This document shows, piece after piece, positions 1 through 36,793 of a stretch of 36,793 nt of DNA. The position numbers were made by a program, and so were the translations under genes. The stretch's first letter is position 1, and each line of letters begins with the position of its first letter. Source of the stretch: a virus. The DNA lies in the IMG/VR virus record IMGVR_UViG_3300036827_000083, positions 1 through 36,793 of that record; one strand, written 5' to 3'. Below the pieces are notes generated by a model. It did no database searches and was not told the origin of the DNA. It saw only the letters and a program-made list of their open reading frames with translations.

Positions 1-127
1 ATGGGGACAATGGTTGGCGGCGTTATGTTAAGTAAGTACATTGAAAATCATCAATCTCAAATTAAAGTACAGGTTAAATAATATGTTTTTATTTATTTTA
101 CTTTCGATATTTATTTGGTCATTTTTT
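1..127. repeat. Circular-assembly overlap, left copy
   Basis: These 127 bases are identical to the last 127 bases of the window (36667-36793). An exact overlap of this length at both ends is what a k-mer assembler leaves when the molecule is circular or circularly permuted. The window therefore holds one full genome of 36,666 unique bases, and genes at the two ends are continuous. Bases 1-81 are the 3' end of the membrane-protein gene that starts at 36499. The alternative, a real 127-bp terminal repeat, is less likely because the ends cut through a gene. Confidence 0.9.
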
Positions 128-286
128 GAGTGGCTTGAAGGTCATCTTTCTCACAAAGCACGATTTAAGAGATTAGTAGAAGAAGAAAAGAGGAGAGAAG
201 AACTAAAAGAATATCACAGAAAATTAGAAGAAACGAAAGCAAAAATACCAAAAAGAAAACTCAAATCTTGGGAAATTTTAGATTAA
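83..286 (+). CDS. Small membrane-anchored coiled-coil protein
   Basis: The protein has 67 residues. The start is the ATG at 83, immediately after the stop (79-81) of the preceding gene. A longer reading from a TTG at 41 would overlap that gene by about 40 bases and is rejected. Residues 1-14 are a hydrophobic, aromatic-rich segment (FLFILLSIFIW) that should be one membrane span. The rest is highly charged and helical, rich in Glu, Lys and Arg (RLVEEEKRREELKEYHRK), so a cytoplasmic coiled coil is expected. A copy of the first 15 codons is at the right end of the window because of the circular overlap. I do not recognise a family. A single span plus charged helix resembles small phage accessory membrane proteins, but no function can be assigned. 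Confidence 0.6.
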   Translation: MFLFILLSIFIWSFFEWLEGHLSHKARFKRLVEEEKRREELKEYHRKLEETKAKIPKRKLKSWEILD

Positions 287-301
287 AAATAAGGAATAAT
301 T

Positions 302-451
302 ATGGCTGATATAGTAAAAACCTCATCTGTATGTTTCACCAAAGAAATGTTAGCTCAGCTTGAGTGGCTTAAAATATATTACGGTGAAAATACAAGTAGA
401 GTAATAAGCAGAGCATTAGATGTTTTATATAGAGATCAGATAAAAAATTGA
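302..451 (+). CDS. Small ribbon-helix-helix-like protein
   Basis: This 49-residue protein starts at the ATG at 302, after an AAGGAA ribosome binding site. It has the size and pattern of a CopG/Arc-type ribbon-helix-helix repressor: a short strand (SSVCFT), then a helix (KEMLAQLEWLKIYY), then a turn with small and polar residues (GENTS) and a second helix (RVISRALDVLYRDQ). Such proteins bind DNA as dimers and often autoregulate. It is the last gene of the rightward small-gene group, just before the structured region at 458-553. It is a plausible regulator of this group or of the facing lysis genes. The assignment rests on pattern only. Confidence 0.55.
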   Translation: MADIVKTSSVCFTKEMLAQLEWLKIYYGENTSRVISRALDVLYRDQIKN

Positions 452-457
452 GATATG

Positions 458-492
458 TTTTAGCGCTTGATCGTATGAATCGAGCGCTAAAA
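458..492. other. Perfect inverted repeat (hairpin 1)
   Basis: Arms TTTTAGCGCT (458-467) and AGCGCTAAAA (483-492) are perfect complements, and inner GAT/ATC bases extend the stem. On both strands the run of T lies 5' of the stem and the run of A 3' of it, so it is not a standard intrinsic terminator in either direction. It lies between the convergent genes ending at 451 and 597. Confidence 0.7.
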
Positions 493-501
493 CTGGGACG
501 A

Positions 502-553
502 ATATCGATTAAGGGAGTCACGAAAGTGAATACGCTTTTATCTTAATCGATAT
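502..553. other. Long inverted repeat with nested tetraloop hairpin (hairpin 2)
   Basis: The arms at 502-513 (ATATCGATTAAG) and 542-553 are perfect 12-base complements. Inside the 28-base loop a second small hairpin, TCAC-GAAA-GTGA (518-529), has a GNRA-type tetraloop. The region from 452 to 596 has no credible gene. It could be a transcript end, a structured RNA or a replication/packaging signal; no U-tract follows the stem closely. Confidence 0.6.
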
Positions 554-596
554 CAAGATGTTTTATATCAATTCTTTATCTTTAAGTCAATTTTTT

Positions 597-1079
597 TTAG
601 ACTATAGTTATCATTGCAGAATCTTGATTATAATCAGCCGATTCCCCAACTATTCTTGTAGATGCTTCAAACTTATATTGACCTGATTGATTGCTTCCTG
701 TGGCACTTCTCATAATATCATTTTTAATATAAGTTCCCCCTGGTTTAAGACCTATGCGTCTTTCTATTTTTTCATGATGATCAAGTCGATCGATATCATG
801 TTTATATTTAAAACCATAATATTGGAGTACCTTTGTTGTGTTTTTAACTTTTGTCACATGTTCTGAATATATATCTCCGTAATATCCTCGCCTTATTTGA
901 TCGCTATGCGGCGTTGCTCTTGCAACAGCGCCTAAAGGGGCTGTTGATTTTAATGTTTTTTGTTCTACTAATGTAGTTGTTGGACTAGATGATGTTTCGC
1001 TTATTATCCAATAGTCTTGTGATGTATCAGCTAATGCACTGCCAGCTAATAATAATGTTGTCAATAATATTTTACGCAT
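597..1079 (-). CDS. Secreted protein of the lysis cassette, unknown function
   Basis: The protein has 160 residues and a clear N-terminal signal peptide: MRK, a hydrophobic core (ILLTTLLLAGS) and an ALA-D cleavage site after residue 17. The mature part is polar, rich in Thr, Ser, Lys and Tyr, without further membrane spans or a lipobox cysteine. It should be exported to the periplasm. It lies 10 bases after the holin gene in the leftward lysozyme-holin group and is therefore the last gene of the lysis transcript. A spanin would be expected in this position, but the protein has neither an N-terminal anchor helix nor a lipoprotein signal, so I do not call it a spanin. I do not recognise a family. 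Confidence 0.75.
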   Translation of the reverse strand: MRKILLTTLLLAGSALADTSQDYWIISETSSSPTTTLVEQKTLKSTAPLGAVARATPHSDQIRRGYYGDIYSEHVTKVKNTTKVLQYYGFKYKHDIDRLDHHEKIERRIGLKPGGTYIKNDIMRSATGSNQSGQYKFEASTRIVGESADYNQDSAMITIV

Positions 1080-1089
1080 TAAATTACCT

Positions 1090-1497
1090 TTATTTTTTAG
1101 TTATACTAGTTAGAAAATTATGCACTTTGCCGGTAATAATCAATCCTACAAGATTTAGTAGCTCGTCCGGTCGCATAGGAAAAGGAGATATGATACCGGC
1201 TATCATGCACTTATGTCCCCAAATCCAGAGCATTATAACGATCTGAGGACAATAGTAAAGCCAAATTAAGAATCCGCAAGTCCAAGTTATAAGCGCTATA
1301 CCACCGCTTTTATAGAGATCTGCTGATGATGCTAAGATGCGATTTATATCTAATTGAGCAAGAGTTGGTTTCTGTAAGACTTCTTGTAGTTTAGTTTCAG
1401 CTTCAATCCTTGCCTTATCAGTTGTATATAGATCTCCAACCGCTTTAATCGGCTCGCTAATAGCTTTTCCTGCACCAAGCCAATCCATTATGCTCAT
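1090..1497 (-). CDS. Holin, 3TM/GTA-type
   Basis: This 135-residue protein fits the Holin_3TM class that accompanies GH24 lysozymes in gene-transfer agents and phages. It has a soluble amphipathic N-terminal part (residues 1-60, MSIMDWLGAGKAISEPIKAVGDLYTT) with the GAGKAI..PI..VG pattern often seen in that family. A hydrophobic block follows at about 66-93 (IALITWTCGFLIWLYY, then IVIMLWIW), with a third hydrophobic stretch near residue 115 (LLNLVGLIITG). It would form the inner-membrane lesion that lets the cytoplasmic lysozyme reach the cell wall. Its start codon overlaps the last base of the lysozyme gene, so the two are translationally coupled. The family call rests on size, topology and neighbour. 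Confidence 0.75.
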   Translation of the reverse strand: MSIMDWLGAGKAISEPIKAVGDLYTTDKARIEAETKLQEVLQKPTLAQLDINRILASSADLYKSGGIALITWTCGFLIWLYYCPQIVIMLWIWGHKCMIAGIISPFPMRPDELLNLVGLIITGKVHNFLTSITKK

Positions 1498-1925
1498 TAC
1501 TCTAATTCTCCTGTTTGCATCATCCTTGCAAGTCTTGTCGCACGTCCTTTAACTTGTATTGACCAAGTGCTATCAATCATTTCTTTCGACGCAGCATCAT
1601 AATCACATAGCTGTAAAGCTCGTAACATACGTTTAAAGCCAAGTAACCCCCCGATGCCAAGATTAAAACACATATTGATAAGCACAATTTTTCTACAATC
1701 GTCAAGCTCTCCAAAAAATTCAAAATTGTGATTAAGTCGATTACTAAAATAAATAATATCATTGTCAAGTAAATCAAGGGCTTCTTCATAACTTATGCCT
1801 CTATCCGTTAAGTTTCTACCGATTCCGATTGTTGTATGACCCGTGCTATCTAAGTAGGGGTGCTGGCGATACGCCTCATCGCTGACTAAAAGATTGCGCA
1901 ATAATCTTCTATTATCCGGCGTCAT
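1497..1925 (-). CDS. Endolysin, GH24 (T4-type) lysozyme
   Basis: This 142-residue muramidase cleaves the MurNAc-GlcNAc bond of peptidoglycan. The catalytic triad of T4 lysozyme is visible with the right spacing: Glu17 in SDEAYRQ, Asp26 in YLDSTG and Thr32 in HTTIGIG. The GIGRNLT motif follows. The C-terminal half carries the usual NMCFNLG and FKRML helices. There is no signal peptide or SAR anchor, so release needs the downstream holin. The start has a strong ribosome binding site (AAGGAG, 7 bases upstream). It is the first gene of the lysis transcript, behind the operator-like leader at 1978-2036. Confidence 0.93.
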   Translation of the reverse strand: MTPDNRRLLRNLLVSDEAYRQHPYLDSTGHTTIGIGRNLTDRGISYEEALDLLDNDIIYFSNRLNHNFEFFGELDDCRKIVLINMCFNLGIGGLLGFKRMLRALQLCDYDAASKEMIDSTWSIQVKGRATRLARMMQTGELE

Positions 1926-1977
1926 GACATATCTCCTTATCGATTATCTACAATCCAAGTTAAACCTCGTTTATGTT

Positions 1978-2036
1978 TTAATCAATCAAAAATAAATTTG
2001 TAATGTTCCATGTAGAACATTGTCATTGTTGATTAA
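1978..2036 (-). promoter_or_regulatory. Lysis-cassette leader with nested inverted repeats
   Basis: Upstream of the lysozyme gene two inverted repeats are nested. The inner one has arms AATGTTC (2002-2008) and GAACATT (2015-2021) with a 6-base spacer. The outer one has arms TTAATCAA (1978-1985) and TTGATTAA (2029-2036). On the minus strand a weak sigma70-like pair (ATGACA, 18-base spacer, TACAAA) would place the inner repeat between the -35 and -10 boxes. This suggests a regulated late promoter. The promoter assignment is inference. Confidence 0.45.
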
Positions 2037-2082
2037 TAAGGAAATTATCGTATTAGTATGGAATAAAAATGAGTTGCATAAT

Positions 2083-2107
2083 AAAAAACCCGATCTGTAA
2101 GATCGGG
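2083..2107 (-). terminator. Intrinsic terminator of the leftward early operon
   Basis: On the minus strand a 7-bp GC-rich stem (CCCGATC / GATCGGG, arms 2089-2095 and 2101-2107, 5-base loop) is followed directly by TTTTTT. This is a textbook rho-independent terminator. It sits about 50 bases after the stop of the VRR-NUC gene and separates the early operon from the lysis cassette. Confidence 0.92.
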
Positions 2108-2159
2108 CTATCAAACACAAGTCTTTGGAGTGTGGAACGAAAGTGAAGTCACAATAATT

Positions 2160-2540
2160 TTAGCAGTAATTTGTATCAGCTGTCAAATCTATATAATTTG
2201 ATATGTATCTTATAGCTTGCTCTGCGCCATATGCTACATGTACTAAATATCCCTGTCTGCTAAGTTCTTCTACCCAAAATTGTTGTTTTTCTGTGAGATA
2301 AGCTTTCTTATCCTTTTTAAGCTCTATAAATAGCCCGTGGTAAGACTTTCTCGGTATCGGCAGGAATATATCAGGGATACCAGGTTTAACGCCAAGCTTC
2401 TTAAATTTGACGGCTTCTATTAGATTCCTCTTTCCTCCATTGGGAATGTGGAATGCTGGGATGCCTTTCAAATCTAGCCATCGCATAATAGCCATCTGCT
2501 CTTGAGCTTCTGTGGTACTGCTACGATTCGTGAGCTTCAT
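2160..2540 (-). CDS. VRR-NUC domain nuclease
   Basis: The protein has 126 residues and the full pattern of a stand-alone VRR-NUC (PD-(D/E)xK) nuclease. An early Glu/Gln helix (EAQEQMAIMRWLDLKGIPAFHI) is followed by GVKPGIPDIFLP with catalytic Asp57. FIELKK carries Glu73 and Lys75, and LTEKQQFWVEEL and the GYLVHVAYG strand complete the fold. Family members cut flapped or branched DNA and are common in phage replication regions. It overlaps the preceding gene by ATGA and is the last gene before the terminator. A role in resolving replication or packaging intermediates is likely but inferred. Confidence 0.9.
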   Translation of the reverse strand: MKLTNRSSTTEAQEQMAIMRWLDLKGIPAFHIPNGGKRNLIEAVKFKKLGVKPGIPDIFLPIPRKSYHGLFIELKKDKKAYLTEKQQFWVEELSRQGYLVHVAYGAEQAIRYISNYIDLTADTNYC

Positions 2541-2797
2541 CCTTGTTCTTCCAAAAGTATATCGAAATCAAATTTATCGTATTTGCCAAGCAAATCTAGC
2601 ATCTCATTTTCGGTTTTGTCTGCGTATATTTTTCTAGCAGAAGATTTTATTGTAGTAAATTTCCTACCTATGTCATCCTTTGCTTGCACCCAATCATAAT
2701 CAGCGTGATAAAATCTCTTCAACAAGTTACATACTCTAGCGCCTAATTCTATTTCTTCGTATTTTGGTGTTCCACTCGGTTTAAATTCATGCGGCAT
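2537..2797 (-). CDS. Hypothetical protein between replication and nuclease genes
   Basis: This 86-residue protein starts at the ATG at 2797 behind GGGAGG; the frame stays open to a TTG 12 bases upstream. It is mixed in charge and probably alpha-helical (YEEIELGARVCNLLKRFYHADYDWVQAKDDIGRKF). There are no membrane segments or metal-binding motifs. It is coupled to the following VRR-NUC gene by an ATGA overlap and closely follows the initiator-like gene, so it probably takes part in DNA replication. I do not recognise a family. Confidence 0.7.
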   Translation of the reverse strand: MPHEFKPSGTPKYEEIELGARVCNLLKRFYHADYDWVQAKDDIGRKFTTIKSSARKIYADKTENEMLDLLGKYDKFDFDILLEEQG

Positions 2798-2812
2798 CCT
2801 GCCTCCCAAAAT

Positions 2813-3913
2813 TTATTCTTTAATATGCATATACTCCGGTTTTTTAGCTGCAAAGCTTAGTCCTATCAGTTTTGTACTCTCCTTTTGGATTTCATCATTA
2901 TCAATGTAGTAGCCCATTCTTTGTACTACTTTTTCTTTATTCTCCAAAAATTCTTGGCAAACCTCATGATGCATACTCTTTACTACTCTTTGCGCATCAG
3001 TAATCAATAACCTTCCGAAACTGTTATATCCTTGATATTTTTTGATTATCTTCTCAAGCATGAGATATACGAGAGGATGACTAAAATTCTTGCTGTAATA
3101 TCCATATTGAATATTGTCATAACAATAATCTGCGGTAGGTAGGCTAGAAGTATCTTGATTAGGTTTTTTTTCTGGTTTTTCCACTATTGCAGGTAATACC
3201 TCATCATCATTGAACCTTTCTTGTCTTAAATAGGTATCAGGCAAAGGTATGAATTGCTTGTCCTTCCCATTCCATTCCCCGTCGATACAGGCTTTGGTAT
3301 GCTCCATGATCTTATCAGCCATAGCATCTAGTTTATTTTTTATCCATATCTTTCTAGCAGCTTCCTTTTTTTGCTTTCTAGGGTAAACAAAGTACCAAGC
3401 ATAAAAGAGAGCTGTATCAGACAGAAGTTCAACGCCAGTTGAACGAGAATCTTTATTTTGTTCTTTTATTTCTTTAGTAGCTTTTTCTTTATTTAGTAGT
3501 GGGCTATTCACCGCTGGGCGGTTAAACCGCTGGGCGGTTTTCTGACCCACCGGTTGTTCAATCTCAAATGGTTGATTTTTATCGAAATTTTGACCGTCTA
3601 GTACTATGATGTTCAATGGTTCAAATTGCCCATTTGAACCGATTTTTTGTTCATATTCAATGAGGTTCGATCGGTTCAAATACGAGAATATTTTTTTCAT
3701 CTTCTGATTACCGAACCCATACACATTCTTTATGTTCTGCTTAATTACTCTCCAATTATCAGACTTTGAATATAAATAGCACCATACTAAAAATGCTGCA
3801 GGGTTCTTTATGTTGTTTATTACGTAGTTGCTAATCTGGGTGAAAGGTGGTCTCTTGATCTTTGTTTTAGACTTGTTTGATAAATCATCTGAAGTGAACT
3901 TCTTAACTGACAT
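2813..3913 (-). CDS. Phage replication initiation-like protein
   Basis: The protein has 366 residues from the ATG at 3913, chosen because GGGAG lies 8 bases upstream; a start 42 bases further out has no such site. Residues 20-130 look like a winged-helix domain (PFTQISNYVINN...AAFLVWCYLYSKSDNWRV..QNIKNVYGF...KKIFSYLNRSNLIEYEQKI), typical of phage replisome-organiser proteins. A polar linker follows. The central block (LFYAWYFVYPRKQKKEAARKIWIKN, then FIPLPDTYLRQERFNDDEV) is found in many phage replication proteins of the DnaD/O type. No helicase or polymerase motifs are present. It probably binds an origin and loads the host helicase. The inverted repeats just upstream (3949-4038) could belong to its control or to an origin. 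Confidence 0.75.
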   Translation of the reverse strand: MSVKKFTSDDLSNKSKTKIKRPPFTQISNYVINNIKNPAAFLVWCYLYSKSDNWRVIKQNIKNVYGFGNQKMKKIFSYLNRSNLIEYEQKIGSNGQFEPLNIIVLDGQNFDKNQPFEIEQPVGQKTAQRFNRPAVNSPLLNKEKATKEIKEQNKDSRSTGVELLSDTALFYAWYFVYPRKQKKEAARKIWIKNKLDAMADKIMEHTKACIDGEWNGKDKQFIPLPDTYLRQERFNDDEVLPAIVEKPEKKPNQDTSSLPTADYCYDNIQYGYYSKNFSHPLVYLMLEKIIKKYQGYNSFGRLLITDAQRVVKSMHHEVCQEFLENKEKVVQRMGYYIDNDEIQKESTKLIGLSFAAKKPEYMHIKE

Positions 3914-3937
3914 TTTAAATCTCCCGCAATCATACTG

Positions 3938-3965
3938 TTGACATACCCAGCTCAACCGTTATAAT
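3938..3965 (+). promoter_or_regulatory. Consensus sigma70 promoter on the plus strand, facing no gene
   Basis: TTGACA (3938-3943), 16 bases, then TATAAT (3960-3965) match both consensus hexamers exactly. The promoter points right, away from the replication gene and against all genes up to 9030. Transcription would start near 3972 and run through the hairpin at 4011-4038, antisense to 4074 onward. Confidence 0.65.
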
Positions 3966-3977
3966 TGCGGTTGAGCT
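3949..3977. promoter_or_regulatory. Operator-like inverted repeat over the promoter at 3938
   Basis: Ten-base perfect arms, AGCTCAACCG (3949-3958) and CGGTTGAGCT (3968-3977), flank the -10 box. A dimeric repressor bound here would block the rightward promoter and could also affect leftward transcription of the replication gene. The repeat could alternatively be an iteron-like origin element. Confidence 0.55.
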
Positions 3978-4010
3978 AGGATGCTTGTTTTTGTTGATTT
4001 GAAAGTTCCG

Positions 4011-4038
4011 TTGCGTCTAGAACTCAAGCTAGGCGCAA
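4011..4038 (+). ncRNA. Candidate small structured RNA (hairpin)
   Basis: Arms TTGCGTCTAG (4011-4020) and CTAGGCGCAA (4029-4038) form a 10-bp stem with one T-G wobble and an 8-base loop. On the plus strand it lies about 40 bases after the predicted start of the consensus promoter at 3938, in a stretch without genes. There is no T-run after it, so it is not a classic terminator. A short regulatory RNA is one reading; a replication-origin structure is another. Confidence 0.35.
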
Positions 4039-4073
4039 TACCCTTAAGGTCTCATCAATATACTCTCTAATCA

Positions 4074-4280
4074 TTATTTACTACACAGAATGTTATTCAA
4101 TTCTTCAAATCTATTATCTCTCATTTCTACGTCATCAAAATCTTCAATAAGAAATGATTGCTCAACATCCTCATCAATATTACCAATGTAAATATAAAAT
4201 GAGTCACTTTCTGCACAAGCTACTTTCTGTATCATAGAAATATTGACTATCGTATCATCAAACATGATGAATTTGCTCAC
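4074..4280 (-). CDS. Hypothetical acidic protein (GTG start)
   Basis: The protein has 68 residues. The start is the GTG at 4280, because AAGGAGGT lies 4 bases upstream and is the best ribosome binding site in this neighbourhood; longer readings have none. The N-terminal half looks like beta strands (KFIMFDDTIVNISMIQKVACAE and SFYIYIG) and the C-terminal half is acidic and helical (EDFDDVEMRDNRFEELNNIL). This resembles the small 'strand-strand-helix' phage proteins sometimes placed in DUF families. I cannot assign one. Confidence 0.65.
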   Translation of the reverse strand: MSKFIMFDDTIVNISMIQKVACAESDSFYIYIGNIDEDVEQSFLIEDFDDVEMRDNRFEELNNILCSK

Positions 4281-4376
4281 TTTAACCTCCTTGATTAATT
4301 GACAAATCCTAAGATGCACGTCACTGTCCGTGCTGATCACGGCATAATTCTTTATTGTGTAATATATTTTAATGGT

Positions 4377-4559
4377 TCACTCAAAAAATCCATCGCCATC
4401 GCCCTCATTATCACCCTCTCCCACCCCATTTCCATCGCCGTGGCCATCGCCATCACCATCGCCGTAGCCATTGCCACCGCCAAATAAATTGTAGTCATAG
4501 CAACATCCATCTCCATCTCCATTGCTATTGATATTTACTATAAAAATATTATTATTCAC
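4377..4559 (-). CDS. Gly-Asp repeat low-complexity protein
   Basis: This reading frame has 60 codons. After a short N-terminal strand (MNNNIFIVNINSN) it is almost entirely Gly alternating with Asp, Asn, His, Glu or Tyr (GYGDGDGDGHGDGNG). The DNA is a degenerate GGCGAT/GGAGAT hexamer array that is richer in GC than its surroundings. The GTG start overlaps the stop of the upstream gene (GTGA), which supports real, coupled translation. The Gly-Asp alternation recalls calcium-binding loops but lacks the nine-residue RTX period. A slippage-prone microsatellite without function is also possible. Confidence 0.5.
   Translation of the reverse strand: MNNNIFIVNINSNGDGDGCCYDYNLFGGGNGYGDGDGDGHGDGNGVGEGDNEGDGDGFFE
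4395..4525. repeat. Degenerate CCATCG-type hexamer repeat
   Basis: The plus strand repeats ATCGCC, ATCACC, ATTTCC and ATCTCC units in register with a 6-base period. This is the DNA basis of the Gly-Asp protein. Such arrays change length by slippage in multiples of six, which preserves the frame. Confidence 0.7.
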
Positions 4560-4813
4560 AATGTTTTATTCCATTTATCTTGATCGCAATCAAATATTGC
4601 AATGATCGATTTCAAAGGTATTTCAACATCCAAACATTTATCTAAAACTGTATCTTCCAATTTACCTTTTATACACAATTCTCCTAAACCTTCGGTTGTT
4701 CCCCACCGACGAATAACATATGCATTTTTTATAAGGGTTGAATCTTTTCCCTGAAATACATTTCCTATAAATATCCACCCACGATCTACTGCTACTATTT
4801 TAATATTTGACAT
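4556..4813 (-). CDS. DUF6948-like phage protein
   Basis: This 85-residue protein begins at ATG 4813 with GGAG 6 bases upstream. The sequence KIVAVDRGWIFIGNV, NAYVIRRWGTTEGLGEL and DTVLDKCLDVEIPLKSIIAIFDCD follows closely the pattern of a small family of phage proteins (DUF6948) that I recall with a conserved IRRWGT..GLG core and a C-terminal strand. The fold is probably a small beta barrel; no biochemical role is known to me. It is coupled to the following Gly-Asp gene. Confidence 0.75.
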   Translation of the reverse strand: MSNIKIVAVDRGWIFIGNVFQGKDSTLIKNAYVIRRWGTTEGLGELCIKGKLEDTVLDKCLDVEIPLKSIIAIFDCDQDKWNKTL

Positions 4814-4844
4814 TTATTTCTCCACTGAAGTTAATTCCGTATTG

Positions 4845-4856
4845 TATTACGTAATA
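4845..4856. promoter_or_regulatory. Palindromic operator-like site
   Basis: TATTACGTAATA is a perfect 12-base palindrome 30 bases before the start of the DUF6948-like gene. ATTGTA/TACAAT bases flank it, and a second ATTACGT half-site lies about 10 bases away (near 4864). This is typical of a dimeric repressor site in a gap of 125 bases between genes. Confidence 0.45.
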
Positions 4857-4938
4857 TGTACAATTACGTTATCATAGATCATATTTTACTCAATTACTAT
4901 ACTATAACTATTATCAATAAGCTTAATTATTGACGTTT

Positions 4939-5205
4939 TTATATATCTATACAGTATGTTCCTTTAGAATGTTTGTAATATCCAAATCCATCTTTAACTT
5001 CTACATTCTCAGCTTTATTTATCATATTGTTTATATAATCCAATATTTCAGGTGTATCTTCTAGGCTATTTAATCTGGGATTCTTCAATATTATATTTTT
5101 ATTAGAATTTGCCAGCATCACATTTTTTAGTTCTAACAACGCATTTATATATCCTTTTAGATATCCATTTATAATTGCGTTTTTTGTCTTTTTAGATACT
5201 TTCAT
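4939..5205 (-). CDS. Hypothetical protein
   Basis: This 88-residue protein starts at ATG 5205, preceded by GGGGA; it overlaps the end of the AlpA-like gene by 14 bases. It is lysine-rich and helical at the start (KVSKKTKNAIINGYLKGYINALLELKN), with a second helical region (DTPEILDYINNMINKAENV) and a short aromatic C-terminus. No recognised motif. It is probably co-translated with the regulator upstream. Confidence 0.65.
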   Translation of the reverse strand: MKVSKKTKNAIINGYLKGYINALLELKNVMLANSNKNIILKNPRLNSLEDTPEILDYINNMINKAENVEVKDGFGYYKHSKGTYCIDI

Positions 5206-5398
5206 CTTTATAATCCCCAACTAACCTAATTTTTTCTAACCAAGCATCTACATCAGACAATAACCATCCTATTGAATTTTTACTTAACTTAATTTTTGGA
5301 GGAAAATTTCCAACTTTTATCCATCTATCAATAGTTGATCTACTCATTCCAATTTTAGTATGTAATTCTTTCCATCTTATTATCTTTATATTATTCAT
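5192..5398 (-). CDS. AlpA-family helix-turn-helix regulator
   Basis: This 68-residue protein has the standard AlpA/excisionase (MerR-like winged helix) pattern. RWKELHTKIGMSRSTIDRWIKVGNFPPKIKLSKNS contains the recognition helix SRSTIDRW and the wing FPPKIKL, followed by GWLLSDVDAWLEKI. I chose ATG 5398 because it starts just before the domain and follows a purine-rich AGAGATAG. AlpA proteins activate phage-encoded genes or act as excisionases. No integrase is present, so a transcriptional role is more likely. Confidence 0.85.
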   Translation of the reverse strand: MNNIKIIRWKELHTKIGMSRSTIDRWIKVGNFPPKIKLSKNSIGWLLSDVDAWLEKIRLVGDYKDESI

Positions 5399-5549
5399 CT
5401 CTATCTCTTTCCAATATTTTATCAATACTGTTTTTTAAAGAATCAATAGATGATTGTAGATGGTATATTTCAATACCAACTCCATCTAACTTATCTGTTA
5501 ATAAACTTATTGCATTAGCTAAATTTTCCAAACCTTCTTCATCACTCAT
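5391..5549 (-). CDS. Small acidic coiled-coil protein
   Basis: The protein has 51 residues from ATG 5549, with AAAGGA 9 bases upstream. The frame is open for 35 further codons upstream, but those run through the GC-rich hairpin at 5583-5614 and are not needed. The sequence has heptad spacing of Leu/Ile (LENLANAISLLTDKLDGVGIEIYHLQSSIDSLKNSIDKILE), so it should form a coiled coil. It overlaps the AlpA-like gene by 8 bases. Function unknown. Confidence 0.6.
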   Translation of the reverse strand: MSDEEGLENLANAISLLTDKLDGVGIEIYHLQSSIDSLKNSIDKILERDRDE

Positions 5550-5582
5550 AACTCGATTTCCTTTAACAAAAGTCGCGGAATT

Positions 5583-5614
5583 CTCCAACCAGAGCGCGAA
5601 GCGTTTGGATGGAG
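5583..5614. repeat. GC-rich imperfect palindrome
   Basis: The arms CTCCA-A-CCA and TGG-A-TGGAG pair with one A-A mismatch, then CGC/GCG closes a GAA loop (11 pairs in all). It stands out by its base composition in an AT-rich stretch and occupies the gap between two small genes. Neither strand has a T-run after it. It may be a repetitive palindromic element from a bacterial genome. Confidence 0.45.
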
Positions 5615-5628
5615 ATGGATAGAGATAA

Positions 5629-5844
5629 TTATTGAACATTACCTGTAATAACATTTTTCATTTCCATTGCCGTCTTAATCAAAGCATGACCCATAGCACA
5701 TGCTTCTTCTGAGCTTAAACCTAACCAATTAACAGACTTTTGAAATTGAATTATTACCGTATTTTTACTTGATGTAATCATCACAGTGGTTGCGCCATGA
5801 TCATTTTTATTTAACTTACCTCTTGGATAATTTTTATTACTCAT
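5629..5844 (-). CDS. Conserved-looking small phage protein
   Basis: This 71-residue protein starts at ATG 5844 behind AAGGAAAGTG. The core TTVMITSSKNTVIIQFQKSVNWLGLSSEEACAMGHALIKTA resembles small phage proteins with a beta hairpin followed by the phrase V.WLGL..EEA..LG..L. No enzyme motif is visible. It overlaps the previous gene by 8 bases. Function unknown. Confidence 0.65.
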   Translation of the reverse strand: MSNKNYPRGKLNKNDHGATTVMITSSKNTVIIQFQKSVNWLGLSSEEACAMGHALIKTAMEMKNVITGNVQ

Positions 5845-6127
5845 CACTCACTTTCCTTCTGCTTAAGTACATCTCATAACCAGGATGAAGTAAATCAGGT
5901 CGATGTTTTTCAGCCCACGTAACGTACAGACAGGCGTGTTCGACTAATTCTTCAATCCATATCACATAAATTTTTCCTTTATTAAAATAATCGGCACATA
6001 AAATAAGTTCGCCTAATGCTTTGGCGAACGATCCGCCGAATTTAATCAGACCTTTGTGCGCATAGAATAATAAGTTATCACTTTTACGCATATTTTCTTC
6101 AATATCATCTTTAATATCATCACTCAT
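5837..6127 (-). CDS. Hypothetical protein
   Basis: The protein has 96 residues from ATG 6127 (an ATG at 6130 is directly adjacent). AGGAAAGTGA precedes the start. It is acidic at the N-terminus (SDDIKDDIEENMRKSDNLL), with a central hydrophobic helix (GGSFAKALGELILCADYF) and a helical, Trp-containing C-terminal part. Residues 40-60 are too mixed to be a membrane span. Part of the tightly overlapping small-gene array. No family recognised. Confidence 0.6.
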   Translation of the reverse strand: MSDDIKDDIEENMRKSDNLLFYAHKGLIKFGGSFAKALGELILCADYFNKGKIYVIWIEELVEHACLYVTWAEKHRPDLLHPGYEMYLSRRKVSDE

Positions 6128-6140
6128 CATTCACTTTCCT
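6120..6140 (-). repeat. Repeated ribosome-binding/start cassette, copy 1
   Basis: The 21 bases at 6120-6140 are identical to 6760-6780. Variants with one change in 17 bases occur at 5841-5857 and 6391-6407. On the minus strand each reads AGGAAAGTGAATGATGA, combining a ribosome binding site with an ATG start. Confidence 0.75.
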
Positions 6141-6163
6141 TTACTGTATGTTTTATATAATTT

Positions 6164-6397
6164 TCATTGATTTAACTCTATTTTTTCTATAAGATCGAAT
6201 ATTGTATTTGGCTTAATAAGTCCACTATGCATAGTTAATCTCATAATCTCAGCATATTGTTCATGCGACATAAAAATACCATAATTAGGAGGATAAATTA
6301 TTATCTCTATTTCACTTTGTCTAAAACAAAGTCTTTTTCCTTTAATAAATTCTTGAAGATGTTCTAAAGTTAATTTGTGCTCGATTATTATCATCAT
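6164..6397 (-). CDS. Hypothetical protein
   Basis: This 77-residue protein begins with ATGATG and shares the TAAATGATGA start cassette of this array. Predicted strands (KRLCFRQSEIEIIIYPPNYGIFM) are followed by a helix (HEQYAEIMRLTMHSG). The stop of the upstream 52-residue gene overlaps this start (ATGA), which implies coupled translation. No motif recognised. Confidence 0.6.
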   Translation of the reverse strand: MMIIIEHKLTLEHLQEFIKGKRLCFRQSEIEIIIYPPNYGIFMSHEQYAEIMRLTMHSGLIKPNTIFDLIEKIELNQ

Positions 6398-6552
6398 TTA
6401 CTTTCCTTTATTCTCTTGAATTGATACGGTCTAGTTTTTTGTATTTTATCTTGTATTTCTTCTCCTCCATATAATATATGATGTAATTCATCTTTAGCAT
6501 TTTTTATTGATTCATCTAATTCATTTTCAAGTTCTTTTATGTAATTATTCAT
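6394..6552 (-). CDS. Small helical hypothetical protein
   Basis: This 52-residue reading frame starts at ATG 6552, which overlaps the stop of the DUF551 gene, and ends in an overlap with the next start. The sequence is strongly helical and charged (NNYIKELENELDESIKNAKDELHHILYGGEEIQDKIQK). The overlaps on both sides and the absence of any gap support it as a real gene in the array. Confidence 0.6.
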   Translation of the reverse strand: MNNYIKELENELDESIKNAKDELHHILYGGEEIQDKIQKTRPYQFKRIKESK

Positions 6553-6770
6553 AACTCACTTTTCTCTATTTTGTTTGATAATGGCATCCAATGTGTAACA
6601 CCCAGATAATAACCCTCATTTCCGTCAAACCATTGATGTTGAGATGTATTTTCAGGAATGTAACAAAGAACATAGACACCCTGCTTTGTTCGTGAAAAAA
6701 CATCATCGCTACGCCCAGATTTATTTACTGCCGGTAAATAGTCTTTAACGCTTATCCACTCACTCATCAT
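6549..6770 (-). CDS. DUF551 domain protein
   Basis: This 73-residue protein has the hallmarks of DUF551: WISVKDYLPA at the start, VYVLCYIP in the middle, a Trp/Gly stretch (QHQWFDGNEGYY) and the C-terminal VTHWMPL. This family is widespread in phage early regions; its function is unknown. Its start shares a 21-base block with the start at 6127-6130 (see repeat). Confidence 0.88.
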   Translation of the reverse strand: MMSEWISVKDYLPAVNKSGRSDDVFSRTKQGVYVLCYIPENTSQHQWFDGNEGYYLGVTHWMPLSNKIEKSEL

Positions 6771-6780
6771 TCACTTTCCT
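6760..6780 (-). repeat. Repeated ribosome-binding/start cassette, copy 2
   Basis: Identical to 6120-6140 over 21 bases. It contains the ribosome binding site and start of the DUF551 gene. Confidence 0.75.
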
Positions 6781-6799
6781 CAATCATTATAAAAATTTT

Positions 6800-6961
6800 T
6801 CATATCTTATGCCCTACATCAAAACAAAGTTCCTCTAAACGCTCTAATCTTTTATTCATGTCATTAATACGTTCATATAATATATATGGCTGTAAGTGCC
6901 AAGTAATTGCTAATGGTAACAACATAAACATGAACAATAATATATAATGTGTTGGCTTCAT
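6800..6961 (-). CDS. Small membrane protein
   Basis: This 53-residue frame starts at ATG 6961, just after the stop region of the gene at 6965-7360. Residues 5-20 are hydrophobic (HYILLFMFMLLPLAIT) and form one membrane span or an uncleaved signal. The rest is a charged helix (YERINDMNKRLERLEELC). The topology resembles small phage membrane proteins such as i-spanins or holin accessories, but it lies in the early operon and no role can be given. Confidence 0.55.
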   Translation of the reverse strand: MKPTHYILLFMFMLLPLAITWHLQPYILYERINDMNKRLERLEELCFDVGHKI

Positions 6962-6964
6962 GGT

Positions 6965-7360
6965 TTATACCTTTAAATAACCTTTTTCTATAAGCATTAT
7001 TAACATCTGCGCTCTAACATCGGCTTCTTTATAGTTTATTGACATTAAAAACGGTGGTTTATCAGGGTCATCTATATAAGACAATAGCCAACATGATAAA
7101 AAATTTTTTAAAAATTCTAATCTATATTTTCCTTCGCATATTGTGTGCGGAAGAATATAGCCCAATTCTGATACTGTATAAGCGGAGCATATTTTTTCTG
7201 GACTCGGATAATCTGCTTGAATACATGTATGAGTATTATCAACAAATGAATTATTGCCATCATTTGTTAACCAATAAAAATATGATTCTTGTTTTAAACC
7301 AAATTCTTTAAGTTTCTTAGCAAGAGGTAAACTAACAACTTGTTCATCTAATGTAATCAT
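6965..7360 (-). CDS. Conserved phage hypothetical protein
   Basis: This 131-residue protein has the layout of a widely distributed phage protein. An N-terminal LAKKLKEFGLKQESYFYWL segment is followed by YTVSELGYILP, a variable middle part, and a C-terminal EADVRAQMLIMLIEKGYL helix. The pattern 'SELG.MLP ... EA.ARA.ML..L.E.G' is familiar from phage and prophage early regions, where its function is not known. It overlaps the small gene upstream by 4 bases. Confidence 0.75.
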   Translation of the reverse strand: MITLDEQVVSLPLAKKLKEFGLKQESYFYWLTNDGNNSFVDNTHTCIQADYPSPEKICSAYTVSELGYILPHTICEGKYRLEFLKNFLSCWLLSYIDDPDKPPFLMSINYKEADVRAQMLIMLIEKGYLKV

Positions 7361-7530
7361 TTTACATCCTTGTAATAATTATCATAAGCAAAAATAAATT
7401 TACCCAATTCGCAAGAAACGCTTATTAATGTAAACATCATATGATTTGCATCATCAGGCAATTCATTTTTTATAGCTATTAATAAATCCGCTATTTCATT
7501 TATTTTATTGCGAATTTCTTTTTCTCTCAT
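7357..7530 (-). CDS. Small hypothetical protein
   Basis: This 57-residue frame fills the gap between two genes and overlaps both (TGATG at its start, ATGA at its end). It is helical and acidic (REKEIRNKINEIADLLIAIKNELPDDANHMMF). The gap-filling and double overlap are strong support for a coupled gene. Function unknown. Confidence 0.6.
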   Translation of the reverse strand: MREKEIRNKINEIADLLIAIKNELPDDANHMMFTLISVSCELGKFIFAYDNYYKDVK

Positions 7531-7889
7531 CAATGAACATCCTTTGTTTCATTTTCTTTTCCATCTATCATTTTTCCTGCCATAATGTTTGTAAAATCCT
7601 CCCCAAATTTTTTCTTTTTCATTTCTTGCAATTCATTACTTTTAATAGTAAGGATTGGATGATCTAAATCAGTTTTTACAGGTATTAATTCTAAGATCTC
7701 AATACGTGATACTAAACATTTTAATGATTGATCTACAACCGCTATAATTCCGCAATCTATATCATTGCCTTTTTTGTCTACAATAATAATTCTAATAGAA
7801 TCTTTATTATCTATGTATTTTAAGTCAATAAACAACTGGCTCTCATCGCATGATTTAGCTATTTCACTATCCCATATTTTAAGTTTCAT
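7530..7889 (-). CDS. Hypothetical protein
   Basis: This 119-residue protein starts at ATG 7889, overlapping the stop of the upstream gene. Predicted strands alternate (KIWDSEIAKS, LFIDLKYID, SIRIIIVDKKG, CGIIAVVD), and a charged C-terminal region follows (KKKKFGEDFTNIMAGKM). It is probably a small beta-rich fold. No recognised family. Confidence 0.6.
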   Translation of the reverse strand: MKLKIWDSEIAKSCDESQLFIDLKYIDNKDSIRIIIVDKKGNDIDCGIIAVVDQSLKCLVSRIEILELIPVKTDLDHPILTIKSNELQEMKKKKFGEDFTNIMAGKMIDGKENETKDVH

Positions 7890-8149
7890 TTTTCACCCAT
7901 AATTTTATTATCATTGTTTATAAAAGTTTTAAAGAATGCATTTATAACCCATTCTCTATTAGATGCATTTTTCTTGCATTCTTCATTATCCACGCAATGC
8001 CTAACATTTACATACATTGATCCTGTATCGTGTGAAAATAGTTTACTAGTATCATGTATTGCCACTTTAATAAATTTATCCTGTCTTGGTTTGCTACAAC
8101 AATGACATTTCCAAGTTAATTTACTAAAATCGGGTAATTGATTTTGCAT
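7886..8149 (-). CDS. Putative zinc-binding protein
   Basis: This 87-residue protein is preceded by GAGGAAGC. It has a cysteine cluster CHCC (residues 15-18) and a second group HCVDNEEC (about 51-58), spaced like a four-ligand zinc site with a beta hairpin between (KVAIHDTSK, SMYVNVRH). Small proteins of this type are common in phage early regions. A structural zinc and a nucleic-acid or protein contact are likely, but this is inference. Confidence 0.65.
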   Translation of the reverse strand: MQNQLPDFSKLTWKCHCCSKPRQDKFIKVAIHDTSKLFSHDTGSMYVNVRHCVDNEECKKNASNREWVINAFFKTFINNDNKIMGEK

Positions 8150-8161
8150 GTTTTGCTTCCT

Positions 8162-8611
8162 CTAGTGATTCGTTTTGGTACTTTCATTTTTTGATTCCAT
8201 GTATTTATCATATTCTTCTTTAGATAACACAATATTCTGCTGTGTTATCCTCCTTTCTTTTCCATTCTTAAGTTTTATTATAGTAAAACCTTTGGTTAAC
8301 ACTTCCCTTATCTGATCTTCCGTAAGCTCGTTTATTTCCCTATTTGATTGATGGGTTTTAATGCCCTCAAATTCCGTTGATAGTTCGTTAATCATTTTGA
8401 CTCTAATGAAATCATAATCAAGTTTTTCATCGGGTAAATAATCTTTGAGCGAGTAATAAAGATTAGTCGTTACATTAGTGACGCAATTTAGTATTAGCAA
8501 ACTCACATTTGGAACAAGCAACTTACCCTGATTCTCTTTGAAATATTCTCGCAGATCACTATGATATGAATCCATAATGTTATTGACGATCTTATCTAAG
8601 ATATCTTGCAT
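8162..8611 (-). CDS. Hypothetical protein
   Basis: This 149-residue protein is mainly alpha-helical. An N-terminal helical domain (DILDKIVNNIMDSYHSDLREYFKEN...SLLILNCVTNVTTNLYYSLKDYL) is followed by a basic strand-turn segment (EVLTKGFTIIKLKNGKERRITQQNIV) and a charged tail (SKEEYDKYMESKNESTKTN). It overlaps no neighbour, but gaps are under 20 bases. No family recognised. Confidence 0.6.
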   Translation of the reverse strand: MQDILDKIVNNIMDSYHSDLREYFKENQGKLLVPNVSLLILNCVTNVTTNLYYSLKDYLPDEKLDYDFIRVKMINELSTEFEGIKTHQSNREINELTEDQIREVLTKGFTIIKLKNGKERRITQQNIVLSKEEYDKYMESKNESTKTNH

Positions 8612-8627
8612 AATTAATTTTCCTTCT

Positions 8628-8801
8628 CTACTCTACGTATAATTCAGGATAAAATACCCTCTCTATACATTTTTGTAGAGCTTGATATTCATCTTCTATG
8701 AGAGCTAATCCTTTTGCATCTTGAATTTCAATAAAATGCTTCCTGGATTGTCTTAATATTTCAAAGCACCATCCTAGCAAAAAATCTGATTCCTTACTCA
8801 T
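8628..8801 (-). CDS. Small hypothetical protein
   Basis: This 57-residue frame starts at ATG 8801 behind AAGGAT. It is helical with a single amphipathic pattern (FLLGWCFEILRQSRKHFIEIQDAKGLALIEDEYQALQKCIERV). It lies in line with the array of small leftward genes. Function unknown. Confidence 0.55.
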   Translation of the reverse strand: MSKESDFLLGWCFEILRQSRKHFIEIQDAKGLALIEDEYQALQKCIERVFYPELYVE

Positions 8802-8826
8802 TTATAATCCTTCGATAAATATAATG

Positions 8827-9030
8827 TTATTGATTAACTTCTCTTTCTTTCAACCATTTTTCAAATTCATTCATCTTAAAAAAAACTTTCCCTCCGATGT
8901 GAAATGTACAAGATTTTATTCCATCTGTATTTTTGTGAAGCATTTGTCTTAATGACGATTCAGTAAAAAATGGTGTATAAATATTAGCCAATTCTTTTAC
9001 CGTCTTATAATTATTAATATCTACTGTCAT
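8827..9030 (-). CDS. Excisionase-like DNA-binding protein
   Basis: The protein has 67 residues from ATG 9030, chosen because AGGAG lies 7 bases upstream; an upstream ATG at 9069 lacks a site. It has the winged-helix excisionase pattern: KTVKELANIYTPFFTESSLRQMLHK is helix-turn-helix, SCTFHIGGKVFFKMNEFEKWLKE is the wing plus last helix. It is the first gene of the leftward early operon and faces the divergent region before the recombination module. It is a good candidate for the regulator of both transcripts. Confidence 0.75.
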   Translation of the reverse strand: MTVDINNYKTVKELANIYTPFFTESSLRQMLHKNTDGIKSCTFHIGGKVFFKMNEFEKWLKEREVNQ

Positions 9031-9193
9031 ATTAAAGCTCCTGTTTTTTTGGTTTCTGTATTTGACCATTTTTTGCTTAAAATTTCCATTCCCCTTTTAA
9101 ATATATTTTCATTATAACCTATTATAATATGTTTACTATTATTTTATTTTGTTATAGAATGTTTTTGTGAGTTAACAAAGTGGAGTATATAAA
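9031..9193. promoter_or_regulatory. Divergent early promoter region
   Basis: This 163-base gap separates leftward and rightward operons and is very AT-rich. On the plus strand TTTACT, 17 bases, TAGAAT is a plausible sigma70 promoter ahead of the gene at 9194. On the minus strand TATAAT occurs twice in the segment near 9105-9128 and could serve the leftward operon. I see no strong palindrome. The boundaries are approximate. Confidence 0.5.
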
Positions 9194-9517
9194 ATGAGCA
9201 GAACAAATAGTATAATAACTAACATTAAAAAAGGACGACAAAAGGTCATGGATGATCTAAATAAATACGTAGATCGTTGTTTAATAGACGAATATGCAGA
9301 TAAAAACCTTGAAGAAGGGCATATTTTAGATATAGATAGCGTCCCCGAAAATGAACAAACCAACTTCCTCATAAAACTATTTGAAACAGATACTGGTCTT
9401 CGTGATTTTGCTTTGCATTACATGCAAAAAATGATTGATGAGAGATTGCCGGAAGTTACAAAAAATGATCGTTTTGAGCAAGATTTTGGCGATATATATC
9501 AAATGAGATATGTATAG
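9194..9517 (+). CDS. Hypothetical protein of the recombination operon
   Basis: This 107-residue protein starts behind GTGGAG. It is helical and acidic towards the end. N-terminal basic residues (NSIITNIKKGRQKVMDDLNKYVDRCL) are followed by ENEQTNFLIKLFETDTGLRDFALHYMQKMIDERLPE. It is the first gene of the rightward operon with the RecT-like protein. No family recognised. Confidence 0.65.
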   Translation: MSRTNSIITNIKKGRQKVMDDLNKYVDRCLIDEYADKNLEEGHILDIDSVPENEQTNFLIKLFETDTGLRDFALHYMQKMIDERLPEVTKNDRFEQDFGDIYQMRYV

Positions 9518-9543
9518 ATTTTAAACTACTAAGGATTCAGATT

Positions 9544-10380
9544 ATGACATTAAGCATTAGACAGAATAATTTTACGATTGTACCCCAAAATCTCACAGAG
9601 GCTATGACCTTTGCAGACATGATAGCGAAATCAAGTTTTTGTCCCGATGCAATGAAGGGTAAAAGTGGAGACGTATTAGTTGCTATACAAATGGGATCAG
9701 AAATTGGTTTATCTCCTATGCAGGCATTACAGAATATAGCTGTTATCAAAGGACGTCCGACACTATGGGGTGATGCAGCATTAGCGGTTGTTATGGCTCA
9801 TCCATCTTATATTTCACACCGTGAATGGATGTATGGCAGTATCAAAGATGGCACACGCACAGCTTATATTACGATAAATCGTAAAAATTCCGAAGAATAT
9901 ATAGTATCGTTTTCCATAGAACAAGCAAAGACTGCTGGTTTATGGAATAAAGTAGGCCCCTGGACGCAATACCCGGATAGAATGCTACAAATGCGAGCAA
10001 GAGGATTTGCTATACGCGATAAATTTGCAGATGCTTTGCGTGGTATTAATATTCGTGAGGAAGTCGAAGATTATAATGATAAGCCCAAGAAAAAAGTTGA
10101 TAATGTTATTGATATGCCAAAATTAAATGATCAGCAACAAGAAACTACTATCGAAAAACCCATAATTGAGTCTCATAGTACAGATCGTGATATTGAGCAG
10201 GATTTATTAGATATAAGTTGCTCAGATTCATTAGATGCATTGGAGAAAAGATTCAAGGAGTCATATAAATATTTTGTATCAATTCGAGATACTGAAAATG
10301 TTAAGCGATTGATTGATGCTAAGGACAAGAAGAAATTAGAATTATCTGAAACTGTCGAGGTAACAGATGAACAATCTTAG
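9544..10380 (+). CDS. RecT-like single-strand annealing protein
   Basis: This 278-residue protein matches the phage RecT-type recombinases. FDEAM-like NLTEAMTFADMIAKSSFCPDAMKGKSGDVLVAIQMGSEIGLSPMQALQNIAVIKGRPTLWGDAALA is the family core, followed by the RMLQMRARGFAIRDKFADALRGI segment. These proteins anneal complementary single strands, usually together with an exonuclease. The C-terminal 100 residues are polar and probably contact partners. It is coupled to the Gp157-like gene by a 14-base overlap. No classical exonuclease partner is adjacent, but a DEDDh exonuclease is two genes downstream. Confidence 0.85.
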   Translation: MTLSIRQNNFTIVPQNLTEAMTFADMIAKSSFCPDAMKGKSGDVLVAIQMGSEIGLSPMQALQNIAVIKGRPTLWGDAALAVVMAHPSYISHREWMYGSIKDGTRTAYITINRKNSEEYIVSFSIEQAKTAGLWNKVGPWTQYPDRMLQMRARGFAIRDKFADALRGINIREEVEDYNDKPKKKVDNVIDMPKLNDQQQETTIEKPIIESHSTDRDIEQDLLDISCSDSLDALEKRFKESYKYFVSIRDTENVKRLIDAKDKKKLELSETVEVTDEQS

Positions 10381-10897
10381 TTTATATGAATTAACTCATG
10401 ATCATGCATCATTGCTATCACAATTGTATGACCATGAAACAGGTGAAGTAAATTTAGAGATTGAGGAGAAGTTAAGTGCTTCTTCTCAGTCAATAGATAA
10501 AAAGTGTATTTCTGTTGCTAAGTATATTCAAAATTTAGAAAATGAGAAAGCACAACTAGAGGAATTTAAGAATCAGATAAAAAAACGTGAAGCTGCCTAT
10601 GATTCAAAGATAGAACGCATGGAGAGTTATTTAAAATCTAATATGGAATTTCACGGTATAGAAAAAGTTGAATGTCCATTTTTCACTGTGCGTATCAAGA
10701 CTAATCCTTACTCTACTGAAATATTAGATAAGGAATTAATACCACCTAAGTTTATTAAAACACGTGAAATAGTTAAAATAGAAGAAACTCCGGATAAGAA
10801 TGCGATAAAAGAAGAATTCTTAAAAAATGGTCTTCAAATTCCAGGAACATACGTAACTAAGAAAACACAACTTAAAATTGATATAGACAAAATATAA
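10367..10897 (+). CDS. Gp157-like protein (Siphovirus Gp157 family)
   Basis: This 176-residue protein has the Gp157 layout. A short N-terminal part (LYELTHDHASLLSQL) is followed by a long helical region (IDKKCISVAKYIQNLENEKAQLEEFKNQIKKREAAYDSKIERMESYLKSNM) and a beta-rich C-terminal part (VRIKTNPYSTEIL, PPKFIKTREIVKIEETPDKNAIKEEFLKNGLQIPGTYVTKKTQLKI). The family is associated with phage recombination and resistance functions; it usually lies beside single-strand annealing proteins, as here. The start overlaps the RecT-like gene, with GAGGT upstream. Confidence 0.8.
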   Translation: MNNLSLYELTHDHASLLSQLYDHETGEVNLEIEEKLSASSQSIDKKCISVAKYIQNLENEKAQLEEFKNQIKKREAAYDSKIERMESYLKSNMEFHGIEKVECPFFTVRIKTNPYSTEILDKELIPPKFIKTREIVKIEETPDKNAIKEEFLKNGLQIPGTYVTKKTQLKIDIDKI

Positions 10898-10918
10898 TAT
10901 TTCTGTTAAAAGGAATTT

Positions 10919-11620
10919 ATGGAAAATATTCTAATTATTGATACAGAAACTAGCGCACTTACTCCAAACCATGGTGGTCAAGTATTAGAGATAGGTGCGA
11001 TTCTTTTTAACATACCTACTAGAAGTGTAATACATAGTATTTCAACTTTACTTTATGCAGATAAAAATGATGCATATGAGATAAATAAAATTGATGTAGA
11101 ATCATGTAAGAAAGTTAACGATAATATTTATCAAAACTCAATTATTACTATCAATGAGATGATAAAACATGCGTGTTATGTAGTAGCACATAATGCAGAG
11201 TTTGATAAAAAATGGTTATTATTAGTGGATGGGATCAAGGATGAGATCGCAAAAGCAAAATGGATTTGCACAAAAGAAGATGTCTTATGGCCTGTTCATA
11301 AAAGAACTCCTCTCAATCTTATACATATTTGTGCTAATCTTGGTGTTCCTATTATGTCCGCTCATAGAGCTTATCAAGATTGTTTGCTACTTTGTAATGC
11401 GATTGATAGCATTGCCAATATCGAGTATTTTCTCATTGAATCTGGAAAAGGACGAATGCTTTATAAAGCACAAGTATCATTCGACGATAGACAATTAGCG
11501 AAAGATAATGGGTTTAATTGGGATACTGCTGCTAAAGGATGGTTTGCATTAATGCATCCAGATGATGTTAAAACATTGCCGTTTTTAGCAGTATTAGCAA
11601 GTTCAGATAAAACAACATAA
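10919..11620 (+). CDS. DEDDh 3'-5' exonuclease with C-terminal extension
   Basis: This 233-residue protein belongs to the DnaQ-like (RNase T/DNA polymerase III epsilon) exonuclease superfamily. Catalytic residues visible: Asp8 and Glu10 in IIDTETS, Asp96 in HNAEFDKKW, and His149 with Asp154 in SAHRAYQDC. Residues 184-215 (QVSFDDRQLAKDNGFNWDTAAKGWFA) resemble a small domain found at the end of many phage and plasmid proteins with the motif 'AK..GF.WD...K.W' (DUF5710-like). It probably supplies the resecting nuclease for the annealing protein. It is the last gene of the rightward operon; the facing tail operon ends 8 bases later. Confidence 0.87.
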   Translation: MENILIIDTETSALTPNHGGQVLEIGAILFNIPTRSVIHSISTLLYADKNDAYEINKIDVESCKKVNDNIYQNSIITINEMIKHACYVVAHNAEFDKKWLLLVDGIKDEIAKAKWICTKEDVLWPVHKRTPLNLIHICANLGVPIMSAHRAYQDCLLLCNAIDSIANIEYFLIESGKGRMLYKAQVSFDDRQLAKDNGFNWDTAAKGWFALMHPDDVKTLPFLAVLASSDKTT

Positions 11621-11628
11621 ACTATAGT

Positions 11629-12192
11629 CTATCTAATTCTTCTTGCCCAAATAGTTCCGCATCCTTTAACAACTGCTGTAACAAAAGTTATTTGAGACGA
11701 TAAATATACAGTGGTAGTACCTGATATATTTAATCTAATGGTAGGCACAACTAATCCATTAGTAACAGCATTAGCATAATTTACTTGAGAAGCAAGTGCA
11801 GGATCTGGGCCTGTTGCTGAAGTTGTACTTATCCAACCGACTGTTGATGTGTAATTTCCAGATGTAAGAAGTGAAACGACATTTCCACCTACATCCCAAT
11901 CCCCTGCTGTAAGAGAAATAGATGTTATATTTATTGGAGTTGCAGTACTTGCATAGCTTACTGCTGATGCAGCTAAAATAGTGCTTATAACGTATTCACC
12001 TACTTTTCCAGCAGATGCACTATCAGCAACTGTAGTGCCGATTATACCCTCTGTAGTTGGACTAAATGCTAAGCTTGTTGCAGTAGCTACACCTATATTT
12101 GGCGTAATTAAAGCAGGAGATGTTGAACCAACAAAATTCCCTGTACCTGTCGTACCGGATAATGGAGTATTGACTGCATTATTGGTTGTCAT
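11629..12192 (-). CDS. Tail fibre-like protein, last of the series
   Basis: This 187-residue protein starts with TTNNAVNTPLSGTTGTGNFVGSTSPALITPNIGVATATSLAF, a sequence type found in modular tail fibres. The rest is a Thr/Ser/Ala-rich beta region. The N-terminal phrase TNNAVN.P is shared with the next gene (12204-12785). It should form part of the receptor-binding apparatus. It ends 8 bases from the convergent exonuclease gene, with no visible terminator between them. Confidence 0.75.
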   Translation of the reverse strand: MTTNNAVNTPLSGTTGTGNFVGSTSPALITPNIGVATATSLAFSPTTEGIIGTTVADSASAGKVGEYVISTILAASAVSYASTATPINITSISLTAGDWDVGGNVVSLLTSGNYTSTVGWISTTSATGPDPALASQVNYANAVTNGLVVPTIRLNISGTTTVYLSSQITFVTAVVKGCGTIWARRIR

Positions 12193-12203
12193 GATTTGAT
12201 CCT

Positions 12204-12785
12204 TTAAACAAATGTAATATTACCCACAGGGCTTCTAACTACCCAAGTTGTATTTGCAACTGTGCATAAAATATCAATTTGATCATATCTATTAGTAGAT
12301 GCTAAACTTCCCCCAACCCCAGTTGTGGTTGTTTGATTACCGAATTTAATATTTTGTGATGCGTTCTGCGCAATTAACCATCCGCCAGCTCCATTACCTG
12401 CAACAGAAATTAAAGTTCCTTGCGCTGCTGTGACGGGTAATGTCATCGTAACTAATCCAGCATTATCAGCAATGTAACCTGTTTCAACTGCCATTGCTTG
12501 AGTTGTACCGGTCACATCTATCCATGATACTGAAAGTGATGCAGATATAGTGATTGTACCGGCGCCATTTGAAATAGTAATTCCTGTTCCACCAGATATA
12601 GTTGCAGCAGCAGGATCAGCACCCGTACTACCAATAAGCAACTGTCCATCGGTTAATACAATTGGAGTCACGGCACTTGCACCTTCGCCGACTAAAATTC
12701 CGTGTGCTGTAGGCGATGCTATACCTAAACCGCCCTGGGTAGCTGATAACGGAAATGGAGCATTTACTGCATTATTAGTAGCCAT
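12204..12785 (-). CDS. Tail fibre-like protein with duplicated C-terminal domain
   Basis: This 193-residue protein has a fibre-type N-terminus (ATNNAVNAP, then ATQGGLGIASPTAHGILVGEGASAVTP and GQLLIGSTGADPAAATI) that is common in phage fibres. The C-terminal half (VTMTLPVTAAQGTLISVAG-GAGGWLIAQNASQNIKFGNQTTTTG) is paralogous to the C-terminal half of the gene at 13777-14394. It should form a trimeric fibre segment. Neighbouring fibre genes are within 15 bases. Confidence 0.8.
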   Translation of the reverse strand: MATNNAVNAPFPLSATQGGLGIASPTAHGILVGEGASAVTPIVLTDGQLLIGSTGADPAAATISGGTGITISNGAGTITISASLSVSWIDVTGTTQAMAVETGYIADNAGLVTMTLPVTAAQGTLISVAGNGAGGWLIAQNASQNIKFGNQTTTTGVGGSLASTNRYDQIDILCTVANTTWVVRSPVGNITFV

Positions 12786-12798
12786 TGATTAAGTCCTT

Positions 12799-13764
12799 TT
12801 AAACAACTAAGTAACCGATTAATATCGTTCCATTCAATGCGGTTGCAGCAGTGTTATTGTAAATAGTTAATGTTGATGTTCCTGCACCTGCTGTAGCTGT
12901 CAATGTGACATTTTCAGTAGTATTAGTGCCGCCCATAATAGTTAATAAGATAACAGATGATGTTGTAATGAATGTATTTGTCCAGGTAATAGCATACGAA
13001 GCACCGCCTGCTGTTGTTAATGCAGAGGTGGTGATTACACCAGATTGAGCGCTTGCTGTGACAGCATTAGTAGTTTCTGTTCCATTCGCTTTACCAAGAA
13101 TTATATTACTAGCCGATGTCATGGTATTAACAGCATTATTTACGACAACGTTAGTGGATACAATACCTGAATCTTGAATGGTACCTGCTGCATCTGCTGC
13201 TGTAACAATGTGTCCTGCGGTAAATCCAGATCCTGCAGTCGATGCAACCGTTGATAATGAATTGTTCGATGCGGCTTTTGCTGCTGCTGTTCCTAATACA
13301 CCACCATCACCGATAGTGCCATCTGCTGCTGTGAATATCGCAACATGAGAAACAGTAGGAGAAGCATTTAACATAACTACTTTTGTTTTAGCAGCATTAG
13401 TCGGTGAATAACCTGCATCTTTAATTTGACCGCTAGTTCCATTAAAGTTTGCAAAATCACCTGATACAACGGGTAATAATACATCGCCAGGATTAGCCCA
13501 TGATACTAATGAGTATCCGGTTGATACTGAATAACTAACTGTAAATATACCAAATGTACCTTTTTGTGTTAACGCATTAAATGAATACCAGATATTAAAA
13601 ACATCTGTTGGTAATATAGGATTTCCATTTACGTTTTGATTATTTAGATAACCTGCCGTTGTAATTTTTGCGAGATTATCTGTCGTGACCATTGTATTTA
13701 AACGTGGATTTACTGTATCACCTACTAATCCTGTTACGCCCACATTGAGTGCTAAAATTCCCAT
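12799..13764 (-). CDS. Tail fibre-like protein
   Basis: This 321-residue protein is a beta-rich fibre. It has repeated AD.AGTIQDSGI / ADGTIGDGGVLGTAAAKAASNNSLSTVASTAG phrases of the kind found in phage fibre shafts (K.AGYSPTNAAKTKVV). The C-terminus (SVILLTIMGGTNTTENVTLTATAGAGTSTLTIYNNTAATALNGTILIGYLVV) is a likely receptor-binding beta domain. The Ala-rich composition and Asn/Thr content match its neighbours. It is part of the fibre run. Confidence 0.78.
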   Translation of the reverse strand: MGILALNVGVTGLVGDTVNPRLNTMVTTDNLAKITTAGYLNNQNVNGNPILPTDVFNIWYSFNALTQKGTFGIFTVSYSVSTGYSLVSWANPGDVLLPVVSGDFANFNGTSGQIKDAGYSPTNAAKTKVVMLNASPTVSHVAIFTAADGTIGDGGVLGTAAAKAASNNSLSTVASTAGSGFTAGHIVTAADAAGTIQDSGIVSTNVVVNNAVNTMTSASNIILGKANGTETTNAVTASAQSGVITTSALTTAGGASYAITWTNTFITTSSVILLTIMGGTNTTENVTLTATAGAGTSTLTIYNNTAATALNGTILIGYLVV

Positions 13765-13776
13765 TTTTAAATCTCC

Positions 13777-14394
13777 TTAAACTATTGTTAAATTCCCTTG
13801 TGGGCCGCCCTGTGGTGACCAAGTAGTATTTGCAACAATGCAGATCAAATCAATTGAATCAGAGGGTAAACTTGATGATACACTTCCGCCTATACCAGTT
13901 GTGCTTGTTAAATTTCCTACCTGAATATTCTGTCCTGCATTTTGCGCTATAGTCCATCCACCAGAGCCAAATCCTATTAAACTTATTTGCGTTCCAAAGG
14001 CGGCTATCATTGGTAATGTAAATGTTACAAGAGATCCGCTTGCAGCAACATAACCATTTGCAGGTAGCATTGTTTGTGTTGGAGTTGTTACATTATTCCA
14101 ATTTAAGATTGTGCTATTACTTACAACTAGTGTCCAAACTGCTGTTACCGTACTTCCTGTTGTAGTGCATACATATAAAACTTTATTCGTCGTATCCCAG
14201 CAAAGTTGAAATGTGTTACCTGCTAAATTACCGTTAGGGTTTCCAGGAAAGTTTAAGACAACATTGGCATTAGCTAAATTTATAACTTGTCCTAAGGTTT
14301 CTTGTACGGAAGTATTACCTTGCACTGCGCAAATGATATCGCCAAGCATAGCATTAGTCACCGTTGGCAATTGCGTAAACATTTCATTTGACAT
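13777..14394 (-). CDS. Tail fibre-like protein
   Basis: This 205-residue protein has an N-terminal module (FTQLPTVTNAMLGDIICAVQGNTSVQETLGQVINLANAN) resembling fibre anchor sequences in the genes beside it. The C-terminal half (GSLVTFTLPMIAAFGTQISLIGFGSGGWTIAQNAGQNIQVGN, ending GNLTIV) is paralogous to the gene at 12204-12785. It is probably a short fibre or a fibre tip. Confidence 0.78.
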   Translation of the reverse strand: MSNEMFTQLPTVTNAMLGDIICAVQGNTSVQETLGQVINLANANVVLNFPGNPNGNLAGNTFQLCWDTTNKVLYVCTTTGSTVTAVWTLVVSNSTILNWNNVTTPTQTMLPANGYVAASGSLVTFTLPMIAAFGTQISLIGFGSGGWTIAQNAGQNIQVGNLTSTTGIGGSVSSSLPSDSIDLICIVANTTWSPQGGPQGNLTIV

Positions 14395-14413
14395 GTTTTA
14401 CATCCTTGTAAAA

Positions 14414-14614
14414 TTATCCTGGGTACCAGGTTTGCTCTGCTAAATTTGTTGGCGTGACATATAAATTATTTAATTGATTTAGGAAATCGCTGAATTGCAT
14501 AGCAGCATCATTGCCAATACCATAAGGCGACTGACCGAAATACATTAAATCAGTCGATGTATTAGTCGTTATCGGATTTGCAATAAATATGTCATTTATA
14601 TTTTCTGACGCCAT
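14414..14614 (-). CDS. Short fibre anchor module (duplicated N-terminus)
   Basis: This 66-residue protein repeats the first 39 residues of the 322-residue fibre at 16062-17030 ([16 protein letters not shown], one substitution), then diverges into 27 unrelated residues. The DNA of the shared part lies in the 152-bp duplication. It may be a head-binding module that pairs with the following gene, or a remnant left after a fibre exchange. The intact start, ribosome binding site (AAAGGATTAA) and stop argue that it is translated. Confidence 0.6.
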   Translation of the reverse strand: MASENINDIFIANPITTNTSTDLMYFGQSPYGIGNDAAMQFSDFLNQLNNLYVTPTNLAEQTWYPG

Positions 14615-14649
14615 AACTTTAATCCTTTAAAGTAAAGCTAAATTATCTC
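14498..14649 (-). repeat. 152-bp direct repeat, copy B
   Basis: This stretch is identical to 16914-17065 except for one base (T/C in codon 18 of the shared reading frame). It covers the first 39 codons of a fibre gene, its ribosome binding site and the last seven codons, stop included, of the gene at 17043-17243. At this site the remnant of that gene is out of context, so copy B is the younger one. Confidence 0.9.
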
Positions 14650-14680
14650 GCCAAGTATAATTGTCCTAAAGTAATAATTA

Positions 14681-15643
14681 TTACCACCATTGAATAATAA
14701 TAAATCCAACTCCACCATTACCGCCATTGCCTGGTGTTCCTAAAACTGATGCCCCACCACCACCGCCACCACAGCCTGGAGCGCCATTACCACCTTTGCC
14801 TCCATTACCTGTGCTATTACAACCACCACCTCCTGCACCGCCTAACGAAAATAAAGGATAAGTCCTAGGATTTGATCCATTTAATTCATATAAATTTGTA
14901 TATCCAGCCTCTCCATTTCCGGCGTTAGTACTAGATGTGCTTCCCGTTCCACCATTTATAATATTTACACTACCCGGAACCCATAAAGGTCCAACTCTTG
15001 TAACTATAGATACACCTGTTTGTCCACCTGTACCACCACCGCCTGCACCGCCTGTTACCATAGCAGGAGTAATAGTTGATGGCCAAGTAAGACTTGCTGA
15101 ATTTGAATTTGAACCAGCTAGACTAGCTAAACCAATAAGAGGAGATGAACCGCCTAAACCAATCAATAATCCACTTAAACGACTATTAGATGATGACAAA
15201 GCACTAGTAGAAAGACCGCCTGTTGAACTGCTAGAAGCAGTACCACCGGCAGCTTGTATGAGTAATGTATCCGGAATTGCAGTTGTTGCTAAAGTAGAGG
15301 GAACAACTGCAACGCCACTATTTTGTCCTGCTGTAGCACCTGATCCTGTAGAACCAAGACCGCCGATTCCAGGAATTAAAAAAATTGTAGATGGAATCAT
15401 TTTTGTAGAAATCATCCCTGAAGCAGTACAACCTGATGCTCCACCACCAGCTCCAGCAGCAGCAGTACCATTAAAACCACCACCTCCTCCTCCAACACAA
15501 TAAAAGGAAATATAATTTGCTTCATCGGGTATATGAAATGGATAGCTATCATTTGTTACTGTTGTACCATTATAAAAATTATTTGCAAAACAAATTGCAA
15601 ATTTTTGATTATAATTATGTGAAATGCCTTTAAATAAAGTCAT
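14681..15643 (-). CDS. Glycine-rich tail fibre/adhesin
   Basis: This 320-residue protein has an N-terminal part of about 70 residues (FAICFANNFYNGTTVTNDS..FHIPDEANYISFYCVGGGGGG) and then long Gly-rich runs, ending in GNGGVGFIIIQWW. This composition and the C-terminal FIIIQW strand are typical of glycine-rich phage adhesins that pack polyglycine helices to expose receptor loops. The start overlaps the previous gene (TAATG). Two Cys pairs in the Gly region (GASGC, GCGGGG) are unusual for such a protein. A receptor-binding tip is the most likely role. Confidence 0.8.
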   Translation of the reverse strand: MTLFKGISHNYNQKFAICFANNFYNGTTVTNDSYPFHIPDEANYISFYCVGGGGGGFNGTAAAGAGGGASGCTASGMISTKMIPSTIFLIPGIGGLGSTGSGATAGQNSGVAVVPSTLATTAIPDTLLIQAAGGTASSSSTGGLSTSALSSSNSRLSGLLIGLGGSSPLIGLASLAGSNSNSASLTWPSTITPAMVTGGAGGGGTGGQTGVSIVTRVGPLWVPGSVNIINGGTGSTSSTNAGNGEAGYTNLYELNGSNPRTYPLFSLGGAGGGGCNSTGNGGKGGNGAPGCGGGGGGASVLGTPGNGGNGGVGFIIIQWW

Positions 15644-16062
15644 TAATAATCAGCTCCTACAACTGTTGTAGCAAACCCTGTTGAAGCGTTTACAGTTCCT
15701 ATAGAAATCATAATCACATAGGAAGAAGGAATTTGAATATTCATAGGAAACTCCCAGTTTAAACTAGCTGCCACATTAGATGCTGTTACAGCACCCAATG
15801 TAAATTCTTTTATCAAAGTATTATTGATAGCACTAGTATTAGTAGAACCATTATTGAGATAAACACAAAAACTAGTAGCAGCAGTTGTAGTAGTTGTATT
15901 TGATTTAACAACTATGCTTTGTATAAAACTACCATTAGCACCAGCAGTAAATATTGATACGACATTCGCACCTGTACCATCTAAGGTGGTATCTGCTGTT
16001 GTTATTGTGCTCCATGCCGTATGTGGAGTTAAAGTGAAAACTGGAGCTGTATTCATAGCCAT
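15643..16062 (-). CDS. Tail fibre-associated beta protein
   Basis: This 139-residue protein starts at ATG 16062, overlapping the stop of the fibre gene upstream, with GAGGA in front; the reading frame is open further upstream but that part overlaps the fibre gene. The sequence (NTAPVFTLTPHTAWSTITTADTTLDGTGANVVSIFTAGANGSFIQSIVVKSNTTTTTAATSFCVYLNNGS) is a compact beta-sandwich type seen in phage virion proteins. It ends in a coupled overlap with the Gly-rich adhesin and probably forms part of the same structure. Confidence 0.7.
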   Translation of the reverse strand: MAMNTAPVFTLTPHTAWSTITTADTTLDGTGANVVSIFTAGANGSFIQSIVVKSNTTTTTAATSFCVYLNNGSTNTSAINNTLIKEFTLGAVTASNVAASLNWEFPMNIQIPSSYVIMISIGTVNASTGFATTVVGADY

Positions 16063-17030
16063 TAATAATATCCTCTTGATAATGCTGTTGTTAAACCTAA
16101 AGATGGTCCACCACCGCCTCCTCCTGCTGCTGCCCATGTTCCATCACCTCGCCAAAAAGTAGAAGAAGAGGCACCTGATCCAGCATTAAAATTAGCTACT
16201 TGTAATTGAGCTCCTGAACCTAATGTACCAGCAGTAATATTATTAGCTTGCGTTGTATCAGTAGTTGCACTTGCTGCAAAACTTACGCCATTAGTTTTTG
16301 TGACTGTGATTGCGCCCGCGTTATTTAATGTTGCATCGCCGCTCATTGCTACATCTGTTGCAACATTGGATACATTACCAACAAAAATGTGTGTATCAGT
16401 TAACGCAGGGGTACTTGCAGCAGAAGCCCATGTTCCATCACCTCTCCAGAAAGTCGATGATGATGCACTTGTTCCTGAATTAAGATTTGTTACAGGCAAA
16501 TTACCCGTTACACCAGTCGTTAACGGCAATGCAGTACAGTTAGTCAATGTTCCTGATGTTGGCGTTCCCAAAACTGGTGTTGTAAATGAGGAGGATGTAG
16601 CTAGTGCAACTGCACCTGATCCTGTCGTACCATTACTTAAATCACTTGCTGCAAGCTGGCTTACGGTAATTGCAGCACCACCACTTGATTGTCTTAAAAC
16701 CTGATGCGCACCGCCCGTTGCGCTTAAATCTGCATTTGTACCGCCTCTTGCGCCTGATAATAATCCCGTCCATCCTAATGTTAACGAAGTAGCTTCTAAT
16801 AATGCGGTTGCAGGAGTGCCTCCTAATGTAAGAGTAACATTAGTATCATTAGTTTTAGTAAATGCTGCTGCTGTATAAGGCGCACCAAATTGTGCTTTAA
16901 AATTTGCATATGTCATAGCAGCATCATTGCCAATACCATAAGGCGACTGACCGAAATACATTAAATCAGTCGATGCATTAGTCGTTATCGGATTTGCAAT
17001 AAATATGTCATTTATATTTTCTGACGCCAT
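16062..17030 (-). CDS. Tail fibre with repeated WRGDGTW motif
   Basis: This 322-residue protein begins with an anchor module ([31 protein letters not shown]), then a beta-rich shaft. The phrase [13 protein letters not shown] occurs twice (around residues 200 and 300), a repeat typical of fibre shafts near recombination points. The RGD in it is part of this fibre motif and does not imply integrin binding. The N-terminus is duplicated in the 66-residue gene at 14414-14614. The main fibre of the cluster. Confidence 0.8.
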
Positions 17031-17065
17031 AACTTTAATCCTTTAAAGTAAAGCTAAATTATCTC
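16914..17065 (-). repeat. 152-bp direct repeat, copy A (likely source)
   Basis: Near-identical partner of 14498-14649. Here the repeat spans the 3' end of the gene at 17043-17243, the intergenic ribosome binding site and 39 codons of the 322-residue fibre gene, all in natural context. This marks it as the original copy. Confidence 0.9.
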
Positions 17066-17243
17066 CATTAAGCAATAACATGGGAGATCCATTTAATAAT
17101 AAAAATAAATTCCCGACGGGTGGTACTATTGGCACAAAATTAGCCCACGATGCCACAAAAGGACTATCAACAGCAAAATTGAAATTATTCTCAGTTGCAA
17201 AATTCAACAACATACCAAATGGACTACCATTATGTAATTGCAT
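17043..17243 (-). CDS. Small virion-associated protein
   Basis: This 66-residue protein (ATG at 17243, overlapping the previous gene's end by 14 bases) is rich in Asn, Phe and Leu, with MQLHNGSPFGMLLNFATENNF at the start and two NGSPMLLLNGD-like repeats at the C-terminus. The last codons lie in the 152-bp repeat. It belongs to the fibre group by position. Function unknown. Confidence 0.5.
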   Translation of the reverse strand: MQLHNGSPFGMLLNFATENNFNFAVDSPFVASWANFVPIVPPVGNLFLLLNGSPMLLLNGDNLALL

Positions 17244-17595
17244 ATAGTGCCACCCATACATCAGAACCTGCAGAACCATTATTCAATAAATTAATTGTAG
17301 TTGGTGTAATTCTATCGCTTTGCAATGCTGGTAATATTCTAGCGCCTGGATTTAACTCAGAGGTTGTTGCCGCAAATGTAGATCCTACTGGTATAGCAGC
17401 AGATCCATTATAAGATACCCAAACGGTACTACCTGGCGTAAATGAGAATACTACAATCCATTGCGATACGCTTGTTGGCAATGTAATTGTTGCATTACCA
17501 CTTGCTGCAATTGTTGCACTAAACATGTTAGTAGAGGGTGCAGGTGCATATGCATTATATCCTTGTACATCCTTGCCAAAATTTAATTGTGTCAT
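17230..17595 (-). CDS. Small virion beta protein
   Basis: This 121-residue protein (TQLNFGKDVQGYNAYAPAPSTNMFSATIAASGNATITLPTSVSQWIVVFSFTPGSTVWVSYNGSAA) has the composition of a beta-sandwich capsid or tail accessory protein. The segment VWVSYNGSAAIPVGSTFAATTSELNPGAR resembles small structural phage proteins that decorate tails. It lies between the tail-collar fibre and the fibre run. Confidence 0.65.
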   Translation of the reverse strand: MTQLNFGKDVQGYNAYAPAPSTNMFSATIAASGNATITLPTSVSQWIVVFSFTPGSTVWVSYNGSAAIPVGSTFAATTSELNPGARILPALQSDRITPTTINLLNNGSAGSDVWVALYAIT

Positions 17596-17611
17596 CGTAA
17601 TAATCCCTTGA

Positions 17612-19525
17612 TTACAATTTTATAAATACATTATAGAAAGTTTCTGGTTGAATATTATTATGGGGTAAGCCGCCGCCTGTTGCGCCAGTTGTCGATTGAT
17701 CAGTTCTTGTAATACCACTTGCTCCCGCATAAGTTCCAGGAGAACCGGTGCCCCCAAATGAAGTCTCACCTGCTGCTGGTGGATGAACGTGTGATGGCAT
17801 TTCAGGAATAGTTAAAGTATGTAATGTTTCACCAATAAATGATCCTGTAGGTTGTACCGTTACCGTACTATTAGAACCTGCCGATGAGAATGCAACAACT
17901 GGCGTTCGTGCAAGTGCATTTGCATAAGTAGTTGCGACATTAAAAGCATTACCCGATAAATTAGTCACATAATAAACAGCATTGGCAACTATATTTCCTG
18001 GGAGTGTTCCGGTAGTCGTAAATACAATAGGTTGACCTATGAAAAATACGGAACCTGTTGTAACGGTTATAACTAAACTACCGGCTACATTTGTGGCAGT
18101 TATTGCTTGTGAATATACTGCAAGTAATGCTGCAATAGGAACTGTTCCGGCTAACACTCTACCAAACATTTTAGTCAGTGCTAATGCATTAAAAGCCTCA
18201 AAATCTACTATAGCCGATGCACCATAATTTGTTGCAGCACCTCCCATCGTAAACATTTGAGCGATAGGATTAAAGTTACTTCCACTATCATAGGGCTTAC
18301 CAATAGACCAAATTAAATTAAATAATTGCCATGTATCTGAATTCTGTCTTGCTGTAGCATTTGATGTAGTATCACCTATTGTGCCATCATTCATTGGCAC
18401 ATAACCCCAAGGATAGAATGCATTTAGACTTGTTCTTATATCCCCTGTTCTTGGAGAATTTATTATCGTTTCTATTTGATCATAAGTATCGAAATCATTA
18501 TCCGGTACAGACTCGCTTAAATAAATCTGAGGCTTAGTGTGATTAATACCGAATAATGACGATAATGGATATTGTATTTGCAGGAATAAAGCATCGTCTC
18601 CACCAGATCCTAATGATAGACCTTCTGCATTTGGTAAGGTAACAGGCACAATGAATTTCTGATAAGTATTACCTAATACTATTCTTTGTACAAAAATAGG
18701 TGCTGGCTGAGTTAAAGCACCCGTTCCTGTGAATTGATAAATATAGATATCTAAAAAATTATTTACATTGCCAGCTATATTTTGAGCATGAATAACAATA
18801 GTCGCTTCAACATTTTGTAATGTATCAATATGCAATGCTATCGGATATTGAATACATTTTTGTGTCTCACCAGTTTGTGTTGCACTACATACAAAGTTTA
18901 ATTGAGTTTCAGGTGTAATATCATCTTCCAATGTTTCTGTCATAGGAGTAAATGCAATATTATCTGTTGCCCCTGTAACGTTTTTTATAAATCTGATCTC
19001 ACCGTTTGTGAAACCATCGTGTTGTGATGGTGCTATTATTTGATTTGTTACAGATGTTGCATTAAGCGCGCCGATATTACGCCAGTAAACATTATTAAGA
19101 ATATAATTTCTTAATGAAGGAACACCAATGGTTGGCCCTTCTTCTTCCTGAATCGGAGGAAAGTTTTCTCGAGTAAACTGCAATACTGCTGCGTTACCAT
19201 TTGAATCTACGCTATAGACTGTAATGTAATATTTTTCTGGAGTATTCTCGTCATTTTCTTCAAATGGATAATAATATGGAATAACATCATTACCATTTGG
19301 GTCTTGTATTGTTCCAACTGAACTTAAGTTCATGGGATTATCAAGAGGTATATATGTGTATGCCCCAGGAACACCCGTTTGATAATACCAGTTTTTAAAA
19401 GTTTGACGCTGAGTATCTATATAAAGCGATACCAATCCATTAGCTAATGGGAATCCAGAGTCTTTATCGACTATATAATCTTGCAACATTGCTGCTGCGA
19501 CTAGCTTACTTGGATTGATAGGCAT
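17612..19525 (-). CDS. Tail spike/fibre with tail-collar C-terminal domain
   Basis: This 637-residue protein begins with MPINPSKLVAAAMLQDYIVDKDSGFPLANGLVSLYIDTQRQTFKNWYYQ, an adaptor-like N-terminus of tail spikes that hold on to the portal-proximal tail. The C-terminal 70 residues (HTLTIPEMPSHVHPPAAGE, then TGATGGGLPHNNIQPETFYNVFIKL) fit the phage tail-collar/fibre tip domain, with the HVH motif and a C-terminal strand that may fold around a metal. This is the first tail gene after the ejection proteins, in the position of the P22 tailspike. Confidence 0.82.
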   Translation of the reverse strand: MPINPSKLVAAAMLQDYIVDKDSGFPLANGLVSLYIDTQRQTFKNWYYQTGVPGAYTYIPLDNPMNLSSVGTIQDPNGNDVIPYYYPFEENDENTPEKYYITVYSVDSNGNAAVLQFTRENFPPIQEEEGPTIGVPSLRNYILNNVYWRNIGALNATSVTNQIIAPSQHDGFTNGEIRFIKNVTGATDNIAFTPMTETLEDDITPETQLNFVCSATQTGETQKCIQYPIALHIDTLQNVEATIVIHAQNIAGNVNNFLDIYIYQFTGTGALTQPAPIFVQRIVLGNTYQKFIVPVTLPNAEGLSLGSGGDDALFLQIQYPLSSLFGINHTKPQIYLSESVPDNDFDTYDQIETIINSPRTGDIRTSLNAFYPWGYVPMNDGTIGDTTSNATARQNSDTWQLFNLIWSIGKPYDSGSNFNPIAQMFTMGGAATNYGASAIVDFEAFNALALTKMFGRVLAGTVPIAALLAVYSQAITATNVAGSLVITVTTGSVFFIGQPIVFTTTGTLPGNIVANAVYYVTNLSGNAFNVATTYANALARTPVVAFSSAGSNSTVTVQPTGSFIGETLHTLTIPEMPSHVHPPAAGETSFGGTGSPGTYAGASGITRTDQSTTGATGGGLPHNNIQPETFYNVFIKL

Positions 19526-19567
19526 TCATTGCCTCCGCTTAAAATCCGTTTATGTACACATTATAAA

Positions 19568-21481
19568 TTATTTCTTTTGTTTTTCCTTGATAATTTTATG
19601 AACTAATTTTTCTCTAACTTTAGGATTGGTCAAATATTTAACTCCAGCTTTTCCTACGAGACCTGGTATGGCAATGCCTGCAGCACCACCTATTAGTCCA
19701 GGCACACCCCCTCCCATCATCGAGTAGCCGCCCATAGCCCCTACAGTGGGTATAAGGTCTGATATACGTTGACCAGTTTTTGGATTAAACATAGTATTGA
19801 AAGCTTCTGTATTCATTCCCACTGCTTTTGTATAATTATTAAGTGCTTTTCTCATTTCTGGGTCTGATATTAACAAATTCCTTTGCTTTTCACCTAAATT
19901 CTTATATAATGTTCTCATCTTTAATGGGTTTAATTGACCTTCTTCTATTGCTTTTGAGAGGTACATGTATGCTGGTAAGTTCTTCACTTCTGGTTCTAAT
20001 TTATGTGTCACTTTTGCTAACATGTTAGCACGATCATTTTGTCCCGTTCTTAAAAAATGAGACAGCATAATATCAGCATCGCCACCTTCACGGGTGAATT
20101 TTACAATATCAGGATCTTCAAATTGCTTATAATTTAAACCATATTCTTTTTGGGCTTTATCATAAGCTGATTTTAAATCTGGATTTGTAGATGATTTAAT
20201 ACTTCCTTCTATATCCTCGCCTAATGCATTTTTTAAGTCTCGCATTAGATTATATTCATGTTTATTACCATTAATATAGTATTCATTAGCTATATCATTT
20301 AGTTTTCCTTTAAAAATATTACTGAGCCTTAATGAATTACCTTGCTTATTTTTAACATAAGATTCTATATCTGCTAATAGTCCTTGATCCATATTACGCT
20401 TTAATTCTGGGCTTTGATTAATATCATCTAAAATTTCCTGTGCTTTTGCTCTAAATTTATCCCTAGGCACAACTAGACCTTCTTTATCAGCGATTTTATT
20501 CACTGCCATATAATTATTCTTGTTTTCTTTTGAGGCTTCTATAGATGCTTTTTTGATAGCATCCTGTAATATTTGCGTTTTATCGCCAATAGGTAAATTT
20601 TCTTCTAATTTAGCTAAATGTCCGCGACCTTGTTCTATTAATTGTCCTGCTGTGCCTTGCATGGTTTTGCTAGCGCCTGTAAATGGAACATGAGGTAAAA
20701 CATTTTCGTATAATCTCTTTAAACCAGGAGATCCTACTATATCGCCTAATCCTGTATTAGTACCTTGTGCTGCCTCTAAATTTTCTGCAAGTTGCTGAGG
20801 AGATAACATTGTATTTTTAGCTAAAAATTTTGATGGTCTTAATTCATTAATACCTTTTGCAATACCTATAGGAAGTCCAACACCAACAGCATGTTCAGTT
20901 GCTGCTTTAATTCTCTCACCTGGTTTTGCTTGTGTTGCACCATATGCAGCATTGGCGCCTATCATTGGTAATAATCTCGCACCTCCAGCAGCCCCACCTA
21001 ATCCATATTGTCCACCTTGTGATAATAATTGATTAGGATTTTTGCTTTCAATCATTGCACCTAAATCAACTGGATATTTTTCCCCTAATCCAGCAAATTC
21101 TCTCGCATTCCATTTAGGAACATTTACATCTTTACCCAATAATTTACCAATACCCTCAGCACCTTTTCTTGTAAGATATTCACCTGCTTCAAGTCCTGTA
21201 GCAGCTAGATTTTGCGAACCTCTTGCTATTCCACCTAAAATATCTGCAAATCCTTCTTGCGGATGCATAAGCATTTTTTGGGATGCACCTGGTATTTCTT
21301 TTGCAAGATTAATCATGTTACCTGGTAATTGCATCGCACTACCTATTGCATAACCTGGAATTTTAGCTATATTACCCATTATAGAATCGCCATTTTTTCT
21401 CCTTTCTATTTCATCTTTGGCAGCTTTTCTTCTATATAATTCAGCCCTTGCCATTTCTGGAGTAATATCTCTATTATTCAT
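19568..21481 (-). CDS. DNA ejection protein (gp16-position)
   Basis: This 637-residue protein matches in length and position the third ejection protein of P22 (gp16, about 609). It has a charged helical N-terminus (NNRDITPEMARAELYRRKAAKDEIERRKNG), hydrophobic Gly/Ala-rich segments (LGGIARGSQNLAATGLEAG, GLGGAAGGARLLPMIGANAAYGA) and a membrane-like C-terminal part (VGAMGGYSMMGGGVPGLIGGAAGIAIPGLVG) followed by a basic tail. Such proteins leave the head with the DNA and cross the cell envelope. No enzymatic motif is visible. Confidence 0.75.
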   Translation of the reverse strand: MNNRDITPEMARAELYRRKAAKDEIERRKNGDSIMGNIAKIPGYAIGSAMQLPGNMINLAKEIPGASQKMLMHPQEGFADILGGIARGSQNLAATGLEAGEYLTRKGAEGIGKLLGKDVNVPKWNAREFAGLGEKYPVDLGAMIESKNPNQLLSQGGQYGLGGAAGGARLLPMIGANAAYGATQAKPGERIKAATEHAVGVGLPIGIAKGINELRPSKFLAKNTMLSPQQLAENLEAAQGTNTGLGDIVGSPGLKRLYENVLPHVPFTGASKTMQGTAGQLIEQGRGHLAKLEENLPIGDKTQILQDAIKKASIEASKENKNNYMAVNKIADKEGLVVPRDKFRAKAQEILDDINQSPELKRNMDQGLLADIESYVKNKQGNSLRLSNIFKGKLNDIANEYYINGNKHEYNLMRDLKNALGEDIEGSIKSSTNPDLKSAYDKAQKEYGLNYKQFEDPDIVKFTREGGDADIMLSHFLRTGQNDRANMLAKVTHKLEPEVKNLPAYMYLSKAIEEGQLNPLKMRTLYKNLGEKQRNLLISDPEMRKALNNYTKAVGMNTEAFNTMFNPKTGQRISDLIPTVGAMGGYSMMGGGVPGLIGGAAGIAIPGLVGKAGVKYLTNPKVREKLVHKIIKEKQKK

Positions 21482-21486
21482 TATAA

Positions 21487-22974
21487 TTAACCTCCAGCTA
21501 TTTTATGCAATTCTGCATCTGACATATGAGATAAATCTTTATTAAATAATTGTGATCTATCATCTTCTTCATAACTTCTATTTGTCTGACTATATATTGC
21601 TGAATTTTCTGCTTTATTCATTTGTCTAATTAATTCGCCTACACGTTTTTGTGCTTTTCCATAAACATATGCATTAGGTGATAATCCTAATGTATGTAGT
21701 CTTGAATAAGCCGCATCAGCAATGTGTTGAATAGCCCCTTCCCCAACATTGCCGCCCATTGCATTAATTCTAAGTGCGGAAATTTCAGGATATAGTGCAT
21801 AAGCTGCAAATGCCTCAGCCTGTTGATCTGGATTTTCTCCTGTAAGCATGTCTTTAATAAGACTTGGAGATACATTATTAAAACGTTGTGCATAAGGTTG
21901 ATAAGCTGCTGTAATAGCAGGTTCTACCGAATCGAGTGCTGCAAGAGTTGAATTAGCACGCTGTATTCTTGTTTGTATAGCGGCAGTCGGTGCTCCCCTT
22001 GCCATAGGCCAACTAGACGGATTATCAGCATCATAACCTTTTGATTTTGCCATAGATGCTAGATCATATCCCTGATTAAATAAACGACTTGCTTGTTCTC
22101 CTGTATAACCAAAAGCGCGCGCTTGAGAAATAGCATATTCTTTCTCGACACTTGGCATAGAAGTAAAAGCTTTACCTGCTAAGTTTTGCTGCATAACATT
22201 GGTTAAAGTTTGTTTATATTGAAGATCAGACATAGGTTTATTAATTAATGCTTGCACTAATCCATTTATATTAAATCCTGGCGTTGCACTATTTCCTGTT
22301 AAATCAGGCATCATATTAGGTTGATGAGAAATTTGATCTTGAGGTAAATTCATATTTTGTTGTTGTTTAGTAACAGCATTTGCAATCTGCTGTGCTTGTG
22401 CATATTGCTCTGCTTGAGTATTTCCAGTGATTGGCGTAAATCCACCGCTAGAATTAGGTTGTTGTTGAGGTTGTTGTTGATTCATTTGTGGTTGCTGACT
22501 GGGCTGATAATTAGAGTTAACTAATCCCATTTGTCTTAACGCTTCGATGCTTTTAGTAGTATCGCCGCCCATAAAACCTGGATGCTGTAACATATATTTA
22601 ATTTTATTTGCTTCTTCCTGTGCGTGAGCTGCCTGTGCAGCTTGAGCACCAATCCTAGATGCAGCTTCTTTATCATACCATTGAGTTTCTTTTCCTAACT
22701 TTCCAGCCTGAGCTCCCCTTAAGCCTATCTCAGATTGCCATACTTTCGGGTTCCATATATTTTCTTGTTGAGCTTTTGTTAACCCTTCTTTTGCCATAGG
22801 TTCTGCATATTGTGCTTGTACTTTAGCAATTTGATTAGCTAATATCTTAGCTTGCAGATCTTGAGGAAATTGCATAAAGTTTTGCGTTAATTTTTGGCCG
22901 CGTTCCATGCCTTGTAACCAAGGATTAGCCTCATCAAAACTTATTCTTTGAAAATCAGGAAATTGAATAGGCAT
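21487..22974 (-). CDS. DNA ejection protein (gp20-position)
   Basis: This 495-residue protein corresponds to the second ejection protein (P22 gp20, 471 residues) by order and size. It starts with a helical Gln/Ala-rich region (DEANPWLQGMERGQKLTQNFMQFPQDLQAKILANQIAKVQ) and has a Gln/Asn/Pro-rich linker near residues 160-210. It is otherwise mainly helical. It should be packed in the head and delivered with the DNA. Confidence 0.72.
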   Translation of the reverse strand: MPIQFPDFQRISFDEANPWLQGMERGQKLTQNFMQFPQDLQAKILANQIAKVQAQYAEPMAKEGLTKAQQENIWNPKVWQSEIGLRGAQAGKLGKETQWYDKEAASRIGAQAAQAAHAQEEANKIKYMLQHPGFMGGDTTKSIEALRQMGLVNSNYQPSQQPQMNQQQPQQQPNSSGGFTPITGNTQAEQYAQAQQIANAVTKQQQNMNLPQDQISHQPNMMPDLTGNSATPGFNINGLVQALINKPMSDLQYKQTLTNVMQQNLAGKAFTSMPSVEKEYAISQARAFGYTGEQASRLFNQGYDLASMAKSKGYDADNPSSWPMARGAPTAAIQTRIQRANSTLAALDSVEPAITAAYQPYAQRFNNVSPSLIKDMLTGENPDQQAEAFAAYALYPEISALRINAMGGNVGEGAIQHIADAAYSRLHTLGLSPNAYVYGKAQKRVGELIRQMNKAENSAIYSQTNRSYEEDDRSQLFNKDLSHMSDAELHKIAGG

Positions 22975-22985
22975 TGTTTAATCCT

Positions 22986-23648
22986 TTAAAATAAAAATGG
23001 CAATAAGCTTCCGATGCCACCACCAATTGCACCAAATAATCCACCGCTACGTTGGTTTTGGGCATTCTGTCCTTCATAAGCTAATTTAGCCTTTTGAGCT
23101 AATATGGATGCCATGTTTTCACCCATGCGCATACCTGCATTAGCACCTGTGTTATATAATCCTTGCTGTCCCTGTAAACCTGTACCATACATGCCTAAAG
23201 CATTTTGCATCCAATTATTATAATCTTGATTAGCAAGTCCTGTTGCAATACCCATATTTTGTTGTTCATGTTGCGGTGAACCTGCCATGCCGCCTGCTGC
23301 TGCTGCATTTCCAGCACCACCTAATGCTTGTTTTAAAGCAAATTGAAATCCAGGTGATTGTTGATATCCTTGACCTATTTCGTTTAATCTTCCGCCAGGA
23401 TTATTAATTAATTTACCAAATTGATCTTCAAGTCCTGGTAATGCTCTTTGTCCTGCGCCAATATAAGGATCGAAATATTTGCGCAATTCTGCTGGCATTT
23501 TATCAAAGTACTTATTAGCTTCTTTAGATGGATCACCACCTCCACCAAATAATCCGCCTAATAATCCACCTAGGCCGCCACCTAGCATACCCATGCCGCC
23601 GCCAATAGTGCCCCTGTCCTTATCTGAAAACTGATCAAACCATCCCAT
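22986..23648 (-). CDS. DNA ejection protein (gp7-position)
   Basis: This 220-residue protein is close to P22 gp7 (229 residues) in length and place. It has a Gly-rich hydrophobic N-terminus (GMGMLGGGLGGLLGGLFGGGGD), a helical middle (LNEIGQGYQQSPGFQFALKQALGGAGNAAAAGG) and a Gly/Leu-rich C-terminus (GGLFGAIGGGIGSLLPFLF) suited to membrane insertion. It should be the first ejection protein to enter the cell. Call based on order, length and composition. Confidence 0.75.
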   Translation of the reverse strand: MGWFDQFSDKDRGTIGGGMGMLGGGLGGLLGGLFGGGGDPSKEANKYFDKMPAELRKYFDPYIGAGQRALPGLEDQFGKLINNPGGRLNEIGQGYQQSPGFQFALKQALGGAGNAAAAGGMAGSPQHEQQNMGIATGLANQDYNNWMQNALGMYGTGLQGQQGLYNTGANAGMRMGENMASILAQKAKLAYEGQNAQNQRSGGLFGAIGGGIGSLLPFLF

Positions 23649-23659
23649 GGTTTATTTCC

Positions 23660-23953
23660 TTATACTAGGGTAAAGACTTTCCAAGTCCCGTTTACATTAC
23701 CTTTAAATTCATTTGTCGTGCTATCGTAAATTACATTATTTACAGATGTTGACCCAATTAATTGTATTATATCACTAGTAGGTTTAGGCGGTATTACAAA
23801 TCCCTCTGGTTTTAAATTCGTTTGCAATGCCATTGCATTTTGCTGAAAATACAAATGCCAATGAGGTGTTAAGTTACCATTATTGTCTACTATATTTTCA
23901 TCTCTCGGTAAATCTGGAAATATGGCTTGTTGTTTAATTGTTTGTGTTGTCAT
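23660..23953 (-). CDS. Small head-tail accessory protein
   Basis: This 97-residue protein begins at ATG 23953, overlapping the gp10-like stop (ATGA), with TAAGG upstream. It has an N-terminal region (AIFPDLPRDENIVDNNGNLTPHWHLYFQQNAMALQTNLKPEGFVIPP) and a C-terminal strand pattern. Proteins of this form lie next to tail genes in many podoviruses. It occupies the place of the P22 tail needle (gp26) but is far too short and lacks its coiled-coil repeats. Confidence 0.65.
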   Translation of the reverse strand: MTTQTIKQQAIFPDLPRDENIVDNNGNLTPHWHLYFQQNAMALQTNLKPEGFVIPPKPTSDIIQLIGSTSVNNVIYDSTTNEFKGNVNGTWKVFTLV

Positions 23954-25644
23954 TGCCTTATATTTACCTCGCCATCTGTACAAGTAAAACGACCGAAATT
24001 CCAGAATCTAAATTGAGGTACAAAATCATTTGCAGCTCCTAATTGCCACCACATGAGTTTATTCTTGCGCTGACCTATAGGTGGTAAATATTGAGCATCA
24101 TAAGAACTGAAATGCTCACCGCCATCAATTGATATTGATAAATCAACTCTTGGAACCTGGTTCAGATTTGATGAGATGTCTGATTGTTGAGATATTAGAT
24201 AACTAAATTCTGTGGGATCTATCTGCTGTGAAATTAAATTTTTATCATCCTGTGTAATCAAATATTCATTATCTTGTGTTATAAATAATTTTTGCGCACC
24301 TTCTGTTATTAATTTCTTACCATCTTGCGTTATAAGATATATGGGGCCTAAGTCCTGCACATAATAATTAGTATTACCAGAATCAATAGTAAAACCACAA
24401 TCATTAACGATGAAATAATCTTGTTTTTTATTTCTAATATTCTTGCATATTCTAATTCTTGGAATTTCTCTTCCACTATAAGTAGTAAATACAGTATCAA
24501 ATGCATAAAGATTACCATTATTTTTTGAGATGAAGTAATATTGATTATTAAAGAATGCTACACTTGCTGCTATAAAATAATTATTGTTATCATCACAAGC
24601 ATGGTATATTTTTTTACTTCCATCTGGTAAAAAATCAATGAAGAATGATAAATTATCTGTATAGAAATTAATATGATAAAAAACATGTCCGTCTTGTCTA
24701 TATATGAATCCTTGTGAATCAGATGGGTTTTGTAAGTTAGCTAATAGAAAATCAAAACCATCGGTTGTAACTTTTTGTACCGCACCACCCTCTGTGTACA
24801 TTACAACAGGGCCACTTTTCTCATTAATCCCAAGCCACACTGCAATATCATCCATTGCAACAACACTAGCAGGACTTAGACACCCATAATCAATGTTATA
24901 AGAAGTATTACGTTGATAAGGAAAAAGTTGATATCCAACATCAAACCAGGGTTCTGTTACAATTGAACCCAATACTAAAATCATATTACCTTTGCCAGGC
25001 ATTCTTAATATTGCTTTAGTATTATCAGGTTTTGTTTGTAATAAACCAATACTAGATGAACCATTAGGCCAACTCATACCGTCATTTGATGCTGATAATC
25101 TCCAAGTATTATTAGCAGGTGGTGTATAAACTCCATCTGCACGTGCAGCGCATAGGAAATAAGTATCGTGAAAATCAATATAACCCGGAATAAAACTAAT
25201 AGACGGTATCTGAAAGGTAGGCGTTAATGTAGGATCATAAACATAAAGTGACGTATTATCAGATATCAATATCTGAGGCTTATTATTCTCCGTTATATAC
25301 ACAACGCCATGTGATGTTTGTAATGTACCAATCTGTATTACTTGCGTGAAAATAGGTTTTAATTGTTGTTGATCAAAACTAATATTAGTTAAATAAACTC
25401 TATTATCAATGACTACAATTAATCTGCCAAGTTTAGTACTAGTATGAATACCTCTACCCTCAATACCATTACCAAACATTGATGATAATATTGCAATTTC
25501 ATATCCAGCATAAGGAACCATGAAATTATCACTGACGAAAAGATTGTAAGTTTTTTCTTGAGAAATTTTAGGATAACGTCCAAAGGTACTGGAACCTACT
25601 AAATTTAGCGGGACAGATTGTGTTGTCTCTCCACGATTAATCAT
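23950..25644 (-). CDS. gp10-like tail hub / packaged-DNA stabilisation protein
   Basis: This 564-residue protein starts with TTQSVPLNLVGSSTFGRYPKISQEKTYNLFVSDNFMVPYAGYEI, which is characteristic of the P22 gp10 family that closes the portal after packaging. The body is beta-propeller-like, rich in Asn, Asp and aromatic strands (KLGRLIVVIDNRVYLTN, NNTWRLSASNDGMSWPNGSS). A Gln-rich insert with repeated YLITQDDK/KLITEGAQ phrases (about residues 430-480) may form an extra arm. It is longer than P22 gp10 (472). Confidence 0.87.
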   Translation of the reverse strand: MINRGETTQSVPLNLVGSSTFGRYPKISQEKTYNLFVSDNFMVPYAGYEIAILSSMFGNGIEGRGIHTSTKLGRLIVVIDNRVYLTNISFDQQQLKPIFTQVIQIGTLQTSHGVVYITENNKPQILISDNTSLYVYDPTLTPTFQIPSISFIPGYIDFHDTYFLCAARADGVYTPPANNTWRLSASNDGMSWPNGSSSIGLLQTKPDNTKAILRMPGKGNMILVLGSIVTEPWFDVGYQLFPYQRNTSYNIDYGCLSPASVVAMDDIAVWLGINEKSGPVVMYTEGGAVQKVTTDGFDFLLANLQNPSDSQGFIYRQDGHVFYHINFYTDNLSFFIDFLPDGSKKIYHACDDNNNYFIAASVAFFNNQYYFISKNNGNLYAFDTVFTTYSGREIPRIRICKNIRNKKQDYFIVNDCGFTIDSGNTNYYVQDLGPIYLITQDGKKLITEGAQKLFITQDNEYLITQDDKNLISQQIDPTEFSYLISQQSDISSNLNQVPRVDLSISIDGGEHFSSYDAQYLPPIGQRKNKLMWWQLGAANDFVPQFRFWNFGRFTCTDGEVNIRQ

Positions 25645-25735
25645 TTAAAAACCATCCATGCATGGTTTCTGTTCCTTAGTTAATTACCAAAGTTTATACC
25701 GTTACCAACTATATACTTTCAATATAATCATATAC

Positions 25736-26437
25736 TTAAGGTCTCCAACCAAGGCCTAAATTGACGTCCCCGAAATTAATCCCTGTAGTTTGAGTTAATG
25801 TGCTACTCTTCCTAACACTTAAATCAGGAGGGCTAACATACATCAATGTTCTTTCGATAGATTTTAATATTTTTTCTGATAATGGATTCATAAGAATCCC
25901 ATACTCGCTACACATATAACGTGCTAATGCATATCTTAAATATTCTAAATATGATGGGTCATACACCGCTGTCATATCAGTATCAAGTGTTACATCAGTT
26001 AATCCAAATTTACCCATTATTTTTATTGGATATTCACCTGCTGGTAGAAAATACATATAAATCGTACCACCACCAAGTGATCTATTGAAATACCAGCTAG
26101 AAGGTAAGCTATTTATATTATCAACACGACCTGTACCAAAATAATTACTACGTGATGCAAATTCGGTTGGGTATCTTACTACACCAATATTAAAAGTTAA
26201 GGATTCAACATAAAGTAAATTAGGTATGAAATAAGTTTCTTGTCCTGGAACAGCAGGAAATTCAAAATAAGTAAAGTAGGGTATTAAATCGATCTCGACT
26301 GATTTCCAGTCGAGAAGCGCATTTAAAAGAAAGAGGCCATCCGTGGCTTGGTCGCCCGTTACACTTTGTAAGCGTCGGGCGACTATCCCTGATAATTGCC
26401 ATGAGCGTGTTACTAGTTGTCGCGCTGTGTATGACAT
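25736..26437 (-). CDS. Tail adaptor (gp4-like head completion)
   Basis: This 233-residue protein has the P22 gp4-type N-terminus (YTARQLVTRSWQLSGIVARRLQSVTGDQATDGLFLLNALLDWKS), a helical packing protein for the portal ring, followed by beta segments (YFIPNLLYVESLTFNIGVV) and helical LEYLRYALARYMCSEYGI. It lies between coat/decoration and the gp10-like gene, where P22 has gp4. The ring would join portal and tail. Confidence 0.82.
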   Translation of the reverse strand: MSYTARQLVTRSWQLSGIVARRLQSVTGDQATDGLFLLNALLDWKSVEIDLIPYFTYFEFPAVPGQETYFIPNLLYVESLTFNIGVVRYPTEFASRSNYFGTGRVDNINSLPSSWYFNRSLGGGTIYMYFLPAGEYPIKIMGKFGLTDVTLDTDMTAVYDPSYLEYLRYALARYMCSEYGILMNPLSEKILKSIERTLMYVSPPDLSVRKSSTLTQTTGINFGDVNLGLGWRP

Positions 26438-26454
26438 CCATTGTCATCCTGCTA

Positions 26455-27219
26455 TTAAGCTAAGGTCACGTAATATCCGTAAACAAGCACTGACACAGCA
26501 TCACCTGAGGCAGTAACTTTATAATCAATTTCTGGTTTGCTGCTATTAACACCGCAATTCACAATAACATTTTGTGTTTGTGCAATGCCTGCTGCAACAC
26601 CTGTAATTGTTACTAAGTTTGCAGTTGCAGTACTCACAGTAGGTCTAAATACAACAACATCACCTGCAGCCGCTGGAATAAATGTCACCGTCAATAACGC
26701 AATGACAAAGGGACTTGTTGTCGTTGGAATAGCGGTTGATAAATCAATTGCAGTAAAAGACGTTGCATTTCCACCTGAAAGTACAGATATAGCAGGTTGT
26801 AAGAAATAACCTTTTTCAAAAGCAGCATTTAAAATGTTTGCAGCTAAGAAATGTGATGAACCATCAGTTGTTACAAAGCCAATCAATCTAAATGAATCAT
26901 AACCAAATGGAATTAATGGCGCTGCATTTGATTGCAAACTAAGTATAAAACCTGGAAGCAATTTATTTGATGAATCTGCAATTGCCCAGATAATATAATT
27001 AGTGCTTGCCGCAATAGTACCTGCATCTAAACCGTTAACCCCAACTACAGCAGGATTAATGAAGGTAGGATTTGGGTAGACCATATCTATATTGTCGTTT
27101 GAATCACGACATTGGCCTGGCGCTATTGCTAGAATCGTAGTTGATGCTGCTGAAACATTTAAGCCTTGAATATATAAAAAAGGTAATTGTTCTACTGGTA
27201 AATTTTGAAATGTAAACAT
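26455..27219 (-). CDS. Putative capsid-associated/fibre-base protein
   Basis: This 254-residue protein (FTFQNLPVEQLPFLYIQGLNVSAASTTILAIAPGQCRDSNDNIDMVYPNPTFIN) has the pattern seen in small phage structural proteins that carry 'GL.(V)..AS.T.I.IA.G..RDS...' at the N-terminus, and several further beta strands. P22 has no gene here, between coat and gp4. It may decorate the head or form short head fibres. Location in the virion is inferred. Confidence 0.65.
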   Translation of the reverse strand: MFTFQNLPVEQLPFLYIQGLNVSAASTTILAIAPGQCRDSNDNIDMVYPNPTFINPAVVGVNGLDAGTIAASTNYIIWAIADSSNKLLPGFILSLQSNAAPLIPFGYDSFRLIGFVTTDGSSHFLAANILNAAFEKGYFLQPAISVLSGGNATSFTAIDLSTAIPTTTSPFVIALLTVTFIPAAAGDVVVFRPTVSTATANLVTITGVAAGIAQTQNVIVNCGVNSSKPEIDYKVTASGDAVSVLVYGYYVTLA

Positions 27220-27230
27220 TTCAATCTCCT

Positions 27231-28574
27231 CTAAGCTTGGGTTAAAGGTACAATGACACGCATAGAATATTGTTTTACAACAAGTGATCCGTGTGTTTCG
27301 TCATAGATAATACCTTTTTGATTTGCACCGAAAATTGAACCGTAGGTCATGCGAAGAGAAACGGCTGTTTCAGGATCATATTCATTTGCAGTATCAAACG
27401 GACGTTGATCAGGCAATTGAGGCATTGCAATGTAAAATGCATCACCGCCTACAACAAGTCCTGCTTTATGTGAGGGAACCACTGTAATTTGCATACCAGG
27501 TTGTAATGCTTGATTAAGGTTTTGTTCTTGACCGCCTGCCCAATTTAAAGGCCATGCTAAATCAATTGTAACAATACCAGAGGCATTTGATCCTGAATCT
27601 GCTATTGCACGGTTTTGTACTTTATTAGCAGAAATTTTATGGCCAATGTAAGTTAAGTATCGCATATTCCTAAAACCTGATACACCGTCATTGAACTGGA
27701 ATAAATCACCTGCTTTTATTGCATCTGCATCTGATGCTGATGCACCGCTGAATGTTAATTGCGTAACATTTTGTCCTGTTGGATCGTTAGTACTAACAAG
27801 CGTTAATACTTGCGCACTATCGCCTGCCGTACCTGCAAAGTGTGTTGGCAGCAAGTTTGATTGATAGTATTTAACACGTGGTGTTCCAAACTCACCAACT
27901 TCCCAGCTCATTGCAATTTCATTATTGCGCTCTGGTGCAAATTGATTTAAGCCTGTGCCAATGATTGGCGGGTAAACAGTATCAGGCAAATAAACTTTAA
28001 TGCCATGTGATACAGCGCCAAAGTTTTTAAATATCATTACCATTTGAGCTAATTGATTATAGCTAGTTAACTGAGTCGTACCATCTAAAAAGTAGCGAAA
28101 TGGGCCTGATTCAAAATGTAATGCGCCGGTTGGCACTGACTGACCTTCTGAATTTACTGTCATAACAGGTACAGCACTTACGCAGTTTAAAGCTAAATTT
28201 CCTTCAACTTCATTTGCTAATTCTGTTAAAAATGATTTTCCGAATACTTCAATGTATTCATCTTCACCTTTTTCTAAATTGAAGATACGTTGTTGTGCTG
28301 TTACTGTGAATGAGCTATTAAATGCTTGATCGCAAGTAAGCGTTTCTACTTGTTGTACAGCGGGTTGCCATGCAGCAACTAAGCCTGCGGATGTTGTAGC
28401 TCTAGGTGGCGTATCAAATGTAACGGATGAACCAAGGTTTGCTTGGATCTTTTCAAAATCTTTGAATTTTGTATTTGCTGTACTTACAAAGCAACATAAG
28501 TTTTGTAGTAAACCTAATGACGAACGTTGATAGGTTTGTACTTGTTGCAGAATATTGTCTGCGTATAAAGGCAT
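27231..28574 (-). CDS. Major capsid protein (P22 coat-like)
   Basis: This 447-residue protein fits the P22 gp5-type coat (430 residues). N-terminal helix ADNILQQVQTYQRSSLGLLQNLCCFV, then TFDTPPRATTSAGLV, GEDEYIEVFGKSFLTELANEVEGNLAL and the C-terminal AMPQLPDQRPFDTANEYDPETAVSLRMTYGSIFGANQKGIIYDETHGS..VKQYSMRVIVPL. It is preceded by AGGAG and follows the scaffold gene. It should form the HK97-fold shell. Confidence 0.9.
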   Translation of the reverse strand: MPLYADNILQQVQTYQRSSLGLLQNLCCFVSTANTKFKDFEKIQANLGSSVTFDTPPRATTSAGLVAAWQPAVQQVETLTCDQAFNSSFTVTAQQRIFNLEKGEDEYIEVFGKSFLTELANEVEGNLALNCVSAVPVMTVNSEGQSVPTGALHFESGPFRYFLDGTTQLTSYNQLAQMVMIFKNFGAVSHGIKVYLPDTVYPPIIGTGLNQFAPERNNEIAMSWEVGEFGTPRVKYYQSNLLPTHFAGTAGDSAQVLTLVSTNDPTGQNVTQLTFSGASASDADAIKAGDLFQFNDGVSGFRNMRYLTYIGHKISANKVQNRAIADSGSNASGIVTIDLAWPLNWAGGQEQNLNQALQPGMQITVVPSHKAGLVVGGDAFYIAMPQLPDQRPFDTANEYDPETAVSLRMTYGSIFGANQKGIIYDETHGSLVVKQYSMRVIVPLTQA

Positions 28575-28627
28575 TGTAATTCTCCTAAACCATTTTTCCC
28601 TAAATAGTTCGGATAATTAAATGGGCT

Positions 28628-29407
28628 TTACACTCGGTATTTCGGGTCACGCTTATAATCACCCGCCGATCTTACACCCATCTTATCCGTTCCGGCTGTA
28701 GATGGACGCAATTGAGTTAATGGATCATTAGGAGATTTGTAGCGGCTGCCTTGCACATTATCTTTAATAGATTGTGAAAGACGTTTAATTTCTGCTAGCG
28801 CTAAATTTGGTTGTCTGCCTGCCCGTAAATCGATATCAATCAAATTTTGAATGGTACCTATTTTTGTCGGATTCCTAGCAAGATCTTCCATAACTTCCCG
28901 CGTATTGTCTACCATATTCGATAATTGAACATGATAAGGAATACTACGTAAATCAAGTCCGCTTTCAGAAAGTAATTTTTCAAAGCCATCTCTTCCGCCG
29001 TCACCTGTTGAAACTTTCGTAAAAAATTCAGATGCAATCCTATGCGCGTTTTGTTCTTCCTGATTGCGTTGTGCTTCCTGCGACCATTCTTCCCTTGAAC
29101 GCTGAATTTCTTCTGCCGTTATACGTCTATATTCTTGTTCGGACATGCCGTTATATTGAGGTTGTTGTACAGGCGCTTGATATTGCGGCGCTTGTTGTTG
29201 AGGTTGTTGATGTGATGCCATACTGGTCTCACGTCTATAACGTTCAACTGCCTCATTTTTAGCACGACCTATAAGATCATTGACTTCTGACTGCTTGAAA
29301 GTTCTTTCATCGGCTGGCGCTTGTGATGGCGTTGACGATGGTGTTACAGGTGTTTCCGGCGCAAAGTTATTAGGACTTTGGCCTGCTCCATTTACCATTT
29401 CTGTCAT
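28628..29407 (-). CDS. Scaffolding protein
   Basis: This 259-residue protein starts at ATG 29407 with AAAGGA 7 bases upstream; a further reading from a TTG at 29461 runs into the structured leader. It is highly polar, with Gln/Pro-rich segments, a helical middle (QEYRRITAEEIQRSREEWSQEAQRNQEEQNAHRIASEFF) and a basic C-terminus (KSPNDPLTQLRPSTAGTDKMGVRSAGDYKRDPKYRV) like the coat-binding end of P22 gp8. Place directly before the coat gene agrees. It should guide procapsid assembly and leave. Confidence 0.82.
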   Translation of the reverse strand: MTEMVNGAGQSPNNFAPETPVTPSSTPSQAPADERTFKQSEVNDLIGRAKNEAVERYRRETSMASHQQPQQQAPQYQAPVQQPQYNGMSEQEYRRITAEEIQRSREEWSQEAQRNQEEQNAHRIASEFFTKVSTGDGGRDGFEKLLSESGLDLRSIPYHVQLSNMVDNTREVMEDLARNPTKIGTIQNLIDIDLRAGRQPNLALAEIKRLSQSIKDNVQGSRYKSPNDPLTQLRPSTAGTDKMGVRSAGDYKRDPKYRV

Positions 29408-29443
29408 ATTGCATCCTTTCGACTGTTGCCCCGTCACGGTATA

Positions 29444-29559
29444 TGCCTCTATATAACGCAAGAGTCTCGGCTATATTTTCATCATGAAAAGCAATAGCGG
29501 CTCTGGTTGTTAACCCTAACCAAGGTTAATGCCTCACATAACGCATGAGTCTCGTCTAT
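29444..29559 (-). promoter_or_regulatory. Structured leader with two 30-nt element copies
   Basis: Copies at 29444-29474 and 29530-29559 share TGCCTC, ATAACGCA, GAGTCTCG and CTAT. In each, CTC(T/A) pairs with (A/T)GAG across the ATAACGCA loop, with the variable pair changed on both sides (T-A in one, A-T in the other). Between them are further hairpins (TTTTCAT-C-ATGAAAA; TTAACC/GGTTAA). This lies in the 5' leader of the scaffold/coat genes. It could be a regulatory RNA or a tandem activator site. Confidence 0.5.
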
Positions 29560-29614
29560 TTATCCCCGATAGATCGGTATTCATAGTTTAGATTATTGTA
29601 CAAGATGGTGTCAA

Positions 29615-29743
29615 TTATTTTTTTGTTTTCTGAGAATCTAGATGTTCTTTGCATTTACCACATACCCAACTACTTAGATCATAATCCCAGTAAGGCATTG
29701 TCTTTATTTCTTTTTCACAATATGCACATTCTCTTTGGTTCAT
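29615..29743 (-). CDS. Small zinc-ribbon protein
   Basis: This 42-residue frame starts at ATG 29743, overlapping the previous gene. It has a clear four-cysteine ribbon: ECAYCEKE (Cys6, Cys9) and WVCGKCKEH (Cys28, Cys31), separated by an aromatic loop (MPYWDYDLSSW). It should fold around one zinc ion. It lies among the small basic proteins between portal and scaffold, an unusual position for a zinc finger. Confidence 0.72.
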   Translation of the reverse strand: MNQRECAYCEKEIKTMPYWDYDLSSWVCGKCKEHLDSQKTKK

Positions 29744-29991
29744 TTCTTCTTACCTTTTTTTGTTTCACGCGCTTTGGAGTAAGCAATGGCTACTGCTTGT
29801 TTCTGTGGTTTGCCCGCTTCAATTTCGCGCTTTACATTAGTTGAAAAACCTTTACGTGTTTTTGCTTTTTTACCTGATACTAAAGGCATCTCTTCTATCC
29901 TTTTCAGTAATTTATTATCTTCAATTTTCTTTTGTGTTATTAACTTTAAAGCCAGTGTTGCACTTTCATGTACTTGTTTTTCATCAAACAT
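29740..29991 (-). CDS. Small basic protein, DUF6496-like
   Basis: This 83-residue protein has a helical N-terminus (DEKQVHESATLALKLITQKKIEDNKLLKRIEE) and a Lys-rich C-terminus with the phrase FSTNVKREIEAGKPQKQAVAIAYSKARETKKGKKK. The 'E...GKP.KQAVAIA...R' motif is common to small phage and prophage proteins (DUF6496-like). It is probably a nucleic-acid-binding protein, possibly packed in the head. Coupled with the zinc ribbon downstream. Confidence 0.7.
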   Translation of the reverse strand: MFDEKQVHESATLALKLITQKKIEDNKLLKRIEEMPLVSGKKAKTRKGFSTNVKREIEAGKPQKQAVAIAYSKARETKKGKKK

Positions 29992-29993
29992 AA

Positions 29994-30182
29994 TTATTTC
30001 TTTCTTAATTTACCTAGAGTTTTTGCTAATGCTACTTCTTTTCTAATAGTAGGATTTTTACTGTGTGCGGCTTTTGCCATTTTCTTAGCGGGTATTTTTT
30101 GTCCCTGGGGGACATTTAATTCGCGGTGTAATTTGCCTGGATGTTTAATAGCACCTTGTATCCATTTCTTTTTCTCAGCCAT
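29994..30182 (-). CDS. Small basic protein
   Basis: This 62-residue protein (KKKWIQGAIKHPGKLHRELNVPQGQKIPAKKMAKAAHSKNPTIRKEVALAKTLGKL) is very basic and of a kind seen in phage structural regions, where WI..AIK.PG.LH..L.VP.G.KIP is conserved. It could bind DNA or RNA. Part of the small-gene cluster. Confidence 0.7.
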   Translation of the reverse strand: MAEKKKWIQGAIKHPGKLHRELNVPQGQKIPAKKMAKAAHSKNPTIRKEVALAKTLGKLRKK

Positions 30183-30193
30183 AGTATTATCCT

Positions 30194-30415
30194 TTATATA
30201 CAGCGACTAATGTGATTAGACAAATATCTTCCCATAGTAATATTTTTCTGTGCTCTAATATCTGCATTAGGTAATATCCATATCTCACCTGTTGCATCAA
30301 TAGCACACACCCAGAATAGATCATTTTCAGTAGAATAATCTATTAAAAACCATGCATGTGCTGAACCTTTAGGCGTATCAATAGGAATAGTTGGATCTAG
30401 TTGAGTTATTCCCAT
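30194..30415 (-). CDS. Hypothetical beta-rich protein
   Basis: This 73-residue protein (ITQLDPTIPIDTPKGSAHAWFLIDYSTENDLFWVCAIDATGEIWILPNADIRAQKNITMGR) looks like a single small beta barrel. It begins 3 bases after the stop of its Lys-rich neighbour. Its form is common in the structural regions of phages, but no role is known to me. Confidence 0.65.
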   Translation of the reverse strand: MGITQLDPTIPIDTPKGSAHAWFLIDYSTENDLFWVCAIDATGEIWILPNADIRAQKNITMGRYLSNHISRCI

Positions 30416-30418
30416 TAT

Positions 30419-30565
30419 TTATTTTTTTCTCTTAGGTTGATCCTGATACTTATCTCGTTTTTCAGTTGCATGAGGTCTTACAGGACGCATAGATTCCTCA
30501 TAAGATTCTTTAACGGGACGTTTTGGCCTGGGTGATTTCTTAACAGGCTTTGCATTCTTTTTCAT
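30419..30565 (-). CDS. Small Lys/Pro-rich protein
   Basis: This 48-residue frame starts at ATG 30565 after GGAGT. It is extremely basic with repeated Lys-Pro and Arg-Pro (NAKPVKKSPRPKRPVKE; QDQPKRKK). It should be unstructured and bind nucleic acid. The flanking genes leave just enough room for it. Confidence 0.55.
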   Translation of the reverse strand: MKKNAKPVKKSPRPKRPVKESYEESMRPVRPHATEKRDKYQDQPKRKK

Positions 30566-30576
30566 TGAATAACTCC

Positions 30577-30732
30577 CTATTTCTTTTTCTTATGCATTTT
30601 TTCAATGGCTTTAATATGTTTCATTTCCATTTTTTCATGTTTAGCTTTGTCCATATGGTGTTTAGCTTTCTCATGATGATGTGCTGCTTTGTCCATGTGA
30701 TGCTTTGCTTTCTCATGATGAACGTGTTTCAT
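30577..30732 (-). CDS. Histidine/lysine-rich repeat protein
   Basis: This 51-residue protein starts at ATG 30732 behind a strong AAGGAG. It contains 13 His, in a repeat of H-(H/E)-x-KAKHHMDKA units (KAKHHMDKAAHHHEKAKHHM). It should bind metal ions (Zn, Ni, Cu) or DNA, or change charge with pH. It is the first of the small basic genes after the portal. No family assigned. Confidence 0.65.
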   Translation of the reverse strand: MKHVHHEKAKHHMDKAAHHHEKAKHHMDKAKHEKMEMKHIKAIEKMHKKKK

Positions 30733-30808
30733 ATTATTCTCCTTAAGTAGTTTTAATAATCCATTACACAATTAATCATTACTATGTATACCTTATCATT
30801 AAATATCA

Positions 30809-32935
30809 TTAGATAGTAACCCCTTTAGATACTTTATGATGCGTCTCAATACCTTCTTTAAAGTGTCTATGTAACATATCTTTCTTTTTTAATGCCAAAT
30901 CAATTTGTTTTGCAAATCTTTCTGTTTCTGCTTTAATTCTTTGCGTAATATTACTTTCACGTGACATATGGACATCTGATAGTACTTTCATCTGTGCTTG
31001 TTTTAATTTCTCAAGATCGATTTGTAACTGACCTTGTTGTAATTGTCCTTTTGCCATGACCTCTTGTTGCTTTTGTTGAAGCTTTGCCATCTCAATTTGA
31101 TTTCTCATTGCCATAGGATTATTTTGTGCCTGCTGTTGCTGCATCTCCATTGCTTGTTGTTTTTGTTGTTGCAATTCTTTAAGCCAATCACCAACCATCA
31201 TTTTAAGTTGGTCTATACCGCGTATCTCAATATTATCTAGAAGAACAGGTAAACCTTTTTCATTCATGAATTGGTCAAACATCTTTGATGTTCCCATAAG
31301 ACCTATCAATTGCTGAAGCGCCTTAGATTTTTGCACCTGGAATGAAACACCTGCTTCTATCTTTACATTAAGTACATTAGCATCATAAAAGAATGGTTTT
31401 TCATCACGCTGATTTATCTTTTCATAACTAGATTTTCCATCAATACCCATTACAGGAATAGTTCTAGGTGTTCTATAATATTTAGGTAATAAATCAACTA
31501 TAATCTCGCCTATCCTTTGTAAACCTTGTAGAAAACCAATAATGTAAGGCATTGCTGCATTATTAGATTGAGTAGCTGCTTCAACGATAGCGATACCACT
31601 AAGTTGATTGTCATTAATACCAAGAGAACTATCATAACTACCCAAAATGTTTTGTATGAGAGAATCAGTTGACGCGAAAGTTTGTACCACTTCAGGGGGA
31701 GTAGGAACACGTTGCACCTCACGGATAGGCATTGGTATGGGTTTATCTGGATCTTCTTCATAGAAAGCATTGTATACCATGTTAGAAGGTTTTTGATGAT
31801 CTTTATAAGCCTTTAACCAATCAGCTTCTTTGGGTAAAGCTTCTTTAGCAACTATAAATTTATGTTGAACAATATTTTCCATTTCATTTGCAAGCGTTAT
31901 ACCCGCAAAGTTTTTAAGTCTTTGTGCACCTTTTGCATGGTAGACATAAGGTCTTGTCATCTGACCTACTGCACCTGATGTCTTTGGGTTTTTTAACATG
32001 ATCGAATTACCATCAAAAAATACTAATGGTAAAAAGGTGAAATCGGTTTCAACGTATTCTATAACCTCAGATTCAATAACACGATAACGACAAACTGTTT
32101 CAAGTTGAGTCCACCTGGGTTTTCCCTTTATAGCTGGAATCTGCATTACCATTCCAGCTTGTTCCCATTCTTGTTTCATCATCTCGTATTCTTTTAAAGT
32201 CATTACTTGATCATTAATAAGTTGTACGATCTTAACATCACGTTTTTTCTTCTCATAATAATCGGCTACTAATAATATTTTCTCATTACCGTTTAAATAT
32301 GACCAATTGTATCCCGCAAATGCTCTATTAAAACTAATCTTATCAACGTTAATATCAGGATTGTCTTTTTTAAATTCTTCTATTTCATATGGTCTACATT
32401 CAAAACAAAATCTTCCATCACCTTTATGTGACCGACGTGCTGTCTGATCCCACCCAACTAAGCATGGATCATAAGCCTTATCAAATATTAATATCTGATT
32501 GAATGACATGGGGTGAGCGTAGTCAGTCCAAACTTTACCTACTGAAAAGCCACCGCTATAAATCTCTTTCATTATCTCCCATCGTACATGATCATTTTTC
32601 TTATCAAGTAAGATGTGGCGTAAATGCTGCTCGACTATGTGTACTGCCTGTGGGTCTGCATTATCCTCATCTTCTGAGGAAACCATAATAGATGGTTCTT
32701 GTTTAGAGAATTCTCCCATTTGGCGTGATATATAAGCTTCTGTTATGTTGAATTCTATTTGTGGTTTTGAAAGCTGAGTTAAAAGTGTTATATCGTCTTG
32801 AGTCAATGCTGTCTCATAAATAAAGCGTCTAAACTCATTAAACCTGTCATAATTAGGTTTAAATGCCTCATATGAGTTTTTAACATTTTTCTTGATACGT
32901 TCAAGTTGTGCTTGATGTGTTTTTGCCACTTCCAT
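30809..32935 (-). CDS. Portal protein (P22 gp1-like)
   Basis: This 708-residue protein matches the P22-type portal (725 residues). The N-terminal helix region (NYDRFNEFRRFIYETALTQDDITLLTQLSKPQIEFNITEAYISRQMGEFSKQEP) is followed by the GGFSVGKVWTDYAHPMSFNQILIFDKAYDPCLVGWDQTARRSHKGDG segment, the wing, the DSLIQNILGSYDSSLGINDNQLSGIAIVEAATQSNNA clip, and a long C-terminal helical barrel with Gln-rich repeats (residues about 585-640). It forms the dodecameric DNA channel. AAGGTG precedes the start. Confidence 0.9.
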   Translation of the reverse strand: MEVAKTHQAQLERIKKNVKNSYEAFKPNYDRFNEFRRFIYETALTQDDITLLTQLSKPQIEFNITEAYISRQMGEFSKQEPSIMVSSEDEDNADPQAVHIVEQHLRHILLDKKNDHVRWEIMKEIYSGGFSVGKVWTDYAHPMSFNQILIFDKAYDPCLVGWDQTARRSHKGDGRFCFECRPYEIEEFKKDNPDINVDKISFNRAFAGYNWSYLNGNEKILLVADYYEKKKRDVKIVQLINDQVMTLKEYEMMKQEWEQAGMVMQIPAIKGKPRWTQLETVCRYRVIESEVIEYVETDFTFLPLVFFDGNSIMLKNPKTSGAVGQMTRPYVYHAKGAQRLKNFAGITLANEMENIVQHKFIVAKEALPKEADWLKAYKDHQKPSNMVYNAFYEEDPDKPIPMPIREVQRVPTPPEVVQTFASTDSLIQNILGSYDSSLGINDNQLSGIAIVEAATQSNNAAMPYIIGFLQGLQRIGEIIVDLLPKYYRTPRTIPVMGIDGKSSYEKINQRDEKPFFYDANVLNVKIEAGVSFQVQKSKALQQLIGLMGTSKMFDQFMNEKGLPVLLDNIEIRGIDQLKMMVGDWLKELQQQKQQAMEMQQQQAQNNPMAMRNQIEMAKLQQKQQEVMAKGQLQQGQLQIDLEKLKQAQMKVLSDVHMSRESNITQRIKAETERFAKQIDLALKKKDMLHRHFKEGIETHHKVSKGVTI

Positions 32936-32962
32936 GTGTTTTCACCTTTTTAAGTGACCATA

Positions 32963-34498
32963 CTAATTCCCATATGCTCTCTTTCTTGCAAAATCCACCT
33001 GCTTTTGATGACTCATCATGTTTGCTGCTAATTGATTATAGTCAGTCTTATGAGATGTTTGATACATGATTGTCTTATCAATAAAAGCAGCGTTAACCGC
33101 ATCATAACATGTATCGGCAATATCGTCATGACGATGAGTATTATTTGCAGTAATATCTAACATATGCGATATGCACATTCTAGTATGTTTACCTGTTGTT
33201 GCTAATGATATTTGTTTTGCTGCTATGAATTGCTGCATATCAATAAAACGCTGGGTCTTAGAGCCTGATTTGACTGTACGTTCAACACCTATTACCTTTA
33301 AACCCTGAGTGCGTTTTAATACTGATACTAATGTAACACCTGTAGATTTCTTTTCTATTATAGCACACTGTGGTTTAGTCTTATACATCATGCATGATGA
33401 CCAGAAATCTAAGAACTCTTCCTCTAAATCTTTAGGTTCAATTTGCAATTGACGACAATCAAGCCAATGCAATGCAAATAGATCTGGTACAGCAATGTTT
33501 TTTATCTTTATTTGATATAAACCCCAAAATGAAAATACTGTCTTATCATTCCATTCTTTATCAGTTTCTGCGGTATCTGCTGTTATAAATGTAGATAACA
33601 TATCCGGATCATTATCTAATAATACAAAATCTTGTTCTTGATATAAGCCACCGCCTGCAGGTATTGGATCTTGTTGATATTGACTTGCAAACTTATAACG
33701 TTGTAGTTTTTTCATTGTAAGCAATTTATCAAGCGGCATAACCTCAGGATATCTAGCATTACCTGCATCATCTATAGCTTTAATGTTAACGTGATGCCAA
33801 TCATTACCATCCTCACCTTTTATTAAATAATTGAATAAATCATCTTGATGCAGGCGTTGGCCGATGGCTATAATCGGTACGTTTGCACCTCTTGTGCGTG
33901 GTTGAATTGTCTCAATATAATTTCTGATGATTTTTTCTCTAATGATATCTGAATGTACTTCATCAGGCTTATGAATATCATCAATGATAACGCCCCCACT
34001 ATAATGATCAAGGCCTGGTAAACCCGCATCACGACCAACGATTGCACCTGATGAACCGAATGCTGCGACAGCGCCTCCTGCTGTTGTCTTAAAAAAATCC
34101 TTTGCGCTGGATTCACGATTGATCTCAACTCCAAATAGTTTTCTGTAAATAGGTAACATCATTGTTTGTTTGATTTCATGTGTATGACTTGATGCAAGTT
34201 CATGAGAATAAGATATATATAGATGGTTTGAATCATTATACCAAGCAGTTGACCAACATATAAAATTCTTAAGTAAAGAACTTTTAGACCAACCTGGAGG
34301 GCAATTAATAGCAAGATATTGTATTCGTCCGAAAAAAACATCTTCTAACGCTCTGCAAATTGTTAGAAAGTGCGATTCATTGCTCCGCGGTTGGCTTACA
34401 ATAAAATCACGGCCTGTGCGTTCTTTAAATATGAAACAGTTAAATAAAAAAAAATCTGATAAAAGATCAACACGTAATTGATGAAGATCATCACTCAT
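32963..34498 (-). CDS. terL: Terminase large subunit
   Basis: This 511-residue DNA-packaging motor has the Walker A CPPGWSKSS (residues 66-74), Walker B GGVIIDDIHK (168-177) and coupling motif AIGQRLHQDD near 211-220. The C-terminal nuclease has Asp308 (ITADTAE), Glu382 (AIIEKK) and Asp459 (HRHDDIADT). Length and order match P22 gp2. It overlaps the small terminase by 8 bases. Confidence 0.93.
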   Translation of the reverse strand: MSDDLHQLRVDLLSDFFLFNCFIFKERTGRDFIVSQPRSNESHFLTICRALEDVFFGRIQYLAINCPPGWSKSSLLKNFICWSTAWYNDSNHLYISYSHELASSHTHEIKQTMMLPIYRKLFGVEINRESSAKDFFKTTAGGAVAAFGSSGAIVGRDAGLPGLDHYSGGVIIDDIHKPDEVHSDIIREKIIRNYIETIQPRTRGANVPIIAIGQRLHQDDLFNYLIKGEDGNDWHHVNIKAIDDAGNARYPEVMPLDKLLTMKKLQRYKFASQYQQDPIPAGGGLYQEQDFVLLDNDPDMLSTFITADTAETDKEWNDKTVFSFWGLYQIKIKNIAVPDLFALHWLDCRQLQIEPKDLEEEFLDFWSSCMMYKTKPQCAIIEKKSTGVTLVSVLKRTQGLKVIGVERTVKSGSKTQRFIDMQQFIAAKQISLATTGKHTRMCISHMLDITANNTHRHDDIADTCYDAVNAAFIDKTIMYQTSHKTDYNQLAANMMSHQKQVDFARKRAYGN

Positions 34499-34886
34499 CT
34501 TTTTTATTAGCCTTCTCTACATTTTTCTTTGCGGCCTTTGCATCTTCTTTAGCTTTAACAATGTCATCATTATTGGATATGACAATAACCTCACTATCAC
34601 GCCATTTAGCCTGACATTTAAGATAAAATATCTGCGCTGTGACATTTCCATTATCTACATTTGCAAGCAAAGCTGCTGTCACGCGTGCTATTCCTCTTGC
34701 CTTTCCTCGCTTTATAGCTTCATTTAATAGAGCAATTTCTGACTTCTTTTTCGATAATGTTTCAGCTCTTATACCAAGACATAATGCAATATCTTGTTGT
34801 TCCATGCCGCGAGCTGCCAATGCCTCAATTTTTTTGAGTTCTTCTAGAGTTGGTATCCATGGTGGTTTGCCTACCGGATTCGCCAT
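34491..34886 (-). CDS. terS: Terminase small subunit
   Basis: This 131-residue protein starts at ATG 34886 behind AAGGGG; an earlier in-frame start at 34910 has no site. The N-terminal part (PTLEELKKIEALAARGMEQQDIALCLGIRAETLSKKKSEIALLNEAIKRGKARG) is a helix-turn-helix that recognises the packaging start. A Lys/Ala/Asp-rich tail follows. It is coupled to the large subunit, as usual. Confidence 0.85.
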   Translation of the reverse strand: MANPVGKPPWIPTLEELKKIEALAARGMEQQDIALCLGIRAETLSKKKSEIALLNEAIKRGKARGIARVTAALLANVDNGNVTAQIFYLKCQAKWRDSEVIVISNNDDIVKAKEDAKAAKKNVEKANKKDE

Positions 34887-34983
34887 AATGATCCCCTTAA
34901 AAACATCCATGAGCCTAGAATTAATAGAAACCCTCTAATAGATGAAATATATATTAGTGCTATATACATCAATGATGGGTTGA

Positions 34984-35478
34984 TCATGTTACGTTCCATT
35001 CATTTCCGCAAGCTGGACATTTTGTTAATTCGTTTGTCTTTTCTTTTATCTCTTCAATGACTTCTTCTTTCTCTGTATCTAATTTTAATTCTGTTTCATC
35101 AAAACCCGTTATCTCAAAGTTATAGTCCATATCTTTCAATTCATCTATCTCGCTTTTCAGCAGCTCATAATCCCATCCTGCATCAAGTGCTATCTTATTG
35201 TGGGCGATGATATAGGCTTTTTGCTGCGCTGCGCTTAAGTGACTAATCTTGACGGTTGGAACTTCTGTCATTTCTAGCAATTTAGCTGCTAATAATCTTC
35301 CATGCCCCGATATAATCTGACTATTGTGATCGATAGCAATGGGGTCATTAAACCCAAATTCTTTGATGCTCGCTGCTATTTTCTTAATCTGCGCATCTGA
35401 ATGAGTGCGTGCGTTTTTCGAGTATGCTTTAAGTGATTCAATTGGCATTTTTACAATAGTTAAACTGATATCTCGCAT
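34984..35478 (-). CDS. ParB/Srx-fold protein with C-terminal zinc ribbon
   Basis: This 164-residue protein has the ParB-like N-terminal domain (IESLKAYSKNARTHSDAQIKKIAASIKEFGFNDPIAI, then ISGHGRLLAAKLL with GHGR at 58-61) and the YIIAHNKIALDAGWDYELLKSEIDEL segment that normally links such domains to a DNA methyltransferase. The methyltransferase is absent. The protein ends with a short half ribbon CPACGNEW (Cys154, Cys157) instead. It is the first late gene, just before terminase, and may nick DNA or hydrolyse CTP, as other ParB-fold proteins do. AGGA precedes the start. Confidence 0.8.
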   Translation of the reverse strand: MRDISLTIVKMPIESLKAYSKNARTHSDAQIKKIAASIKEFGFNDPIAIDHNSQIISGHGRLLAAKLLEMTEVPTVKISHLSAAQQKAYIIAHNKIALDAGWDYELLKSEIDELKDMDYNFEITGFDETELKLDTEKEEVIEEIKEKTNELTKCPACGNEWNVT

Positions 35479-35509
35479 GACTGTCCTGTCTTATATCCGT
35501 CGTATTCCC

Positions 35510-35525
35510 ACAATGATATCATTGT
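35510..35525. promoter_or_regulatory. 16-bp palindrome at the divergent late promoter
   Basis: ACAATGATATCATTGT is perfect over 16 bases. It lies between the leftward late operon (start 35478) and the rightward small genes (start 35570). On the minus strand, TTGTGT, 16 bases, TATCAT places a -10 box inside the palindrome. On the plus strand TTGAAA (35526-35531), 18 bases, TATAGT (35550-35555) is a good match, although it leaves a very short leader. A dimeric regulator here could control both directions. Confidence 0.55.
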
Positions 35526-35569
35526 TTGAAATTAACACAAACCATTGTTTATAGTGACAATAAGGACTC

Positions 35570-35821
35570 ATGATGGCAGCAACAACAAAATTTAACGGAA
35601 TAACCTACCAAAAAAAACTTAAAGATGCAGGACTGGATCATAGAATAGCTGATGTCCATGCAGAAGAAATACAGACAATACTTAATACTGAGATTGCTAC
35701 TAAGCAAGATCTAGACTTATTAGAGACTAAAATGATTATAAAGCTCGGATCGTTAGTCGTAGGTTGTACATTTATTATCTCATGCATGATCGGAGTTCTT
35801 GGATTTATTTTGCACAAGTGA
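35570..35821 (+). CDS. DUF1640-like coiled-coil membrane protein
   Basis: This 83-residue protein (ATG at 35570; a second ATG follows at 35573) has the form of small phage and bacterial DUF1640-type proteins: FNGITYQKKLKDAGLDHRIADVHAEEI, then IATKQDLDLLETKMIIKLGSLVVG and one C-terminal membrane span (TFIISCMIGVLGFIL). The helical part should form a coiled coil facing the cytoplasm. Its neighbour at 36499 has a related layout. Confidence 0.75.
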   Translation: MMAATTKFNGITYQKKLKDAGLDHRIADVHAEEIQTILNTEIATKQDLDLLETKMIIKLGSLVVGCTFIISCMIGVLGFILHK

Positions 35822-35840
35822 AGATAATAATTATTATATT

Positions 35841-35866
35841 GGACTCTACTACAAACGTTTGAGTCC
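35841..35866. other. Inverted repeat after the coiled-coil gene
   Basis: GGACTC (35841-35846) and GAGTCC (35861-35866) are complementary over 6 bases with a 14-base loop. No T-run follows. The 176-base gap to the next gene holds nothing else that I can support. It may be a weak terminator. Confidence 0.35.
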
Positions 35867-35997
35867 TATATCCTAATGATTTTTAATGAATTTATTTGAT
35901 AAATTTATCCTACCTTTTTCTTTTGGATTTGCTTTGCCTATCGAAAACTACTTATGTTTAAATTAATTTTTCTATCACTGTCTATAGAGGAATATGA

Positions 35998-36189
35998 ATG
36001 TTAAAGAATTCGCTAACAATCCCCGAATTTTGTAATGGAGAAAGCATTAGCAAAGCGATGTTTTATAAATTACGCAAACAAGGGTTGGCACCCGATATTA
36101 TGAAAATTGGACGGCTTACTCGTATTTCTGCTGAATCAGTAAACGAGTGGCGAAAGCGCATGGAAAAATTAGCTAAAGAAGTGAAATAA
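35998..36189 (+). CDS. AlpA/excisionase-like HTH protein
   Basis: This 63-residue protein (LTIPEFCNGESISKAMFYKLRKQGLAPDIMKIGRLTRISAESVNEWRKRMEKL) has the helix-turn-helix and wing of the AlpA/MerR type (SKAMFYKLRKQG recognition helix; GRLTRISAESVNEW wing). AGAGGA is 8 bases upstream. It is followed at once by the promoter at 36193, so it may regulate the next genes. Confidence 0.82.
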   Translation: MLKNSLTIPEFCNGESISKAMFYKLRKQGLAPDIMKIGRLTRISAESVNEWRKRMEKLAKEVK

Positions 36190-36192
36190 TTG

Positions 36193-36221
36193 TTGACATA
36201 CTATTAATACACTGTTAATAT
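36193..36221 (+). promoter_or_regulatory. Strong sigma70 promoter with embedded inverted repeat
   Basis: TTGACA (36193-36198), 17 bases, then TAATAT (36216-36221); TGT directly before the -10 box is an extended -10. Arms TATTAA (36203-36208) and TTAATA (36215-36220) form an inverted repeat that overlaps the -10 box, as in a repressed promoter. It drives the gene at 36260 and those after it. Confidence 0.75.
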
Positions 36222-36259
36222 GTCCTTGTACCATTAAACAACAAGACGAGGACAAGAAA

Positions 36260-36469
36260 ATGAACAAGTTAATCACCCAAGGCGCATTGAATATAAACGG
36301 TAAAATGCAATATTCAGTTATAACCAGCGATATTTTTGATGGCTGGTACATAAATAGCCGAAGTTTCAACTTCAAAAAATTAGCTAAAGCTCAAGAGAAG
36401 TTCAATGAAGTATTAGCGCAATATCCTGATGCTGTAATCCACGAATCACCGGAATGGGCTGCTGCATAA
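36260..36469 (+). CDS. Hypothetical protein
   Basis: This 69-residue protein has GAGGA upstream. Its pattern (NKLITQGALNINGKMQYSVITSDIFDGWYINSRSFNFKKLAKAQEKFNEVLAQYPDAVIHESPEWAAA) suggests two beta strands and a helix. No family recognised. First gene behind the strong promoter. Confidence 0.65.
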   Translation: MNKLITQGALNINGKMQYSVITSDIFDGWYINSRSFNFKKLAKAQEKFNEVLAQYPDAVIHESPEWAAA

Positions 36470-36498
36470 GCGCCCTTTCACTAAACGAGGATATATCA

Positions 36499-36747
36499 AT
36501 GAATTTATTTACCGCAGAACAAGAAAGTTATATTCAACACGAAGTTAAAATCAGATCATTAGAAGGTGCTTATACTAGATTTGAAGAAACATTTAAGCGT
36601 CTTGAGAGTAAAATTGATTCTCATTTTAAGTGGACTATCGGAACAATCCTTATGCTTGTAGCGTCGATGGGGACAATGGTTGGCGGCGTTATGTTAAGTA
36701 AGTACATTGAAAATCATCAATCTCAAATTAAAGTACAGGTTAAATAA
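36499..36747 (+). CDS. Coiled-coil membrane protein
   Basis: This 82-residue protein starts at ATG 36499 with ACGAGG upstream; an in-frame start at 36454 overlaps the previous gene and has no site. A helical part (SYIQHEVKIRSLEGAYTRFEETFKRLESKID) leads into one membrane span (WTIGTILMLVASMGTMVGGVML) and a polar tail. The layout resembles holin-associated or DUF1640-like proteins. The circular join cuts this gene; its last 81 bases are repeated at 1-81. Confidence 0.7.
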   Translation: MNLFTAEQESYIQHEVKIRSLEGAYTRFEETFKRLESKIDSHFKWTIGTILMLVASMGTMVGGVMLSKYIENHQSQIKVQVK

Positions 36748-36793
36748 TATGTTTTTATTTATTTTACTTTCGATATTTATTTGGTCATTTTTT
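36667..36793. repeat. Circular-assembly overlap, right copy
   Basis: Identical to bases 1-127. Annotation beyond 36666 duplicates the start of the window; the reading frame at 36749-36793 is the beginning of the gene at 83-286. Confidence 0.9.

Follow-up and report, generated by a model that had tools for sequence, protein, structure and literature searches.

The tail-fibre cluster of an uncultured P22-like phage (IMG/VR virus record IMGVR_UViG_3300036827_000083, 36,793 bp, the whole of which is called the window here) carries one gene-end/fibre-start junction at two places, and this raises the question of how the second copy arose and whether it serves the phage as a switch of host range. 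The P22-like head and DNA-ejection module comprises portal (phrog_156), terminase (phrog_38), coat (phrog_283) and DNA ejection (phrog_598) genes. Low-complexity ORFs were observed at 4352-4559 (Asp/Gly-rich, GDGDGDGHGDG) and at 30577-30771 (His/Lys-rich, built of a 21-nt repeat).

A repeat search of the window confirmed the near-identical direct repeat described in the initial annotation: positions 14498-14649 and 16914-17065 match over 152 nt (99%, spacing 2416) with a sole mismatch at base 90 of the coding (minus) strand, ACA/Thr in the downstream gene and GCA/Ala in the upstream one, leaving identical stretches of 89 and 62 nt, far above chance. The 66-aa (14414-14614) and 322-aa (16062-17030) ORFs said to share a fibre anchor start, hereafter a66 and A322, were both present as claimed. 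All features of the locus lie on the minus strand, and along it come p60 (17043-17243; 66 aa, start set at 17243 with the ORF open to 17279), the complete A-type tail fibre A322, p139 (15643-16062; a small member of the 'MAANTAPIF' family, all-beta, with its start placed at 16062 from homologues), G320 (14681-15643; 320 aa, glycine-rich, PF21722 Gly_rich_2, 4.1e-9), a 31-nt spacer of 26% GC (14650-14680) that separates the G320 stop from the repeat and marks the join site, then a66 and, directly after it, the MSNEMFTQLPTV-type (NEM-type) fibre gene B (13777-14394). Repeat copy 2 (16914-17065) sits at the p60/A-fibre junction, the standard arrangement in relatives, and copy 1 (14498-14649) leads into a66. 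Each copy is composed of 23 nt of p60, a 12-nt spacer with the ribosome-binding region, and the first 117 nt (39 anchor codons) of the fibre ORF. Of the seven codons and stop of p60 counted previously, the stop stands, and the codons are six full ones (DNLALL) plus two bases of the seventh; likewise, three genes rather than four were counted between the copies (the rest of A322, the ~139-aa p139 and the 320-aa G320). A322 also contains an internal 81% repeat (16132-16199 versus 16426-16493), a FWRGDGTW segment found in many fibres.

The window ends in an exact 127-bp repeat (1-127 = 36667-36793; extension by one base fails), which looks like k-mer closure of a circular map by the assembler rather than a biological terminal repeat, 127 presumably being the assembler's k. 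This end repeat is the only repeated 127-mer in the window, so that an assembly graph at k=127 would separate the two copies of the 152-bp repeat; an assembly artefact is unlikely, as these copies have no 127-mer in common.

When the coat, the 637-aa tail protein and an anchor profile were used as queries, close relatives were recovered, together with about 50 contigs whose fibre begins in the same way. In a fixed order, these relatives carry the 637-aa tail protein, a ~115-aa protein, the ~60-aa p60 and the A fibre, followed by fibre genes B, C and D; in some of them members are absent or multiplied. Identified from its leucine-rich terminus, ..LL[DNS]G..L.LL or something close to it, p60 lay directly 5' of the A fibre at 52 of 53 loci, which upholds the view that the upstream codons within the repeat are native to the neighbouring gene. 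One A copy was the rule: among 36 loci with at least 2.6 kb of downstream sequence, two A anchors were found, besides the window, only in one relative, G017 (L200/L179), where they are tandem and diverged and the second A fibre ends in WYPA directly before B. The comparison of related phages proposed alongside the initial annotation thus found the double anchor not conserved.

Unrelated A loci had 80-86% DNA similarity from about the ATG to +130..148, where it stopped, while in related contigs similarity began upstream and stopped at or after the anchor (L192/L214, -688..+142; L220/L234, -1660..+295). Since similarity ends at the anchor border, fibre bodies are exchanged behind the anchor. Judged by these alignments, phages with differing bodies have the fibre start in common as a self-contained module of ~48 codons, and its conservation suggests an N-terminal anchor that would attach the fibre to the virion. 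Neither 50,697 phage records nor Pfam or PHROGs contained a match to the anchor family, and no solved-structure homologue was matched by sequence; searches with the fibre region, coat and anchor found no cultured relatives, and the DNA pattern of the p60 junction found no further record in viral_contigs. The phage anchor was also present, at 84% and 78%, in two contigs (L238, L239) assigned to MAGs of Nitrospirae and Bacteroidetes; these are probably phage contigs that ended up in bacterial bins, and host labels are therefore unreliable. Local gene multiplication is common in the fibre cluster of these phages: L180 carries tandem triplicate fibre-like genes (6516-9458 in reverse-complement coordinates; 323-325 aa, MTGTTNQVQTP) and L167 three tandem C-type genes (13019-15308). 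A tandem 94-bp repeat (97%, spaced 102 bp) was seen at 7435-7630 of L166.

Against this background, we compared a66 with the A fibres on both sides of the repeat boundary. Residues 1-39 are common with A322, the repeat ending after codon 39 (..NDAAM); beyond this breakpoint a66 continues with QFSDFLNQL (residues 40-48) and A322 with TYANFKAQF, versions of one motif, and a66 retains F44 and Q47, both invariant among A fibres. The version QFSDF recurs in a separate group of A anchors (L215, L220, L222, L232, L233, L234). In fixed register, QFSDFLNQL scored 9.07 bits on the anchor profile, a value reached among the 41,769 9-mers of the window (six frames) only by this segment and A322's own. The 'different end' earlier ascribed to a66 is thus still A anchor immediately past the breakpoint, no unrelated 9-mer scoring equally. 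Moreover, the stretch made up of the WYPG end, stop, spacer and B start (MSNEMFTQLPTV) could be aligned at the DNA level with L166 (WYPA, MSNEMFTQLPSV) and with the second A fibre of G017 (WYPA, MANEMVTELPPV). The residues past QFSDFLNQL showed no tie to A fibres or bodies (2367 of 5000 shuffles were as good), so that the proposed deletion of the body rests on the short WYPG end and synteny. With its anchor kept and the receptor-binding body absent (66 aa of anchor plus WYPG end), a66 is best read, from its sequence and setting, as what is left of a resident A fibre without its body, in the usual A-fibre place before B; A322 would be the working fibre and a66 a relic, or an anchor plug at most.

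The genes between the copies have a counterpart of their own. In L208 (IMGVR_UViG_3300050821_002486) the order is p60, A fibre (128 aa), p138, a glycine-rich protein and another fibre gene, which establishes that the A-p139-glycine-rich cassette exists as a single copy; p138 is 48% identical to p139, and the glycine-rich C-termini read IEWW in L208 and IQWW in G320. Relatives of p139 were found at 41 loci in diverse phages, with a fibre gene and at least one glycine-rich gene usually enclosing them, and G320 is likely a tip adhesin or fibre partner. Across the 'MAANTAPIF' family (L240-L280), on contigs of up to 208 kb, the small protein nearly always has a fibre gene on one side and one to three glycine-rich genes on the other; with its neighbours it may form a mobile adhesin cassette of diverse phages. 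A structural model of p139 gave an eight-stranded beta protein (pLDDT 81.7) with jelly-roll-like fold matches (best Z 10, rmsd 3.2-3.3 over 111-119 residues), from which no function was taken, such arrangements being unspecific.

How the two copies came to lie together can be approached from their flanks. The 5' flank, whole p60, is native at the 17-kb copy, and the 3' flank, the WYPx end and B (as in L166 and G017), is native at the 14-kb copy. With one native flank per copy the direction of copying is unreadable, and the direction from 17 kb to 14 kb that had been read from the p60 tail does not follow, as this tail normally stands 5' of any A fibre; nor is the tail senseless at 14 kb, where it is expected if the gene there was once a p60-adjacent A fibre. 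At the mismatch codon Ala is the common state in relatives, a weak pointer that the Thr of a66 is probably derived and A322 the unchanged copy.

We consider it probable that recombination between two related genomes set the cassette beside a resident A fibre, which was reduced to a stub. In an ancestor, the A322-p139-G320 cassette would have been placed in front of the resident A fibre, its 3' end joined to a p60 end there; the resident would have retained this p60 end, its anchor, the WYPG terminus and the following B gene and lost its body, leaving the 66-residue stub. The 152 near-identical bases might then derive from the anchors of sister genomes or have been homogenised, with the boundary falling within homologous anchor at codon 39/40. 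The likely agent would be a RecT-like single-strand annealing protein, encoded at 9544-10380 on the plus strand (phrog_561, 9.4e-41) in a genome that also encodes a Gam-like/Gp157 protein. Such an exchange appears to need the fewest assumptions to account for both flanks, the near-identity and the stub. Counted against it are the 31-nt spacer at the join and the intact start, ribosome-binding region and stop of a66, and our searches found no genome with a parental arrangement close enough for base-by-base reading of the junctions.

Another route to the same arrangement starts from an old tandem pair of A fibres like that of G017. Gene conversion would have homogenised their 5' ends before the second lost its body. 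The tandem pair of G017, with its second member ending in WYPA right before B, and the sharp boundary inside homologous sequence, just what a conversion tract gives, speak for such a history, but the anchors of G017 have diverged, so that conversion is not the rule, and the p60 tail 5' of the 14-kb copy requires an extra step; we consider this route unlikely.

A further reading concerns what a66 does and is compatible with an origin as a remnant. Because its start, ribosome-binding region and stop are all intact, a66 may be expressed, and with its frame also intact it could be a functional anchor plug or docking piece on tail fibre sites. Anchor-only truncated receptor-binding proteins are already known: Klebsiella phage KpV767 has a receptor-binding protein truncated to 69 aa whose N-terminus is conserved, and a docking role was proposed for it (PMC6872550). 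In both phages a receptor-binding gene is reduced to its anchor part beside an intact one; however, the start of a66 is near-identical to that of the intact fibre, whereas the two proteins of KpV767 have different attachment parts. The 66-mer was modelled with low confidence (pLDDT 61.5), and all other A fibre ORFs in the set had at least ~128 aa, which makes a functional plug rather doubtful.

The initial annotation had instead envisaged one-way copying of ~152 bp of p60 tail and anchor, with the 17-kb site as source and the 14-kb site as target, where they became joined to a short frame of unrelated origin. That the 17-kb site is the native place of p60 tail and anchor, and that the common Ala marks the Thr of a66 as the probable newcomer, would suit this account. 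Against it, the frame past the breakpoint is A-anchor sequence in correct register, and the downstream end with the B gene is what an A fibre normally has on its 3' side, so that the 14-kb place is not foreign; we regard one-way copying as improbable.

Least of all did the evidence favour a switch. A crossover at the repeats would excise exactly 2416 bp, with intact p60, then a66 and B remaining, and by restoring p60-a66-B it makes the arrangement in principle reversible; this neat product and the encoded RecT-like protein are what a phase-variable switch could draw on, with A322, p139 and G320 deleted or exchanged in part of the population to alter host range. The window held no inverted repeats of at least 25 nt, no tyrosine integrase, no serine recombinase or resolvase (PF00239 absent) and no reverse transcriptase (PF00078 absent), the deletion product is merely a body-less stub, and the arrangement is not conserved, the only relative with two A anchors having them diverged and in tandem. 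The host-range switch first proposed is accordingly possible but unsupported, and we hold it to be very improbable, as is the idea that the repeats and the RecT-like protein form a standing site for loading and unloading a three-gene adhesin cassette in the interval from p60 to the stub, with the stub as landing pad. An invertible fibre switch of the Gin/Min type was rejected, there being neither inverted repeats nor a serine recombinase, as was a diversity-generating retroelement, which would call for a reverse transcriptase and many template-A differences rather than one A/G difference in 152 nt.

The recombination of related genomes that we favour has parallels in studied phages. Fibres and tailspikes of T7/K1F and of Klebsiella KP32viruses are modular, with a conserved N-terminal anchor and an exchangeable C-terminal body (PMC6872550, PMC10408124). 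The A fibres resemble them in an N-terminal start common in DNA and protein, in swapped bodies and in similarity that stops at the module border, but the window has an anchor family without a counterpart in the 50,697 phage records, Pfam or PHROGs and two near-identical anchors in one genome. Recombination hotspots surround the receptor-binding domains of E. coli phages (PMC10408124), and likewise occur in the distal tail fibres of T-even phages (Tetart 1998, as cited in PMC10408124). As these are described there, conserved DNA adjoining the fibre bodies provides the exchange points, as in the window, whereas the trace left in the window is a direct duplication, not a clean replacement.

Thus, the locus is a scar of ordinary tail-fibre shuffling, not a demonstrated host-range switch. 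It records a fresh exchange of a fibre module in an uncultured phage group, with junctions that are still legible, and indicates that the anchor is where such exchange passes and that a stub deprived of its body can remain as a possible future landing site. The anchor family, for which the searched phage records, Pfam and PHROGs gave no match, helps to recognise fibre genes in this group.
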